A DNA stretch of 64,000 nucleotides, from contig NZ_CP013940.1 in assembly GCF_001277215.2 (NCBI RefSeq), positions 3,100,001 through 3,164,000 on the forward strand. The letters are read 5' to 3'. Source of the DNA: Cronobacter malonaticus LMG 23826. Lineage in GTDB: Bacteria > Pseudomonadota > Gammaproteobacteria > Enterobacterales > Enterobacteriaceae. The position numbers were made by a program, and so were the translations under genes. A model generated the notes under the pieces. It saw nothing but the letters and a program-made list of their open reading frames with translations, made no database searches and had not been told where the DNA came from. Of the stretch, positions 1-64,000 are shown in pieces. Numbering within the stretch: the first letter of the stretch is position 1; the number at the start of each line of letters is the position of its first letter.

Positions 1-210
1 TTCCGCCGCGTTCGGTGCTTCCGGGCGACGGCGGATAATAAAACCCGCAATCCAGAAGCAGATAACCCACGTCACCAGCCCCACCGCATAGGTTTGCCAG
101 CCTTTCGCCTCAAATCCCAGCAGGCCAATCACGCCGTTCATAATAAAAATCAGGCCCAGTGCGACCGCGTAATAGTGCCAGTCACGGCGAATTTTGGCAG
201 AGAGTTGCAT
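1..210 (-). CDS. yaiZ: YaiZ, DUF2754 small inner-membrane protein (3' end outside window)
   Basis: Seventy codons are open from an ATG at 210 down to base 1, with no stop before the edge, so the last residues or the stop lie outside. The product begins MQLSAKIRRDWHYYAVA and has two hydrophobic stretches (about residues 14-31 and 39-58) followed by an RRR motif, matching from memory the 70-residue E. coli YaiZ. It is divergent from yaiY, as in E. coli, where ddlA lies beyond yaiZ. Function is unknown; a small integral inner-membrane protein is all the sequence supports. Confidence 0.85.
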   Translation of the reverse strand, partial: MQLSAKIRRDWHYYAVALGLIFIMNGVIGLLGFEAKGWQTYAVGLVTWVICFWIAGFIIRRRPEAPNAAE

Positions 211-565
211 GGTTGCTCCGAAAGCGTCAAAAAAACCATCTTCGCATATCCCGTCATGGCTGTCTGTGGCCCGCGTCGCGCGGTGTGACGCGCATTACGG
301 TTACGCGTAAAGACGTTTAAAAGCGCCAGTAAACTTTCGCAAGCGCAGCGGTCATAGCGTGTAATGAAGCAAGAAAAGTCTGAATGTTAACCAGTTATTA
401 ACGCAGTTACAGAAATGTGAGAATCGACATAATTTTGACATTCAGGAGTAATCTGCCCGCCAAATTACCACGAATCCGATATTGACAAATAAAATCTCCT
501 GCCAAACTTCACCCTGTAGCACCCTGGCGTTACGTCAGTACGAAGGTAAAACCCCGGAGGTCTGT
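211..565. promoter_or_regulatory. Divergent yaiZ/yaiY intergenic region
   Basis: This 355-bp stretch has no convincing gene. It separates two divergent genes and must hold both promoters. The 290-480 part is AT-richer than the flanks, which suits promoter DNA. An in-frame ATG exists at 482, but the AGG-rich ribosome site at 553-560 points to the yaiY start at 566, so 482-565 is read as leader. No specific operator is recognised. Confidence 0.5.
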
Positions 566-871
566 ATGGCTGAGATATCGTTACCCAAACCCATAATCGC
601 CGGGAAACCAGGAAGATCCACCGCGCTTGGCAACCTCGCCTACGCGCTGTTTGTGCTGTTCTCTTTCTGGGTTGGCGCGCAACTTCTGAATGTCGTGGTG
701 CATGCGCCAGGCGTTCTGGATAATCTCATGCAGATGCAGGAGAGCGGCCGTCCGCAAATCAAAATGGGGCTGGCTGTCGGCACCATCTTTGCGCTGGTGC
801 CGTTTCTCGCAGGCTGCGTCTTTGCGATGGTCATGGCGTTTTTCTTCCGCCTACGACGTCGTCGCTTTTAA
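566..871 (+). CDS. yaiY: YaiY, DUF2755 inner-membrane protein
   Basis: This encodes 101 residues (E. coli YaiY has 102). ATG 566 is preferred over the upstream in-frame ATG at 482 because CGGAGG lies just before it and the homologous protein starts MA(D/E). Two hydrophobic segments (about 22-42 and 70-92) flank a short polar loop, and the C-terminus is very basic (RLRRRRF), suggesting a cytoplasmic tail. Its end overlaps the end of convergent yaiW by 4 bp. Function is unknown; the assignment rests on sequence resemblance and gene order. Confidence 0.85.
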   Translation: MAEISLPKPIIAGKPGRSTALGNLAYALFVLFSFWVGAQLLNVVVHAPGVLDNLMQMQESGRPQIKMGLAVGTIFALVPFLAGCVFAMVMAFFFRLRRRRF

Positions 872-1974
872 CCTTTACTCATACAGCGTGCCCGACGGTC
901 GTCCACACGCTTCGCAAACCACGCCGTGGTGAGTTGACGCGTGATCTTCGGGCTTTCCAGTTGAATACCAGGCAGTATTTCGCGGGGCAGCGTTCGGCCC
1001 GCGCGTTTATCCGCGAGCGCAAAAACCTTTTTATAGATTTTGCTGTCGCTGAAATCCTCGCTATCCCCTTTCGCCAGCGCACGATGGATTTCGCTATCGC
1101 TCATATCAAGCTGGCTGCCCAGTTTGCGCACCGCGTTTTCGGTTGCACCCGGCTCGCTGGTGTCATAGCGGATCAAATCGCCATCGAGCGCCAGTTTTAC
1201 ACCACTCGCTTTACTGACGGCATTCTGGAATGCCGCGTTGCGGCTCGCATACCAGCCCGCGTTGAAATCCGCGAAGCGATAGAGCGGACGTGAATAGTCC
1301 ACCGGATAGTTCAGCAGATGGTAGATGCCAAACCATAGCCCGCCGCGACGGGTAAAGACCTCCTGGCGCAGCGTGCCGTCGATGTCATAAGGATAGCCGC
1401 GCGCGTGCTGTTCGGCGAACGCAATGCTGACCTGCATCGGCCCGCCGGTGTGTATCGGGTTTAAGTTGCCAAACAGCGTCTGTCCAAGCGGCACCATGCC
1501 GATGAAATCGTCGAAAATGGCGCTCAGTTCGCGCTCGGATTTCACGTTGTCAAGCCGCTCGCTGTAGCTTTTACCGTTCGGGGATTTGATAAGCAGCGCA
1601 GTGTGCACCACAAAGGCGGGAATGTGCAGCTTACCGGCGCGGCGCTCGATCTCCTTCCAGGCTATCTTGCCAAGCCCCGGCACCTGCGGATCGGACTGAT
1701 AATTCGACTCCTGCTCCGCCACCGCCAGCACCGAACAGATGTTTTCTTCGGTTGCCGGAATCTTCTGCGTCTCAAACGCGCGGGCGATGTCGCGCGCCCA
1801 GCCGTCGCGATCTTTCACGCTCGCCGGCATTTTTTGCTTCACCACGGCGCGCACGTCGAGCGGTTTCGCGCCCTTTTCGGTGGTCGGGGTCGGGCTGGTA
1901 CACCCTGCAAGCGTGAGCAGCGCGGTAAGCGTCAGAAGACGAAAACGGGTGGGCAAGGCAAACGTGGCGGCCAT
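868..1974 (-). CDS. yaiW: YaiW, outer-membrane lipoprotein (DUF1615)
   Basis: This encodes 368 residues, near the E. coli YaiW length of 364. The N-terminus is a lipoprotein signal with lipobox LAGC (Cys25), followed by a PTPTT-rich linker. The conserved DUF1615 body follows, containing a GLWFGIYHLLNYP stretch around residue 210. YaiW is known as a surface-exposed outer-membrane lipoprotein linked to SbmA-dependent uptake of proline-rich peptides. It lies downstream of sbmA on the same strand about 95 bp away, as in E. coli, so cotranscription is likely. The ATG at 1974 has an AGGA site just upstream. Confidence 0.92.
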   Translation of the reverse strand: MAATFALPTRFRLLTLTALLTLAGCTSPTPTTEKGAKPLDVRAVVKQKMPASVKDRDGWARDIARAFETQKIPATEENICSVLAVAEQESNYQSDPQVPGLGKIAWKEIERRAGKLHIPAFVVHTALLIKSPNGKSYSERLDNVKSERELSAIFDDFIGMVPLGQTLFGNLNPIHTGGPMQVSIAFAEQHARGYPYDIDGTLRQEVFTRRGGLWFGIYHLLNYPVDYSRPLYRFADFNAGWYASRNAAFQNAVSKASGVKLALDGDLIRYDTSEPGATENAVRKLGSQLDMSDSEIHRALAKGDSEDFSDSKIYKKVFALADKRAGRTLPREILPGIQLESPKITRQLTTAWFAKRVDDRRARCMSKG

Positions 1975-2070
1975 GATAATCCTGTCTGGCTGGGTTCAGG
2001 GCGTTTACCCTGCCACGTTTTTGCCGCCGCGAAAAGCGGATCGCTCCGAAGACGCAGCGGCAAACCGTCC

Positions 2071-3291
2071 TTACAGCGCTTCCTGCGCCTCGGGTTCGGG
2101 GGCGGGTTTATCGTTCAGCGTGCGCTCAAAGCTGCGCAGACGTTTGTAGATAGACATCAGCTCCACAAGCGTCGTCCAGGAGCTAATCAGATACTGGAAC
2201 GCGCCGCGCACTTCACCAAACACATTGCTTATCTGCGTCATCAGCCCAAGCGTGATCGACCCGGCCGCAATCGACGGGAACATCAGGAACAGACCAAAAA
2301 TGGCATCCACCTGCAGATAGAGAATGCGGGCGATGTTGAAATAGGTGTAGTGGAAATAGAGCCGGAAATAGTTGTGCCGCACGTTGCTGAACAGCGCCCG
2401 CACCGTTTGCGGATCGGCGCGCGTCGGATCGTCTTCGCCATAGACCAGCTCTTTACGATAGGCCGCCTCAACGCGCTGGTTGCGAAACTCCAGGCCCGGC
2501 AGTTTGATACCGACCAGCGCCAGCAGGCCGGTGCCCATCAGCGCCCAGACGATCGCGGCGATAACCAGCCCGTAAGGCACCTCGCCCACCACCGGCAGTG
2601 CTTTCACGTGCGGCGAGAGCGCCACCAGCACAGGCAGAAAGGCAATCAGCGTCATCACGGCTTTCAGCAGAGACACGCCCATATCCTCAAGCGTGGAGGC
2701 GAAACGCATGGTGTCCTCCTGCACACGCTGCGCAGCGCCTTCGATATGGCGCAACCGCTGCCAGTGCTCCATGTAGTATTCGTTCATGGCGGTGCGCCAG
2801 CGGAAGATGTAGTGGCTGATGAAAAAGTAATTCAGTACGCCCACGGTGACGTAAATAAGCGCGATGCCAAGAAACACCGTAATGCCGCTGTAAAGCTCGC
2901 CGATTTTGACTTTATGGGGCGCGCCGAGCGCGGTCTGGATCAGGTCAAAGAATGGCGCATACCAGGCGTTTATGGCGACCGTAAGTTCCACCATAAACCA
3001 GGTGACGAAGATCAGCAGCGCCGAGCCCAGCACTGACCAGCGCTGCCAGCGGTGCGGGCAATAGACGCGCCAGAAGGCAGCGAACAGCCCCACGCAAAGC
3101 GCGTAGTAGGCGTAGAAAAGAATAAAGTTGCCTGACCAGAAACGGGCCGCGCTGATGGGCAGCTCGCCCGCCACGCCTAACCGTTCGGCAAGCCAGCCGC
3201 CGCCCATCTGCCAGACGACGAAGGCAATCACCGCCCAGATCAGCGCCGAAAGGAAAAAGGCGCCGGGACGAGGGAAAAAGGATTTAAACAT
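2071..3291 (-). CDS. sbmA: SbmA, peptide antibiotic transporter
   Basis: The 406-residue product equals the E. coli SbmA length. SbmA is a dimeric inner-membrane proton-driven importer of microcins B17 and J25, bleomycin and proline-rich antimicrobial peptides. It resembles the membrane domain of ABC exporters but lacks an ATPase domain. Several transmembrane helices are visible, and long stretches around ISAARFW, HRWQ, NAWYAPF and GIKLPGLEF match E. coli. ATG 3291 was chosen because CAGGAGCG sits 4 bp upstream; a TTG five codons earlier would overlap that site. It is divergent from the ampH locus, with a hydrolase gene inserted between them relative to E. coli. Confidence 0.95.
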
Positions 3292-3467
3292 CAATCGCTC
3301 CTGCAAATATTTTTGTTTTTGCTGTTGCTGTATAGCCTCTGCCCTGCGCGTGTGGCAGGGGGTACTGAGTGTAACGCGACAGGCGACGGCTGCGCCGCCC
3401 GGCGTGTTTCCAAAAGTGTAACGGCGCGCCAGTTATCCGCGCCGTGTTGAGACAAAACCCGCGTCGT

Positions 3468-4004
3468 TTAGTTCGCCTGCCAGGCGCGCAGGATAGCGTC
3501 CGTATTCAGCACGCGCAGCGGGTTGCCGGGCACCGCCAGGGTACTCCAGACATCGTTGTAATGCTCGATAAGCACCGGGGCGGAGGCCGCGCGGCGATCG
3601 GCGGTGGTGTGGGCGTCGCCTGCGACCGTCACCTGAAACCCGCGGCTCGCCGCCTGTTTGAGCGTGGTATCGACGCAGTAATCGCTGGCGCAGCCGCATA
3701 CCACGAACGCGTCAATGTGATGCTCGCGCAGCAGCGCCTCAAGCGGCGTGCGGTAAAAGGCGTCGCAGGCGGTTTTGGTTACGCGTAAAGCATTCTGCGG
3801 CACGTTAAGCTCCGGCAGAAAAGCAAACCCTGGGGAGTTTTCTTCCAGCCCGCCCGGCTCCGTATGCTGAATGATGATGACCTGCTCCGCGCCCGCCATC
3901 AGCTGGTTAATGCGGGCGACGCGCCCTTCCCGGTCAAAACGCGGGGTGGCGAAAACGCCGTTTTGCATATCGATAACCATCACAACACGTGGTACAAACA
4001 TCAT
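3468..4004 (-). CDS. Isochorismatase-family cysteine hydrolase
   Basis: The 178-residue protein has the isochorismatase-like hydrolase fold. The expected catalytic triad is present: Asp12 in VVMVIDMQNG, Lys77 in RVTKTACDAF and Cys110 in CASDYCVDTT. Family members hydrolyse amides (nicotinamide, ureidoacrylate, N-carbamoylsarcosine) or the isochorismate ether bond. The Cys nucleophile favours amidase-type chemistry, but the substrate cannot be named. It has tandem ATGs preceded by AAGGAG. From memory, E. coli has no gene at this point between ampH and sbmA, so this looks like a lineage-specific insertion. It is probably transcribed alone. Confidence 0.85.
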   Translation of the reverse strand: MMFVPRVVMVIDMQNGVFATPRFDREGRVARINQLMAGAEQVIIIQHTEPGGLEENSPGFAFLPELNVPQNALRVTKTACDAFYRTPLEALLREHHIDAFVVCGCASDYCVDTTLKQAASRGFQVTVAGDAHTTADRRAASAPVLIEHYNDVWSTLAVPGNPLRVLNTDAILRAWQAN

Positions 4005-4199
4005 GCGCTCCTTCTCAGGGAAAGCGGGAGATTAACACAGGCGATACGCGAAGCACCGCCGGAAAAATTTTGCGCAAAAAAACGAGTTGTTACGCATCGT
4101 TACGTTTTTTCAGTGGCTGTCGCGCTTTTCGGGCCTTTGCAGATCCGCGCGCAGTAGTATAAATACCCTCTATTCCCGCTCACTGAATGGATTGCTTCG

Positions 4200-5357
4200 T
4201 TGAAACGTTGTCTGCTCTCCTGCGCCCTGCTGATAAGCGCAGCTTTTTCTGCGGCCCAGGCCGCGCAAACCTCGCCCGACCCGGTCTTCGCGTCCGATAT
4301 CGTCGATCGTTACGCTAACCATATTTTCTACGGCAGCGGCGCCACCGGCATGGCGATTGTAGTGATTGACGGCAACCAGCGCGTGTTCCGCAGCTTCGGC
4401 GAAACGCGCCCCGGCAATAACGTGCGCCCGCAGCTCGACTCGGTTATCCGCATCGCCTCGCTCACCAAACTGATGACCAGCGAAATGCTGGTAAAAATGC
4501 TCGATCAGGGCGTGGTGAAGCTTGACGATCCGCTGAGTCGCTACGCGCCCCCCGGCGCGCGCGTGCCGACGTATCAGGGCGAACCTATTCGACTGGTGAA
4601 CCTCGCCACGCATACCAGCGCCCTGCCCCGTGAACAGCCCGGCGGCGCGGCGAAGCGCCCGGTGTTTGTCTGGCCGACCCGCGAGCAGCGCTGGCAATGG
4701 CTCTCCACCGCGACGTTAAAAGCAGCGCCTGGCGCCACGGCGTCCTATTCCAACCTCGCGTTCGATCTGCTGGCCGATGCGCTGGCTAACGCCGCGGGCA
4801 AGCCTTATACCCAGCTTTTTGAAGAGCAGATCACCCGCCCGCTCGGCATGAAAGACACCACCTTTACGCCGTCACCGGATCAGTGCAAACGCCTGATGGT
4901 GGCGGAGAAAGGTGCCAGCCCGTGCAATAACACGCTGGCGGCTATCGGCAGCGGCGGCGTTTACTCCACGCCGGACGACATGATGCGCTGGATGCAGCAG
5001 TTCCTGGCCTCCGATTTCCATCGCCGCAGCCCGCAGGCAGACCGCATGCAGACGCTGATTTACCAGCGCACGCAGTTGACCCGCGTCGTCGGGATGGACG
5101 TGCCGGGTAAAGCGGACGCGCTGGGGCTGGGTTGGGTGTACATGGCGCCGAAAGACGGGCGTCCAGGCATCATTCAGAAAACCGGCGGTGGCGGCGGCTT
5201 TATCACTTATATGGCGATGATCCCGCAGAGCAATATTGGCGCTTTCGTCGTGGTAACCCGCTCGCCGCTGACGCGCTTTACCGCGATGAGCGACGGCGTC
5301 AACGATCTGGTGACGGAACTGAGCGGCAACAAACCGCGCCAGACGACCGCCCTGTAA
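4200..5357 (+). CDS. ampH: AmpH, D-alanyl-D-alanine carboxypeptidase/endopeptidase
   Basis: The 385-residue length equals E. coli AmpH. It is a class C beta-lactamase-fold penicillin-binding protein that trims stem peptides and cross-links in peptidoglycan and takes part in recycling. Active-site motifs are intact: SLTK (Ser87, Lys90), YSN (Tyr183-Asn185) and KTGG near residue 329. A signal peptide with Ala-rich cleavage near residue 21 sends it to the periplasm. Translation starts at a TTG (4200) continuing as MKRCLL; no in-frame ATG fits the homologous N-terminus. A strong hairpin terminator follows immediately. Confidence 0.95.
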   Translation: MKRCLLSCALLISAAFSAAQAAQTSPDPVFASDIVDRYANHIFYGSGATGMAIVVIDGNQRVFRSFGETRPGNNVRPQLDSVIRIASLTKLMTSEMLVKMLDQGVVKLDDPLSRYAPPGARVPTYQGEPIRLVNLATHTSALPREQPGGAAKRPVFVWPTREQRWQWLSTATLKAAPGATASYSNLAFDLLADALANAAGKPYTQLFEEQITRPLGMKDTTFTPSPDQCKRLMVAEKGASPCNNTLAAIGSGGVYSTPDDMMRWMQQFLASDFHRRSPQADRMQTLIYQRTQLTRVVGMDVPGKADALGLGWVYMAPKDGRPGIIQKTGGGGGFITYMAMIPQSNIGAFVVVTRSPLTRFTAMSDGVNDLVTELSGNKPRQTTAL

Positions 5358-5362
5358 AGCAA

Positions 5363-5391
5363 AACGGCGCCCTGGTGGCGCCGTTGTTTTT
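5363..5391 (+). terminator. Rho-independent terminator between ampH and iprA
   Basis: A perfect 9-bp stem (AACGGCGCC at 5363-5371 with GGCGCCGTT at 5377-5385) encloses a 5-nt loop and is followed by GTTTTT. It starts 6 bp after the ampH stop. An A-run on the other side means it may also end the convergent iprA transcript. Confidence 0.85.
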
Positions 5392-6017
5392 CAGTAGTTG
5401 AGCGGCAGCTTGTTAACCGCCACCAGCTTTCCCTTCTGCATTTCGATGTATTTGCCCTTTCGCAGCTCCGCGAGTACCTCCGCGATGACCGAACGGGAAA
5501 TGTGGGTGTGGTTCTGAATATGGTGAATCACGCCGACCTGCGCGCGCACTTCCGGGCTCCAGGCCGCCATCGTTAACAGCGTGGCGCGGATCTGCGAATA
5601 CGTTGTCGTGCCGATAAAATGCGCGTCGCGCCATTCAAACCAGCGCATCAGCCAGGTCTGCCAGTGACAGAACGATTTCCACAATTGACGATGTTCGATG
5701 ATTTCAATCGCGCGCCGCACCGGCATTCGAAAGCCGCGACAGGGGGTTTCCGTCACCAGGGTATAACGCAGCGGTTCTGGGATCACCGCATCAGAAAAGC
5801 TTAAATACAGCGGAGAATTCATTAAATCGACGTGAATATGGTTCTGTTCACGCCAGACATTGAGGCTTCCTTCCTTAAAAAACCAGCACTGTTGCTCGCC
5901 CTGCTCGTTGATAAACGAGAGTTCGCAATGGGCGTCAATGTCAAAAGGCGTTCCTGCCGGTCCGAGATGACGCTGAAGGGAGTCAAGATGATGTAGGGGT
6001 TTTACCAGCTCTAACAC
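5391..6017 (-). CDS. iprA: IprA/YaiV-family winged-helix regulator
   Basis: The 208-residue protein matches the YaiV (IprA) family, reported in Salmonella and E. coli to inhibit hydrogen peroxide resistance. The N-terminal half is CRP-like in layout (an SFINEQGEQQCWFFKEGSLN-type beta sandwich). The C-terminal part carries a winged helix with HISRSVIAEVLAELRKGKYI around residues 172-191 as the putative recognition region. The predicted start is GTG at 6017, giving MLELVKPL and aligning with the E. coli N-terminus. Gene order with ampH matches E. coli. The ligand, if any, is unknown. Confidence 0.82.
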   Translation of the reverse strand: MLELVKPLHHLDSLQRHLGPAGTPFDIDAHCELSFINEQGEQQCWFFKEGSLNVWREQNHIHVDLMNSPLYLSFSDAVIPEPLRYTLVTETPCRGFRMPVRRAIEIIEHRQLWKSFCHWQTWLMRWFEWRDAHFIGTTTYSQIRATLLTMAAWSPEVRAQVGVIHHIQNHTHISRSVIAEVLAELRKGKYIEMQKGKLVAVNKLPLNY

Positions 6018-6096
6018 GCGAGATATCCATTTCAGGTGTGTTGGGGGAACTGCCTGCCCACAAGGGACAGGCAGCTTTTGACGCTAACTGACGAGA

Positions 6097-8874
6097 TTAC
6101 CAGGTATATTTGACGCCGACATTCGCGGCCCAGTCCTGATCCACGTCGCCGCCGCCAAGGTAGTTCGCGTCGGCATAGGCGCTGAAGTTTTTGGTGAAAC
6201 TGAACTTACCGCCAAGCCCTGCGCGTACCGCGGAGCCTTCCACGCCGTTATCGATATTGTCGCCGTTTACGTCGGCGTCGTTACCGCTGGCGTCATCATA
6301 GACATAGGCCAGTTTCGCATATGGCGTGAAGGCCTGATCGTTGCCGTAGTTGAACGTGTAACCCAGATCCGCGCCCAGTTCATAACGCAGGCTGTCGTAA
6401 GACTGGCTGTTGACGCGCATATCGTTGCTCAGCTGATAGCCGTCGCCATCCTGGAACAGGCCGGAAACGCTGGCATACGGGGTCAGATAACCCTGCGTGT
6501 TGAACTGCCAGTCATAGCCCAGTTTCAGGCCAAAGCCCCATGCGTCGGAAGACGCGTCACCGGAGACCGCCTGGCCGTTGCTCATTACCGCGCTCAGATC
6601 GTTGCTGTAATGGCTGTAGCTCAGGCTGGTATCCACAAAGACGTTATTGGCGAACTGCGCAGAAGAATACAGACGCGCGGACTGGCTGTCCTGATCGACG
6701 CTGCCGGTACGATCGTCCATATCCCCTTTCGCAAAGCCCGCGGCCGCCCCGATCATCCATTTCGCGTTGTTGCCTTCCACCAGTTTATCGAGGCCGACCA
6801 TCAGGCCGTTAACATCCTGGTCATAGCTCAGCTCGCCGGTATCGCCGTTGAAATTGCCGCCAAAGTAGGTTACCCATGCGCCGCCGTTATCCCCAGGCGT
6901 ATGGCGGCCCTGCGCGAGACGCGTGCTCAGCACATCCTGTTCCAGATTCCAGATGTTGGTATTCGCAGAAGGGATGCTCAGCGCCATATTGGCGTAGTTG
7001 GTCAGCTCGCGCTGTTTCAGCACCACGGTGTCGCCCTGCTGCTGCGCCTCGTAGGTGTACGCGCCCAGATCCGCTTTATTGGCGGCGGTAAAGCGTACCG
7101 AAGTGGCGTCGTTATCGTCATACACGCGCAGCACTTCGTTGTCTTTATAATCAGCAATCGAGCCCGCGCCGGTGGCGTTATCGATACGCACCCGATAGTT
7201 GCCCGCCACGTCGCCGTTCACCGCCAGGTGACCGTCTGAGTTGAGCGCAATCACGCCTTCGTCATAGTCTTTCTGATTCGGATCGTTGGTCACGTAACGC
7301 GCGTTATTCAGAGAGGCGTCCAGCACGTAGTCACGGCTGCCGACGTTGAGCACACCGTCGTCAGTCAGCACGACATTATCGGCATCAACCTGACCGAGGC
7401 CGAGGTTGAGCTGCGCGCCGTTATCGATAGTCAGCGTATTGGCATACAGCGACGCGGTCTCTTCCGTGAGCGTCGCCTGGCTGCCGCTGTCCAGCGTCAG
7501 CGAATCGGTCGCCACCGCGCCGTCATCGCCGATGTTCAGCGTCGAAGCATTGGTCAGCGTGATGGAATCTGCCAGCAGCGAGGAGCTTTCGACGTTTACC
7601 TGTGAATAGTTATCGACCACCAGCGCATCGATGTTCGAGACTTTACGGGTATCCCACTCGGAGCCATTTTGCAGCGTCACGTTGAAAATACCGCTCTGGT
7701 AGACTTCGTTACCGGTTACGTGGCCCGCTTCGTTAAACGCGGTATCGCTGTTTTCGATGCCGTAGGTGGAGCCTGGCCAGATGCTGTTCGGCTGATAGTC
7801 ATACAGCTCAGCGGTTGCTTCAACGTTAGAAATCGCCGCACCCACCCATTTGCTGCCGTTGGTGAGCGTCACGTCCAGGCGGTCGGTGTTATCCCAGCCG
7901 TTAGAATCCGGCTTGCCGTCGCCGTTCACGTCATAAGCGTCAACATGTGTGGTGACCGGATTGCCGTTTTCATCAAGCGTGGTGCGGTCATAGCCGCCAA
8001 AGTTTTCGTCGAAGGTACTTTCGAAATAGATGTCGCCGTTAATCGTTGACCGATCGAAAGAGGCCGTCGTCTGCATAGAGTTATCGGCAGCAGGATTGGC
8101 GATCACGGCGAGCGCGATATCATCCGCGGTCAACTTATTATCGTAATCGCTGGCTTTACCGGTGTGGCCATAAAAACCATCGGTGCCTTCATCCGTCCAG
8201 GAGCCGGAACTCAGAACAGAATCTTTCACTGCAATAGTATTATTAAAAATTTCGCTGCTATTTGAGCCAGTCGCAGACGTCACGTCCTGATTATCTTCCC
8301 ATTCATATCCCTGCGTCAGCGTAATACCCGCCACATGGGAATTATTCTGGATAACCAGGTCGGTTTCCTGATCGAGGGTAATAGCGGTGCCGAGATTGTA
8401 AATATCCTCAGACGCCGTCGTTTTATCATCGGCGTTATAATAATTGTAGTGCTCGAAATCATCGTCGATGGTGGAATTATCGACGGTTAACGCAAGACGG
8501 TTATAGAGATAATCCCCGGTGCGGTTATCGCAGTTGTCCGTCATGCACTGAGAGGTGATCATCCCATGAATAGTGCTGTCTTTAATGGTCAGCGCGTTAG
8601 GGTGGGTATTATTACTGGTGCCGTCGTCAAGATACCAGGTGGAAATAACGCCATCGACATGCGCGCCGGAAATTTGCGGGTAAATATTGCCGTTATAATA
8701 ATCAGAGCCATAATCGTAACCGACATAGCCCTGATACATAATACCGCCATCATAATAAAACGTGTCGTAGCTTTTGCCTGAAATATCCGTGGCAGCGGAG
8801 GCCTGAGAAGCGATAGCCATTGTGCAGGCCACGGCTAATTGTGAGACTACAAGTTTCTTTTTCCAGGAGTGCAT
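6097..8874 (-). CDS. Type Va autotransporter with outer-membrane beta-barrel
   Basis: The 925-residue protein has a signal peptide (MHSWKKKLVVSQLAVACTM, cleavage after ASQASA near 28). A Ser/Thr/Asp/Asn-rich passenger of roughly residues 29-650 shows repeated DNSTI/NGSKW/LTNAS motifs typical of right-handed beta helices. A C-terminal barrel of about 260 residues starts around GGAWVTYFGGNF and ends in an alternating strand closing with KYTW; Trp replaces the usual terminal Phe. It sits where E. coli carries the disrupted autotransporter gene yaiT, so it may be an intact counterpart of that locus. Adhesion or biofilm is the likely role, but no protease or ligand motif is visible. The passenger is AT-richer near its N-terminus than the neighbouring genes. 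Confidence 0.9.
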   Translation of the reverse strand: MHSWKKKLVVSQLAVACTMAIASQASAATDISGKSYDTFYYDGGIMYQGYVGYDYGSDYYNGNIYPQISGAHVDGVISTWYLDDGTSNNTHPNALTIKDSTIHGMITSQCMTDNCDNRTGDYLYNRLALTVDNSTIDDDFEHYNYYNADDKTTASEDIYNLGTAITLDQETDLVIQNNSHVAGITLTQGYEWEDNQDVTSATGSNSSEIFNNTIAVKDSVLSSGSWTDEGTDGFYGHTGKASDYDNKLTADDIALAVIANPAADNSMQTTASFDRSTINGDIYFESTFDENFGGYDRTTLDENGNPVTTHVDAYDVNGDGKPDSNGWDNTDRLDVTLTNGSKWVGAAISNVEATAELYDYQPNSIWPGSTYGIENSDTAFNEAGHVTGNEVYQSGIFNVTLQNGSEWDTRKVSNIDALVVDNYSQVNVESSSLLADSITLTNASTLNIGDDGAVATDSLTLDSGSQATLTEETASLYANTLTIDNGAQLNLGLGQVDADNVVLTDDGVLNVGSRDYVLDASLNNARYVTNDPNQKDYDEGVIALNSDGHLAVNGDVAGNYRVRIDNATGAGSIADYKDNEVLRVYDDNDATSVRFTAANKADLGAYTYEAQQQGDTVVLKQRELTNYANMALSIPSANTNIWNLEQDVLSTRLAQGRHTPGDNGGAWVTYFGGNFNGDTGELSYDQDVNGLMVGLDKLVEGNNAKWMIGAAAGFAKGDMDDRTGSVDQDSQSARLYSSAQFANNVFVDTSLSYSHYSNDLSAVMSNGQAVSGDASSDAWGFGLKLGYDWQFNTQGYLTPYASVSGLFQDGDGYQLSNDMRVNSQSYDSLRYELGADLGYTFNYGNDQAFTPYAKLAYVYDDASGNDADVNGDNIDNGVEGSAVRAGLGGKFSFTKNFSAYADANYLGGGDVDQDWAANVGVKYTW

Positions 8875-9254
8875 TTATCATCCCTCCTCAGGGACGTCAC
8901 AAGGTTGGTCCATCAAATGGTTTGCCGTAATACAAGCGTGATGTATTAACGATAAAATTATGCACGCTGAAAAATTAAAGGTTCAATTCTTCTTTACCAA
9001 TTGTACGAATTCGCACTCTTTATTATTTAGGAATAATAACCACACTTATCCTCGATATCCCTTCATATCTTACCAGACGAACACTCCTTCATTTTGATTG
9101 CCACCAAAATATTGAATATTTAAATATCCACTCATGGAACATTTAGTTTAAAAATAAAATAGCTCTCGATTATAAAAGTTCTCTGCCGTTTCGTTATCCC
9201 GGCTTTTGCCATTCCCCCGGCGATACTCATCTATAATATGAATATCTTAATGGC
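8875..9254. promoter_or_regulatory. AT-rich region upstream of the autotransporter and CinA-like gene
   Basis: This 380-bp stretch has no gene and is clearly AT-richer than its surroundings (many A/T runs between 8930 and 9180). It must contain the autotransporter promoter on the minus strand and the CinA-like promoter on the plus strand. Such AT-rich DNA upstream of surface-protein genes is often an H-NS target; that is an inference, not something seen directly. Confidence 0.5.
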
Positions 9255-9272
9255 ATGGAGAATGTGAATCTA

Positions 9273-9770
9273 ATGAATGAAAAACTTCAGCACGCCGCAA
9301 AACAGGCCGGTATCTGGCTGAATCAACACGGGCTACGACTGGCGACCGCCGAATCCTGTACCGGTGGGCTTATTACGTACACCCTGTGCGCCACCGAAGA
9401 TACCACTGCGTTTTATTCGAGCGGTTTTATTACTTATACCAATGAAGCCAAGCAGCGCATGCTGGGCGTGAAAGAAGAGACGCTGCGCCTCTATACCGCC
9501 GTCAGCGAACAGACGGTGCATGAGATGGCGGCAGGCGCCCGCGAACGTTCGGGTGAAGATGTCAGCCTCGCGGTGAGTGGTTATGCCGGGCCATCCGGCG
9601 GCGAAGACGGTACGCCGCCGGGCACCGTCTGGTTTGGCTGGGGCATGCCGGGCGAGGAAACCGTGGCGGAAAAGCGTCACTTCAATGGCGATCCGAAAAC
9701 CGTTATCGATCAGGCGGCGGTCTTCGCGCTGGAGCGACTGATTGAGCTGCTTCAGGAACGCGTATCATAA
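9273..9770 (+). CDS. CinA C-terminal domain (PncC-like) family protein
   Basis: About 165 residues, comprising a single CinA C-terminal domain. The family motif ATAESCTGG and the AVSGYAGPSGGEDGTPPGTV block are present. PncC members deamidate nicotinamide mononucleotide to nicotinic acid mononucleotide; the Ser in ESCTGG belongs to the active site. Spacing and length also resemble the E. coli paralogue YdeJ, whose activity is uncertain, so the enzyme function is not assumed. An ATG at 9255 would add six residues but has no ribosome site; GGAG at 9257-9260 favours 9273. It lies between the autotransporter and hemB, likely as a single gene. Confidence 0.82.
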   Translation: MNEKLQHAAKQAGIWLNQHGLRLATAESCTGGLITYTLCATEDTTAFYSSGFITYTNEAKQRMLGVKEETLRLYTAVSEQTVHEMAAGARERSGEDVSLAVSGYAGPSGGEDGTPPGTVWFGWGMPGEETVAEKRHFNGDPKTVIDQAAVFALERLIELLQERVS

Positions 9771-9917
9771 CGCGCGCGTCAGGGCTTGCCTGCGCGAATT
9801 CCCCGGCAGGCCTTGTCCATTGCGGGTGCGCGTGATTTAGCGCCCACAATCGTCAAACATCCCGTCCTGTTTCGGGTTAAAATAAAGCCTGTCTCATTTC
9901 TCTGATAAGAAGCAATT

Positions 9918-10895
9918 ATGGCCGATTTTTCATTGAGTTCCCGCCCGCGCCGCCTGCGTCAGAACGCCTCGCTGCGCGCCATGTTTGAAGAAACCTCGTT
10001 AAGCCGCAACGATTTGGTACTGCCGATTTTCGTTGAGGAAGAGCTGGACGACTACAAACCGATCGCCGCCATGCCGGGCGTGATGCGCATCCCGGAGAGA
10101 TACCTCGCCCGTGAAATCGAGCGCATCGCGAAAGCGGGCATACGCTCCGTGATGACCTTCGGGATTTCGCATCACACCGACGAGTGCGGCAGCGACACCT
10201 GGAATGAAAACGGTCTGGTGGCGCGCATGTCGCGTATCGCCAAAGACGCCGTGCCGGAAATGGTCGTGATGTCAGACACCTGCTTTTGCGAATACACCAG
10301 CCACGGCCACTGCGGCGTGCTGTGCGAGCATGGCGTGGACAACGACGCGACGCTGGTAAACCTGGGTCGTCAGGCTGTGGTGGCCGCCGCCGCAGGCGCG
10401 GACTTTATCGCGCCCTCCGCCGCGATGGACGGCCAGGTGAAAGCCATCCGCCAGGCGCTCGACGCCGCAGGCTTCACGGACACGGCGATTTTCTCCTACT
10501 CCACTAAATTCGCATCGTCCTTCTACGGTCCGTTCCGCGAAGCCGCGGGCACCGCGCTGAAAGGCGATCGTAAAACCTATCAGATGAGCCCGATGAACCG
10601 CCGCGAGGCGATCCGCGAATCGCTGCTGGATGAAGCCGAAGGCGCGGACGCGCTGATGGTCAAACCGGCGGGCGCTTATCTCGACATCCTGCGCGACGTA
10701 CGCGAGCGCACCAGCCTGCCGCTTGGCGCCTATCAGGTGAGCGGCGAATACGCGATGATCAAATTCGCCGCTCAGGCGGGCGCGATTGATGAAGAGAAAG
10801 TGATCCTGGAAAGCCTCGGCGCTATCAAGCGTGCGGGCGCGGATCTTATCTTCAGCTACTTCGCACTCGATCTGGCCGAGAAAAACATTCTCTGA
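9918..10895 (+). CDS. hemB: HemB, delta-aminolevulinic acid dehydratase (porphobilinogen synthase)
   Basis: The 325-residue enzyme condenses two 5-aminolevulinate molecules to porphobilinogen in cytosolic heme biosynthesis. Zinc cysteines are in the [15 protein letters not shown] motif (Cys122, 124, 132). The two active-site lysines are Lys197 ([11 protein letters not shown]) and Lys249 (LMVKPAGAY), the latter forming the Schiff base. Length and sequence match E. coli HemB closely. The ATG at 9918 is preceded by a GATAAGAAG ribosome site. In E. coli hemB lies between tau and yaiT; here an acyltransferase and asr have come between hemB and tauD. Confidence 0.97.
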
Positions 10896-11032
10896 CCTGT
10901 CGCGGCGGGCGTTCTGTCCGCCGCGTTTTCTCCTTCTTAACACGCTGTGACCGTTCCTTCACGTCTCTGACATGCGGCCGTCATCTTCCGGGTCTATCAC
11001 TGTCTGCAGACGGTTCCCGAGGAGATACAACC

Positions 11033-12751
11033 GTGTTCAGCATCGACAACGTTCTTGACGATCTTTACCCCCAGAAATCCCCCGCCCCGTGGCTGAAAAA
11101 AACGCTCAAACGCCTGCTGTATGAACAAGAGTTTCAGGAATTCGCCGCCCGGCATCGCCATCTCAAAGGGCTGGATATGGTCGAGCAGGTGCTGGAGCAT
11201 CTGGACATTCGCTGCGATCTGCCAGCCCGCTCGCTTGAGCAGATCCCGGATAACGGGCCGCTGGTTGTCGTCGCCAACCACCCGACCGGCACCGCCGACG
11301 GGCTGGCGCTGCTCTACGCCATCTCCCGCGTGCGGCGCGACGTGCGCGTGGTGGCGAACCGGATGCTGAGCCATCTGGAGCCGCTGTCGTCGCTCTTTAT
11401 CGCCGTGGATAACATTGGCAACCGCACCCGCAAAACCGCCATTAAAGAGATGGAGGCACATCTTGAACGCGGCGGCGCGCTGATTTTTTTTCCGTCCGGC
11501 GAAGTGTCGCGTCCGGGTCTCGATGGCATTCAGGACGGCGTCTGGAACGCCGGATTTGTGAAGCTCGCGAGCCGCTACCGTGCGCCGGTGCTGCCGGTGC
11601 ATATCGCCGGGCGCAACAGTCTCGCGTTTTACGGCGCGGCGCTGGTCGCCCCGCCGCTCGCCATGCTGATGCTTATTCGTGAAATGTTTCGCAAGCGCGG
11701 CACGACGCTGCCGGTCAATATCGGCGAGCGTATTCCGTGGAGCGCCTGGCACGACGCAAACGCGCACCCGCGCGACGCGGCGGCGCGTTTTCGCCTGCAT
11801 GTTTCACGGCTTGGCAAAGGACAGCCGGGCTGCTTTAAAACCGAATGCGGCATCGCGCGCCCAGAAGACCGGGCCGTGCTGCGCCGGGCATTGGCTCAGG
11901 CAGAGACGCTTGGCGAGACGCCGGATGGCAAAACCATTTATCTGTGGCGGCGCAACGGTATGGAAGAAGCGCCGGTGCTGCGCGAACTCGGGCGGCTGCG
12001 TGAAATCGCCTTTCGCGCCGTGGGCGAAGGCAGCGGCAAGCGGCGCGACACCGACGCCTATGACGACGACTACTGGCACCTGGTGCTGTGGGACGATGCA
12101 GCGCTGGAGATTGTCGGCGCGTACCGGTTTATCCCGACGGCGCAACAGGTGGTGCTGCGCGGCCCGCAGGGGCTTTACAGCTATAGCCTGTTTCATTACG
12201 ACGAGCGGATGGAAGATATTTTAAGCCAGGGAATTGAGCTTGGCCGCAGCTTTATCCAGCCGCAATACTGGGGACGCCGCGGGCTGGACTATTTGTGGTC
12301 GGGCATCGGCGCGTATCTGGCGCGCTATCCGCAATACCGTTATCTTTTCGGCCCGGTGTCGATATCCGGCGGCCTGCCGCCTGCCGCGCGTGACCTGCTG
12401 GTCGCGTTTTACCGGCTCTGGTTCCCGGCGCAGCATCCGCTCGCCGCCTCGCGCCGCCCTTATCCGGTGTCGTTGCCGGACGCGCTGGCGCAGTTTGGCG
12501 GCGAAAATTATCAGGAAGATTTAACGCGGCTGAAGTCGCTACTCGGGAATCTGGGCTGCGGTATTCCGCCGCTTTACAAGCAATATTCAGAGCTGTGCGA
12601 GCCGGGCGGCGTGCAGTTTATCGATTTTGGCAGCGATCCGGCGTTTAACGATTGTGTGGACGGGCTGGTGTTAGTGGATTTAACGCGCCTTAAAGCGTCA
12701 CGTCGTGAGCGGTATATCGGTACGACCGCCATGCAAACAGCACCACGCTAA
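11033..12751 (+). CDS. OlsF-like bifunctional acyltransferase (PlsC-like plus GNAT-like domains)
   Basis: The 572-residue protein has two acyltransferase parts. Residues about 70-270 form a lysophospholipid O-acyltransferase domain with the motif ANHPTGTADG (His83, Asp89) and an IFFPSGEVSR block. Residues about 285-560 resemble the ornithine N-acyltransferase (OlsB/GNAT) family, with LGRLREIAFRAVGEGSG and FGPVSISGGLPP motifs. This layout fits OlsF, the fused ornithine-lipid synthase described in Serratia proteamaculans, which makes membrane lipids without phosphorus. The order (O-acyl domain first) agrees. The amine acceptor is inferred. The ATG is preceded by GAGGAG. It follows hemB but has its own upstream gap of about 140 bp. 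Confidence 0.75.
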   Translation: MFSIDNVLDDLYPQKSPAPWLKKTLKRLLYEQEFQEFAARHRHLKGLDMVEQVLEHLDIRCDLPARSLEQIPDNGPLVVVANHPTGTADGLALLYAISRVRRDVRVVANRMLSHLEPLSSLFIAVDNIGNRTRKTAIKEMEAHLERGGALIFFPSGEVSRPGLDGIQDGVWNAGFVKLASRYRAPVLPVHIAGRNSLAFYGAALVAPPLAMLMLIREMFRKRGTTLPVNIGERIPWSAWHDANAHPRDAAARFRLHVSRLGKGQPGCFKTECGIARPEDRAVLRRALAQAETLGETPDGKTIYLWRRNGMEEAPVLRELGRLREIAFRAVGEGSGKRRDTDAYDDDYWHLVLWDDAALEIVGAYRFIPTAQQVVLRGPQGLYSYSLFHYDERMEDILSQGIELGRSFIQPQYWGRRGLDYLWSGIGAYLARYPQYRYLFGPVSISGGLPPAARDLLVAFYRLWFPAQHPLAASRRPYPVSLPDALAQFGGENYQEDLTRLKSLLGNLGCGIPPLYKQYSELCEPGGVQFIDFGSDPAFNDCVDGLVLVDLTRLKASRRERYIGTTAMQTAPR

Positions 12752-12756
12752 TCGTT

Positions 12757-12781
12757 GGTGGGTAAGCGAAGCGCACCCACC
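12757..12781. repeat. REP-like palindrome
   Basis: GGTGGGT and ACCCACC arms enclose AAGCGAAGCGC. This is the same palindrome family as the copies at 13020, 17275, 17327, 17598, 17656, 17920, 17977, 18241 and 18293. It begins 6 bp after the olsF-like stop codon and may protect the transcript 3' end. Confidence 0.75.
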
Positions 12782-12845
12782 TATTTAATAACGGCTACCT
12801 TCAGGGGAGCTCGGGGCGAGGCAAATATGCAAGGTAGGTTTGCAG

Positions 12846-12975
12846 GTTCCGTTCGCCACAATGTCTCATTCATATGTGCGCTTTCTTCACGCGAACGTGC
12901 AAAGGGGGCTCGCCGCCGCCCCCTTTGCAATCCCGGCTCCCGGCGGAAATCGGCCCTCAGGGGCCGATTTTTTTT
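12846..12975 (+). repeat. Dispersed copy of the hairpin-plus-terminator cassette (possible small RNA)
   Basis: This region repeats, in opposite orientation, the core of the 17.4-18.3 kb tandem units. Read on the plus strand it has a perfect 11-bp hairpin (TGCAAAGGGGG at 12898-12908 with CCCCCTTTGCA at 12919-12929). A GC-rich linker follows, then a terminator stem (AAATCGGCCC at 12947-12956, loop TCAG, GGGCCGATTT at 12961-12970) running into eight Ts. Stem sequences are identical to the tandem copies while the terminator loop differs, as expected if RNA structure is selected. It ends 224 bp after the olsF-like stop, on the same strand. It may be a small RNA or only a terminator module; no promoter was identified. 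Confidence 0.6.
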
Positions 12976-13019
12976 AGCCGGAGCAAAACCACCCACATTA
13001 CCGTCGGTTTATTCTGGAC

Positions 13020-13044
13020 GGCGGGTGCGCTTCGCTTACCCGCC
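13020..13044. repeat. REP-like palindrome
   Basis: GGCGGGT and ACCCGCC arms around GCGCTTCGCTT, followed by CTACAA as in most other copies. It lies 45 bp beyond the dispersed hairpin cassette, preserving the hairpin-then-REP order seen in the tandem array. Confidence 0.75.
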
Positions 13045-13084
13045 CTACAAAAAACACCATTCAGCCCACACGCCACCCATAAAA

Positions 13085-13108
13085 AAACCCCCAGCAAGCC
13101 GGGGGTTT
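13085..13108 (-). terminator. Terminator of asr
   Basis: On the minus strand AAACCCCC pairs with GGGGGTTT across an 8-nt loop and is followed by a run of Ts (plus-strand A-run from 13079). It lies about 25 bp downstream of the asr stop, as expected for a Rho-independent terminator. Confidence 0.85.
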
Positions 13109-13132
13109 GATTTACTGGGGAAATCGTATTGC

Positions 13133-13525
13133 TTATGCAGCAGGCTGGGCAGCCGGTTTAGCAGCGTCGTGTTTCACTGCTTTTTTGTGGTGCTTTTTAG
13201 CAGCCTGAGCTTTCTGCTCTACAGCCGGTTTCTGAGCGGCTGCTTTTTTGTGATGCTTTTTGGCAGCCTGAGCTTTCTGTTCAGCAGCCGGTTTCTGCTC
13301 AGCGGCTTTCTTGTGGTGCTTTTTCGCAGCCTGAGCTTTCTGCTCTACGGCTTTTTTATGCGATTTTTTGTGATGCGTTTTTGCAGCAGGCGCTTTAGCC
13401 GGTGCAGCAGTGGTGGTAGTGGTTGCAGCAGCAGCCGGAGCCGGTGCAGCAGTGTTATCAGCAGCGAACGCAGCAGCAGACAGACCCATAGTGGCGGCAA
13501 CAACCAGCGCTAATACTTTTTTCAT
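13133..13525 (-). CDS. asr: Asr, acid shock protein precursor
   Basis: The 130-residue precursor has a signal peptide ending AAAFA/ADN near residue 21, an Ala/Pro/Thr-rich stretch, then Lys/His/Gln-rich repeats ([16 protein letters not shown], three near-identical copies) and the C-terminus KPAAQPAA. This matches E. coli Asr (102 residues) at both ends, with an added repeat block. Asr is a periplasmic, intrinsically disordered, very basic protein induced strongly by external acid. An RstA-type box and a TATAGT -10 element lie upstream and a terminator lies downstream, so it is a single-gene unit. Repeat number is expected to vary between strains. Confidence 0.95.
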
Positions 13526-13578
13526 CTCTATACCCTCGAATTGGCTTTTAGTTACCCCGCGTCGGGGCTCTGGAAATC

Positions 13579-13640
13579 ACTATAGAGAACCCGTGCCGCC
13601 GCTTCAGTGAGTGATTGGTATCGGCGTGTAACCGAATGTA
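13579..13640 (-). promoter_or_regulatory. asr promoter with RstA box
   Basis: On the minus strand TACATTCGGTTACA (13640 to 13627) matches the RstA box consensus TACATNTNGTTACA with one mismatch. TATAGT at 13584-13579 is a good -10 element. The box centre is about 60 bp upstream of the expected start, matching the known acid-responsive RstAB control of asr in E. coli. The regulator assignment is inferred from the motif. Confidence 0.6.
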
Positions 13641-13681
13641 CAAGCGCTACGCAAGAGAAAGGGCGCCGCAGCGCCCTCGGT

Positions 13682-14533
13682 TTAACCGGCCCGGTAAAAG
13701 GGCTTATCGCCAAGGATGGTCGCGCGGTGCATCACGCGCCGGGCGGGGAGATAATCGGCGTTGGCATAGTGTTGCGTCACGCGGTTATCCCACAGCGCCA
13801 CGTCGTTTTCCTGCCAGCGCCAGCGCACCTGGAATTCCGGCTTTGTAATATGCGCGAAAAGAAAATTCAGCAGCGCGTCGCTCTCTTTGGGCGACACATC
13901 GACAATGCGCGTCGTAAAGCCTTCATTGACGAACAGCGCCTGTTTGCCGCTCACTGGATGCGTGCGCACCACCGGGTGCAGCAGCGGCGGGTTTTTCTCC
14001 ACCGCCGTGATCCAACGCTGATGCTCCTCCTTCGTTTTCGTATGCTTCCACTCCGGGAACGACTTACGGAAATCGTGCTCGGCGCGCAGGCCGCTTAACA
14101 GTTGCTGAATTGGCGCGGAGAGCGCCTCGAACGCCGCGATGCCGCTCGTCCAGAGCGTATCGCCGCCGGTGGGCGGCAGCGATTTCGCCGCCAGAATCGC
14201 GCCCGCAGGCGGCGTATCGATAAAGGTCACGTCGGTGTGCCAGTTATCGTTATCCGGCGGGTTATCGTTATGCGTATCCAGCACGATAATCTCCTCAACG
14301 CCTTCCGCATGCGGGTAGACCGGGTGGATATGCAGATCGCCAAAGCGCATCGCCAGCGCCCGCTGCTGCTGCGGCGTGATGGGCTGATCGCGCACGAACA
14401 ACACCTGATGGCGGATGAGCGCGTGATACAGCTGCTCAAACTGACTGTCGCTCAGCGGTCGCGCCAGGTTGATATCGGAGACCAGGGCGCCGATATACGG
14501 CCCCAGCGGCGTGATGGTTATGCGTTCGCTCAT
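13682..14533 (-). CDS. tauD: TauD, taurine dioxygenase
   Basis: The 283-residue Fe(II)/2-oxoglutarate oxygenase converts taurine to sulfite and aminoacetaldehyde, releasing sulfur for growth under sulfate limitation. The iron ligands are visible: His and Asp in NWHTDVTF around residues 98-101 and the distal His in TQHYANAD near 255. The ATG at 14533 overlaps the tauC stop by 4 bp (ATGA), so translation is coupled. It is the last gene of tauABCD, followed by 156 bp to the divergent asr gene, with the asr regulatory region close to its end. Confidence 0.97.
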
Positions 14534-15340
14534 TGCGTTTCTCCATGCCAGGGCGTCAGACGGCGCGTCAGCGCGCGCAGCCCCAGTTCTAAAATAAAAG
14601 CCACCAGGGCTATCACCGCGATGCCCGCCAGCACGACGTCTGTCGCCAGGAACTCACCGGCGGACTGCACCATAAACCCAAGCCCGCGCGTGGCGGCGAT
14701 GAGCTCGGCGGCGACCAGCGTCGACCAGCCGACCCCAAGCCCGATGCGCAGGCCGGTTAAAATCTCCGGCAGCGCGCCGGGCAGAATCACATGCCACAGC
14801 AGCTGCCAGCGGCTCGCGCCTAAGGATTGCGCGGCGCGGATACGCACCTGCTGCGCGCTCTTCACGCCCGCCAGCGCCGACATCGCCACCGGGGCGAAAA
14901 TCGCCAGATAGATCAGCAGCACTTTGGAGGTTTCGCCGATGCCGAACCAGATAACCATCAGCGGCAGATAGGCGAGCGGCGGAATGGGACGGTACAGCTC
15001 AATCAGCGGGTCGAGAATGGCGCGCAGCGTCGGGTTAAGCCCCATGGCGATGCCCACCGGAATGCCGATAAGCGCCGCAGCCAGCAGCGCGGTCAGCATA
15101 CGGCCCAGGCTCGCGCCCAGATGCGCCCAGAGCGTGGCGTCCATAAAGCCCTGCGGCCCGGCAATGGTAATGAGCTGGCGCAGCACCTGCTGCGGCGCGG
15201 GCAGAAACAGCGGGCTGACCAGTTGCAGCGCCGTCACCGCCCACCAGAGCGCCAGCAGCGCGCCGAGCGTGGCGAGGCTTATCGTCACCGGGCGTACGGC
15301 CACACGGCGGCGGCGCACCGGCGTGCGGGCCGCGTTATCG

Positions 15341-15357
<17 letters not shown>
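14530..15357 (-). CDS. tauC: TauC, taurine ABC transporter permease
   Basis: The 275-residue length is identical to E. coli. It is an inner-membrane permease of the binding-protein-dependent family with about six transmembrane helices; the cytoplasmic EAA-type loop is around [15 protein letters not shown] residues 165-190. ATG 15357 (MSVLIND) was chosen over an upstream in-frame codon because it matches the E. coli N-terminus. The gene overlaps tauB by 17 bp and tauD by 4 bp, indicating a tightly coupled operon. Confidence 0.96.
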
Positions 15358-16120
<763 letters not shown>

Positions 16121-16129
16121 CGCGCCCCC

Positions 16130-17107
16130 TTACGGCTGAGCCAGCGGCTTCACAAAACGATCGGTGACGAACGCGCGGTAATCCTGGCCAGCCTGCGGCA
16201 CTTTGCCCTGCGCTTTCAAAAACGCGGCGGTGTCGACAATCGCCTGATTCACCGGCCCGTTAAGCTGCTCCACCTGCTGGCGAGCGGTAAGGTAGGTATT
16301 GCCCTTCACCAGCCCCGGCACATCGCCCTGCGGCACGCCGCTTAAGCGCGCGAGCTTCTCCAGATGCTCCGGCTGTGTAAGCCAGCCGTCGGGGTTGTCG
16401 AGATAACCGCGCTGAGCCTCCAGCGCGCTGCGGGCAAAGGCGGTGACCACTTCCGGGTGTTTTTCGGCGAAGTCTTTACGCACCACCCAGACATCCAGCG
16501 TCGGCGAGCCCCATTTCCCCACTTCCGAGGAGTCGGTCAGCACCGTACCCTCTTTTTCCAGCGCGTTAACGGCTGGCGCCCAGACGTAAGCACCGTCGAT
16601 ATCGCCCCGCTGCCACGCGGCGATGATCGCCGGCGGCTGAAGGTTAACGATGCTCAGTTGATCCGGACGAATGCCCCAGTGTTTTAGGGCCGCCAGCAGG
16701 CTGTAGTGGGTGGTGGAGATAAACGGCACCGCGATGCGTTTGCCGATAAGATCCTGCGGCGTGCGAATCGATTTTTTCACCACCAGCGCCTCGGAGTTAC
16801 CAAGCTGCGAGGCGAGCAAAAACACTTCGATGGGGACATTCTGGCTTGCCGCGACGGCGAGCGGGCTGGAGCCGATGTTGCCTATCTGCACGTCGCCTGA
16901 GGCGAGCGCGCGCACGACGCTGGCGCCGCTATCGAATTTACGCCAGTCCACCGTGGCGCCGCTTTCTTTGGCAAAAGTGTTATCCGCCTGCGCCACTTTG
17001 GCGGGTTCGGCGGACGTCTGGTACGCGACGGTGACGTCCACCGCCTGTGCCTGAAATGCCCACAGCGCCAGCGCGCCGATGAGCGTAATACGCGATGTGA
17101 TTGCCAT
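16130..17107 (-). CDS. tauA: TauA, taurine-binding periplasmic protein
   Basis: The 325-residue substrate-binding protein has a Sec signal peptide (hydrophobic 8-20, cleavage after AQA near 22). The mature part is of the SsuA/THI5-like periplasmic-binding fold, opening VDVTVAYQTSAEPAKVAQAD. It delivers taurine to TauBC. As first gene of the operon it should carry the CysB/Cbl-dependent promoter upstream; no exact CysB site was recognised. The leader contains an 8-bp inverted repeat that covers the ribosome site. Confidence 0.95.
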   Translation of the reverse strand: MAITSRITLIGALALWAFQAQAVDVTVAYQTSAEPAKVAQADNTFAKESGATVDWRKFDSGASVVRALASGDVQIGNIGSSPLAVAASQNVPIEVFLLASQLGNSEALVVKKSIRTPQDLIGKRIAVPFISTTHYSLLAALKHWGIRPDQLSIVNLQPPAIIAAWQRGDIDGAYVWAPAVNALEKEGTVLTDSSEVGKWGSPTLDVWVVRKDFAEKHPEVVTAFARSALEAQRGYLDNPDGWLTQPEHLEKLARLSGVPQGDVPGLVKGNTYLTARQQVEQLNGPVNQAIVDTAAFLKAQGKVPQAGQDYRAFVTDRFVKPLAQP

Positions 17108-17112
17108 ACTGT

Positions 17113-17143
17113 CTGCCCCTGTAGTCTCTTGTTATAGGGGCAG
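17113..17143 (-). promoter_or_regulatory. Leader hairpin over the tauA ribosome-binding site
   Basis: CTGCCCCT (17113-17120) and AGGGGCAG (17136-17143) are perfect 8-bp inverted arms with a 15-nt loop. On the tauA mRNA the AGGGG arm is the likely Shine-Dalgarno sequence, ending about 8 nt before the ATG. Pairing would hide it, so it could tune translation; this is inference from structure only. Confidence 0.45.
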
Positions 17144-17274
17144 TATTTCCGGCGCGGGACGTCTGATAAAGGAATAAAAAAGCATCGCTAATGCCGAATC
17201 GTTTTTAGAAAAAAAACGGCAAAGGTTAGCGAATTTTGTGCGCTGGGAAGCGGTGCGTGAGTGAGGGTTGAGAT

Positions 17275-17299
17275 GCCGGGTGCGCTTCGCTTACCCGCC
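17275..17299. repeat. REP-like palindrome
   Basis: GCCGGGT and ACCCGCC arms around GCGCTTCGCTT, followed by CTACAA. It is the first of eight related palindromes between tauA and mmuM. Confidence 0.7.
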
Positions 17300-17326
17300 C
17301 TACAAATTACGTTACGCTAATCGTAG

Positions 17327-17351
17327 GGTGGGTAAGCGAAGCGCACCCACC
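17327..17351. repeat. REP-like palindrome, inverted relative to its neighbour
   Basis: GGTGGGT and ACCCACC arms around AAGCGAAGCGC. It lies 28 bp from the preceding copy in opposite orientation, so the pair could fold into a larger hairpin like a BIME. Confidence 0.7.
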
Positions 17352-17409
17352 GTTTTTTTTTCCGCCCGGGCGTTAATCGATTGGTAAGGTGAATGCTTTT
17401 ACTCCGGCT

Positions 17410-17438
17410 AAAAAAAATCGGCCCATAAGGGCCGATTT
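17410..17438 (-). terminator. Terminator-like hairpin of repeat unit 1
   Basis: AAATCGGCCC and GGGCCGATTT arms (10 bp, loop ATAA) are followed on the minus strand by eight Ts. Orientation matches transcription coming from mmuM. Confidence 0.75.
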
Positions 17439-17730
17439 CCGCCGGGAGCCGGGATTGCAAAGGGGGCGGCGGCGAGCCCCCTTTGCACGTTCGCGTGAGA
17501 GAAAAGCACAGAGGGAAATGACGTGATGGCGAACGGAACGATTTCACCGGCCTGTCATATGCGCCCAACTCCCTTCGCCTGTACCCTCTTCCCAACTGGC
17601 GGGTGCGCTTCGCTTACCCGCCCTACTATTCAGGCCATCCTCTGGTTAAAAAAACGGCGGATGCGGCTTCGCTCACCCGCCCTACATGTCAAAATAAATC
17701 AACGGTAATGGGCGTGGTTTTGCTCCGGCT

Positions 17731-17760
17731 AAAAAAAATCGGCCCATCAAGGGCCGATTT
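17731..17760 (-). terminator. Terminator-like hairpin of repeat unit 2
   Basis: Same 10-bp stem as unit 1 with loop ATCAA and an eight-base T-run on the minus strand. Confidence 0.75.
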
Positions 17761-18051
17761 CCGCCGGGAGCCGGGATTGCAAAGGGGGCGGCGGCGAGCC
17801 CCCTTTGCACGTTCGCGTGAGAGAAAAGCACAGAGAGAAATGACGTGACGGCGAACGGAACGATTTCACCGGCCTGTCATATGCACCCTGCTCTCTTCGC
17901 CTGCACCCTCTTCCCAACTGGCGGGTGCGCTTCGCTTACCCGCCCTACAATTCAGGTTATCCTCTGGTAAAAAAACGGCGGATGCGGCTTCGCTCACCCG
18001 TCCTACATGTCAAAATAAATCAGCGGTAACAGGCGTGGTTTTGCTCCGGCT

Positions 18052-18081
18052 AAAAAAAATCGGCCCATCAAGGGCCGATTT
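18052..18081 (-). terminator. Terminator-like hairpin of repeat unit 3
   Basis: Same stem and T-run as unit 2. It is the first strong terminator met by transcripts leaving mmuM, about 245 bp after its stop codon. Confidence 0.75.
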
Positions 18082-18292
18082 CCGCCGGGAGCCGGGATTG
18101 CAAAGGGGGCGGCGGCGAGCCCCCTTTGCACGTTCGCGTGAGAGAAAAGCACAGAGAGAAATGACGTGACGGCGAACGGAACGATTTCACCGGCCTGTCA
18201 TATGCGCCCTGCTCCCTTCACCTGCCCCCTCTTCCCAACTGGCGGGTCGCTTCGCTTACCCGCCCTACAAAATAGATACCCAGGTTATGTAG

Positions 18293-18317
18293 GCCGGGTA
18301 AGCGAAGCGCACCCGGC
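18293..18317. repeat. REP-like palindrome next to mmuM
   Basis: GCCGGGT and ACCCGGC arms around AAGCGAAGCGC form a perfect-armed hairpin 8 bp beyond the mmuM stop. It is the last copy of the series and may protect the mmuPM transcript end. Confidence 0.72.
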
Positions 18318-18324
18318 ATTCCCC

Positions 18325-19257
18325 TTAACGCTGCGTGCGCAGCGCCGCGATATCCGCAGGCGTGGTGCGACAACAGCCGCCAATCAGCGCCGCGCCCGCC
18401 GCGCGCCACTCATTCAGATAATGTGCCAGCGTCTGGCAGGCATGCCCGTCGTGACGCCAGGTTTTGCTCACCGCGTCATACTGCTCGCCGGAGTTCGGGT
18501 AAACCACCAGCGGCAGCCGGGTCGCGTCATGCAGACGCCCCAGCGCGGCGGTGGTTTTCTCCAGCGCCACGCAGTTAATGCCGAGCGCCGCAATCTGCGG
18601 ATACGGCGCGAGCGCGGCCGCCACATCACCAAGCGGCGTGCCGTCGCTGATATGGTCGCTGTCGCGAAGCGTAAAGGTAAACCACGCGCGCGCCTGCGGG
18701 TAGCTTTCCAGGAGCGCGGCGAGCGCCTGGGCTTCCGGCAGCGACGGCAGCGTTTCGCAGGCCAGCAGATCCACGCCCGCCTCAAGGAGCGCCTCCACGC
18801 GCGGGCGATGAAAATCTGCAAATTCCGCCGCGGAAAGCGCATAGTCGCCGCGGTATTCCGAGCCGTCCGCCAGATACGCGCCATACGGCCCGACGGAGCC
18901 TGCCACCAGCAGCGGCCCGGCATCCGGCTGTTCATGGTAATAATCGTCACGCGCCTGACGCGCCAGCTCAACGCTTCGCGCAATTAGCGCCCGCGACTGC
19001 GCCTCATCCAGCCCGCGCGCGGCAAAACCGGCTGGCGTCGCCTGGTAGCTGGCGGTAATGGCGCACTGCGCCCCGGCGCGGAAGTAATCAAGATGCACCG
19101 CGTAAATCAGCTCCGGCTGCTCCATGAGGACTTTCGCCGACCATAAGCTGTCGGCGAGATTACAGCCGCGCGCTTCCAGTTCGGTCGCGAGCGCGCCGTC
19201 CAGCACCACAAACGGCTGCTGGCTTAAGAGCGGGGTTAGCGGGTTATTCAGCGACAT
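18325..19257 (-). CDS. mmuM: MmuM, homocysteine S-methyltransferase
   Basis: The 310-residue zinc enzyme transfers a methyl group from S-methylmethionine (or S-adenosylmethionine) to homocysteine, giving methionine. Zinc ligands are the Cys in GINCVALE and the paired Cys in the C-terminal GGCCRTTP motif. The N-terminal [15 protein letters not shown] block is typical of the family. The start overlaps the mmuP stop by 14 bp, so the two are one operon. With MmuP it forms a salvage route for plant-derived S-methylmethionine, which suits a plant-associated enteric. Confidence 0.95.
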
Positions 19258-20644
19258 GGCGAGGCTCCTCGGTGCGGCGCGTGCGGAAAAATTGCGTCAG
19301 ATAATACGCGCCGTAGCAGAACGCCACAAACGGCAGCCCGCACCAGAGCGCGATGCGCTGGCCCGGATCGAACGCCAGCCCGACGCAGGCGATAAGACAA
19401 AGCGCGAAGCCCAGCACCGGCGTCAGCGGGTACCAGGGCGCGCGGTAATGTAATTCCTTGAGCGCCCGGCCTTCGGCCAGATGACGGCGGCGGAACATAA
19501 AATGCGCGGCGCAGATGCTGAGCCATACCGCCACCACCGCGAAACCGGAAATCGCCGAGAGCGCCACAAAGACGGTATCTGGCGCCACGATACTGGAAAA
19601 CAGCGCCAGCACGCCGCCCAGCATGCTTACCGACAGCGCTGTCAGCGGCACCCCGCGACGCGTGAGGCGCGAAAAACCGCGCGGCAGGGTGCGCTCATTG
19701 GCGAGCGACCAGAGCATCCGCCCCGAGGCGTACAGGCCCGAGTTGGCCGCGGACAAAATCGCGGTGAGGATCACGAAGTTAATGATATCGGCGGCGTAAG
19801 GAATGCCGATTTTCTCAAACACCAGCACGAACGGGCTTTTCACCACGCCCGCCTGATCCATCGGGATCAGCGCCGCCAGCACCAGCACGGTGCCGAGGAA
19901 GAAAATCACCAGCCGCACGATGGTGGTGCGAATCGCAACCGGCACCACCTGCTGCGGGTTTTCAGTCTCACCGGCCGCAATGCCGATAAGCTCGGTGCCG
20001 GAAAACGCGAAGTTAACCGCCACCATCGTCATCAGGATAGGCAGCGTCCCGGCGGGGAACCAGCCCGCGGCGGTCAGGTTGTGGAGCAGCGGCGCGGGCG
20101 AGCCATCTTTCATCGGCAGAATGCCGAACATCGCCGCCCCGCCCAGCATGATAAACGCCACGATGGTGATCACTTTAATAAGTGAAAACCAGAATTCGCC
20201 TTCGGCGAAAAGCCGCGTGGAGAAAACATTCAGCCCGAAAATCACCACGCAGAAGACCAGACACCAGATCCACACCGGCACCTGCGGAAACCAGTACTGC
20301 ATACAGAACCCGGCGGCGGTAAAGCTTGAGCCGAGCGCCACGGTCCAGGTGAGCCAGTAGAGCCACGCGACGGTATAGCCAGTCGCCGGGCCTAAATAGC
20401 GCGCCGCGTAGACGTGAAACGCGCCGGTCTCCGGCATGGCGACGGCCAGCTCGCCGAGGCACTGCATCACCAGCCAGACCACCAGCGCGCCGATAAGATA
20501 GGCCAGCAGCGTGCCCGCCGCCCCGGTCGTGGAAATAATATAGCCGGTATTAAAAAACAGCCCGGTGCCGATAACGCCCCCCAGCGAGAGCATCACCAGA
20601 TGACGGGCCTTCATGGTGCGTTGTAGCTGCTGCGATTCCTGCAT
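19244..20644 (-). CDS. mmuP: MmuP, S-methylmethionine permease
   Basis: The 466-residue amino-acid permease of the APC superfamily has about twelve hydrophobic segments. The conserved first-helix motif [15 protein letters not shown] (about residues 20-34) marks the substrate site. Similarity to E. coli MmuP and coupling to mmuM identify the substrate as S-methylmethionine. The ATG at 20644 gives [16 protein letters not shown] perfect MetJ half-operator lies 19-26 bp upstream of the start codon, implying methionine repression. Confidence 0.95.
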
Positions 20645-20654
20645 AAACCCTTCT

Positions 20655-20678
20655 ATACGTTCAGACGTCTAAACATCC
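20655..20678 (-). promoter_or_regulatory. MetJ operator (met box) of mmuPM
   Basis: AGACGTCT at 20663-20670 is the exact consensus met box. The flanking 8-mers ATACGTTC and AAACATCC are weaker partial boxes, consistent with two or more tandem MetJ sites. MetJ represses methionine genes when S-adenosylmethionine is plentiful, which fits a methionine salvage operon. Confidence 0.75.
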
Positions 20679-20926
20679 ATAACTGAACGTTATACCGGGA
20701 AGCGATGCGAAATGCAAAAGCCGTCACGCGCTCAGCTACTTACCCGCAACTGCCCGCGTCTGATTATTCACCGCATACATACTTCGCAACACCCTTCGCT
20801 GGCAAAGCCAGGGGTCGGTTACTACCTTTAAGTCACTATAACGAGAGCGCCTCCCCGCGGAGAAGCCGCTCTTCTTCGCTGCGGCACACGTTCGCGGCAC
20901 TGGCAAGGCACGTTTGAGGAAGCACT

Positions 20927-23899
20927 ATGCAAGAGTCGCTCTGTACCCTGTTTTATGACGGGAGGCCGCTGACTGGCCCGGCGAATATCCCGCTTATCGA
21001 TTTTCTGACGGCCTGCGATGTCAAGCTCCCGCACGTCTGTTACCACCCCGCGCTTGAGCCGATGCAAACCTGCGATGTCTGCTGGGTGGAGTATCAGGGC
21101 GAGCTGGTGCGCGGCTGTACGCTGAAAAGCGCGCAGGGCATGGAAATTGCCAGCCGCACGCCCGACGCGCAGGCGGCGCAACACGAAGGCATGGACAGGC
21201 TGCTCGCCAAACATGAACTTTACTGTACCGTCTGCGAACACAATACCGGCGACTGCACCCTGCATAATGCCGTGGCGGATATGCATATTCCGATTCAGCG
21301 CTACGAATACCAGCGCAAACCCTACGTTAAAGATCACTCCAACCCGTTTTACACCTACGATCCCGACCAGTGCATTCTGTGCGGGCGCTGCGTGGAGGCG
21401 TGCCAGAACGTCGAGGTCAACGAGACGCTGAGCATCGATTACACCATGGCCCACCCGCGTGTGCTGTGGGACGGCGGCGAGACTATCGCCGGCTCCAGCT
21501 GCGTGAGCTGTGGGCATTGCGTCACCGTCTGTCCCTGCAACGCCCTGCTTGAGAAAACCATGCAGCCGGACGCCGGGCCGTTTACCAGCATGAAGCAGAC
21601 GCTCAAGCGCCCGATGATAGATCTGGTGAAAGCCATCGAAAACACCACGGGTGCTGAGATCATTACCGGGATTTCGGTGATGGACATGCACTGGCGGCAG
21701 CCGGAAATTAAACGTACCAAAACGGTCTGCACCTACTGCGGCGTCGGGTGCAGCTTTGAAATCTGGACGCGCGACCGCCACGTGCTGAAAGTGCAGCCGG
21801 TCGCCGACGCGCCTGCCAACGGCATCTCCACCTGCGTGAAGGGCAAATTCGCCTGGGATTTCCTCAACGATAAAGCACGCCTCACCACACCGCTTATCCG
21901 CGAGAACGACCGCTTCCGCGAGGCGAGCTGGGACGAGGCTCTGGCGCTGGTGGCGCGCCGCCTGCTGGCGATCCGCGATCAGTTCGGGCCGCAGGCCATC
22001 GGTTTTATCGGCTCCAGTAAGGGCAGCAACGAAGAAGCCTACCTGACGCAGAAAATCGCGCGCCTCATTATTGGCACCAACAGCGTTGATAACTCGTCAC
22101 GCTACTGCCAGAACCCGGCCACCAAAGGGCTGTTCCGCACCGTCGGTTATGGCGGCGACGCGGGTACCATTGAAGATCTGCATAAAGCGTCGCTGATTGT
22201 GATTGTCGGCAGCAACACCGCGGAGAACCATCCGGTGATCGCCGCGCGCATGAAAGCCGCGAAAAAACATCACGGGCAGCAACTGCTGGTAGTCGACCCG
22301 CGCCGTCACGAAATGGCCGAACGCGCCGACCGTTACCTGCGCATTCGCCCCGGCACCGATATGGTCTGGGCCTCGGCGATGGCGCGCTATATGTTTGACC
22401 ACGGCTACGCCGACGAGGCGTTTCTCGCCGCGCACGTCAACCAGGTGGACGAATACCGCCAGTCGCTCGCGCCGTTCACGCTGGAGTTCGCCGCCGACAT
22501 TACCGGGCTTACGGTAGAGGAGCTGACCGCCGCCGCCGAGCTTATCGGCAACGCGCCGTCCGTCTGCATCGTCTGGGCGATGGGCGTCACCCAGCACAGC
22601 CACGGCGCGGACACCAGCACCGCGCTCTCCAACCTGTTGCTGGTCACCGGCAACTACGGTCGCCCTGGCACAGGTGGCTACCCGATGCGCGGACATAATA
22701 ACGTGCAGGGCGCGAGCGATTTCGGCTGCCTGAAAAACTACTACCCCGGCTATGAATCGGTGAGCGATGAAACCGTGCGCGCCAAATGGGCGAAAGCCTG
22801 GGGCGTGGAACCGGAAAAACTGTCGCTGGAGGCAGGCTCAGATAACTTCGAGATGGTAGAGCACGCGCGCACGAAACAGGTTCGCGCCATGTATGTCATC
22901 GGCGAAGAGACGGCGTTTTCCGATGCTGACAGCGCTAACGTGCACGAGGGCTTTACCGATCTCGATTTCCTGGTGGTGCAGGATCTCTTTTTAAGCCGCA
23001 CCGCGCAGTTCGCCGATGTGGTGCTGCCCGCCTGCCCGAGCATCGAAAAAGACGGCACGTTCGTGAATACCGAGCGGCGCATTCAGCGCTTTTATGAAGC
23101 CATGCCGCCGCTCGGCGACAGCCGCCCGGACTGGCGCATTCTGACCGAGCTTGCCGCGCGCATGGGTCACGACTGGGGCTACACGCACCCGTCACAAATC
23201 ATGGCGGAGGCAGCGAGTATCGCCACGCTATTCGCGGGCGTCAGCTATGAGCGTCTTGAAGGCTGGAACTCCCAGCTCTGGCCGGTGAAGCCTGACGGCG
23301 AAAGCACGCCGCTGCTCTACACCGACGGGTTTAATTTCCCGGATGGCCGCGCCGTGCTCTACCCGCTGAAGTGGCAGCCGCCCGCCGAAGCGCCGGATGA
23401 CGAATACGATCTGGCGCTCAATAACGGGCGCATGCTGGAGCATTTCCAGTCGACCAACCAGAGCGGACGCGGCGGGCGCACAATGTCGCTGTCGCCCGAC
23501 TGGTTTGTAGAGATTAGCCCGCAGCTTGCCGCTGAGCGTGGGCTTTTAGAGGGCGACTGGGTGAAACTCACCTCGCGACGCAGCTCGCTGGAGGTGCCGG
23601 TGGTCATCACCGATCGCGTGGCGGGCACGTCGCTTTTTATCTCTATTCATCAGGGCAAACCGGGCATTAACGCGCTCACCGGCGAGCACCACGACCCCGA
23701 CGTCAACACGCCGGCGTATAAGGAGCTCGCGGTAAAACTGGAGAAACTCTCCCGCGCGCCGCACCCGTCGCCGCTGCCGCGGCATAACTTCCGCTATGGT
23801 GCCCGCACGCCGATGGCGGGCGTGCCGGTCGAAGAGAAATGGCAGCGTGACGATTACCGCCTGCCGCCCGAACAGGAACCTCACCCGGAGAAATTTTAA
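20927..23899 (+). CDS. Molybdenum formate dehydrogenase, catalytic subunit with N-terminal Fe-S domains
   Basis: The 990-residue protein starts with a [2Fe-2S] ferredoxin domain (Cys38, 49, 52, 64) and a His-Cys3 cluster (His96, Cys100, 103, 110). Two [4Fe-4S] sites follow (Cys149/152/155/159 and Cys192/195/198/202), then the bis-MGD oxidoreductase region with its own [4Fe-4S] (Cys268, 271, 275, 303). The molybdenum ligand is a cysteine, Cys394 in SSRYCQNPATKG, so no selenocysteine is needed. The layout resembles YjgC/YrhE (ForC) of Bacillus rather than E. coli FdhF, FdnG or FdoG. No NADH module or classical membrane subunit follows; instead a DUF1641 gene overlaps its stop by 1 bp. Formate oxidation is inferred from family. 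Confidence 0.88.
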   Translation: MQESLCTLFYDGRPLTGPANIPLIDFLTACDVKLPHVCYHPALEPMQTCDVCWVEYQGELVRGCTLKSAQGMEIASRTPDAQAAQHEGMDRLLAKHELYCTVCEHNTGDCTLHNAVADMHIPIQRYEYQRKPYVKDHSNPFYTYDPDQCILCGRCVEACQNVEVNETLSIDYTMAHPRVLWDGGETIAGSSCVSCGHCVTVCPCNALLEKTMQPDAGPFTSMKQTLKRPMIDLVKAIENTTGAEIITGISVMDMHWRQPEIKRTKTVCTYCGVGCSFEIWTRDRHVLKVQPVADAPANGISTCVKGKFAWDFLNDKARLTTPLIRENDRFREASWDEALALVARRLLAIRDQFGPQAIGFIGSSKGSNEEAYLTQKIARLIIGTNSVDNSSRYCQNPATKGLFRTVGYGGDAGTIEDLHKASLIVIVGSNTAENHPVIAARMKAAKKHHGQQLLVVDPRRHEMAERADRYLRIRPGTDMVWASAMARYMFDHGYADEAFLAAHVNQVDEYRQSLAPFTLEFAADITGLTVEELTAAAELIGNAPSVCIVWAMGVTQHSHGADTSTALSNLLLVTGNYGRPGTGGYPMRGHNNVQGASDFGCLKNYYPGYESVSDETVRAKWAKAWGVEPEKLSLEAGSDNFEMVEHARTKQVRAMYVIGEETAFSDADSANVHEGFTDLDFLVVQDLFLSRTAQFADVVLPACPSIEKDGTFVNTERRIQRFYEAMPPLGDSRPDWRILTELAARMGHDWGYTHPSQIMAEAASIATLFAGVSYERLEGWNSQLWPVKPDGESTPLLYTDGFNFPDGRAVLYPLKWQPPAEAPDDEYDLALNNGRMLEHFQSTNQSGRGGRTMSLSPDWFVEISPQLAAERGLLEGDWVKLTSRRSSLEVPVVITDRVAGTSLFISIHQGKPGINALTGEHHDPDVNTPAYKELAVKLEKLSRAPHPSPLPRHNFRYGARTPMAGVPVEEKWQRDDYRLPPEQEPHPEKF

Positions 23900-24387
23900 T
23901 GTCCAAAGCGATTGACTATCAGCCCGAGCCGCCACGCATCGGCCCGACGGCAGACGAAGAGCTGCAACGCCTGCTCCAGACGCTGCATGAACATGGTGTA
24001 CTGCGCCTGACCAACGATCTGGTGGCGTCCAACAACGAGTGGATCAAGGTCATCATCGACGGCCTGAGCCGCAAAGGTTCGCTGAACGTTATCCAGAATA
24101 TCTCTGTGCTGCTGATGGCGCTCTCCACCATTCCGCCGGAGCGGATGTATAAACTCGCCTTCGGCGTGCGCGATTTCGCCGCGGAACTGAGCCGCGAAGA
24201 GGCGCGCCCTGAAAGCGAACAGGCCGACGCGCCGGGCGTGCGCGGGGCATGGAAAATGCTGCATGACGATGAGCTGTGGCGCTCGCTGACGCCGCTCCTG
24301 AACGGTCTGAAAGCGTTCTCCCGCCGCATGGAAGAGGAGGTAGACAAACCCATCTCATCCTTTACCGGCAAGCCGAGCGACGCCTGA
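23899..24387 (+). CDS. DUF1641 protein, probable partner of the formate dehydrogenase
   Basis: The 162-residue DUF1641 protein contains the family core around LVASNNEWIKVIIDGLSRKG and NISVLLMALSTIPPERMYKL (about residues 40-85). In Bacillus the equivalent YjgD/YrhD (ForE) proteins have been reported as partners of ForC that link it to menaquinone. The same pairing here suggests this is the quinone-reducing or membrane-tethering subunit. There is no transmembrane helix, only amphipathic stretches. Its start overlaps the dehydrogenase stop (TAATG) and cydA begins 2 bp after its end, so all are translated together. Confidence 0.82.
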   Translation: MSKAIDYQPEPPRIGPTADEELQRLLQTLHEHGVLRLTNDLVASNNEWIKVIIDGLSRKGSLNVIQNISVLLMALSTIPPERMYKLAFGVRDFAAELSREEARPESEQADAPGVRGAWKMLHDDELWRSLTPLLNGLKAFSRRMEEEVDKPISSFTGKPSDA

Positions 24388-24389
24388 TA

Positions 24390-25802
24390 ATGATTAGCCC
24401 GGAAACCGCGCTGCTTTTGGCGCGCAGTCAGTTCGCCTTCACCATCGGGTTTCACATCGTGCTGGCGGCGCTGACGATAGGCCTCGCGCAGTGGCTGATG
24501 CTGCTGGAAGGTTTGTGGCTGTGGCGCAGGCAGCAAATTTATCTCGATCTCTATAAATACTGGAGCAAGATCTTTGCGCTGAACGTCGCGGTCGGCGTCG
24601 TCACCGGCGTATTGATGGAATTCCAGTTCGGCGCGAACTGGGGCGAGCTTTCCAGCCGCGCCGGGGCGGTGATGGGGCCGCTGATGTACATGGAAGTGCT
24701 GGTGGCGTTTTTCCTTGAAGCGGGATTTATGGGCGTGGTGCTGTTCGGCATGGGCAAAGTGCGCCCGTGGGTGCATTTTCTCGCCACCTGCGTGGTAGCG
24801 GCAGGCTCGCTGTTCAGCGCCTTCTGGATATTGTCGGCGAACTCGTGGATGCAGACGCCCGCGGGCTTCATCACCGGACCGGATGGCCGCTTTCACCCCG
24901 TTGACTGGTGGGCGGTGATTTTCAACCCGTCCTTTCCATACCGGCTGGTACATATGTCCATCGCCGCGCTGCTCGCCACCGCGTGCCTGGTGGCGGCGGT
25001 TGGCGCGTGGCACCTGCTCAAACGCCCGAAGCAGCCGGGCGCGCGGCGGATGTTCTCCTGGGGCTTATGGATGTTGCTCGCGCTCGCGCCCCTTCAGGCC
25101 GTAGTGGGCGATCTGCATGGCGAAAACACCCGTGACCACCAGCCGGTCAAACTGGCGGCGATGGAAGGCAGCTGGAACCCGCCGCCGCCCGGCGAAGGCG
25201 AGCCGCTGCGGATGTTCGCGATCCCGGATATGGAGGCGCGGCGCAACCACTTTGAAGTGGCGATCCCGTCCGTCGGCTCGCTCTATCTGCGCCATAACCT
25301 CACCGGCACCATTCACAGCCTGAATCAATATCCGCCGGACGAACTGCCCTGGGTGCCCGGCGTCTTCTTCGCGTTTCGCGCCATGGTCGGGCTCGGCTTT
25401 CTGATGATTTTTGTTGGCGTCGCCGGGCTGGTGGTGCGGCTGCGTGGCCGGTTGTGGGAGGCACGCTGGCTGCAGCGCGGCATGGTGGCAATGGCACCGG
25501 CGGGGGTTATCGCGATGCTCGCGGGCTGGGTCGTCACCGAAACGGGCCGCCAGCCGTGGACCGTCTACGGGCAGTTGCTGACCCGCGAGAGCGCCTCGCC
25601 CATCGCGCCGTCGCTGGTGCTCGGCTCGTTTGTCGCGATTGTGGTGGTCTATCTGCTGGTTTTCGCACTCGGTATAGGATTTATGCTGCGCCTGCTCGCG
25701 AAACCACCGGGCGACGACACGCCGGATGCCAACCCGTCCGTGGCAGCGCAAACCGGCAGCGGCGTGACGCCGCACAGCCTGCGGGGGCATTCAGATGACT
25801 GA
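24390..25802 (+). CDS. Cytochrome bd ubiquinol oxidase subunit I (CydA/CioA type)
   Basis: The 470-residue membrane protein has about nine helices. Features of subunit I are the heme-ligand region SQFAFTIGFHIVLAALTIG near the N-terminus, the LMEFQFGANW segment, the ETGRQPWTVYGQL motif and the quinol-loop GDLHGENTRDHQPVK region. The Q-loop looks short, as in cyanide-insensitive (Cio-type) oxidases rather than E. coli CydAB. It oxidises quinol and reduces oxygen to water. The start at 24390 lies 2 bp past the DUF1641 stop, and the 3' end overlaps subunit II by 8 bp. Confidence 0.9.
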   Translation: MISPETALLLARSQFAFTIGFHIVLAALTIGLAQWLMLLEGLWLWRRQQIYLDLYKYWSKIFALNVAVGVVTGVLMEFQFGANWGELSSRAGAVMGPLMYMEVLVAFFLEAGFMGVVLFGMGKVRPWVHFLATCVVAAGSLFSAFWILSANSWMQTPAGFITGPDGRFHPVDWWAVIFNPSFPYRLVHMSIAALLATACLVAAVGAWHLLKRPKQPGARRMFSWGLWMLLALAPLQAVVGDLHGENTRDHQPVKLAAMEGSWNPPPPGEGEPLRMFAIPDMEARRNHFEVAIPSVGSLYLRHNLTGTIHSLNQYPPDELPWVPGVFFAFRAMVGLGFLMIFVGVAGLVVRLRGRLWEARWLQRGMVAMAPAGVIAMLAGWVVTETGRQPWTVYGQLLTRESASPIAPSLVLGSFVAIVVVYLLVFALGIGFMLRLLAKPPGDDTPDANPSVAAQTGSGVTPHSLRGHSDD

Positions 25803-26802
25803 ACTACTGCTTTCTCTGCCGCTGTTAACGCTGCTTTGCGCCGGGGCGCTCGCCGCGGGCGTGCTGATTTACGTACTGCTTGATGGCGCAGATCTTGGCG
25901 TGGGGCTGCTGGCCCCGTTTCAGTCGCCGCAGGCGCGCCAGCAGATGAATATTTCGCTGCTGCCGGTCTGGGACGGCAACGAAACCTGGCTGGTGCTGAC
26001 CGCCGGCGCGCTACTGGCGATGTTTCCCGTCGCCTTCAGCATTCTCTACAGCGCGCTCTACCTGCCGGTCTATCTCATGCTGCTGGCGATGATTGTGCGC
26101 GGGGTGGCGATTGAGTACCGCCACCTGCGCCCGCGGCTGTTCGACGCGCTGTTTATCGCAGGCTCCTGGCTGACGTCGTTAAGCCAGGGCGCGACGATGG
26201 GCGCGTGGGTTGAAGGCATTACCCATAACGGCGCGACATTTACCGGCGGCGCGATGGACTGGCTGTCGCCCTTTTCGGTCTTCTGCGCGATAGCGCTCAG
26301 CGTCGGCTATGCGCTGCTGGGCGCGTGCTGGGTTATCTGGCGCTGCGAAGGGGAACTTAACGCCTGGGCGCGGCGTCAGGCCATATGGCTTGCCATTCTC
26401 ACCGCCGCGCTGCTGGCCGGGCTGCTGGTCTGGACGGTGCAGCTTAATGAGACCTACCGGCTGCACCTGCAACTGTGGCGCTGGAGCGGGCCGCTGGTGG
26501 CGGTGGGCTTGCTGGCGTTTTCGGGCGTAATACTGACGCTGCGCCAGCGGCGCGATTTCCTGCCGCTCGCGATGACGCTTTTGCTGTTTATCGCCGCGTT
26601 CGGCGCGATGCTGCTGGCCGTTTTTCCGTTTATTCTGCCGCCGAATCTGTTGCTTATTCAGGCCGCCGCGCCGCCCGCCACGCAGAAGCTGATGCTTATC
26701 GCTTTTGGCGTCTTTGTGCCCATTACGCTTATTTATAACAGCTGGGGATTCTGGGTGTTTCGCGGCAAGATCCACGCCGCGCGGGAAGATGACCGCCCCT
26801 GA
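25795..26802 (+). CDS. Cytochrome bd ubiquinol oxidase subunit II (CydB/CioB type)
   Basis: The 335-residue membrane protein has about eight hydrophobic segments and the family motifs YVLLDGADLGVGLL and VWDGNETWLVLTAGALLAMF near the N-terminus. It pairs with subunit I to build the bd oxidase. Its start overlaps subunit I (ATGACTGA), so stoichiometric synthesis is likely. No CydX-like small protein was found just downstream; only an 11-codon stretch exists there. This ends the four-gene formate dehydrogenase-oxidase operon. Confidence 0.9.
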   Translation: MTELLLSLPLLTLLCAGALAAGVLIYVLLDGADLGVGLLAPFQSPQARQQMNISLLPVWDGNETWLVLTAGALLAMFPVAFSILYSALYLPVYLMLLAMIVRGVAIEYRHLRPRLFDALFIAGSWLTSLSQGATMGAWVEGITHNGATFTGGAMDWLSPFSVFCAIALSVGYALLGACWVIWRCEGELNAWARRQAIWLAILTAALLAGLLVWTVQLNETYRLHLQLWRWSGPLVAVGLLAFSGVILTLRQRRDFLPLAMTLLLFIAAFGAMLLAVFPFILPPNLLLIQAAAPPATQKLMLIAFGVFVPITLIYNSWGFWVFRGKIHAAREDDRP

Positions 26803-27065
26803 AGCATGATGCGGGTGCCATCTCTGTACGGCCATAAATAAGAAAAAGAATAACAGGAAGCATTAATTAGAATTGTCGCGGCGAACAAAAGAAGTGAATA
26901 TTCACTCTGGTTGATTTTAATAAACAGCGAAAAAGAAAAGATTTTAAGGATGTAAAAGAGGCGTATTATTCGCGGCGGGTGCCTGAGGCTTTCTGGTTTC
27001 AGGCATTATGCTGGTTCTGGAAAGATGAAGGCCCCGAGTTAATTACCTTAACCCGAGGCCGACAC

Positions 27066-27128
27066 ATGAACCCGAACAGTTCATATGTTAGCCTCTTACT
27101 CGCCTTTCGGCAAGGAGAATGGCTATGA
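27066..27128 (+). CDS. mok-like leader peptide
   Basis: This is a 20-codon frame from ATG 27066 (MNPNSSYVSLLLAFRQGEWL) whose TGA overlaps the hok-like ATG at 27125. In hok systems translation of the overlapping mok frame is required for toxin translation, and Sok blocks it. Position and overlap fit that role; the peptide itself has no expected function. Confidence 0.6.
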   Translation: MNPNSSYVSLLLAFRQGEWL

Positions 27129-27277
27129 AGGACAATACTTTTATCGGGTGAATTATTATTGTTTGTGTGACGGTAATAATGTTCACCATCCTTTCACGGG
27201 AAACGCTTTGCGAGCTGCGCTTGCGGGGCGCGGGTATGGAGATTGTCGCTTCACTGGCTTGTAAACCCAGAGAGTAA
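27125..27277 (+). pseudogene. Hok/Gef family toxin with in-frame TGA at codon 9
   Basis: A 50-codon frame from ATG 27125 to TAA 27275 aligns without gaps to E. coli HokA (50 residues). After TGA at codon 9 (27149-27151) comes IIIVCVTVIMFTILS, a membrane span, then RETLCELRLR and LACKPRE, with the family's conserved Cys and CEL motif. A ribosome site (CAAGGAG) lies upstream. The TGA could derive from TGG or TCA by one change and should stop synthesis after eight residues. The rest of the frame has no other damage, suggesting recent inactivation or a sequencing error. Confidence 0.75.
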
Positions 27278-27371
27278 GCGTCTGACGCGGGGAGCAATCC
27301 CCGCGATTTGACTGGCGGATTTATGCCTTCAGGCACCCTTATTTATTATTTACCGGCACATATCAATTATA

Positions 27372-28400
27372 TTAACCCGTAACAGGATCTTGTAGTACCC
27401 GCAATTTCGCCAGACGGCTGGCGGTGCGCCCAATATCATCCAGCGCGACGCCATCAGTAATTTCCGCTACCGAATACGCGCTCGAAACAAATAACTTTCG
27501 CTGCTTATCATAGAGCACATCAATAAGATTAATAAACCGCTGCGCCGCCGCCGGGCTGACGCGTGAAAGCCTCGGCACGTCATCAATAAACCAGCAGGAA
27601 AAGGTTTCGCACAGCGTTAAATAATCCATGACCGCCGTCGGCGCTTCACATATTCCCGCAAAGGTGAAATGCAGTACATGTCCCGGTGGTGACGCGGCAT
27701 AAAAGGTGTGATAACCGGCCGTGACCACGAACTCACCGTGCGCCACTGCAAGCCCGAGCGCGTCACGCTGTGCAGGCGTGCCGGGCCGCAGCCACGCGCC
27801 TTCGCTGAACAGCCCGGCGTCGCTGCCCGCCTCAAGGCGGTAATCGCGCTCGCCGTTGAGGGCGAAAATCGTCATTTCACGCTCGATAAGCGCGATGGAA
27901 GGCACAAACAGCTCATGATAAAGCGGGTGTGAAAGCAGCTCGCGCGGCGAGTAGTTGGAAGTCAGGATCAGCGTGATATTCAGCGCCTGCGCCACCTCTA
28001 ACAGCTTTTTCGCAAGCATCGCATCGCCCGGATCGTGCAGGTGGAATTCGTCAAAGCAGAGCAACCGCGCGTCGCCTAACTGCGCGCGCAGCGCCTGCTC
28101 CAGCGGTTTATCCACCATGCGCTGATGCAGTTCGCGAAAGAAGTCATGAAAGTGGGCGCGCTTTTTCGCCGGGAGCGGCAGCGAGGAGAAAAAGTTATCG
28201 ACAATAAAGCTTTTGCCGCGCCCCGGCCTGCCCCAGACATACAGCCCGGCGAAGCGCGCGCGTCCCGCCAGCAGCGACGCGGCGAGGCTCTCAAGCGCGC
28301 TGATAAGCCGCGTCTGGTCTGCATCAAGGCGCAGCGCTTTTTGCTGCGCCAGCCGTTGCATGGTTTCGTGAAACGAAAAGGGGGCGGCGATCCCGGCCAT
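27372..28400 (-). CDS. ZapE/AFG1-like ATPase
   Basis: The 342-residue AAA-type P-loop protein has Walker A GRPGRGKS and Walker B LLCFDEFHLHD, with SNYSPRELL as the sensor region. These are hallmarks of the AFG1/ZapE family, in which E. coli ZapE (375 residues) acts in cell division. The typical C-terminal block YDKQRKLFVSSAY is also present. ATG 28400 was chosen because GGAG lies 9 bp upstream; a TTG eight codons earlier has no site. This gene is next to lpxP and is probably a second family member rather than zapE itself, which in E. coli lies near rplM. The role is therefore uncertain. Confidence 0.8.
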   Translation of the reverse strand: MAGIAAPFSFHETMQRLAQQKALRLDADQTRLISALESLAASLLAGRARFAGLYVWGRPGRGKSFIVDNFFSSLPLPAKKRAHFHDFFRELHQRMVDKPLEQALRAQLGDARLLCFDEFHLHDPGDAMLAKKLLEVAQALNITLILTSNYSPRELLSHPLYHELFVPSIALIEREMTIFALNGERDYRLEAGSDAGLFSEGAWLRPGTPAQRDALGLAVAHGEFVVTAGYHTFYAASPPGHVLHFTFAGICEAPTAVMDYLTLCETFSCWFIDDVPRLSRVSPAAAQRFINLIDVLYDKQRKLFVSSAYSVAEITDGVALDDIGRTASRLAKLRVLQDPVTG

Positions 28401-28494
28401 CGCGGCAGCTCCATATGTAAACAAAATGTTATTAACACATACTTAGCGTGTTTTTTCAAAAGCCGCCGCACGATCTCTCAAAGAGACGCAAAAA

Positions 28495-28519
28495 AAAGCC
28501 CCGCACTGAGCGGGGCTTT
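28495..28519 (-). terminator. Terminator of lpxP
   Basis: A perfect 10-bp stem (AAAGCCCCGC and GCGGGGCTTT, loop of 5) is followed on the minus strand by a T-run. It lies 16 bp after the lpxP stop and separates lpxP from the ATPase gene. Confidence 0.9.
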
Positions 28520-28534
28520 CTGTAAAAACGCGTA

Positions 28535-29458
28535 TCAGGTATAGAGTGACGCTTCGCCCGCCGGGCGGGTTTTGAATCGGCGGTGTATCCAGAGATACTG
28601 CTCCGGCGCGCGCAGGATTTCGCGCTCAATCACTTTGTTCATGTAGCACGCCGCGGCGGCTTCATCTTCACGCGGGTAGCCCTGCAGCTCCGGCTGGATA
28701 ATCAGCTTATAGCCGCTGGCATCGGGGTTGCGAATCATCACAATGGTCAGCATCGCCGCGTTGCTCAGGCGCGAGAGCACATACGTTCCGCGCGTGGTGG
28801 CGGCGTCGTTTACCGCAAACAGCGGCGCAAAGGTGCTGCCGCGTGGGCCGTAATCCTGGTCCGGCGCAAACCAGACCGCTTCGCCCTGCTTCAGCGCGTT
28901 GACCATGCCTTTGAGATCTTTACGGTCGATCATCGCTTTGTTAGAGCGCATACGCCCTTTGGTCTGCGCCCACTCCATCGCTTTGTTGTTGTGCGGACGG
29001 TACATCGCCATCATCGGCTTGCACAGGCCCATCACACGCCCGCCAAGCTCCAGCGACATAAAGTGCACGCCAATCACGATCACGCCACGCTGCTGCGCGC
29101 TCGCCTGATGCAAATGGTGCAACCCTTCGACGTTAAACCATTTTTTAATACGCGCGTCTGACCAGAACCAGGCCATGCCGGTTTCCAGCAGCGCCATGCC
29201 GAGCGACAGGAAGTTTTCCTGAATCAGTTGCTCTTTTTGCGGCTCGCTAAAATTCGGGAAGCAGAGTTCCAGGTTACGGCGCAGGATTTTCTCACGGCGC
29301 TTCAGGAAGCGGCGTGAATTGCGGCCGAGGAACGCGCCGAGGCGCATCAGAAGCGGGTGCGGCATCTGCACCAGCAACCACAGCAGGCCGAGACCAAACC
29401 AGGTAAACCAATAGCGCGGGTGCAGCAGCGCCCGGGAAAAAGGCATGACGTTATTCAT
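28535..29458 (-). CDS. lpxP: LpxP, palmitoleoyl acyltransferase of lipid A
   Basis: The 307-residue late acyltransferase has the HX4E catalytic motif in GVHFMSLELGGRVMGLC (His near residue 132). This stretch and APEQYLWIHRRFKTRP match E. coli LpxP better than LpxL. LpxP adds palmitoleate to Kdo2-lipid IVA at low temperature in place of laurate, keeping the outer membrane fluid. One N-terminal hydrophobic segment anchors it in the inner membrane. It is transcribed alone, with a terminator just downstream and a long AT-rich region upstream that could host cold regulation. Confidence 0.92.
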   Translation of the reverse strand: MNNVMPFSRALLHPRYWFTWFGLGLLWLLVQMPHPLLMRLGAFLGRNSRRFLKRREKILRRNLELCFPNFSEPQKEQLIQENFLSLGMALLETGMAWFWSDARIKKWFNVEGLHHLHQASAQQRGVIVIGVHFMSLELGGRVMGLCKPMMAMYRPHNNKAMEWAQTKGRMRSNKAMIDRKDLKGMVNALKQGEAVWFAPDQDYGPRGSTFAPLFAVNDAATTRGTYVLSRLSNAAMLTIVMIRNPDASGYKLIIQPELQGYPREDEAAAACYMNKVIEREILRAPEQYLWIHRRFKTRPAGEASLYT

Positions 29459-30074
29459 AAAGCCCCTCTATGCACAGAAATGTATCGCATAAAGAAGCCG
29501 TTCCGTAAGCGGTACAAACCAGACAGAAAATCATTCAGCAGGGATACAACCTTCCTGCTACGTAATAATACCGGAGAAAAAAATAAACCGGCACCGTTAA
29601 CGCGCCCGTTTTTAATTACAGTCATGTCAGAGTGTGAATAAAAAGCACGCTTTTTATCGACCCTGAAACATTCCGTCGTATTAACCGACACTTTTTGACA
29701 ACATGCGCGACACAGCGCCGTCGTTAAATCACTTAACCCGCTAATGATAACAACCTTAATTAACAGAAACTTGATCCGGCCTTCAGGTTTTTCTGCGGCT
29801 GGAATCTCGCATCGCCCTGTATTTAAAAGCCTTCTTTAACAGAATGAAGAAACACAATGCAGAAATAATCTGGCTGAATTTTCTACGGCGATGACGCTAA
29901 GCGTCAGAGTGAGGCTTTTGCGCGCGGAAAGATAGCGTAATTTTGTAAAGAATGCGATGGAATTATGGAGGAAGGTAAAAAAAAACTTTTTAGGATTATT
30001 ACTGTCGCTATTTACTTTTTAAGCGAAATATTCCTTACCGCCGGGCATTATTTCCCGGCGTCTGTTTATCATCA
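29459..30074. other. Long AT-rich intergenic region upstream of lpxP
   Basis: There are 616 bp without a convincing gene. It contains the lpxP promoter on the minus strand and the 3' flank of the small membrane gene. A hairpin with 7-bp GC arms (CGCCGGG 30039-30045, CCCGGCG 30054-30060) lies 15 bp after the small gene's stop but has no T-run. Open frames here lack ribosome sites and family resemblance. Nothing else was recognised. Confidence 0.5.
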
Positions 30075-30242
30075 TTAAAAATAGTGTTTTAAGCCGTAAA
30101 TCGCCCAGTAAATCGCCGAAGCGCCCAGATAAATCCAGCAGCCCCAGTAAGCCAGCGGCTCGCGGTCGCTTTTCGCTCTCGGCAAAAAGGCGAAAAGATA
30201 ACTGGCCGCCGCGATTAACGAAATAAAATAGAAAAACTTCAT
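30075..30242 (-). CDS. 55-residue two-helix membrane protein
   Basis: ATG 30242 follows a near-perfect Shine-Dalgarno sequence (AGGAGGGG, 4 bp away), strongly supporting translation. The product begins MKFFYFISLIAAASYLFAFL, then has a short charged loop (PRAKSDREP) and a second hydrophobic stretch rich in Trp and Tyr ending GLKHYF. Two transmembrane segments in a hairpin are predicted. I do not recognise the family. It is monocistronic, about 120 bp from the convergently placed end of the DeoR-type gene. Many such small enteric membrane proteins are stress-induced. Confidence 0.7.
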   Translation of the reverse strand: MKFFYFISLIAAASYLFAFLPRAKSDREPLAYWGCWIYLGASAIYWAIYGLKHYF

Positions 30243-30359
30243 ACTGCCCCTCCTGAAATTATCCGCATAACCGTTTTCAGACGCGCTTATTCACAGGATA
30301 GACAGCGTTAGCAGATTATGCGCGGTTTCCGTCCGGTTCGTTCTGGTGCCGCCGGCAGG

Positions 30360-31115
30360 CTACGCCCTGACAACCGTCACGCCCCGGGCTTCGAAAGGCG
30401 TGAGCAGACTCTCGGCGGTATCGCCCTCGACAACCAGCGTGTTCACCAGCGACATATCGCCAATACAAAACGCGGAAGCGGCGTTGAGCTTTTCACGCGA
30501 GGCCATCACCACCGTTTCTGCAGCGCGCGAGGCCAGCGCGCGTTTGACGCACGCCTCTTCGTAATCGCCGGTGCTGAGGCCCGCATCGGCATGCACGCCG
30601 GTGACACCCAAAAAGAACAGGTCGGCGCGCAGATGGCTCATGGCTTCGATGGCCGCCGCGCCCACCGAGACGATCGAATGTTTAAACAGCCGCCCGCCGA
30701 TCAGGATCACCTCAATGCGCAGATGCTCCACCAGCTGTAGCGCGATGCCCGGGCTGTGAGTGATCACCGTAATGGCGAGATCCGAAGGCAGACATTTCAC
30801 CAGTTCGCCGGTCGTGGTGCCGCCGTCGAGCATCACGATCTGCCCCGGTTCGATCAGCGCGGCGGCGCGGCGCGCGACCGCCCGCTTGGAGTCGATGGAG
30901 AGCTGGCTGCGCCCGGCGTAATCCGCCACGGCCGCCGAAGCGGGCAGCGCCCCGCCGTGGACGCGTTGCAGGCGGCCTTCGGCGGAGAGTTCCCGCAGAT
31001 CGCGCCGGATCGTATCTTCGGAGACGTTAAACCACTCGCTGAGCGCGCGGGACTGCACCTGCCCTTCCGCCGCCAGCTTTTCCAGAATGAGCTTCTTACG
31101 TTGTGACGTCAGCAT
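30360..31115 (-). CDS. DeoR-family transcriptional regulator
   Basis: The 251-residue protein has the DeoR/GlpR layout. The N-terminal winged helix has the signature around VQSRALSEWFNVSEDTIRRD and HGGA (about residues 18-55). The sensor domain follows, with LDGGTTTGEL, ILIGGRLF and FLGVTGVHADAGLST motifs for binding a phosphorylated sugar. ATG 31115 is preceded by AGGAAA; an earlier GTG-type start would cover the regulatory region. It is divergent from the nudK-like/DUF4406 operon, and TGCACG boxes between them are probable operators. The effector is unknown. Confidence 0.88.
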   Translation of the reverse strand: MLTSQRKKLILEKLAAEGQVQSRALSEWFNVSEDTIRRDLRELSAEGRLQRVHGGALPASAAVADYAGRSQLSIDSKRAVARRAAALIEPGQIVMLDGGTTTGELVKCLPSDLAITVITHSPGIALQLVEHLRIEVILIGGRLFKHSIVSVGAAAIEAMSHLRADLFFLGVTGVHADAGLSTGDYEEACVKRALASRAAETVVMASREKLNAASAFCIGDMSLVNTLVVEGDTAESLLTPFEARGVTVVRA

Positions 31116-31128
31116 ACCGGTTTCCTGT

Positions 31129-31171
31129 TGCACGAATTTTCTTGACCATGCACGAATATGCACGTTATGTT
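31129..31171 (+). promoter_or_regulatory. nudK-like promoter with three phased TGCACG boxes
   Basis: TGCACGAAT at 31129 and 31149 and TGCACGTTA at 31159 are direct repeats spaced 20 and 10 bp apart, so they face the same side of the helix. TTGACC (31142-31147) and TATGTT (31166-31171) form a plausible promoter with 18-bp spacing, and two boxes lie between them. Binding there would block RNA polymerase. The divergent DeoR-type protein is the obvious candidate; this is inference. Confidence 0.6.
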
Positions 31172-31198
31172 GCCAATTCTACCTGTGGAGACGTCATC

Positions 31199-31783
31199 AT
31201 GCCATCTGTTCGTGAAAAAGTACGCATAGTCGAAACGCAAACCCTGTCTGACGACTGGTATGTGCTGAAAAAATATACCTTTGATTACCAGCGCCGCGAC
31301 GGCCAGTGGCAGCGCCAGAGCCGCGAAGCCTACGACCGCGGCAACGGCGCGACGATTCTGCTCTATAACCGCGCCGAGCGCTGCGTCATTCTCACCCGCC
31401 AGTTTCGCCTGCCGGTTTTCCTCAACGGCTACGACAACTTACTGACCGAAACGGCGGCGGGCCTGCTGGATGAAGCAGAGCCAGAGACGCGTATCCGGGC
31501 CGAAGCCGAAGAAGAGACCGGCTATGTGGTCGATAACGTCGAAAAAGTGTTTGAAGCCTATATGAGCCCAGGCTCCGTCACCGAAAAACTCTATTTCTTC
31601 ATCGGCGAGTACGATCCGGCGCGGCAGCGCGGCGCGGGCGGCGGCGTCGCGGAAGAAGGCGAAGATATCGAAGTGGTAAAAATGCCCATTGATGAGGCAC
31701 TGCGCGCGGTGCGCGACGGTGAGATTGTCGATGCCAAAACCATCATGCTGCTGCAATACGCGGCGCTGAACGCGATAGTGTAA
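31199..31783 (+). CDS. NudK-like Nudix hydrolase
   Basis: The 194-residue protein is close in size and sequence to E. coli NudK (191), which hydrolyses GDP-mannose and ADP-sugars. The NGATILLYN start of the fold and the Nudix box region GLLDEAEPETRIRAEAEEETGY are visible. The box Arg-Glu pair is replaced, as in NudK itself. YMSPGSVTEKLYFFIGEY and GGGVAEEGEDIEV are also family blocks. It is cotranscribed with the DUF4406 gene 10 bp downstream and probably repressed by the divergent DeoR-type regulator. The true substrate is likely a nucleoside diphosphate sugar but is not proven. Confidence 0.85.
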   Translation: MPSVREKVRIVETQTLSDDWYVLKKYTFDYQRRDGQWQRQSREAYDRGNGATILLYNRAERCVILTRQFRLPVFLNGYDNLLTETAAGLLDEAEPETRIRAEAEEETGYVVDNVEKVFEAYMSPGSVTEKLYFFIGEYDPARQRGAGGGVAEEGEDIEVVKMPIDEALRAVRDGEIVDAKTIMLLQYAALNAIV

Positions 31784-31793
31784 GGAGAAAACC

Positions 31794-32153
31794 ATGAGCA
31801 AAATGATTCTGGTGGCAGGCCCGTGGCGCAGCGGCACCAACGGCGATGAAACCCTGATGCGCCAGAACCTGGCGCGGCTTGAGCAGGCAGCGCTCGCCCT
31901 GTTTGAGCGCGGCCACGTGCCGGTGATTGGCGAATGGCTTGCACTGCCGCTCGCCCAGGCTGCGGGCAGCGAAAAACCGGGCGATGCGATAAGCGAGCGT
32001 TTTTTATACCCGGTGGCGCACCGTCTGGTGGCGAAATGCGACGCGGTGCTGCGCCTGCCGGGCGCGTCCTCCGGGGCCGATCGCGATGTGGAGATCGCCC
32101 GCGAGCACGGGCTTGAGGTTTACTTTTCGCTGGCGGACGTACCGCAGGGATAA
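31794..32153 (+). CDS. DUF4406 protein (nucleoside deoxyribosyltransferase-like fold)
   Basis: The 119-residue protein opens MSKMILVAGPWRSGTNGDE, a beta strand and glycine-rich turn of the Rossmann-like nucleoside 2-deoxyribosyltransferase superfamily. GHVPVIGEW and CDAVLRLPGASSGADRDVEI fit the family's second half, the last segment resembling the nucleotide-binding loop. Family members cleave or bind nucleosides and nucleotides. With the NudK-like hydrolase upstream (10-bp gap) a shared nucleotide-sugar or ADP-ribose pathway is plausible. Two more TGCACG boxes start one base after its stop codon. Confidence 0.72.
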   Translation: MSKMILVAGPWRSGTNGDETLMRQNLARLEQAALALFERGHVPVIGEWLALPLAQAAGSEKPGDAISERFLYPVAHRLVAKCDAVLRLPGASSGADRDVEIAREHGLEVYFSLADVPQG

Positions 32154-32172
32154 TGCACGATATTGCACGTCT
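32154..32172 (+). promoter_or_regulatory. Two further TGCACG boxes downstream of the DUF4406 gene
   Basis: TGCACGATA at 32154 and TGCACGTCT at 32164 repeat the upstream box motif with the same 10-bp spacing. They lie immediately after the operon. Such outlying operators can serve repression by DNA looping; chance recurrence with exact phasing seems unlikely. Confidence 0.5.
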
Positions 32173-32211
32173 GACACCGCAACCGGGCAAAAACCGGCAG
32201 CGGTGTCAGCG

Positions 32212-33429
32212 TTAAATGATCCGGTCGCCCCACTCCACCGCGTCGAGAAAGAGTTTTGTCACCTGCGCTTCGTTCAGATTGAGCTGCTTCATGCCCTGCG
32301 CCACGCCCTGCCAGTGGTTCTGCTCATAGCCTTCATAGAGATTCAGTAACGCGCCGAGCGTGCCGCCACGGTTTAAGAGCGCCTCGCGCACGATGGCCGG
32401 TACGGTGATCTGCTCAATCAGCACTGCCATCGGCACGCTGAGGATAATATCCAGCCGCGAGAACAGCCCCGCGATAAAGGCGTCATTTTCATTAATCTCC
32501 GCGCCGGTATGCGCCACCGCCATTTCACAGAATCGTCCGCAGGCGAGGCTGTAATTAAACAGCTCCGTCACCGCCGGTTCGCTGCTATGGGTGACCGCAA
32601 GGATAGCGATAAAACGGCGCAGCTCGCTTAAGCCTAAGAAATAGAGAATATTGCGAAACGGCAGCACATCCGCGTTAGCGTGATGATTAATCTTATATTT
32701 GATGTTATTGACGTAGCGCATCAGCTTATAGGTAATCGCCACATCACGGCTGATAAGCTCTTCTATTTTGCGCATATCCGGGTCAGCCGAGACCACTTCA
32801 TTCAGCAGTTGCAGAATAAACATCTGCTGCTCCGGCAGTTTTCGGGTTTTAATCATTTCCGGCTCGCCATAAAAATAGCCCTGGAAACGCTGGAAACCCA
32901 TCTCCTTGTAGAGGGTAAACTGCTCGCGTGTTTCGACTTTTTCCGCCAGTAATTTCCGCTGGCTGATATTATTGGCGCGAATAAACGCGGCAATTTCCTG
33001 CGGCGTTAACGCCTGAATATCGAACTTAATAACCGTGACATAGGGCAGGAAATTCGCCCAGGCGTCGCTGAGGCGAAAGTTATCCAGCGCGAAGCGGAAC
33101 CCTTTGTAGTACATCTCCCGCACCATTTTTAACAGCTCGGGTTCCGGGGCCGCATTCTGGTGAATTTCAATGACGACTTTTTCTGCCGGCAGCGTTTGCG
33201 CCAGGCCATTGACGATCATCTCATGCGGAAAATTAATATAAGACGTATGTTGCCCCACCAGACGTTGCAGCGGCGTGACAAGAAACTGCTCCGCCAGCAG
33301 ATGGTTGGTGGCGTATTCTTCCGTCACCAGCGGAAACGTATTGGTCAATCCATTGCGATAAAGCAGCTCATACGCGACAGTATTTAGCGCGGCGTCAAAG
33401 ATGGGCTGCCTGGCGATAAAGGAATACAT
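32212..33429 (-). CDS. EAL-HDOD signalling protein (YuxH-like)
   Basis: The 405-residue protein has an N-terminal EAL-like domain (about residues 1-200, MYSFIARQPIFDAALNTVAY then ELLYR in place of EAL) and a C-terminal HDOD domain (about 205-400, MRYVNNIKYKINHHANADVL). The EAL core looks degenerate: IEIHQN and LDNFRLSD occur where metal-binding residues lie, so phosphodiesterase activity is doubtful. YuxH-type proteins bind or sense rather than cleave cyclic di-GMP. ATG 33429 follows GGAGGTGA, an excellent site; 26 extra codons upstream are not needed. It is a single gene between unrelated neighbours. Confidence 0.82.
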   Translation of the reverse strand: MYSFIARQPIFDAALNTVAYELLYRNGLTNTFPLVTEEYATNHLLAEQFLVTPLQRLVGQHTSYINFPHEMIVNGLAQTLPAEKVVIEIHQNAAPEPELLKMVREMYYKGFRFALDNFRLSDAWANFLPYVTVIKFDIQALTPQEIAAFIRANNISQRKLLAEKVETREQFTLYKEMGFQRFQGYFYGEPEMIKTRKLPEQQMFILQLLNEVVSADPDMRKIEELISRDVAITYKLMRYVNNIKYKINHHANADVLPFRNILYFLGLSELRRFIAILAVTHSSEPAVTELFNYSLACGRFCEMAVAHTGAEINENDAFIAGLFSRLDIILSVPMAVLIEQITVPAIVREALLNRGGTLGALLNLYEGYEQNHWQGVAQGMKQLNLNEAQVTKLFLDAVEWGDRII

Positions 33430-33732
33430 ATTCACCTCCAGTCTGGTATTTACGTAGCATCCCTGGCGAAAACGCAGTTTACGCTGAACCTCACGGCACG
33501 CAGACATTTTTAGCGCGGATTTTATGAGAAATTATGATGATGGTTAAGTTTTATCTTATTCAGAGATTCTGGTCAGCGCAGTGAGCGGCAGATATCGCCG
33601 CTTTTTCATGCAGAGTGCGGAAATAATCGGTTAATTTCGCTACGATCTTTTTAAGCAGTAATAAACTTTTATTTTGCTTTCATAAAAAAAAGCGCTTGCG
33701 AACCCGCAAAATTTAAGGGGGTTGATCCCGGC

Positions 33733-34212
33733 CTACAATCCCATCCGAAAGCACATCGCCCAGAGCATGTAGATACCGCCCGTGAGAAGAAGCACCCGGT
33801 AGCCCCAGACGACAGCGGACTGATGGCGCAAAAACGCGCGCAGCGGCTGGCGATGCAGATTCGCCGCGTTATATTTTTCATGAAAGCCGGCCATTTTGGC
33901 GACACCTCGCTCCACCAGCGCCGCGAAAAAATTAACCATTAACATCACAATCACCGCCATATAGCCTTTGATAAACCATAGCCCCGCGGTGCGATATTCA
34001 GCCGGCAAAAAATGGCCCGATTTTTTTAACTGAATGGCGGCGATACTGAGCGCCACATGGACGCCGAGCAGAATAAGAAAGTGCTTACTCACCGTTTTAA
34101 ACGGCTTTCTGAGCGTCACAAACCAGAAATACGCCAGCAGCATCGCCGACGATATCAGCCACAGGAGAAGATTCCCTGCCATCGATATTGTCCCTGTTTC
34201 ACCGTAATTCAT
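33733..34212 (-). CDS. Uncharacterised membrane protein, four helices
   Basis: The 159-residue protein has about four hydrophobic segments (roughly 12-32, 43-62, 80-100 and 138-156). A conserved-looking basic cytoplasmic region, RQPLRAFLRHQSAVV, precedes the last helix. The ATG at 34212 has GAAGGTAG just upstream. I do not recognise the family. Low similarity to neighbours in codon use is not apparent. It is surrounded by AT-rich intergenic DNA on both sides, so it is probably monocistronic. Confidence 0.65.
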   Translation of the reverse strand: MNYGETGTISMAGNLLLWLISSAMLLAYFWFVTLRKPFKTVSKHFLILLGVHVALSIAAIQLKKSGHFLPAEYRTAGLWFIKGYMAVIVMLMVNFFAALVERGVAKMAGFHEKYNAANLHRQPLRAFLRHQSAVVWGYRVLLLTGGIYMLWAMCFRMGL

Positions 34213-34280
34213 CTGTCTACCTTCGCATATTCACCGCCTGATGTCATGGAAGCGTAAGATCAATCACTCCACGGCGACTC

Positions 34281-34433
34281 ATGAGAAAAAATGTTTTCGG
34301 TCGTTTAAATATAAGCAAATGTGATTATTCAGAGTCCTCACTCTCCCGGGATAAAAAAGAGCGAGTCATCGTCAGCGTGCGGCATAGCGTTTATGAGGAG
34401 TTCTATACGCCTCTTTATTACTATCCCATTTAA
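34281..34433 (+). CDS. Possible 50-residue basic protein
   Basis: The frame runs from ATG 34281 to TAA 34431. The product begins MRKNVFGRLNISKCDYSE and ends YTPLYYYPI; it is soluble and rich in Arg, Ser and Tyr. No good ribosome site precedes the ATG and no family is recognised. It lies in AT-rich DNA where chance frames of this size are common, so it is offered only as a possibility. Confidence 0.25.
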   Translation: MRKNVFGRLNISKCDYSESSLSRDKKERVIVSVRHSVYEEFYTPLYYYPI

Positions 34434-34711
34434 AACAATGCTTTACCAGCAACGATTATCATCGCGCTAATCATTTCATTCTTTATTATCTTTCTGTTTC
34501 TGTTATAGCCACTCGCATTTACTTACCCATAATTTTTAAAACTTTACAAAGCTGATAAACCTTTAAACTTTAATTTATCTTATAGGATTTTCCTGAAGCA
34601 TAAATATCGCCGAAGAGTGCTACTTATTAATTTCGTCGTAACGAGTCCACGGAAAATGCCTTTACCGGCAGTCAATATTCGGCTCGTTGGATCCCTCATG
34701 GAGACAGCATT
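34434..34711. promoter_or_regulatory. AT-rich region upstream of the carbonic anhydrase operon
   Basis: No gene was found in about 280 bp of AT-rich DNA. It should contain the promoter of the carbonic anhydrase-SulP pair. Several A/T-rich hexamers resemble -10 elements, but no single promoter can be chosen by eye. Confidence 0.45.
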
Positions 34712-35335
34712 TTGACCACCTTAAAACCTCTTCTGGCCAAAAACCGTAGCTGGGCGCAACAGCGTCTTCAACGGGACCCGGATTACTTTGGCAAACATAT
34801 CGACCAGCAGCAGCCGCACTCGCTCTGGATTGGCTGCTCCGACAGCCGCGTTCCGGCGGAAGTGCTGACCGGCTCCCACCCTGGCGAACTGTTCGTGCAC
34901 CGCAATATCGCCAATATGATTGACCCCGACGACGACAATTTTATGAGCGTGCTGCAATACGCGCTCCATTACCTGAAGGTGAAACGCATCGTGGTGTGCG
35001 GCCATTACGGCTGCGGCGGCGTGCAGGCGGCGCTGACGCTGCCGCAGATGTCGCTCGCGCAGGAGTCCTCATCGCTCGCGCGGCGCATCAGCCACCTGCG
35101 CGAGGCGCTCTCAGCGCACATCGCCGGACGCGTCGCGTCGCCGCCGGATGCGCAAACCCTTAATCAACTGGTGGAAGCCAACGTCATCGCGCAGTTTAAC
35201 CGTCTGGTGCAGACCCGCACGGTGCGCAATATCTGGCGCAGCGGCCAGGAGCTGAATGTTTACGGCTGCGTCTATGACCTGGCGTCCGGCCATCTTGAAA
35301 TGCTGACGGAACAAACCGGGGAGGAAGCCGTATGA
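34712..35335 (+). CDS. Beta-class carbonic anhydrase
   Basis: The 207-residue zinc enzyme interconverts CO2 and bicarbonate. The catalytic dyad and zinc ligands are present: Cys42, Asp44 and Arg46 in WIGCSDSRVPAE, and His98 and Cys101 in CGHYGCGG. Translation seems to start at TTG 34712 with GGAG 8 bp upstream, since no ATG fits the conserved N-terminus MTTLKPLL. The next gene, a SulP transporter, overlaps its stop (ATGA). The two should supply bicarbonate: transporter plus hydration enzyme. E. coli Can and CynT are family relatives; which one this corresponds to is uncertain. Confidence 0.92.
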   Translation: MTTLKPLLAKNRSWAQQRLQRDPDYFGKHIDQQQPHSLWIGCSDSRVPAEVLTGSHPGELFVHRNIANMIDPDDDNFMSVLQYALHYLKVKRIVVCGHYGCGGVQAALTLPQMSLAQESSSLARRISHLREALSAHIAGRVASPPDAQTLNQLVEANVIAQFNRLVQTRTVRNIWRSGQELNVYGCVYDLASGHLEMLTEQTGEEAV

Positions 35336-36801
35336 ATATGAATACGCTGCGCCAGGATAGCCTGGCGGGGGTGGTTGTCTTTCTCGTGGCGCTGCCGCTC
35401 TGCCTCGGCATCGCCCAGGCGAGCGGCCTGCCGCCCTTTGTCGGCCTGCTGACGGGTATTATCGGCGGGCTGCTGGTCACGGCCTTAAGCCCGTCGCGCT
35501 TCGCGGTCAGCGGCCCCGCCGCGGGTCTCGTGACCATTGTGGTGGCCTCCATTGAAACGCTCGGCTCGTTTTCCGCGTTTCTGCTGGCGCTGGTGCTGGC
35601 GGGCGTTCTGCAAATCGTGCTCGGGCTTATCCGCGCCGGGCGGTTTATTTCGCTGGTGCCGGGCAGCGTCATTAAAGGGATGCTGGCGGCGATCGGCCTG
35701 CTGCTGATTATGCAGCAGATCCCCGTGGCGCTGGGCTCGGCGGATGAAAACAGCCTGCTGGCGGTCTTTCGCGAAGGTTTCACGTTCTCGCCGGTCTCCA
35801 TCGCGGTGGCCGTCGCCGGGCTGCTGCTGATGGCGCTCTGGGGCTCGCCCGCCATTCGGCGCGTGAAAAGCCTCGCGTGGATGCCCGGCCCGCTGGTGGC
35901 GGTGCTGGTGGGCTGCGTCACGACGCTTGTGTTAAGCCGCACGTCGCCCGCGCTGCTTGAGCGCCTGCCGCTTATCACGCTGCCGGAGTTCGCAAGCCTG
36001 GGCGCGTTGGTCTCTGAGCTGGAATCGCCCGCCTGGCAGGCGTTTACCAATCCGTCGGTCTATATCGTCGCCGTCACGCTGGCGCTGGTGGCGAGCCTGG
36101 AAACGCTGCTGAGCCAGGAGGCGCTGAAAAAGTTGCGCCCGCAAAACCCCCCGCCGTCACCGAACCGTGAAATGCTGGCGCAGGGCGCGGGCAATCTGCT
36201 GGCCGGTCTCGTGGGGGCGATGCCGATCACCGCAGTTATTGTGCGCAGCTCCGTGAACGTCAGCACCGGCGCGCAGACTAAGCTCTCTATTTTCATTCAC
36301 GGCGCGCTGCTGCTCATCTGCGTGCTGTGGTTTCGCGAGGTGTTGATGACCATTCCGCTGGCGAGCCTCGCGGCGGTGCTGCTTTATACCGGCTATAAAC
36401 TCGCCACGCCGCGCCTGTTCGTCGAGCAGTTCCGCGCGGGCGCGCAGCAATACGTGCCGTTTCTCGCCACCATTATCGGCATTATCGCGTTTGGGATGCT
36501 GGCCGGGATCGGCATCGGCCTGGTGGCCCAGATAGCCCTGAGCCTGTGGCACAGCCATCGCAACGCGCTGCAGCTGGCGCGCTATGACGATCACTATGTG
36601 CTGCGCATCCACCAGAACCTGACGTTTATGCATAACCCGCACCTGCAGGCGCTGCTGGATAAAATCCCGGAGAAGAGCGTGGTGATTGCCGAGCATGACA
36701 ACGCCGACTACTTCGACCCGGATGTGAAAGCCGTCCTGAGCGACTTCGCGCAGAACGCGCCGCAGCGCGGCATCCGCCTGACGCAGTGGCCGGTAACCTG
36801 A
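35332..36801 (+). CDS. SulP-family anion (probably bicarbonate) transporter
   Basis: The 489-residue SulP/SLC26 permease has around 12 hydrophobic segments from RQDSLAGVVVFLVALPLCLG, the family start. Residues about 405-489 form a short STAS-like cytoplasmic tail (RIHQNLTFMHNPHLQALLDK). Its ATG overlaps the carbonic anhydrase stop, so the pair is translationally coupled. SulP proteins fused to or paired with carbonic anhydrase are thought to import bicarbonate (as cyanobacterial BicA does); sulfate is the alternative. The coupling argues for bicarbonate. Confidence 0.88.
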   Translation: MNMNTLRQDSLAGVVVFLVALPLCLGIAQASGLPPFVGLLTGIIGGLLVTALSPSRFAVSGPAAGLVTIVVASIETLGSFSAFLLALVLAGVLQIVLGLIRAGRFISLVPGSVIKGMLAAIGLLLIMQQIPVALGSADENSLLAVFREGFTFSPVSIAVAVAGLLLMALWGSPAIRRVKSLAWMPGPLVAVLVGCVTTLVLSRTSPALLERLPLITLPEFASLGALVSELESPAWQAFTNPSVYIVAVTLALVASLETLLSQEALKKLRPQNPPPSPNREMLAQGAGNLLAGLVGAMPITAVIVRSSVNVSTGAQTKLSIFIHGALLLICVLWFREVLMTIPLASLAAVLLYTGYKLATPRLFVEQFRAGAQQYVPFLATIIGIIAFGMLAGIGIGLVAQIALSLWHSHRNALQLARYDDHYVLRIHQNLTFMHNPHLQALLDKIPEKSVVIAEHDNADYFDPDVKAVLSDFAQNAPQRGIRLTQWPVT

Positions 36802-36948
36802 CCCAGCCGGGGGCCTTTTTGCCGGCCCCCGCCTCTCCTCTTCGCCACTTTTTGCGCCCTTCAGCTACGTTTATAAGACTCTCCGGGATGAAGCCGATAC
36901 CGCGACGCTGTAGTATCCGGCTGCTTTTAATGACAATAAGGACGCACC

Positions 36949-38037
36949 ATGAACTCGAAAGAGATGTCCAGGGCCTTTTTTATCCTGATCCTGTTTATCG
37001 TTTCGATCCTCTTTTTTAACCTGGTAAAACCGTATCTCTCCGCCGTGCTGTGGGCGGTGATCCTGGCCGTGATTTTCTACCCGATAAAGCGCAGGCTTTG
37101 CCACATGATGAACGGGCGCAACAACATCGCCTCACTCCTGACGGTAGTGCTTATCTGCCTGCTGGTCTTCGTGCCGCTGGCGGTGGTGGCGTCGTCTTTG
37201 GTGAGCGAGTTCAACGCGGTTTACAGCGATGTGCAGGCTAATAACACCACGCTTCCCACCCTGCTGGCCGATGTGGTGCGTATTCTGCCCGACTGGGCGC
37301 AACGGATGCTGGCGGAAAACCAGCTCGACAACGCGACCGCCATTCAGGAGAAAATCTCCGGCGTGGCGCTCAAAGGCAGCCAGTATGTGGCGGGCAGTAT
37401 TTTCCTTATCAGCCGCAACACGTTCAGCGTAGTAATTGGCTTCGGCATTATGCTCTACCTGCTGTTTTTCCTGCTGAAGGATGGCTCGCGGCTGGTGTCG
37501 GTGGTGCTGAGCGCGGTGCCGCTCTCGGATAAAGTCAAACAGCGGCTGTTCCGCCGCTTTGCCGCCGTGGCGCGCGCCACCGTAAAAGGCACCGTTGTGG
37601 TGGCCGTCGTGCAGGGCATTCTGGGCGGCGTGGCGTTTTACTTCGCGGGGATTGGCGCGAGCATTCTCTGGGGGTCGCTGATGGCGTTTCTGTCGCTGGT
37701 GCCTGCGGTGGGCGCCGCGCTTATCTGGGTGCCCGCGGTGATTTATCTCTTCACCACCGGGGCGATTATCAAAGCCGTTCTGCTGACCGCCTTTTTCGTG
37801 GTGGTGGTGGGGCTTGCCGACAACCTGCTGCGCCCGCTGCTGGTGGGTAAAGATATCCGTATGCCCGACTGGCTGATTCTGCTCTCGACACTCGGCGGGC
37901 TGGAAGTCTATGGCATTAACGGCTTTGTGGTCGGCCCGCTTATCGCCGCGCTTTTTGTTACCTGCTGGAACACGTTCTCCGCAGGGCCAGGACGCACGCA
38001 TGCGTTGCCTGAAAAAAGCGAGGATGAAACCGCCTGA
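36949..38037 (+). CDS. AI-2E family transporter
   Basis: The 362-residue membrane protein of the AI-2E (PerM/TqsA) family has seven or eight hydrophobic segments. The family motif AVGLADNLLRPLLVG-like region (VVGLADNLLRPLLVGKD near residue 285) and GGLEVYGINGFVVGPLI follow the conserved pattern. Members export autoinducer-2 or act as antiporters; the substrate here is unknown. It lies 147 bp after the SulP gene and could be in the same transcript or not. Start ATG 36949 is preceded by AAGGA. Confidence 0.85.
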   Translation: MNSKEMSRAFFILILFIVSILFFNLVKPYLSAVLWAVILAVIFYPIKRRLCHMMNGRNNIASLLTVVLICLLVFVPLAVVASSLVSEFNAVYSDVQANNTTLPTLLADVVRILPDWAQRMLAENQLDNATAIQEKISGVALKGSQYVAGSIFLISRNTFSVVIGFGIMLYLLFFLLKDGSRLVSVVLSAVPLSDKVKQRLFRRFAAVARATVKGTVVVAVVQGILGGVAFYFAGIGASILWGSLMAFLSLVPAVGAALIWVPAVIYLFTTGAIIKAVLLTAFFVVVVGLADNLLRPLLVGKDIRMPDWLILLSTLGGLEVYGINGFVVGPLIAALFVTCWNTFSAGPGRTHALPEKSEDETA

Positions 38038-38213
38038 ACAGTTTGAAAAAAGTGCGGTTTAGAACACCGGGGTGGCATTAACGCCCCATTCAAAGCTGTC
38101 CGATGTTACACTCGAAAGGCTTTTTTGTGCGAATTTTACGCATCATATATTCTGTATGATGCGTTTTTGTATCCGCCACGCGCGGGTTTGCATCTTTTCG
38201 GGAGAGTAATTGT

Positions 38214-40647
38214 ATGACGGAAAACAAGACCGGCGGCTCTGAGGGGCTGGCCATCTGGTCTGTATTTACTGGGGCTGGTATTGCTTGCTATCGGCCTCTT
38301 CTTTGTTATCGGCGGCGGCAAGCTGGTGTCGCTTGGCGGCAGCGTCTACTTTCTGATTGCCGGGGTAGTCACACTGCTGTCGGCCATTCAGTTTTTGCGC
38401 CGTCGCGCCTCCGCCGTGCCGCTGTTTATTCTGGTGTTTGTCGGCACGATTATCTGGGCGCTGTATGACACGGGGCTCTCGTTCTGGGGGCTGGTGTCGC
38501 GCCTGATGGTGCCTGCGGGCATGATGCTGCTGGCGTTTCTCACCTGGCCTGCCCTGCGCCGTCGCGAAGGCAAAGCGCCGCTGGCGAAACTCTCTTACGC
38601 GTTCAGCGCCGTTATTGCCGTCGGCATGGTGGTGACGCTTATCCAGATGTTCCAGCCGCACCCGACGGTCGCGTTTAAAGGCGATCCGCTGCCGCTAAAA
38701 CCGGTCGATAAAGAGAACGCGCAAAAAGACTGGGCGAATTATGGCAATACGCCGGGCGGCAGCCGCTTCGTCGCGCTGGATCAGATTAACCGCGATAACG
38801 TTAAAGATCTGAAAGTCGCCTGGACGTTCCACACTGGCGACATTCCTGACAGCCCGACCGGCAACGGCGCGGAAGATCAGCAGACGCCGCTGCAAATCGG
38901 CAATACGCTTTATCTCTGCACGCCGCACAACAATGTGATTGCGGTTGAGGCAGACAGCGGTAAGCAGATCTGGAAGCGCGAAATCAACGCCAAAGCGGAA
39001 GTCTGGAACCGCTGCCGCGGCCTTGCGTATTTCGACGCGACCAAACCTGTCGTGCAACCAACCCTGCCGGGTGCCACACCGGTGCCAGCGCCTTCGCTTG
39101 CCGCGGGTGCCGCCTGCCAGCGTCGCATTCTGATGAATACCATCGACGCGCGCCTGATTGCGCTCAACGCCGATAACGGCGAATTCTGCGAAGGCTTCGG
39201 CAATCACGGCGTGGTGGATCTGAAAGCGGGGCTTGGCGAGGCGCAGGATCCGAAATATCAGCTCACCTCCGCCCCGACGATAGCCGGGACGACGGTGGTT
39301 GTCGGCGGCCGCGTGGCGGATAACGTGCAGACCGATATGCCAGGCGGCGTACTGCGCGGTTTTGATGTGATCACCGGCGAGATGCGCTGGGCGTTCGACC
39401 CGGGTAACGAGGATCCGAACGCCCGTCTGCAACCGGGCCAGCACTATGCGCGCAGCACGCCGAACTCATGGGCGCCGATGTCATACGATCCGGCGATGAA
39501 CACCGTGTTTATCCCGATGGGCAGCTCCTCGGTGGATCTGTGGGGCGCGAACCGCACGCCGCTCGATCATAAATATGGCGCGTCGATACTGGCGCTGGAC
39601 GCCACCACCGGCAAAGAGAAATGGGTGTATCAGACCGTCCATAACGATCTGTGGGATTTCGACATCCCGATGCAACCGAGCCTGGTGGATTTCCCGCAAA
39701 AAGACGGTAAAACCGCGCCAGCCGTGGTGTTCGGCACCAAAGCCGGGCAGATTTTCGTTCTCGATCGCCTGACCGGCAAGCCGCTGACAGAAGTCAAAGA
39801 GCTGCCGATGAAGCCTGGCGATATCCCGAATGAGCAGTACACCAAAACGCAGCCGCATTCGGTCGGTATGCCGCAGATTGGCGCGCAGACGCTGACGGAA
39901 TCGGATATGTGGGGTGCGACGCCGTTCGATCAGCTCGCCTGCCGCATCGCCTTCAAAGGTATGCGTTACGACGGCCTGTTTACCGTACCCGGCACCGATA
40001 AATCCCTGAGCTTCCCCGGATCGCTCGGCGGGATGAACTGGGGCAGTCTCTCCACCGACCCGAATAATCATTACATCTTCGTCAACGACATGCGTCTTGG
40101 CCTGTGGGTGCAGATGATCCCGGCGAATACCGACGCCATCGATCGCGGCAGCAACGGCGGCGAGGCGATTAACACCGGCATGGGCGCGGTGCCGCTCAAA
40201 GGCACCCCGTACGCGGTGAATAAAAACCGCTTTATGTCGCCGCTCGGCATCCCATGTCAGGCGCCGCCGTTCGGCACGCTGTCGGCCATCGACCTGAAAA
40301 CGCAGAAAATCGTCTGGCAGGTGCCGGTCGGCACCGTGCAGGATACCGGTCCGTTCGGGATCAAAATGCGCGCGCCGATGCCGGTGGGCATGCCGACGCT
40401 CGGCGGTACGCTGGCGACGCAGGGCGGACTGGTGTTTATCGCCGGTACTCAGGATTACTACCTGCGCGCCTTTGATTCCTCCACCGGTAAAGAGGTGTGG
40501 AAAGCGCGTCTGCCGGTCGGCAGCCAGGGCGGCCCAATGAGCTATGTTTCGCCGAAAACCGGCAAACAGTATGTGCTTATCTCCGCAGGCGGCGCTCGCC
40601 AGTCGCCGGATCGCGGGGATTACGTGATTGCCTACGCGCTGCCGTAA
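38214..40647 (+). CDS. Membrane PQQ-dependent dehydrogenase (glucose/quinate/shikimate family), frameshifted near start
   Basis: ATG 38214 with GGGAGAG upstream starts MTENKTGGSEGLAIW, which reaches TGG at 38256. The long downstream frame, 795 codons from 38260, is in another phase: LYLLGLVLLAIGLFFVIGG continues the expected first helix. An extra T at 38259 would explain this; removing it gives about 810 residues. The body has an N-terminal four-helix domain and an eight-blade PQQ propeller, with YGNTPGG, QNVHNDLWDFDIPMQPSLVD-like and MWGATPFDQL motifs. E. coli Gcd (796) is a relative; the substrate here may be glucose, quinate or shikimate. If the insertion is real, only a TTG start at 38281 remains, losing the first helix. 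Confidence 0.8.
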
Positions 40648-40662
40648 CCGCGCGTAAATATC

Positions 40663-40687
40663 AAAAGGCCGCCCCGCGCGGCCTTTT
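40663..40687 (+). terminator. Terminator of the PQQ dehydrogenase gene
   Basis: AAAAGGCCGC pairs with GCGGCCTTTT across a 5-nt loop and the T-run continues. It lies 16 bp after the stop and also ends convergent transcription from the LysR gene. Confidence 0.88.
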
Positions 40688-40700
40688 TTATGGGCGCGAG

Positions 40701-41636
40701 TCAGTCGCGCTGCCAGTAGACCGGCGTGCCGAACACCTCCACAAAGTAGTCGATCGCCGCGCGCACGTTGAGCGGCGGGTGACGCGCGTTCGGGTAGATG
40801 GCCGCGATGTGCTGCGCCTCGGTATTAATCGCCGCCTCATACTCCGGCAGCACTTTCACCAGTTTCCCCTGCTTTAGCCACTCGCCTGTCATCCAGTCCG
40901 GGAACAGCACCAGCCCCATGCCGTCGAGCGCGGCGGTGAGCAGCGAATGGGCGTTGTTTGACACCAGCCGCGCGTTCACCGGGTAATGCACCCACGGCTC
41001 GCCGGGTTTGCGCGCCAGCCAGCGGTTCGGCCCCGAGGAGCCGCTGTACACCAGGCACTGGTGCGCGTGAAACGCCTCCGGCGAGGCGGGCGCGCCGTAA
41101 CGCGCCAGATAGCGCGGCGCGGCGGCGAAGTAGTAGCGCTGCTCGCAGAACACGCGGGCGTGAAAGCTCGAATCGGTGAGCGTGCCGATGCGCACGATAA
41201 GATCGGTGGCGTCGCGGTGCGGGTCGACGTAATCGTCCGTCTGGGTTAATGCCAGTTGAAGGCGCGGGTAGCGCTCCGCAAGCCCGGTCAGCCAGGGCGC
41301 GATATGCCGCTGCCCGAAGAACACCGGCGCGTTGATGCGAAGCAGCCCGGACGGCTCAAGCGAGCGGTCCTGAAGCTCGCGCCGCGCCTCGCTGAACTGC
41401 TCGGTAATGCCGCGCGCGTACTGCGCGAACAGCCGCCCTGCTTCGGTCGGGATCACCGCGCGGGTGTTGCGGTAGAAAAGCTGCTGGCCGAGCGCCTCTT
41501 CAAGCTGGCGGACGGTGCGCGAAATCATCGACGCCGATACGCCCTCCCGGCGCGCCACCGCCGAAAAACTCTGCCCGTCAAAGACGCTGATAAAAAGCTG
41601 AAGTGCGCGGATACTCACCGCCCCGCTCTCGTTCAT
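40701..41636 (-). CDS. LysR-family regulator
   Basis: The 311-residue protein has an N-terminal winged helix-turn-helix (about residues 8-66, with FSAVARREGVSASMISRTVR) followed by a periplasmic-binding-like effector domain. It is divergent from the small DMT transporter gene 98 bp away, which it probably controls, and convergent with the PQQ dehydrogenase. The effector is unknown. The ATG at 41636 begins MNESGAVSIRALQLF. Confidence 0.88.
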   Translation of the reverse strand: MNESGAVSIRALQLFISVFDGQSFSAVARREGVSASMISRTVRQLEEALGQQLFYRNTRAVIPTEAGRLFAQYARGITEQFSEARRELQDRSLEPSGLLRINAPVFFGQRHIAPWLTGLAERYPRLQLALTQTDDYVDPHRDATDLIVRIGTLTDSSFHARVFCEQRYYFAAAPRYLARYGAPASPEAFHAHQCLVYSGSSGPNRWLARKPGEPWVHYPVNARLVSNNAHSLLTAALDGMGLVLFPDWMTGEWLKQGKLVKVLPEYEAAINTEAQHIAAIYPNARHPPLNVRAAIDYFVEVFGTPVYWQRD

Positions 41637-41734
41637 CTGTGCGATTCCTGCAAAGGTGTTTCGTCGATCGTAGCGTTTTTTAACGCACCGCGCTCCACTA
41701 CACTGCGCCGCCTGGCATTTTTTTAAGGATTATC

Positions 41735-42169
41735 ATGCAGCTTTTATTAATAGCGCTCGTGATTGCGGGCGGGATGGGGCTTTCGGTTGAGGCGGGCCTG
41801 CTCGGGCCGCTTGGCGGTGAAGTGGGTGATTTCTGGGCGGCGTTCAGCATTTTCGGCGTCGGCGCGGCGCTTACCTTTCTGCTGATGCTGTTTTACAGCC
41901 CGCGCAACAGCCCGTCGTTTTTCGCCCAGCCCGGCTGGCAGCTTACCGGCGGCCTGCTCGGCGCGGGGTATGTGGTTATTCTGACTGTCGCCACGCCGGT
42001 TATCGGCATCGCCATGACCATGATTGGCATTCTGGCGGGGCAGGTCTTCAAGAGCCTGATTATCGATCATTTCGGGCTGTTCGGCGTTGAGCGCCGCCCG
42101 ATAGATAAACTGCGCCTGCTGGCGCTGGGGTTTATTCTCGCCGCCCTCGCGCTGGTCACCCAAAGCTAA
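41735..42169 (+). CDS. Small DMT-type transporter subunit (DUF606/YdcZ family), first
   Basis: The 144-residue protein has about five hydrophobic segments and the AGGMGLSVEAGLLGPLGG opening typical of YdcZ-like half transporters. The next gene, 9 bp downstream, is a paralogue of similar length. Pairs of such proteins are thought to form a heterodimeric channel. The substrate is unknown; given the padC gene nearby, phenolic compounds are possible. The ATG is preceded by AAGGATT. Confidence 0.75.
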   Translation: MQLLLIALVIAGGMGLSVEAGLLGPLGGEVGDFWAAFSIFGVGAALTFLLMLFYSPRNSPSFFAQPGWQLTGGLLGAGYVVILTVATPVIGIAMTMIGILAGQVFKSLIIDHFGLFGVERRPIDKLRLLALGFILAALALVTQS

Positions 42170-42178
42170 GGAACCATA

Positions 42179-42646
42179 ATGACGACAATCATGATTATTC
42201 TCGCCATTCTTGGCGGCGCGCTGCTGAGTATTCAGGCGGCGATCAACGGCCAGCTCGGCGGCAAAGTCGGCGTGTTCCGCTGCGCCTTTCTGACATTCTC
42301 GGTGGGGGCGCTGGTCTGCGCGCTGCTGATTTTCTTCTTTGAGCCGCCGCATGCGACATCGCTTCTGGACGTGCCGAAATGGCAGCTCACCGGCGCGCTG
42401 TGCGGCGTGCCGTATATCGTAATTATGGTGCTGGCGGTGCAGCGCATCGGCACCGCGGTCGCGACGGTGGCGGTGATTTTCGGCCAGCTCGCCATGAGTA
42501 TGCTTATCGATAATTTCGGCTGGCTCGGCAACGCGGCGATCCCGTTCTCGCTAAGCCGTCTCGGCGCGGTGCTCTGTCTCGCCGTCGCGCTGGCGCTGAT
42601 TTATCTCGGCAACCGGCGCACCGCTACGCCTCGCCAAGACGGCTGA
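42179..42646 (+). CDS. Small DMT-type transporter subunit (DUF606/YdcZ family), second
   Basis: The 155-residue paralogue of the preceding gene has five hydrophobic segments and the conserved LLSIQAAINGQLGGKVG opening. The 9-bp gap and similar topology suggest the two products assemble together. Its final 23 bp overlap the 3' end of the convergent LysR gene. Start ATG 42179 follows AAGGAACC. Confidence 0.75.
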   Translation: MTTIMIILAILGGALLSIQAAINGQLGGKVGVFRCAFLTFSVGALVCALLIFFFEPPHATSLLDVPKWQLTGALCGVPYIVIMVLAVQRIGTAVATVAVIFGQLAMSMLIDNFGWLGNAAIPFSLSRLGAVLCLAVALALIYLGNRRTATPRQDG

Positions 42647-43496
42647 ACAGCGCGATCAGCGTGCTGACGGCGGCATCCGGCACCTGCAAATCTTTTTTCA
42701 CCATCAGATGCAGAGGGGTTGCACGCCGCGCGCCGTGAGCGAGCGGCAGCGCGCGCAAAAGCCCCTGCGAGAGCGGGCCTGCGATGCGCGCTTCCGGCAG
42801 CCAGCCGTAACCCACCTGATGCATCACCGCTTCGATAGCCGCATCCACCGTTGAGAAAACCCACTGCTCCGGCGCGCCGCCGGGGCTTTGGGTTTGCCCG
42901 CCCGCAAGCCGGATACGGGCGAAACGCCCGAGCGCTTCATCGCCAATTGGTCCCGGCATCTGCGCCAGCGGATGATCGCGGTGCGCCACCGCCACAAAAT
43001 TCACGTTCATCAGCCATTCGCCGCGCCCGAGGCTGTCTTCACGGCGCGAGAGCACCAGCAGATCGGCGCTGGAGTGGGCGGCGATAACGTCGCTCTGGCT
43101 CTCCAGTACTTCGGTCAGTTGCACCTGCGTGGACGGATGCTGGCGCTGAAACTCGCGCAGGATAGCGAACAGCGTCTCGCGCGGGAAAATGTTGTCCACC
43201 ACCAGATCGATGCGGGTGCGCACGCCGTCGCGCAGCGTCGCGGCATGCGCCTCCACCCAGCTAAAGGCGCTGAGCAGCGGGCGCACCTGCGCCAGCAGCA
43301 GTTCGCCTGCGGGGGTGAGCACCGCGCGACGCCCCTGGGTTTCGAGCAGCGCCACGCCGAGCCGCTCCTGTAGCAGCGCCAGGTTATAACTCACCGACGA
43401 CTGGCTGCGGTGCGTGCTTTCCGCCGCCCGGGCAAAGCTGCCCTCTTCCACCACTTTGTTCAATAAAGCCCATTGTTCCAGCGTTGTTTTGTGCAT
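42624..43496 (-). CDS. LysR-family regulator, probably of padC
   Basis: The 290-residue protein has an N-terminal helix-turn-helix (GSFARAAESTHRSQSSVSYN around residues 16-35) and an effector-binding domain. It is divergent from padC, about 99 bp from it, which is the classical arrangement for a regulator of its neighbour. Phenolic acid decarboxylases are usually induced by their substrate through PadR-type repressors; a LysR here would be another route. The 3' end overlaps the DMT gene by 23 bp. Confidence 0.85.
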   Translation of the reverse strand: MHKTTLEQWALLNKVVEEGSFARAAESTHRSQSSVSYNLALLQERLGVALLETQGRRAVLTPAGELLLAQVRPLLSAFSWVEAHAATLRDGVRTRIDLVVDNIFPRETLFAILREFQRQHPSTQVQLTEVLESQSDVIAAHSSADLLVLSRREDSLGRGEWLMNVNFVAVAHRDHPLAQMPGPIGDEALGRFARIRLAGGQTQSPGGAPEQWVFSTVDAAIEAVMHQVGYGWLPEARIAGPLSQGLLRALPLAHGARRATPLHLMVKKDLQVPDAAVSTLIALFSRLGEA

Positions 43497-43595
43497 AAAT
43501 CATCGAAATTTTGAATCAGTTTTATGCAAAATTAGCGTTATTCATTAAAAAAATAAAGGTCTATGCTTAATTCAACAAAACAAAGGAGGCCAACA

Positions 43596-44102
43596 ATGAG
43601 TAACTTCGACAAACACGATTTAAGCGGTTTTGTGGGTAAACATCTGGTCTACACCTACGACAACGGCTGGAACTACGAGCTGTACATTAAAAACGACAAC
43701 ACCATCGACTACCGCATCCACAGCGGCATCGTCGGCAACCGCTGGGTGAAAGATCAGCGTGTTTATATCGTCCGCGTGGGCGAGAATATCTATAAAGTCT
43801 CCTGGACCGAACCGACCGGCACCGACGTCAGTCTGATTGCGAACCTGGGCGACCGTCTGTTCCACGGCACCATCTTCTTCCCGCGCTGGGTGATGAACGA
43901 TCCGAAGAAAACGGTGTGCTTCCAGAACGAGCATATTGAACAGATGGAAGCCTACCGCGAAGCCGGCCCGGCTTACCCGACCGAAGTGATCGACGAATTC
44001 GCCACCATCACATTTGTGCGTGACTGCGGTGCCAATGACGAAAGCGTCATCGCCTGCCCGGCAAGCGAACTGCCGGCGGATTTCCCGAACAACCTGCGTT
44101 AA
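43596..44102 (+). CDS. padC: PadC, phenolic acid decarboxylase
   Basis: The 168-residue cofactor-free enzyme decarboxylates p-coumaric, ferulic and caffeic acids to vinyl phenols, detoxifying plant acids. The conserved lipocalin-like core is visible in YTYDNGWNYELYIKNDNTID, YRIHSGIVGNRWVKDQ and FPRWV. ATG 43596 is chosen because AGGAGG lies 7 bp upstream; an ATG 11 codons earlier has no site. The divergent LysR gene is probably its regulator and the DMT pair may export substrate or product. The plant-derived substrate fits mmuPM and a plant-associated lifestyle. A terminator follows. Confidence 0.95.
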   Translation: MSNFDKHDLSGFVGKHLVYTYDNGWNYELYIKNDNTIDYRIHSGIVGNRWVKDQRVYIVRVGENIYKVSWTEPTGTDVSLIANLGDRLFHGTIFFPRWVMNDPKKTVCFQNEHIEQMEAYREAGPAYPTEVIDEFATITFVRDCGANDESVIACPASELPADFPNNLR

Positions 44103-44113
44103 TCCTGCCCCTT

Positions 44114-44143
44114 ACGGCCTGCCACCCGGCGGGCCGTTTTTTT
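44114..44143 (+). terminator. Terminator of padC
   Basis: ACGGCCTGCC pairs with GGCGGGCCGT (one wobble pair) across loop ACCC and is followed by seven Ts. It lies 12 bp after the padC stop. Confidence 0.87.
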
Positions 44144-44255
44144 ATCCCACCCCTTCTCTGGTCAAACTGTGACCGCGCTCTCATGGTCTACGCTTAAAGC
44201 ATTACCGTTTCGTCGCAGGTGCCCGCGCCTGTTCAGAGAAAGGATTATCCCGCCT

Positions 44256-46082
44256 GTGAAAAATAAGACCTACCGCTCCCCCGCGCGCGAGAACGGCTAC
44301 GCGGGTCTCGGCGATTACGCCGTTATCGGTGAAGGCCGCTCAGTGGCGCTTATCGCGCCGGACGGCGCAATCGACTGGTGGTGCGTGCCGAATCTCGATT
44401 CGCCGCCGCTGTTTGACCGCATTCTCGACGCGCCCCTGGGCGGTTACTTCGCGCTGACGCCCGAAGATTCGTGGGAGATGTCGCGCAGCTACCGCGAGAA
44501 CAGCAACGTGCTGGAGACGCGCTATAAAACCGCCTCCGGCGAAGTGCTGATTACCGAATCCATCAACAGTACGTTCGCCGGACGCCTGCCCTGGAGCGAG
44601 ATGGCGCGCCGCGTCGAAGGCATTAAGGGCCATGTGCGTCTGAATGTGGTTTTTAAGCCCGGCACGCGTGCCCGCACCTGTTCGCCGTGGCTGGATCACG
44701 TGCAGGAGAAAACGATTTTCCACCTCGACGATTTAATGGTCGCGGTGCGCTGTACGGATGATGTGGAGACAGAATACTGCGACGATAGGGGTATGCGCGG
44801 CACGCTCACCACCTCGCCCGGCTCGCGCTCGCTGATAGCGCTGGTGGCGACGGAAAAGGAGCCGCTGGCGATGCCGCCGCTTGAGAAAATCGACCAGCGC
44901 ATTGAAACCAGCGACCACGCCTGGCGCGACTGGGCGGAAAACCTCTGCTGGAACGGCCCGTTTGAGCATCACGTGAAGCGCTCGGCGCTGGCGCTGAAAT
45001 TTCTCTGGTACGCGCCGACCGGGGCGCTGGCGGCCTCCGCCACCACGTCGCTGCCGGAAGGCATCGGCAAAGAGAAAAATTATGACTACCGCTACGCGTG
45101 GGTGCGCGACGCCTGTCTGATTATCAAATCGTTTGTCTATCTGGGGTCGCTTGAAGATTGTAAGGCGGCGTTTTCCTGGCTTACCTCGACGATTATCCGA
45201 CACGACGGCCACCTGCGCGCCTGCTATACGCTGGAAGGTGGGCTGGTGCCGGAGGAGCGCTACCCGCAGCTGGAAGGCTACCAGGGCACGCAGCCGGTGC
45301 GGGTTGGCAATAACGCGCGCGATCAGTTTCAGCCGAGCATGTATGGCGATCTGCTCGGCACCGCGCGGCTGTTCGTTGAGATGGGGCATGTGCTCGATCT
45401 CGCGACCTCGCGCCTGCTCGGCCATCTGGCGAACCGCTGCGCCGATCGCTGGCGGCTGCCCGATTCCGGCATCTGGGAATTGCCCGAGGAGCGTCACTAC
45501 ACGCACTCGAAAATGGCCTGCTGGCTGGCGCTCGATCAGGCCGTGGCGCTGGCGGAGATTGGCCATATCGAGCCGACATGGAAAGGCCGCTGGGCGCGCG
45601 AACGCGACCGCATCAGCGAGTGGATTGAGACGCACTGCTGGAGCGAGAGCCGCCAGGCGTACACCTTCTACGCGGGCAGCGAGACGCTCGACGCCGCCAT
45701 CAGCCTCACCCACTACTACGGCAGCAAAATTAACCGCAAGCGGATGCTATCCACACTTGAGGCGATTTATCAGGAACTCGGCCATAACAGCCCAATGCTC
45801 TACCGCTACTCGGGCGTCGAGGTGGAAGAGAGCACCTTTGTGGCCTGCGCCTTTTGGCGCGTCGAGGCGCTGGCGGAGCTGAAAAAGCGCGACCAGGCGC
45901 AGGAGGAGATGAAAGAAATTCTCGACACGCTGTGCCAGAGCGGCAACGTGCAGATCTTTAACGAGATGTACGACACCCGCACCGGCGGCTGGCGCGGCAA
46001 CATGCCGCTCGGCTTAAGCCATCTGTCGCTTATCTGCGCCGCCAACGCGCTGGCCTGCGACAATCCGGGGCACAGGATTTAA
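44256..46082 (+). CDS. GH15 glycoside hydrolase (glucoamylase or trehalase-like)
   Basis: About 608 residues from GTG 44256, with the AAAGGA site 12-17 bp upstream; a more distant GTG at 44169 would add 29 residues with poor fit. The N-terminal domain opens ENGYAGLGDYAVIGEGRSVA and IDWWCVPNLDSPPLFDR, typical of bacterial GH15 proteins. The catalytic barrel follows, with YDYRYAWVRDACL near residue 300 and the WELPEERHYTHSKMACW block. Members cleave alpha-1,4 glucose links or trehalose. There is no signal peptide, so it is cytoplasmic. It stands alone, with no glycogen or trehalose genes nearby. Confidence 0.85.
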   Translation: MKNKTYRSPARENGYAGLGDYAVIGEGRSVALIAPDGAIDWWCVPNLDSPPLFDRILDAPLGGYFALTPEDSWEMSRSYRENSNVLETRYKTASGEVLITESINSTFAGRLPWSEMARRVEGIKGHVRLNVVFKPGTRARTCSPWLDHVQEKTIFHLDDLMVAVRCTDDVETEYCDDRGMRGTLTTSPGSRSLIALVATEKEPLAMPPLEKIDQRIETSDHAWRDWAENLCWNGPFEHHVKRSALALKFLWYAPTGALAASATTSLPEGIGKEKNYDYRYAWVRDACLIIKSFVYLGSLEDCKAAFSWLTSTIIRHDGHLRACYTLEGGLVPEERYPQLEGYQGTQPVRVGNNARDQFQPSMYGDLLGTARLFVEMGHVLDLATSRLLGHLANRCADRWRLPDSGIWELPEERHYTHSKMACWLALDQAVALAEIGHIEPTWKGRWARERDRISEWIETHCWSESRQAYTFYAGSETLDAAISLTHYYGSKINRKRMLSTLEAIYQELGHNSPMLYRYSGVEVEESTFVACAFWRVEALAELKKRDQAQEEMKEILDTLCQSGNVQIFNEMYDTRTGGWRGNMPLGLSHLSLICAANALACDNPGHRI

Positions 46083-46129
46083 CAATGCAGGCGGGTGGAT
46101 TGCTGCCCGCCTCCTGACGCGCTGTAGTT

Positions 46130-46468
46130 TTATGGCGCGGTAAACTCCGCCGCGTATTTCCGTAATTCTCCCGACGGCGTCATCAGCGTTATCCAGACCT
46201 CATAGCGCTCGCCGCGCCTGTATGTGATATTCGGCAGGCAGTTTTTCCAGGCAGGGAAAATTTTATGTGTTTCAGTAAACAGGCCATTGCCGTCTGAAAA
46301 TGCGAAATAAGTGACGACATCATTTTTTGCCGCGTCGGGAAGCGAGATGCAAATGGCGTTGTCCTGGATCGCCACGTTAGCCGTTTCAGAAAATACCGGC
46401 CGATCGGCGCCTGACCACACGCACCCCGCCAGCAGGCTACTCAGCGAAACGATCAATAACGGTTTCAT
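46130..46468 (-). CDS. Small lipoprotein, candidate immunity partner
   Basis: The 112-residue protein has a type II signal peptide and lipobox LLAGC (Cys16), so it is attached to a membrane on the periplasmic side. The mature part is about 96 residues with no recognised domain; the pattern YRRGERYEVWITLM suggests a beta sandwich like small T6SS-associated lipoproteins. It starts 6 bp after the metalloprotease stop. Lipoproteins paired with periplasmic toxin genes often act as immunity proteins. Function is inferred from the pairing only. Confidence 0.7.
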   Translation of the reverse strand: MKPLLIVSLSSLLAGCVWSGADRPVFSETANVAIQDNAICISLPDAAKNDVVTYFAFSDGNGLFTETHKIFPAWKNCLPNITYRRGERYEVWITLMTPSGELRKYAAEFTAP

Positions 46469-46474
46469 ATAAGC

Positions 46475-46954
46475 TCAGCAATCGGCGACATCATTAAATG
46501 AAAAAGGGTTCAGACATTTTTTTAGCTGCGCCCACTGCCTGACAGAATAGTATTTCAGGACCCAATAATCCGCGACGATACAGGCCTGCTGTTCCAGCGC
46601 GTATGTCTTCAGGCTGCGGCCTCTTTCAAGCGTATAAAAATAGCTCACCGCCCAGGAAAACATACCCCGTAATTTGACGTAATAACCGTGCTGATATTGC
46701 CAGACATGCATCATTTCATGCATGAACAGATGCTGTAAACGGAGCGTGCTGCTGGCGAAATTTTCACGATATTCAGAGGGCAGAAAATAGATATCGCCAT
46801 CAGGCGAAACCGCGGTATGCGCGGTCTGCAGTCCAAAAGGAAACCAGGCTTCGTTATGAATAAAAACGTTCTGGTAATTTATTGAGTTTTTAAAAAGAAG
46901 CTTCGCTTCTTTGATTTCGCCTGGCGTTAAATGGCGGGCATTTTCAATTTCCAT
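46475..46954 (-). CDS. HExxH zinc metalloprotease-like protein, candidate effector
   Basis: About 159 residues from ATG 46954, preceded by AGGGAGAG; a GTG at 47023 would add 23 residues (MPQEGGCYDLHGNYTEAPSG) and cannot be excluded. The motif FMHEMMHVWQYQHG contains the HExxH zinc site with two flanking aromatic/Trp-Gln residues seen in Vgr-associated and Rhs-type metallopeptidase domains. No signal peptide or membrane segment is visible, so release by another system or intracellular action is expected. It forms a two-gene unit with the lipoprotein 6 bp downstream. The target is unknown. Confidence 0.72.
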   Translation of the reverse strand: MEIENARHLTPGEIKEAKLLFKNSINYQNVFIHNEAWFPFGLQTAHTAVSPDGDIYFLPSEYRENFASSTLRLQHLFMHEMMHVWQYQHGYYVKLRGMFSWAVSYFYTLERGRSLKTYALEQQACIVADYWVLKYYSVRQWAQLKKCLNPFSFNDVADC

Positions 46955-47105
46955 ATCCACTCTCCCTGATGGCGCTTCGGTATAATTTCCGTGCAAATCA
47001 TAACACCCGCCTTCCTGCGGCACGGCCCGAAGCCTGTGTCAAAATGGACACCCAATACGCTTTACCGCCGTTAATTTCCGCCTCTATCCGCGCTCAAAAT
47101 AAAAA

Positions 47106-47125
47106 GGGCTGCGCGATGGCAGCCC
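47106..47125 (-). terminator. Terminator of the metNIQ-like operon
   Basis: On the minus strand GGGCTGC pairs with GCAGCCC across a 6-nt loop and a TTTTTATTTT run follows. It lies 21 bp after the metQ-like stop. Confidence 0.88.
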
Positions 47126-47145
47126 CTGAGGATAGTTACCACTAA

Positions 47146-47949
47146 TCAGTTATTCACCGGAATAACCGCGCCTTTATATTTGGTGCGGATCCAGTCCTGA
47201 ATCTGTTTGGAGTGCAGCACGTTGACCAGCGCCACGATATCTTTTTTCTTCTCGTCGCCTTTATGCACGGTGATGATGTTGGCGTACGGGTTGTTCTCGC
47301 CGCTTTCCACCGCGATCGGATCTTTCACCGGGTCGAGGCCCGCGTCGATGGCGTAGTTGGCGTTAATCACCACCGCGTCGCCTTCGTCGTTGTTATACAT
47401 CTGCGGCAGCAGAGAGCCTTCCACGTTCGGCAGGAAGTTAAGCTTTTTCGGGTTCTCAACGATGTCGCTGATGCGCGCGTCCACTTTGTTCACGCCCGGC
47501 TTCAGCTTGATGACGCCTTCACGCTCGAAAATAGAGAGGATACGGCCTTCTTCCGCCACGGCGTCACGCATGATGACTTTGCCGCCTTGCGGCAGATCTT
47601 TCAGGGATTTGTATTTTTTGGAGTAGATGCCGATAGGCTCGATGTGAATCGCGCCCGCGCTCACGAAATCATAGGTTTTGTCATCGGCGTGATCTTTCAG
47701 CACGCTGTTCAGATACGGGATGTGCTGGAAATAGTTCGCGTCGATGTCGCGGCTCGCCAGCGCCGTGTTCGGCAGGATGTAATCCTGGAACGGGCGGATT
47801 TCCAGATCGATGCCCTGCTTAGCCAGAATCGGCTTCGCCTGCTCCAGAATTTCCGCGTGCGGCACGTTGGACGCGCCCACGGTCAGGGTGTCGGCCCAGG
47901 CGGAAACGCTCAGGGTGGCGGCGGCAATCAGCGTCAGTACTCTTTTCAT
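47146..47949 (-). CDS. MetQ-family substrate-binding protein (second copy type)
   Basis: The 267-residue NlpA/MetQ-family binding protein has a Sec signal (MKRVLTLIAAATLSVSAWA, cleavage near 19) but no lipobox Cys, unlike E. coli MetQ, so the mature protein should be free in the periplasm. VGASNVPHAEIL, EIRPFQDYILPN and YFQHIPYLN are typical family blocks. It follows metI by 21 bp in the order metN-metI-metQ. The substrate is probably methionine, its D-form or a related sulfur compound. Confidence 0.85.
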   Translation of the reverse strand: MKRVLTLIAAATLSVSAWADTLTVGASNVPHAEILEQAKPILAKQGIDLEIRPFQDYILPNTALASRDIDANYFQHIPYLNSVLKDHADDKTYDFVSAGAIHIEPIGIYSKKYKSLKDLPQGGKVIMRDAVAEEGRILSIFEREGVIKLKPGVNKVDARISDIVENPKKLNFLPNVEGSLLPQMYNNDEGDAVVINANYAIDAGLDPVKDPIAVESGENNPYANIITVHKGDEKKKDIVALVNVLHSKQIQDWIRTKYKGAVIPVNN

Positions 47950-47970
47950 GATGTGTGTTCTCTGTTGTTG

Positions 47971-48639
47971 TTAGCGTTTATCTAAATAAGAGGTTAAGGC
48001 GTCACCGATGAACTGAATGATGAAGACGATCACCAGTATCGCGACCGTCGCCACCAGCGTGACGTCGTTATGGTTACGCTGGAATCCTTCCAGATAAGCG
48101 AGATTTCCAAGCCCGCCTGCGCCAATCACCCCGGCCATCGCGCTGTAGCTCACCAGCGCAATCAGGGTGACGGTAATTCCCGAGACCAGCGCCGGGGACG
48201 ATTCCGGCAGCAGCACGCGGAAAATCAGCGTGCTCATGCGCGCGCCCATCGAGCGGGTGGCTTCAATCACGCCTTTATCGACTTCGCGCAGGCCAATCTC
48301 CACCAGACGCGCGTAGAACGGCGCGGCCCCGACAATCAGCGCCGGCAGCGCGGCGTTCGCGCCAAGAATGGTGCCGATAATCGTTTTGGTAAACGGGATC
48401 AGCAGCACTATCAAGATAATGAACGGGATGGAACGGAACACGTTCACCACGATGGAGATAACGCCATAGACCAGACGGTTTTGAAACAGCCCGCCGCGCG
48501 CCGTTAAGAACAGCGCCAGCCCCAGCATAATGCCGAGCACAAAGGTGGCGACGCCCGAGAGCGCGGTCATGTAGAGCGTCTCCTGGGTGGCGGCCAGGAG
48601 CTGATCAATCTTCAGATGGGGAAACAGGGACTCAAGCAT
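47971..48639 (-). CDS. MetI-type ABC transporter permease
   Basis: The 222-residue permease has five or six transmembrane helices and the EAA-type loop DKGVIEATRSMGARMST-like segment around residue 130. It resembles E. coli MetI (217). ATG 48639 (MLESLFPHLKIDQLL) overlaps the metN-type stop by 8 bp, so it is coupled to the ATPase. Upstream in-frame sequence overlaps metN and is not part of the protein. Confidence 0.87.
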   Translation of the reverse strand: MLESLFPHLKIDQLLAATQETLYMTALSGVATFVLGIMLGLALFLTARGGLFQNRLVYGVISIVVNVFRSIPFIILIVLLIPFTKTIIGTILGANAALPALIVGAAPFYARLVEIGLREVDKGVIEATRSMGARMSTLIFRVLLPESSPALVSGITVTLIALVSYSAMAGVIGAGGLGNLAYLEGFQRNHNDVTLVATVAILVIVFIIQFIGDALTSYLDKR

Positions 48640-49654
48640 GTTTGATAACCTCGCAGTGGATCTCATGCAGGCGTAAATCGGCGAGGATATTCTCAAGCTG
48701 TTCCGGCGTCGCCACCACATGCAGCCAGAGCTGGCCAAACACGCCGTGGGCGGTCTGGGTCATTTTGCCGTGCAGAATATTAAAAGGCAGGCCATAGCGC
48801 AGCGTCAGCTCGCCAACGACCGGCTGGTGCGTGCTGTGCCCGACAAACGTCAATTTGATCACCGCGCCGTTAAGCTCACCGGCCAGCGCCGGGTCGAACG
48901 CGTCGTCGGCTCCTTCCTGGCTAATCTGGCGCACAAACTGGCGCGTAATCGGCTGCTGCGGATGGGTGAAGACCTGCAACACGTCGCCCTCTTCCACCAC
49001 GCGGCCGTTTTCCATCACCGCCACGCGATCGCAAATCTTGCGCACCACATGCATCTCATGGGTGATCAGCACAATGGTAAGCCCGAAGCGGCGGTTGATG
49101 TCCTGGAGCAGATCGAGGATTTGATCGGTGGTTTGCGGGTCGAGCGCCGAGGTGGCTTCGTCGCACAGCAACACATCCGGACGGTTGGCGAGCGCGCGGG
49201 CGATGCCGACGCGCTGTTTCTGCCCGCCGGACAGGCGCGACGGATAAGCGTTTTCGCGGCCCTTCAGCCCGACCAGATCGATAAGCTCCGCCACGCGGGT
49301 TTTGATTTCCGCTTTCGGCACGCCCGCGATTTGCATCGAAAAGGCGATGTTTTCGCTGACGGTACGCGACCAGAGCAGATTGAAGTGCTGGAACACCATG
49401 CTGATTTTCAGGCGCGCCTGACGCAGCGATTCGCCGCGCGCGGCGGAAATCTCTTTACCCGCCACGGTCACAGTGCCGGATGTCGGTTTTTCGAGGCCAT
49501 TTAACAGGCGAATCAGGGTGCTTTTCCCCGCGCCGCTATAGCCGATAATGCCGTAGATTTGTCCCCGCTCGACTTCCAGGTTGACGTCATCTACCGCCGT
49601 AATGGTGTCCTTACCCTGATGAAACAGCTTCGAGATGTTCCTTAAAACTATCAT
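48632..49654 (-). CDS. MetN-type ABC transporter ATPase
   Basis: The 340-residue ATPase has Walker A GYSGAGKST (about 38-46), the signature LSGGQKQR (about 140-147), Walker B VLLCDEATS and a C-terminal NIL-type regulatory domain (about 265-340) that binds methionine in E. coli MetN. It is the first gene of the operon with metI- and metQ-like genes. No met box of the AGACGTCT type was seen within 100 bp upstream, suggesting a different control or substrate from the housekeeping metNIQ. Confidence 0.87.
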   Translation of the reverse strand: MIVLRNISKLFHQGKDTITAVDDVNLEVERGQIYGIIGYSGAGKSTLIRLLNGLEKPTSGTVTVAGKEISAARGESLRQARLKISMVFQHFNLLWSRTVSENIAFSMQIAGVPKAEIKTRVAELIDLVGLKGRENAYPSRLSGGQKQRVGIARALANRPDVLLCDEATSALDPQTTDQILDLLQDINRRFGLTIVLITHEMHVVRKICDRVAVMENGRVVEEGDVLQVFTHPQQPITRQFVRQISQEGADDAFDPALAGELNGAVIKLTFVGHSTHQPVVGELTLRYGLPFNILHGKMTQTAHGVFGQLWLHVVATPEQLENILADLRLHEIHCEVIKHA

Positions 49655-49888
49655 AAGGTTTTACTTTCCTTCAGCGGCGCGCGAGGCGCAGGCTTTCTGG
49701 CTTTCTGACTTTCAGTCTTATCCTGGAGGAATATACCGAAAGGCCTGAATGTAAACATGAATAAAAGAGAATGTTATATAACAGATGATTCTAAACCGCA
49801 CCAGAAAGCTTCGGATGACATAAGCGAAGCCCGCAAGCCCCTTCCAGACTGCACTGCACCAGCGATTTGTGTGGGCAGAATTAAAGCG

Positions 49889-49942
49889 AGACAGCGCGGG
49901 GGAAGCGTTCGTAACGCTTCCCCCGCAGTGCAAATGCTGTCT
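49889..49942. repeat. Perfect 14-bp palindromic hairpin within a larger inverted repeat
   Basis: GCGGGGGAAGCGTT (49896-49909) and AACGCTTCCCCCGC (49913-49926) are perfect arms around a CGT loop. Outer arms AGACAGC (49889-49895) and GCTGTCT (49936-49942) pair as well, with a 9-nt bulge. No T-run follows, so it is not a standard terminator. Both strands can read GGSV-NASPA through the palindrome, which produces small spurious frames in each direction. It lies 12 bp from the stop of the DUF2569-type gene. Confidence 0.7.
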
Positions 49943-49953
49943 TAAGATTTACA

Positions 49954-50658
49954 TTAATTAATAAGGGTCAACCTTACTCTTTTTGAGTGCGCGATATAAG
50001 GTAAGGCCAGAAAAGCCAGCGCGACAGGGTACGCAAACAAGACTGCCAGCATAGCTGCTGGCATCGGTGAAGCGATTTGTAACTGATACCAAAAGCAGAT
50101 TGCTGCCAGTGTGACAGGAAATAAAAAGGATGAGCCGATAAAACTGTAATACCACATCTTAAACGCACTCTTTTTCATACATAAAGCCATCAGCGTAATG
50201 GCCGCAACCAGCGCAGTTAACAAATGCATCAGGCTGACCATGTATGAGAAAAACGTCATCACGTTTTGGCTGAATAATAGGGTTGGGGTGACTGGCTTTC
50301 TTTCCGCCAGGTCAAAGCAGGCACTAAAGAAGGCATAGGTGTTATAGACAAACATTATGGTCAGATGGATAGCCATCACCAGCAACCAGCCTCTGACTCC
50401 TGTAAGCTTATCCTGCGATAGTGTGTTAATACGGGTAGATTTAACAGAAATCCTGCCTGCAAATTTGCGAACCCAAAAACGTTTTACTGCCGCTTTTACC
50501 TTCAGATGATATTTACAGTAAATAGTAAATAAAACACTCATTAACACAGGATATTCCATTCCTTCAAACGTCCATCCTGCCGTAAAATCATGTTCATATA
50601 AATAATGCGGCACATTTAAGGTCAGATTATCAAACAAGGCCGCTAAAAGCCATATCAC
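49954..50658 (-). CDS. DUF2569-type membrane protein, downstream part or gene
   Basis: The 234-residue membrane protein has about five hydrophobic segments. The block KLTGVRGWLLVMAIHLTIMF near residue 85 fits DUF2569 proteins. It starts at GTG 50658, only 5 bp after the stop of the next gene upstream, without a clear ribosome site. It is noticeably AT-richer than neighbouring genes, which points to horizontal acquisition. The two frames could be one protein split by a frameshift or two coupled genes. Function is unknown. Confidence 0.6.
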   Translation of the reverse strand: MIWLLAALFDNLTLNVPHYLYEHDFTAGWTFEGMEYPVLMSVLFTIYCKYHLKVKAAVKRFWVRKFAGRISVKSTRINTLSQDKLTGVRGWLLVMAIHLTIMFVYNTYAFFSACFDLAERKPVTPTLLFSQNVMTFFSYMVSLMHLLTALVAAITLMALCMKKSAFKMWYYSFIGSSFLFPVTLAAICFWYQLQIASPMPAAMLAVLFAYPVALAFLALPYIAHSKRVRLTLIN

Positions 50659-50663
50659 TAAAA

Positions 50664-50975
50664 TTACCAGACAACATTTACAAACTTATAATAACTGGTA
50701 AAAATCAGGAACAACGCGTAGCTTGCAAGCAACAAGGTAAAGCCATCAAACGTCAGTAATATTGATAAACGTATCATCCGCCACTTATTTTCTAGAAAGA
50801 AAGGGGATAATCCATTTATAAAAAAAAGTGCAAATCCTGTTAGTTTGTAAACAATAGTCAAAACCAAATACAGAGCAAAAAGAACCCACACACTGCTCAC
50901 CTTAAAAAAGGGTTTCGTCTGCGTGGGCGAATTAAATAAACCTAAAAATTGATAAACTTTTTGCAATCCTTTCAT
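50664..50975 (-). CDS. Small membrane protein upstream of the DUF2569-type gene
   Basis: The 103-residue protein has two or three hydrophobic segments (about 30-52 and 70-93) and opens MKGLQKVYQFLGLFNS after a GGAGAG site. It ends YYKFVNVVW 5 bp before the next frame. Composition is AT-rich like its partner. It may be the N-terminal third of a single DUF2569-type protein. No function can be assigned. Confidence 0.55.
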   Translation of the reverse strand: MKGLQKVYQFLGLFNSPTQTKPFFKVSSVWVLFALYLVLTIVYKLTGFALFFINGLSPFFLENKWRMIRLSILLTFDGFTLLLASYALFLIFTSYYKFVNVVW

Positions 50976-51262
50976 TCATTCTCTCCTTGATATGAAATCA
51001 GACAATCATGCTTTTCTCTGTAGCTTTACCCACATTCAATACAAATCGTTACATTATAAAACTGCCTCTTTTATCATGCTGCGCCTGCAGCTGCGCCGCG
51101 TAATCCATAACATCTTATTGAACGACGGATAAATATCAGAAGAATGGTTACACATGAAGTTTTTAGTGTAAATCACAGCAGAATCTGAATATTTCCCGAG
51201 GTTTTATCGAAAAGCATCAGCATGTTTGAAATAGAAAATTCTTTATACGTATGCGCCCATAA
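50976..51262. other. AT-rich intergenic region, no gene seen
   Basis: About 290 bp between the small membrane gene and the phoX terminator. It is AT-rich apart from a GC-rich patch near 51085-51105. It must hold the promoter of the DUF2569-type pair on the minus strand. No repeats, RNA gene or coding frame with a ribosome site were recognised. Confidence 0.45.
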
Positions 51263-51293
51263 AAAAACGCAGGCTAACCGCGCCTGCGTTTTT
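51263..51293 (-). terminator. Terminator of phoX
   Basis: AAAAACGCAGGC pairs with GCCTGCGTTTTT (12 bp, 7-nt loop), with T-runs on both strands. It lies 21 bp after the phoX stop on the minus strand. Confidence 0.9.
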
Positions 51294-51313
51294 AAAAGCT
51301 AATGCATCAGAAA

Positions 51314-53293
51314 TCAGGTGCCGATCATGCCGCCGTCGGCTTTCACGATAACCACGGTCGAGGAGCGCGGACGCCCGGCTTTATCGCCGTCGGGCCAGCT
51401 TGATACTGCCGTCGGATGCTGCGGATCGCTCAGCCCTTCGCCCGGCTCGCCAGGGTGCTGGATGTTAATAAACAGCGTCCGGTTATCCGGCGTAAACGCG
51501 ATGCCGGTGATTTCGCAGCCGCGCGGGCCGGTCAGGAAGCGGCGGAACTCGTTGGTGCCGGGGATCGTCGCCACCATCTGATTGTTGCCCATGCCTTCGT
51601 AATCTTTACGGTTGATGGTCGATGACGACACATCGGTCTGGATCCACAGCACGCCGCGATGATCGAAGCTCAGGCCGTCGGCGCTGCCGAATTCCGCGCC
51701 CTTCATGCTGCCTTTGGCTTCCGGTTTGTCGGTATCGGTGCGACCGCCCATCACCAGGATATCCCAGGCGAAGGCCAGCGCGGTCGGGTCGCCGTTCTGC
51801 TCCAGCCAGTGCATGATGTGGCCGTAAACGTTTTTGGCGCGCGGGTTAGCCGCATCCACCGGCGCTTTGCCTTCCTTGCCGCGATCGCTGTTGTTGGTGA
51901 GCGTGCAGTAGACGCTGCCGGTGTGGTACGGATCGACCGCTATCCACTCCGGGCGGTCCATTTTGGTGGCGCCCACGGCGTCTGCCGCCAGACGGGTTTT
52001 AATCAGCAGGTCGCCCTGGTTTTCAAAGCCCTTGCTGGCGTCGAGCCCGTTCTGGCCGAACACCAGCGGCAGCCACTCGCCTTTGCCGTCGTCGTTAAAT
52101 TTCGCCACATACAGCGTGCCTTTCTCCAGCAGGCGCATATTGGCTTTGCGATCCTGCGGGTTGAATTTGCCTTCCGAGACAAATTTATAGATGTATTCGA
52201 ATTTCTGGTCATCGCCCATATAGACGACAACGCGGTTATCCGGCGCGAGCGTCACCGCCGCGCCTTCGTGCTTGATGCGGCCAAGCGCGGTGTGCTTGCG
52301 CGGCACCGAATGCGGATCGTACGGGTCGATTTCCACCACCCAGCCGAAGCGGTTCGGCTCGTTCGGCGTGGCGTCGACGCTGAAGCGCTTATCCACTTCG
52401 TTCCAGCGGTAGGAGTCATCGCTGTCGCTGATGCCGTAGCGTTTTTCCAGCGGGTTCATTTCCGCTTTTTTCACGAAAATATCGGACCAGTTCTCTTCGC
52501 ACGTCAGGTAGGTGCCCCACGGCGTAAAGCCGTTGGCGCAGTTCTGCATGGTGCCGAGAATGGTTTCGCCTTTCGGATCGTCAGCCGTCTGCATCAGCGG
52601 GTTATGCAGCGCCGGGCCGGTGATTTTCATCGGCGTGTTAACGGTGATGCGGCGCGCGAAAGACGACGGGCGCACGACTTCCCAGCCCTGGGACGCTTTT
52701 TTCACTTCGATAACCGACACGCCCATCGCGTTCTGGCCTTTCAGCGCTTTGTCGGCGCTCCAGTTGGCGTCGCCATCTTTAAACAGCAGGCCGTTGTCGA
52801 TGTATTCATGGTTCATAGCGAGCAGGCCGTGATCGGCGCTGTGCCCGCCCTGCGGCAGGCTAAACCACGCCATGCCGTCGTGGTGCATCCCGGCCTGCGC
52901 CGCCTGCTCTTCCGTGGTGTTGCTGCCGTCGCTTTTAAAAACCGGCAGATTCCCGGCAAGGCCGGTGGCGTCGCCCCATTTGTAGAAGGGCTTCGCGATG
53001 TAGCCTTCCGGCACGATAACGGTATCTTCGGTGGAAACCGGCAGACTGGTGAAACCGAGCGCCGTGGCTTTGCCGAGGTTGCCGCTCGCGTTCGAGACCG
53101 CTTTCGCGAGCGCGTTTTCCGGTTTCAGCAGAAACGGAAACGCCGCCGCGGCGCCGGCGACCGCGCCGGCCTGCAACAGGCGGCGGCGCGACAAATAGAC
53201 TTCCGCCACCTGCGAAAACGCGCGGTTATCGCTCGGGTTGCTGATCTCTTCACTATGCTCACGTTTGAATAAGGTTTTTAACGGTCTGCCCAT
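51314..53293 (-). CDS. PhoX-family alkaline phosphatase (DUF839), Tat-exported
   Basis: The 659-residue protein starts at ATG 53293 (MGRPLKTLFKREHSEE) with AAAGGAAA upstream. A twin-arginine motif SRRRLLQAG near residue 35, then an Ala-rich hydrophobic run, marks a Tat signal peptide, fitting folded, metal-loaded export. The DUF839/PhoX body shows MNHEYIDNG, TCEENWSDIF, IKHEGAAV, GSADGLSFDHRGVLW and TRDN-like propeller motifs. PhoX uses calcium and iron to remove phosphate from organic phosphoesters in the periplasm. It stands alone; a clear Pho box was not found upstream. Confidence 0.87.
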   Translation of the reverse strand: MGRPLKTLFKREHSEEISNPSDNRAFSQVAEVYLSRRRLLQAGAVAGAAAAFPFLLKPENALAKAVSNASGNLGKATALGFTSLPVSTEDTVIVPEGYIAKPFYKWGDATGLAGNLPVFKSDGSNTTEEQAAQAGMHHDGMAWFSLPQGGHSADHGLLAMNHEYIDNGLLFKDGDANWSADKALKGQNAMGVSVIEVKKASQGWEVVRPSSFARRITVNTPMKITGPALHNPLMQTADDPKGETILGTMQNCANGFTPWGTYLTCEENWSDIFVKKAEMNPLEKRYGISDSDDSYRWNEVDKRFSVDATPNEPNRFGWVVEIDPYDPHSVPRKHTALGRIKHEGAAVTLAPDNRVVVYMGDDQKFEYIYKFVSEGKFNPQDRKANMRLLEKGTLYVAKFNDDGKGEWLPLVFGQNGLDASKGFENQGDLLIKTRLAADAVGATKMDRPEWIAVDPYHTGSVYCTLTNNSDRGKEGKAPVDAANPRAKNVYGHIMHWLEQNGDPTALAFAWDILVMGGRTDTDKPEAKGSMKGAEFGSADGLSFDHRGVLWIQTDVSSSTINRKDYEGMGNNQMVATIPGTNEFRRFLTGPRGCEITGIAFTPDNRTLFINIQHPGEPGEGLSDPQHPTAVSSWPDGDKAGRPRSSTVVIVKADGGMIGT

Positions 53294-53505
53294 TGCGGTT
53301 TCCTTTCGAAATATCGATTTCAAGGGGAATCATTTTTATGCACGTGAGGCTACGGAAAGTGTGTTACAGAAATATAACAATTATCATAAAAAACCGGCGA
53401 TAAAATCACCTGTGGTCGGGGCGCGGTTTCAGGTATGATGCGAGGCCAAACCCCGCGGCGACAGGCGTCGTCGGGGTTGTCCTTTATTCAGAACCGGGCG
53501 CGTCA

Positions 53506-53763
53506 ATGAGAGTCACCCCTGCCAACACCATTGAATCCATTATCTTTTGTCTGCTGTTTATTTTTTTCTTCCTGAATATCCCGCATGTGCTGTTCGCGCT
53601 GCTGCATGCAAGCGAGCTACGCGACGTCGCTGCCGTGGTGAACGTGGTGCCTTTCCTTGATGACTTTAACGCCTATTTTATTGAGCTGGCAGTGGTGTCG
53701 GTTATCTGTTCGCTGATAACGACCGTAGCGGGCAGAACGCTGTGGGCGCGCTGGGGCGGGTAA
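53506..53763 (+). CDS. 85-residue two-helix membrane protein
   Basis: The product has two hydrophobic segments (about 10-34 and 58-76) separated by LHASELRDVAAVVNVVPFLD. I do not recognise the family. The ATG at 53506 has only a weak ribosome site, but codon composition matches nearby genes. A GC-rich hairpin (53449-53478, arms ending AACCCC and GGGGTT) precedes it. It is divergent from phoX and convergent with maeA. Confidence 0.6.
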   Translation: MRVTPANTIESIIFCLLFIFFFLNIPHVLFALLHASELRDVAAVVNVVPFLDDFNAYFIELAVVSVICSLITTVAGRTLWARWGG

Positions 53764-53814
53764 AATAAACGGCGGGAAGAGACGCTGGCGCAGGCGCGCC
53801 AGCGTGAAGCCGCA

Positions 53815-55515
53815 TTAGATAGAGGTGCGGCGGTAGCTGCGGTATTCCGGCAGCCAGAAGTTTTCCTCAATGGCCTGTAACAGCGCCTCGGCGGAGGTTT
53901 TCACCGCCACACCCTGCTGCTGCGCCATTTTACCTACCGCGAACGCGATATCCTTCGACACCTGCTGAATATCCGTCAGCGGCGGCAGCACCAGACCGCT
54001 GCCGGTATTGACCAGCGGCGAATGCGAGGCCAGCGCTTCACTCGCCGCCATCATCATCTCATCGGTCACGCGCAGCGCGCCGGACGAAATAATCCCAAGC
54101 CCGATGCCGGGGAAGATATAGGCGTTGTTGCACTGCGCAATCGGGTACGTTTTCTCTTTCACCGTCACCGGCTGGAACGGGCTGCCCGTCGCCACCAGCG
54201 CCGCGCCGTCTGTCCAGTTCAGGATGTCGTGCGGCGTCGCCTCGACGCGTGAGGTCGGGTTAGAGAGCGGCATGACAATCGGGCGCGCGCAGTGCTTGTG
54301 CATCTCGCGGATGATCTCTTCGGTGAAAAGCCCGGTCTGGCCGGAGACGCCGATGAGAATGTCCGGTTTGGCGTTGCGCACCACATCCAGCAGCGAGATC
54401 GAATCGCTCTGCGTATCCCAGCCCTGCAGGCTGTCGCGTTTTTGCACCAGCTTCGACTGGAACGACAGCAGGTTTGGCATGTTGTCGGTCAGCAGGCCGA
54501 AACGGTCGACCATAAACACGCGGGCGCGCGCCTGTTCGTCGCTTAAGCCGCCTTCCGTGCGCATCCACGCGATGATCTGCTCGGCGATGCCGCACCCGGC
54601 AGAACCTGCGCCGAGGAAGACGATTTTCTGCTCGCTGAGCTGGCTGCCCGCCGCGCGGCTCGCGGCAATCAGCGTGCCGAGCGTCACCGCCGCGGTGCCC
54701 TGAATATCATCGTTAAAGCAGCAGATCTCGTCGCGATAGCGCTCAAGCAGCGGCATCGCGTTTTTCTGCGCGAAATCTTCAAACTGCAACAGCACGTTCG
54801 GCCAGCGCTGTTTCACCGCCTGGATAAAGTCATCGACGAAGGCGTAATACTCGTCGTCGGTGATACGCGGGTGACGCCAGCCCATATAGAGCGGATCGTT
54901 CAGCAGTTGCTGATTGTTGGTGCCGACATCCAGCACGATAGGCAGCGTATACGCCGGGCTGATGCCGCCGCAGGCGGTGTAGAGCGAGAGCTTGCCGATA
55001 GGAATGCCCATGCCGCCGATGCCCTGGTCGCCGAGGCCGAGAATACGCTCGCCGTCGGTCACCACGATCACTTTGATGTTATGGATAGGTACGTTCTGCA
55101 GGATGTCATCCATGTTGTGGCGGTTCGGCCAGGAGATGAACACCCCGCGGGCGCGGCGGTAGATCTCAGAAAAACGTTCGCAGGCCGAGCCCACCGTCGG
55201 GGTGTAGATGATGGGCATCATCACCTCAAGATGGTTTTCCAGCAGGCGATAGAACAGGGTTTCGTTGGTGTCCTGGATGTTGCGCAGGTAAATGTGTTTA
55301 TCAATATCCGTTTTGAAATCTTCAAACTGTCGCCACGCACGCTCCGCCTGCTCTTCAATGGTTTCCACCACTTCCGGCAACAGCCCCAGCAGGTTGAAAT
55401 TGCTGCGCTCTTCCATGCTGAAGGCGCTGCCTTTATTCAGCAGCGGGAACTCCAGCAGAACGGGGCCGGCGTAGGGAATGTAAAGCGAACGGTTTTTTTT
55501 GTGTTTGATTTCCAT
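53815..55515 (-). CDS. maeA: MaeA, NAD-dependent malic enzyme
   Basis: The 566-residue enzyme oxidatively decarboxylates malate to pyruvate, making NADH (E. coli MaeA has 565). The N-terminal [20 protein letters not shown], the [16 protein letters not shown] substrate region and the NAD-binding [13 protein letters not shown] motif (about residues 312-324) are intact, as is SQPVLPLSNPTS-like [17 protein letters not shown] 55515 ([11 protein letters not shown]) matches the E. coli start; in-frame sequence upstream is not conserved. It supports growth on dicarboxylic acids. It is monocistronic, with 211 bp to convergently oriented lacY upstream. Confidence 0.96.
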
Positions 55516-55726
55516 CTTTCTCACTCTTTTTTGCGCGGCAGAAGCCTCACCATTGGCTTTCTGGGAGCCGCGTCGGAACGGGCGGATTACCATAGCGGCA
55601 CATAGTGTATAAGAAAGCGGCCCGGCACTCTTCCCTTAATGGACAGATTTGTCGCATCAATACCATGCAATTTATTCATCATGAAGGATTTGGGGGAGCC
55701 GCGCTCCCCCGTGAACGGTGTGGCCG

Positions 55727-56992
55727 TCAGGCCAGCGAAGAATCGGGCGATTTCTCAAGCGCCGGGCGCGGGCGGCCCTGGAGCGTGAAGAACGAGATAA
55801 CGGTAAAGCCAAGCGTAATCAGCCCAAGCACCAGATAGGTCTGCTGGAAGCCCACGGTGTCATACATCCGGCCCGCCCAGGTGGAGAGCACGACGCCGGA
55901 GAGCTGTTTGGAGAGGTTAAAGCCCACCAGAAACAGCGTGGCGGAAAGGCGCGGATCGAAGACCGCGGAAATGTATTTAAACGTGCCCACCAGCAGGAAC
56001 GGCAGCTCAAACATATGCAGCGTTTTGAGGATGATCACCTGCCAGTCGGCGGTGGCGAATGACGAGCCGATAATGCGCATCGACATGATCGCGCCCGCGA
56101 TAAGCAGCGCGTTTTTGCTGCCGATGCGGTTGATGATAAACGGCGTGAAGAACATCACGGTGGCGTTGAGCAGCTCGCCGCCGGTAGTGACGAAGCCGAA
56201 AATCTGGGTGCCGCGCTCGGGGCTTGAGAAAAAGCCTTTAAAGAAGTTGGCGAACTGCTGGTCAAAGACGTCATACACGCTCGCCACGCCCACCACGTAG
56301 ATGATAAACGCCCAGAAGCTGCGCATTCTGAACAGCTCGCTGACGAGCTTCATCGAGAACGCCTGGCTGGTCTCCTTCGTGCCGGAGATCAGGTTGCCGC
56401 TCTCCCCCGCCGGGCGCGAAAACCAGAGCACGCCCGCCAGGATCAGCGCGCACGCCGACGCCACCCAGAAGATGATATTAGGGTTCACGCCAAACAGCAT
56501 ACCGGTCATTGAGGCGCACAGCGCCCAGCCCACGCAGCCGGAGACGCGCACCTTGCCATACTCAAAATTATTGGCGCGGCTGACGCGCTCAATGTACGCC
56601 TCCACCGCGCCGGAGCCGCTTGAGAAGACAATGCCGAGATAGCAACCGCCGACAAACGCCCCGACCCAGATGTTAAACGCCAGCAGCGGCTTGAGCACAA
56701 AGATAAAAAACGGCGCGAACAGCACCAGCAGGCCGGTTATCGTCCACAGCAGATGCTTGCGCAGCCCGAGCTTGTCGGAGACCAGGCCAAACACCGGCTG
56801 GAAGATAATCGCGAACAGCGAAATACATGAGAAGACAATGCCGGTATCCGTTTTACTGAGATGCGCGACATCCGCCAGCCACACCGGGAAAAACGGAAAG
56901 TAGGCCGACATAATGAAGTAGTAGAAAAAGAAGAACAGCAAAAAGAATATGAAGTTCTGTTTTTCAACCGGGGTCAGGGCAGGCTTATTCAT
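55727..56992 (-). CDS. lacY: LacY, lactose permease
   Basis: The 421-residue major facilitator protein has twelve helices and imports lactose with a proton. Key residues of E. coli LacY are all present: Glu131 (E126 equivalent) in SGAVEAYIE, Arg149 (R144), the GGELLNA Glu (E269), the Arg in MRIIGSSF (R302) and His/Glu in TLHMFELPF (H322/E325). It begins 68 bp after the lacZ stop. No lacA (thiogalactoside acetyltransferase) follows; the next gene is maeA. Confidence 0.97.
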
Positions 56993-57060
56993 CTTTCACC
57001 TTCTGTGTGGAGGTTGTTTTTGTTGTTAACGCCGGGGCGCGCCCCGGCGGTCGCGCCCTG

Positions 57061-60438
<3,378 letters not shown>

Positions 60439-61515
60439 ATGAAAAAACGACTCAGCACGCTGGATGACGTGGCGCAGAAAGCCGGGGTGTCGCACCAGAC
60501 GGTGTCGCGCGTGCTTAATAAGCCAGAGATGGTTTCGCCCGCGACGCGCCAGCGGGTGCTGGACGCGATGGACGCTCTACAGTTTGTGCCAAACCGCAGC
60601 GCGCAGCTGCTGGCCGGGAAAGCCACCCGCACGCTCGGGTTTATCACCGTTTCTCTGGCGCTGCATGCGCCGTCGCAGATTGCCGCCGCCATTAAAAGCC
60701 ACGCCGCGCGAGCGGACTACAGCGTGGTGATCGCCACGCTGGAAACCGGCACGCTGGAGGAGCTACAACGCTCGCTCAATGAAATGCGTGCGCAGAAAGT
60801 GGATGGCGTCATTATCAACCTGCCGCTCGGGGCGGAGGCGGCCGCAAGCCTCGTTAACGACAACAGCGATCTGCTGTGCCTGTTTCTCGATGTACCCGCC
60901 GACAGCGACGTCTTTCACGTAAGCTTTGACCCGCGCGACGGCTCGCGCCAGAGCGTGGAGTTACTGCTGAACGGCGGCCATCAGCGCATCGCGCTGCTCG
61001 CAGGGCCAGAACACTCGGTGGCATCCGGCATGCGTCTCGCCTGCTGGCAGGAGGTGCTTAGCGCGCACGGGCTGGCCCCCTGCGCGGTTTTACACGGCGA
61101 CTGGAGCTCGAAAGACGCCTGGCAGCAGACGCTGAGCCTGTTCCGCACCCGGCGCGATATCACGGCGCTGGTGGTGGCGAACGATCAGATGGCGTTCGGT
61201 GCCATGAGCGCGCTGGATGAACTGGGCCTGCGCGTGCCGCAGGATGTGTCGGTGATTGGCTATGACGACACGCCGGACAGCGCCTATTTCATTCCGCCGC
61301 TTACCACCGTCGAGCAGGATTTCAACCGGCTGGGCGCGCAGGCGGTGAGCCGCATGGTGGCGCGCCTCGCGGGCCACGGTGAGAGTGGATCTGCCCTGCT
61401 GCCGACCCGCTTTATCGAGCGCCGATCCACCGCGCCGCTGGGCGACCGCAACGCCTCTCGTGAACGGCTGCTCGATGAAATGGCACGCCTGGTGAAAGCC
61501 CTGCGCGAGTGCTGA
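60439..61515 (+). CDS. lacI: LacI, lac operon repressor
   Basis: The 358-residue LacI/GalR protein has the N-terminal helix-turn-helix TLDDVAQKAGVSHQTVSRVLN (about 6-26), the hinge-region QLLAGKATRTLGF and a periplasmic-binding-like sugar domain. ATG 60439 is chosen because AGAGGA lies 6 bp upstream; ATG 60433 is also possible. Length is close to E. coli LacI (360). It is divergent from lacZ and convergent with the SDR gene 3 bp away. Two operator-like repeats lie in the intergenic space. Confidence 0.92.
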   Translation: MKKRLSTLDDVAQKAGVSHQTVSRVLNKPEMVSPATRQRVLDAMDALQFVPNRSAQLLAGKATRTLGFITVSLALHAPSQIAAAIKSHAARADYSVVIATLETGTLEELQRSLNEMRAQKVDGVIINLPLGAEAAASLVNDNSDLLCLFLDVPADSDVFHVSFDPRDGSRQSVELLLNGGHQRIALLAGPEHSVASGMRLACWQEVLSAHGLAPCAVLHGDWSSKDAWQQTLSLFRTRRDITALVVANDQMAFGAMSALDELGLRVPQDVSVIGYDDTPDSAYFIPPLTTVEQDFNRLGAQAVSRMVARLAGHGESGSALLPTRFIERRSTAPLGDRNASRERLLDEMARLVKALREC

Positions 61516-61518
61516 GCC

Positions 61519-62436
61519 TCAGCGCGCTTTATCTTCCTGCTTCATTCGCGCGCGAATGCCGCCGTCAATGGTGGTGGTGTCCGCCATCGGCGTGTAGATA
61601 GCGCCGGTCGTCGGGGCCAGCGGCTGCGCTTTTTCCACCGAGCGGTTAATCACTTTCGCGGAGAGTTTTTCCGTCATATCCGGGAACAGATGGTGCGATA
61701 AATTCGACGATCGCGCCTTCCAGCCCACCGGGATCTCCTCTTGCGGTTTGAAACAGGCTTTGACCATCGCGTCGATCACTTTTTCCGGCGGATCCATCGC
61801 GGCCATGCGCGGCGCGTGGCCGGTATAGTTAGCGGCGTGGGTCCACCACGGCGTATCCACCGCCCACGGCATGATGGTCGCCACTTTGATGTCGTGGTAT
61901 TCGTTAAGCCGCAGCTCCTCGTTAATGGTGCGTCCGAGGCTCAGTACGGCGGCTTTGGTGGCGGCGTAGCTCGACTGAAACGCCAGCGGCACTTCGCTGT
62001 CCACCGAGCCGGTGTTAATCAGCACGCCAAAGCCCTGGGCGATAAAATGTTTCATCGCCACGTGCGCGCCGTAAATCACTCCTTTCAGATTCACATCCAC
62101 CAGCCGCTCATGATCGGCGACCGGGATCTCCCAGAACCAGCCGAGCGCCCCGACGCCGACGTTATTGATCCAGACGTTAATCGGCCCGAAGCGCGCGATC
62201 GCCGCCTGCGCCAGGCGTTCCACCTGATCCGGCTGGCTGACGTCTGTTTCCACCGCCAGCGCGTGGCCGTTGTCAGCGTTAATCTCCTGCGCCAGCGCCT
62301 CCAGCGCCTCGCCCCGACGCGCCGCCAGCACGACGTTCGCGCCGCGTTTGGCAAGCGCCAGCGCGGCCCCGCGGCCAAAACCGCTCGACGCCCCGGTGAT
62401 AACGATAGTGGTGTTGATCATTCGTTCTTCAGACAT
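61519..62436 (-). CDS. Short-chain dehydrogenase/reductase (SDR)
   Basis: The 305-residue classical SDR has the NAD(P)-binding motif TGASSGFGRG (about residues 14-23), NNVGVG, the catalytic Ser in NTGSVDSE and the YxxxK pair in SYAATKAAV. The C-terminal extension (about 225-305) is longer than in minimal SDRs. The substrate is unknown. ATG 62436 is preceded by GAGGGG. The end lies 3 bp from the lacI stop in convergent orientation. Confidence 0.85.
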   Translation of the reverse strand: MSEERMINTTIVITGASSGFGRGAALALAKRGANVVLAARRGEALEALAQEINADNGHALAVETDVSQPDQVERLAQAAIARFGPINVWINNVGVGALGWFWEIPVADHERLVDVNLKGVIYGAHVAMKHFIAQGFGVLINTGSVDSEVPLAFQSSYAATKAAVLSLGRTINEELRLNEYHDIKVATIMPWAVDTPWWTHAANYTGHAPRMAAMDPPEKVIDAMVKACFKPQEEIPVGWKARSSNLSHHLFPDMTEKLSAKVINRSVEKAQPLAPTTGAIYTPMADTTTIDGGIRARMKQEDKAR

Positions 62437-62666
62437 AGCGGCCCCTCTTTTATCAGCAGATTGCCGCGCCGCTTCAGGCCCGAAGGGCGGCGCGGCCCAG
62501 CTTTCAGTCTGGACCGGGATGCGCAGAACGCAAAAAGATGGGCTTTTAGCCTGTGAGTTAATCAGGAAACTGAAATTGATTTGTTTGAGGGGAGCGGGGT
62601 ATGTAGGGGGTGAGGTATGCGCGAAGAGCGGACGTTTTAATCATGGCAAACTGAAGAAAGTCTGGC

Positions 62667-63506
62667 TCAGCCTTCACGCTGGGCACGGTTTTGGGTGATC
62701 CAACGCTCTATTTTCATCCTGCTTTCATCGGTTGCTGGATTGAAGAGCATCATTGACAGATCCGGCCTCCCTTCGACAGAAAAGGTGCAAAACTCCAGCG
62801 CAATTGTTCCGATTTGCGGGTGATGTAGCATCTTTAACCCTTCTCCATGCCCGGCAACATCGTTGTTACGCCACAGGCGGGCAAAGTCAGCGCTTTGAGC
62901 GGATAGCTCCTCAACCAGCCGAGCGATTTCCTCTGACGCACCGAGGCGCGCAGCATCCGCCCGAAAGGCATTGACGATGAGCCGGGCCACGCCCTCCCGG
63001 TCGTGCTGCATCTCCAGCGCCTCCGGGTCGGTAAACAGCAGGCGCAGAATATTTCGCCGCGCGGGCGGCAGCAGGGCGTAGTCCTTCAGAACAACCGCCG
63101 CCGGGTAATTCCATGCCACTACATCCCAGATGGCGGTTTTGATAATCGCCGGAATCGTCAGGCTTTCCAGCATGCGTTGCAGCCGTGGGGTTATGCTGCC
63201 GGACGGACTTACCCGGCTTTCCGGCGGATGGCCAAACGCAAGTATAAACAGATGATCGCGTTCGGGAGGTGTAAGCCGCAGCCCGGCAGCAATGCGGTTT
63301 AGCACCTCGCGAGAGGGGGTTCCTCCGCGGCCCTGCTCAAGCCAGGTATACCAGGTCGGGCTGATATTCGCGAGCTGAGCCACCTCTTCGCGACGCAGGC
63401 CCGGCGTACGGCGGCGGCCGGGCAAAAAACCAAACGAAGCCGGGTCAAGTCCTAGGCTGCGGGCTCTTAAAAAATCACCCAGAGGATTTTCAGAAAACAG
63501 CGTCAT
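62667..63506 (-). CDS. Helix-turn-helix regulator with MmyB-like ligand domain
   Basis: The 279-residue protein has an N-terminal XRE-type helix-turn-helix (RTPGLRREEVAQLANISPTW, about 33-52) followed by the MmyB-like domain (about 105-270) with WDVVAWNYPA and a FSVEGRPDLSMMLFNPATD block. Such regulators often bind a lipid or flavin-like ligand and control a divergent SDR-type gene. Here an epimerase-like SDR gene starts 99 bp away on the opposite strand, fitting that pattern. The ligand is unknown. Confidence 0.87.
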   Translation of the reverse strand: MTLFSENPLGDFLRARSLGLDPASFGFLPGRRRTPGLRREEVAQLANISPTWYTWLEQGRGGTPSREVLNRIAAGLRLTPPERDHLFILAFGHPPESRVSPSGSITPRLQRMLESLTIPAIIKTAIWDVVAWNYPAAVVLKDYALLPPARRNILRLLFTDPEALEMQHDREGVARLIVNAFRADAARLGASEEIARLVEELSAQSADFARLWRNNDVAGHGEGLKMLHHPQIGTIALEFCTFSVEGRPDLSMMLFNPATDESRMKIERWITQNRAQREG

Positions 63507-63605
63507 AAATTAGCCTGTTAATGTTTATACCCTGATAAGGTCACTACTTTAATAGTAAAAGATCCGTGCTTACGCTGTTGCAGTAAATTACTCAGGAGAA
63601 AGACC

Positions 63606-64000
63606 ATGCGTATTTTTGTAACGGGTGCGACGGGTTTTATTGGCTCACGTGTAGTATCAGCCCTTCTTGCACGCGGCCATCAGGTGACCGGGCTTGTGCG
63701 TTCAGAAGAAGCAGCCCGGCAGTTAGTCGATAAGGGCGTTACTGCCCAGCGCGGAACTCTGGAAGATCCCCTCGAGTGGGTTGCAGGCATCGACCAGTGC
63801 GATGCAGTGATCCACACCGCCTTCGATCATGATTTCACCCGTTTTGTGGAAAATTGCGAAAAAGATCGCCGGGTTATTAGCGCTATTGGCTCTGTGCTTC
63901 AGGGCAGCCAGCGCCCGCTGCTTATCACCTCCGGCACCGGAATGGGTGATGACGGCAGCGGCCAGCCCGCTCTGGAGCAGAATTTCAACCCGGCACATCC
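63606..64000 (+). CDS. NAD(P)-dependent epimerase/dehydratase-like SDR (3' end outside window)
   Basis: The first 131 residues are visible. MRIFVTGATGFIGSRVVSAL contains the GxxGxxG dinucleotide-binding motif of extended SDR proteins. CDAVIHTAFDHDF and LLITSGTGMGDDG follow the expected order. ATG 63606 has AGGAGAAAG upstream. It is divergent from the XRE/MmyB-type regulator, which probably represses it. The product runs off the window. Confidence 0.85.
   Translation, partial: MRIFVTGATGFIGSRVVSALLARGHQVTGLVRSEEAARQLVDKGVTAQRGTLEDPLEWVAGIDQCDAVIHTAFDHDFTRFVENCEKDRRVISAIGSVLQGSQRPLLITSGTGMGDDGSGQPALEQNFNPAH

What the first reader, a model, noticed from the sequence alone, without database searches (positions are those of the whole stretch)
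20927..26802. Operon joining formate dehydrogenase, DUF1641 protein and cytochrome bd oxidase
Four genes overlap or sit within 2 bp of each other: a Cys-type molybdenum formate dehydrogenase with four extra Fe-S domains, a DUF1641 protein and both bd oxidase subunits (Cio-like, apparently short Q-loop). There is no NADH module, cytochrome b subunit or hydrogenase gene. In Bacillus, DUF1641 partners are reported to connect this dehydrogenase type to quinone. The operon would therefore encode a complete formate:quinone:oxygen chain, possibly one supercomplex, in an enteric that may also have other formate dehydrogenases. I know of no description of this exact arrangement in enterics.
Basis: partly seen in the sequence, partly recalled or inferred. 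Interest (0 to 1): 0.75.

Follow-up and report, generated by a model that had tools for sequence, protein, structure and literature searches.

The report
Formate-to-oxygen respiration operon
Four tightly packed genes appear to encode a compact respiratory chain that takes electrons from formate to oxygen, pairing a recently described kind of formate dehydrogenase with what looks like its own dedicated oxidase; each part is of a known kind, but I found no description of the pairing.

Summary
At 20927-26802 (+) a Cronobacter-like chromosome carries four genes that overlap or lie 2 bp apart: a formate dehydrogenase closest to Bacillus subtilis ForC1 (CQ/RGH motif); a ForE relative that fails the Pfam DUF1641 model but whose family profile finds the solved ForE1; and CydA/CydB of a short-Q-loop bd quinol oxidase with the checked residues kept. 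ForCE itself is known. What looks new is a ForCE-tied oxidase. In 80 named relatives ForC precedes ForE in all 80, and bd follows directly in 33. Most linked CydA proteins form a clade separate from the generic CIO paralogue. Among 392 family genomes this clade occurs in 32 and ForE in 33, together in 30 (26 adjacent, 4 unlinked). Of 12 ForCE genomes without an adjacent oxidase, 10 keep it elsewhere. Exceptions exist both ways, and many ForCE loci have no bd. Four Halomonadaceae loci carry a different CydA beside ForCE, perhaps a second origin (AU p = 0.06-0.22, undecided). Best reading: a cytoplasmic formate:quinone:O2 chain coupled through the quinone pool. Nothing supports or excludes a physical supercomplex. 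No activity data exist. New variant of a known kind.

The parts
20927..23899 (+). forC-like catalytic subunit: Cys-type molybdopterin formate dehydrogenase, N-terminal 2Fe-2S and 4Fe-4S sites, CQ/RGH active-site motif
   Evidence: NCBIfam Fdh-alpha; best solved relative B. subtilis YjgC/ForC1 (8rqz_C, 9gzq_A; 1235 bits), next other protein 558 bits; residue alignment; motifs
23899..24387 (+). forE-like partner subunit (NCBI names many relatives DUF1641), no transmembrane segment
   Evidence: family profile matches PDB ForE1 8rqz_A E=3.1e-7; Deinococcus ForC neighbour at hhalign probability 97%; hydropathy maximum 1.41; PF07849 itself not matched
24390..25802 (+). cydA: bd quinol oxidase subunit I, short Q-loop, ForCE-associated clade
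   Evidence: Pfam Cyt_bd_oxida_I; residue check; trees
25795..26802 (+). cydB: bd quinol oxidase subunit II
   Evidence: Pfam Cyt_bd_oxida_II; below the NCBIfam cydB cut-off (103.2 against 117.3 bits)
20822..20855 (+). conserved element about 105 bp upstream of forC (CTACCTTTAA followed by ATAAC), possible promoter or regulator site; function not known
   Evidence: upstream alignments; pattern upstream of 13 of 85 forC genes, background 0.0025 per 400 bp; the hits are in related Enterobacterales loci, so not independent

Best explanation
The operon encodes a cytoplasm-facing formate oxidase chain. ForC oxidises cytoplasmic formate at a Cys-ligated Mo site and passes electrons along its Fe-S clusters. 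ForE completes the quinone-reducing site on ForC and lets the soluble complex reach the membrane. The quinol formed is reoxidised by a partner bd oxidase (CydAB), which reduces O2 to water and moves charge across the membrane. The net reaction, formate + H+ + 1/2 O2 to CO2 + H2O, would remove formic acid from the cytoplasm, bypass NADH and complex I, and still build some proton-motive force. The two halves are most likely coupled through the quinone pool, not as one fixed complex. Probable setting: aerobic or microaerobic removal of formate under stress or in stationary phase. Shown here: sequence kinship of the parts, gene order, conserved residues, purifying selection, co-inheritance. Inferred: formate:quinone activity in this organism, use of ubiquinone (Pseudomonas and Halomonas relatives are, from general knowledge, ubiquinone-only), electron coupling, physiological role.
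For: ForC 1235 bits to ForC1. CQ in 96 of 97 ForC sequences of 700 aa or more, some from the same genome taken twice; RGH in 97 of 97. The exception, L061, reads CK in a broken gene. ForE profile hits ForE1. B. subtilis ForCE1/2 are formate:menaquinone oxidoreductases in which ForE is needed for the quinone step (PMC8808070, abstract and Discussion; Chem Rev PMC13397495, passages). CydA keeps H19, E99, E107, H186, K252, E257, R391, M393, W441, E445 and R448 in 38 of 38 clade members and 4 of 4 Halomonadaceae members (E. coli numbering and roles recalled). In 80 named loci a ForC match lies directly upstream of ForE in all 80, with a 1-nt overlap in 76; bd follows in 33, one of them (L034) seen only as the start of cydA at a contig end, and 2 loci end too soon to tell. 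In 392 family genomes: clade oxidase in 32, ForE in 33, both in 30, of which 26 adjacent. In 12 ForCE genomes without an adjacent oxidase, 10 keep the clade oxidase, the query's own genome among them. 0 of 30 CydA rows from ForE-less genomes fall in the clade, against 35 linked rows and 3 unlinked rows from ForE-bearing genomes.
Against: No activity, expression or interaction data. Two genomes of one genus (G730, G785) have the clade oxidase without a detected ForE, and a Paraburkholderia oxidase next to the clade in the tree has no ForCE within 13 kb. Several ForCE genomes lack the oxidase (G704; G541 and G543). ForCE without an adjacent bd is common: 45 of the 78 informative loci, 23 of them Halomonadaceae, and no bd is annotated within 3.5 kb in 4 of 4 non-proteobacterial records viewed. 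So bd is not needed for ForCE in general. Genomes are related, so the co-occurrence count (Fisher p about 4e-39) overstates independence. ForE is remote from characterised ForE.
Confidence: 0.72

Rival explanations
1. Linkage reflects a shared stress island rather than electron transfer between the two enzymes: ForCE feeds the general quinone pool and CydAB is a stress oxidase (ROS, NO or cyanide resistant) that merely shares regulation.
For: Mn-catalase, DUF892, SDR or Zn-ADH family genes lie within up to 9 kb of ForCE in 26 of 88 loci (family names tested on one representative each), and unlinked clade oxidases in Chimaeribacter sit near ORFs that look like Mn-catalase and DUF892 (by eye). 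B. subtilis forCE1 is in the SigB stress regulon (PMC8808070). The clade oxidase without ForE in G730/G785 lies within about 5 kb of a DUF892-like ORF.
Against: No background rate was computed for those neighbours. The four genes overlap or nearly abut in most linked loci, while the other stress genes vary in position and strand. The oxidase clade tracks ForCE far better than generic CIO does.
Confidence: 0.2
2. ForCE and CydAB form a physical formate:oxygen oxidoreductase supercomplex with channelled quinol, ForE docking on CydAB.
For: Tight overlaps suggest co-translation; clade-specific CydA on a long stem branch (0.55, 0.9).
Against: No interaction test could be run. B. subtilis ForCE was purified as a two-subunit enzyme. 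In Chimaeribacter and Pantoea the genes are unlinked and yet both kept in 10 of 12 genomes. The ForE tail (P151, G157, K158) is conserved in loci with and without bd.
Confidence: 0.12
3. Ordinary neighbourhood accident or hitch-hiking of an extra CIO oxidase next to a ForCE pair, spread by horizontal transfer.
For: The cassette sits on plasmids in Pantoea and Rahnella and with varied neighbours elsewhere.
Against: Order kept while ForE falls to 41% and CydB to 33% identity in the main group (26-28% in Salinicola); co-retention after unlinking in 10 of 12; a different CydA next to ForCE in Halomonadaceae; purifying selection.
Confidence: 0.04

Closest known systems
Bacillus subtilis ForCE1/ForCE2 (YjgCD, YrhED), formate:menaquinone oxidoreductase; PMC8808070, PDB 8rqz
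   Same: Catalytic subunit with CQ/RGH motif and four N-terminal Fe-S sites, small ForE partner encoded next to it, no transmembrane helix or haem subunit
   Different: No oxidase gene is described with it in the passages read; window ForE is a remote relative that Pfam DUF1641 misses; the quinone is probably ubiquinone or a mixed pool here (inference)
Cyanide-insensitive oxidase CIO / short-Q-loop cytochrome bd (CioAB type)
   Same: Short Q-loop, CydA/CydB pair, checked residues kept; the same genome has a generic paralogue at about 50% CydA identity
   Different: Window CydA belongs to a separate clade found mostly with ForCE; the genes are embedded in the forCE operon
E. coli FDH-N / FDH-O (FdnGHI, FdoGHI)
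   Same: Formate to quinone, as respiratory electron entry (from general knowledge)
   Different: Those have a Tat signal, Sec, a haem b membrane subunit and a ferredoxin-like subunit (general knowledge); none in this operon. The same genome has a catalytic subunit of that look elsewhere
NAD-linked FdsABG of Cupriavidus/Rhodobacter
   Same: FdsA-like domain layout of the catalytic subunit (PMC8808070; PDB 6tg9)
   Different: No NADH module or FdsD seen beside it; CQ instead of CH motif

Membership tests
ForCE formate:quinone oxidoreductase | ForC-type catalytic subunit with CQ and RGH motifs | tested here: met
ForCE formate:quinone oxidoreductase | N-terminal extension with 2Fe-2S and 4Fe-4S sites | tested here: met
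   Pfam matches, motifs, aligned cysteines
ForCE formate:quinone oxidoreductase | Adjacent ForE homologue | tested here: met
   profile to 8rqz_A ForE1 E=3.1e-7; Deinococcus 97% and Priestia 72% hhalign probability
Pfam DUF1641 (PF07849) | Match to the Pfam model | tested here: not met
   no match in the window protein or its genome; 3 of 16 aligned sequences match at E<=1, best 0.0019
ForCE formate:quinone oxidoreductase | No transmembrane segment in either subunit | tested here: met
   hydropathy maxima 1.41 (ForE) and 1.36 (ForC) over 19 residues; no signal peptide seen by eye
ForCE formate:quinone oxidoreductase | Formate-dependent quinone reduction | not testable with these tools
   needs biochemistry
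cytochrome bd quinol oxidase | Haem ligands, quinol-site and conserved acidic residues | tested here: met
   twelve positions against the same genome's 522-aa CydA; residue roles recalled
cytochrome bd quinol oxidase | CydB partner | tested here: met
   PF02322 E=1.5e-75; NCBIfam cydB below cut-off
cytochrome bd quinol oxidase | Small CydX/CydS-type subunit | tested here: inconclusive
   no convincing small co-directional ORF after cydB among ORFs of 20 aa or more (judged by eye)
CIO (CioAB) subgroup | Short Q-loop | tested here: met
   71 against 134 residues
CIO (CioAB) subgroup | Cyanide-insensitive respiration | not testable with these tools
   needs biochemistry
FDH-N/FDH-O | Haem b membrane subunit, Sec active site, Tat signal | tested here: not met
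   Cys active site; no such neighbour gene among ORFs listed at 17000-31000 (by eye)

The most novel reading that the evidence does not exclude
ForE has become an adaptor that holds the cytoplasmic formate dehydrogenase against its own bd oxidase, giving a self-contained formate:O2 oxidoreductase that channels quinol without mixing with the bulk pool. On this reading bd oxidases were recruited to ForCE twice, once in the Enterobacterales/Pseudomonas line and once in Halomonadaceae from their own CIO.
Probability: 0.14. Interest if true: 0.82.

Novelty: new variant of a known kind. Interest (0 to 1): 0.57.

Why it matters
ForCE enzymes were characterised only recently, and what oxidises the quinol they make, and why aerobes carry them, is open as far as I know. 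A dedicated oxidase that follows ForCE on plasmid and chromosome, in most cases even when the genes separate, points to aerobic cytoplasmic formate oxidation as the answer in some Gammaproteobacteria and makes it directly testable. It would also be an unusual case of a bd oxidase subfamily tied to one electron donor, and a four-gene cassette that could be moved as a unit into laboratory strains for C1 bioenergetics.

Tried and rejected
Rejected: an enteric-only arrangement (Pseudomonas and Halomonadaceae loci); a chance neighbour. No near match (megablast, roughly 85% identity or more) in 20,395 E. coli records. One against two origins of linkage was not settled: AU p=0.221 on CydA (88 rows) and p=0.062 on CydA+CydB (87 rows). 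Eleven long-branched rows of 99 were dropped before both tests, and L113 before the second because no CydB was recovered for it. The ForE structure prediction came back poor (mean pLDDT 59.4, pTM 0.34, all-helical), so no fold search was run on it. The sigma-70 promoter scan found no site upstream of the operon on its strand (1 site in the region against 2.3 in shuffles). Ten paper searches listed no paper that I recognised as describing a ForCE-bd operon; listings show title and start of abstract only, and the library is open-access only. Read: PMC8808070 outline and abstract, Discussion section and found passages; PMC13397495 and PMC6208408 found passages only; the other papers as listings. 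In the ForC tree 83 of 87 loci were used: L069 and L073 were left out because the contig ends after ForE, L070 and L100 because ForC is cut. L106 was labelled unlinked through a start-codon miscall and corrected. Neighbour families were counted without a background control.
Full report
Where it is. The window lies on contig C1 (4.29 Mb) of a 4.47 Mb, 3-contig genome. The first 20 kb of a second contig match Cronobacter malonaticus and C. sakazakii plasmids at 96.5% and 94.9%, so the genome is Cronobacter or very near it.

What the genes are. The catalytic protein is an Fdh-alpha equivalog. Among solved structures its best match is B. subtilis YjgC/ForC1 (1235 bits; the next other protein 558 bits), and the alignment runs over residues 22-982 with the cysteine motifs, YCQ and RGH in register. 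The 162-aa protein fails Pfam DUF1641, and only 3 of 16 aligned sequences touch that model at E<=1. The profile of those 16 finds ForE1 (8rqz_A, 8rr0, 9gzq) at E=3.1e-7, and a 23-member profile finds the Deinococcus neighbour of ForC at 97% probability and the Priestia one at 72%. ForE membership is therefore supported though remote. CydA and CydB match their Pfam families. All twelve CydA positions checked are kept in the window protein and, apart from one gap at position 9, in 38 clade members.

Its place in the genome. Three bd-type CydA genes exist: a long one of the classical length, a generic short CIO-like one at about 50% identity, and this one. Eleven molybdopterin-family matches were found. 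By active-site motif two are TGA-containing formate dehydrogenases (FdhF-like and FdnG/FdoG-like, naming from recall) and one is a Cys type; others are a BisC/TorA-family protein, NarG and NuoG. One FdhD was found. Other formate dehydrogenases thus exist in the cell, and this operon would add a cytoplasm-facing route to quinone.

How widely the arrangement occurs. It is uncommon: ForE was found in 5 of 369 genomes sampled across the class, the window's own included, and the four others are remote and show no CydA match in the flanks read. A one-per-species scan gave 80 named loci, the best 80 of 109. A ForC match lies directly upstream of ForE in all 80, with a 1-nt overlap in 76, 20 nt apart in one, and not measured in 3 where ForC is broken or cut. 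A bd pair follows in 33 of 80, one seen only as the start of cydA at a contig end (L034); two loci end too soon to tell (L069, L073). By NCBI family the 33 are Enterobacteriaceae 14, Erwiniaceae 9, Pseudomonadaceae 5, Halomonadaceae 4 and one unplaced. The distance from forE to cydA is an 8-nt overlap in 11 loci and otherwise -1 to 196 nt where measured. The 45 without bd include 23 Halomonadaceae and 9 Erwiniaceae. On plasmids, 77 records hold ForE, 67 of them Pantoea. The 18 plasmid records whose CydA is at least 60% identical to the Pantoea anthophila clade oxidase all have a DUF1641 or hypothetical gene named under the match. Four non-proteobacterial ForCE records viewed with 3.5 kb flanks have fdhD, a transporter, molybdate or Moco genes or hxlAB nearby, and no annotated bd (that gene table is incomplete).

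A ForCE-tied oxidase clade. In a quick tree of 99 short-type CydA proteins, 38 form one supported group: 35 linked to ForCE and 3 unlinked but from ForCE-bearing genomes. None of the 30 rows from ForE-less genomes fall in it. The other 27 rows from ForE-bearing genomes are generic CIO types outside it. Four Halomonadaceae linked CydA (three species) group with Halomonadaceae generic CIO instead (support 96), suggesting a second capture. A single origin is not excluded (AU p=0.221 on CydA; 0.062 on CydA+CydB). On the ForC tree, linkage needs at least 5 changes against 28.0 for shuffled labels (83 rows).

Co-occurrence. In 392 genomes of the family, the listed CydA hits to the Pantoea clade protein fall into two sets with a gap: 32 genomes at 51-71%, then 48% or less (the list is cut at its weak end, and at most four candidates per genome were scored). 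ForE is found in 33. The overlap is 30; 26 are adjacent, and the 4 unlinked belong to one genus, the one that holds Chimaeribacter. ForE without the oxidase: G028 (broken cassette), G594 (same coordinates as the contig-end Pseudescherichia locus L034, where the start of cydA is visible) and G704. Oxidase without ForE: G730 and G785, one genus, inside the clade by tree for both (L310, L311), with no ForC or ForE match within the 14 kb read. Neither: 357. The Fisher value ignores relatedness. In an earlier sample of 149 family genomes the ten full-length CydA hits of 57% or more to the window protein all lie in ForE-bearing genomes. In 12 ForCE genomes without an adjacent oxidase, 10 have it elsewhere: 7 Pantoea at 87-100% to the query, whose own genome is one of the 7, and 3 Chimaeribacter at 51-53%. 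For one of these (L073) the ForE contig ends early, and the separation is read from the oxidase's own surroundings (L224). G541 and G543 lack it.

Mechanism. B. subtilis ForCE enzymes reduce a menaquinone analogue, bind menaquinone and need ForE for it (PMC8808070, abstract and Discussion); a 2026 review describes the ForCE hetero-octamer, lipid at the interface and possible transient membrane contact (PMC13397495, passages). With a quinol oxidase encoded in the same operon, the simplest chain is formate to ForC to quinone at the ForC/ForE interface to CydAB to O2. Pseudomonas and Halomonas relatives would need ubiquinone (general knowledge), so the quinone site probably differs from the Bacillus one. 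A stress setting is suggested by SigB control of forCE1 in Bacillus and by Mn-catalase, DUF892, SDR or Zn-ADH genes within up to 9 kb in 26 of 88 loci, without a background rate; in 7 Pantoea loci a GFA-family (formaldehyde-activating) gene lies just downstream of ForCE on the other strand. These are leads only.

What is not shown. No transcript, activity, quinone type or physical contact has been measured. The ForE model was too poor to use. Ten searches of an open-access library listed no description of the four-gene operon, which does not prove there is none.

Verdict. A real, conserved operon; its parts are of known kinds; the combination and the ForCE-tied oxidase clade are a new variant worth testing.

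Noticed in passing
window 26977-27277 (+): A sok antitoxin RNA (Rfam RF01794, 104 bits) lies just downstream of cydB with a hok-like frame that carries an in-frame stop (family recognised by eye): a probably decayed type I toxin-antitoxin locus.
   Followed up: partly
L323 3524-8417 (Paraburkholderia caribensis plasmid): A CydAB pair whose CydA is 61% identical to the window's and lies next to the ForCE-linked clade in the tree sits divergently beside a molybdo-oxidoreductase (FdhF/YdeP-like, naming from recall), with no ForCE in 13 kb: possibly another molybdoenzyme-oxidase pairing.
   Followed up: partly
L031 7968-8450 (Burkholderia multivorans plasmid): A ForE-like gene without ForC within 8 kb, about 3 kb from a generic CydAB pair and near gluconate-dehydrogenase-like genes.
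   Followed up: partly
   Followed up: no
L310 and L311 (G730, G785): ForCE-type oxidase clade present without a detected ForCE, near DUF892-like, SDR-like and alpha-amylase-like ORFs (names from recall).
   Followed up: partly
window 20822-20855: Conserved CTACCTTTAA...ATAAC element about 105 bp upstream of forC in Cronobacter, Franconibacter and Kosakonia-type loci; regulator unknown.
   Followed up: partly
L018 (CP060162, labelled Acinetobacter venetianus): The 343-kb plasmid carries a cassette like that of a Pantoea eucrina plasmid and the same replicon cluster, so the host label or assembly may be mixed.
   Followed up: no
   Followed up: no
L061 (Vreelandella lionensis): ForC is broken into two frames and has CK where the others have CQ.
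   Followed up: no
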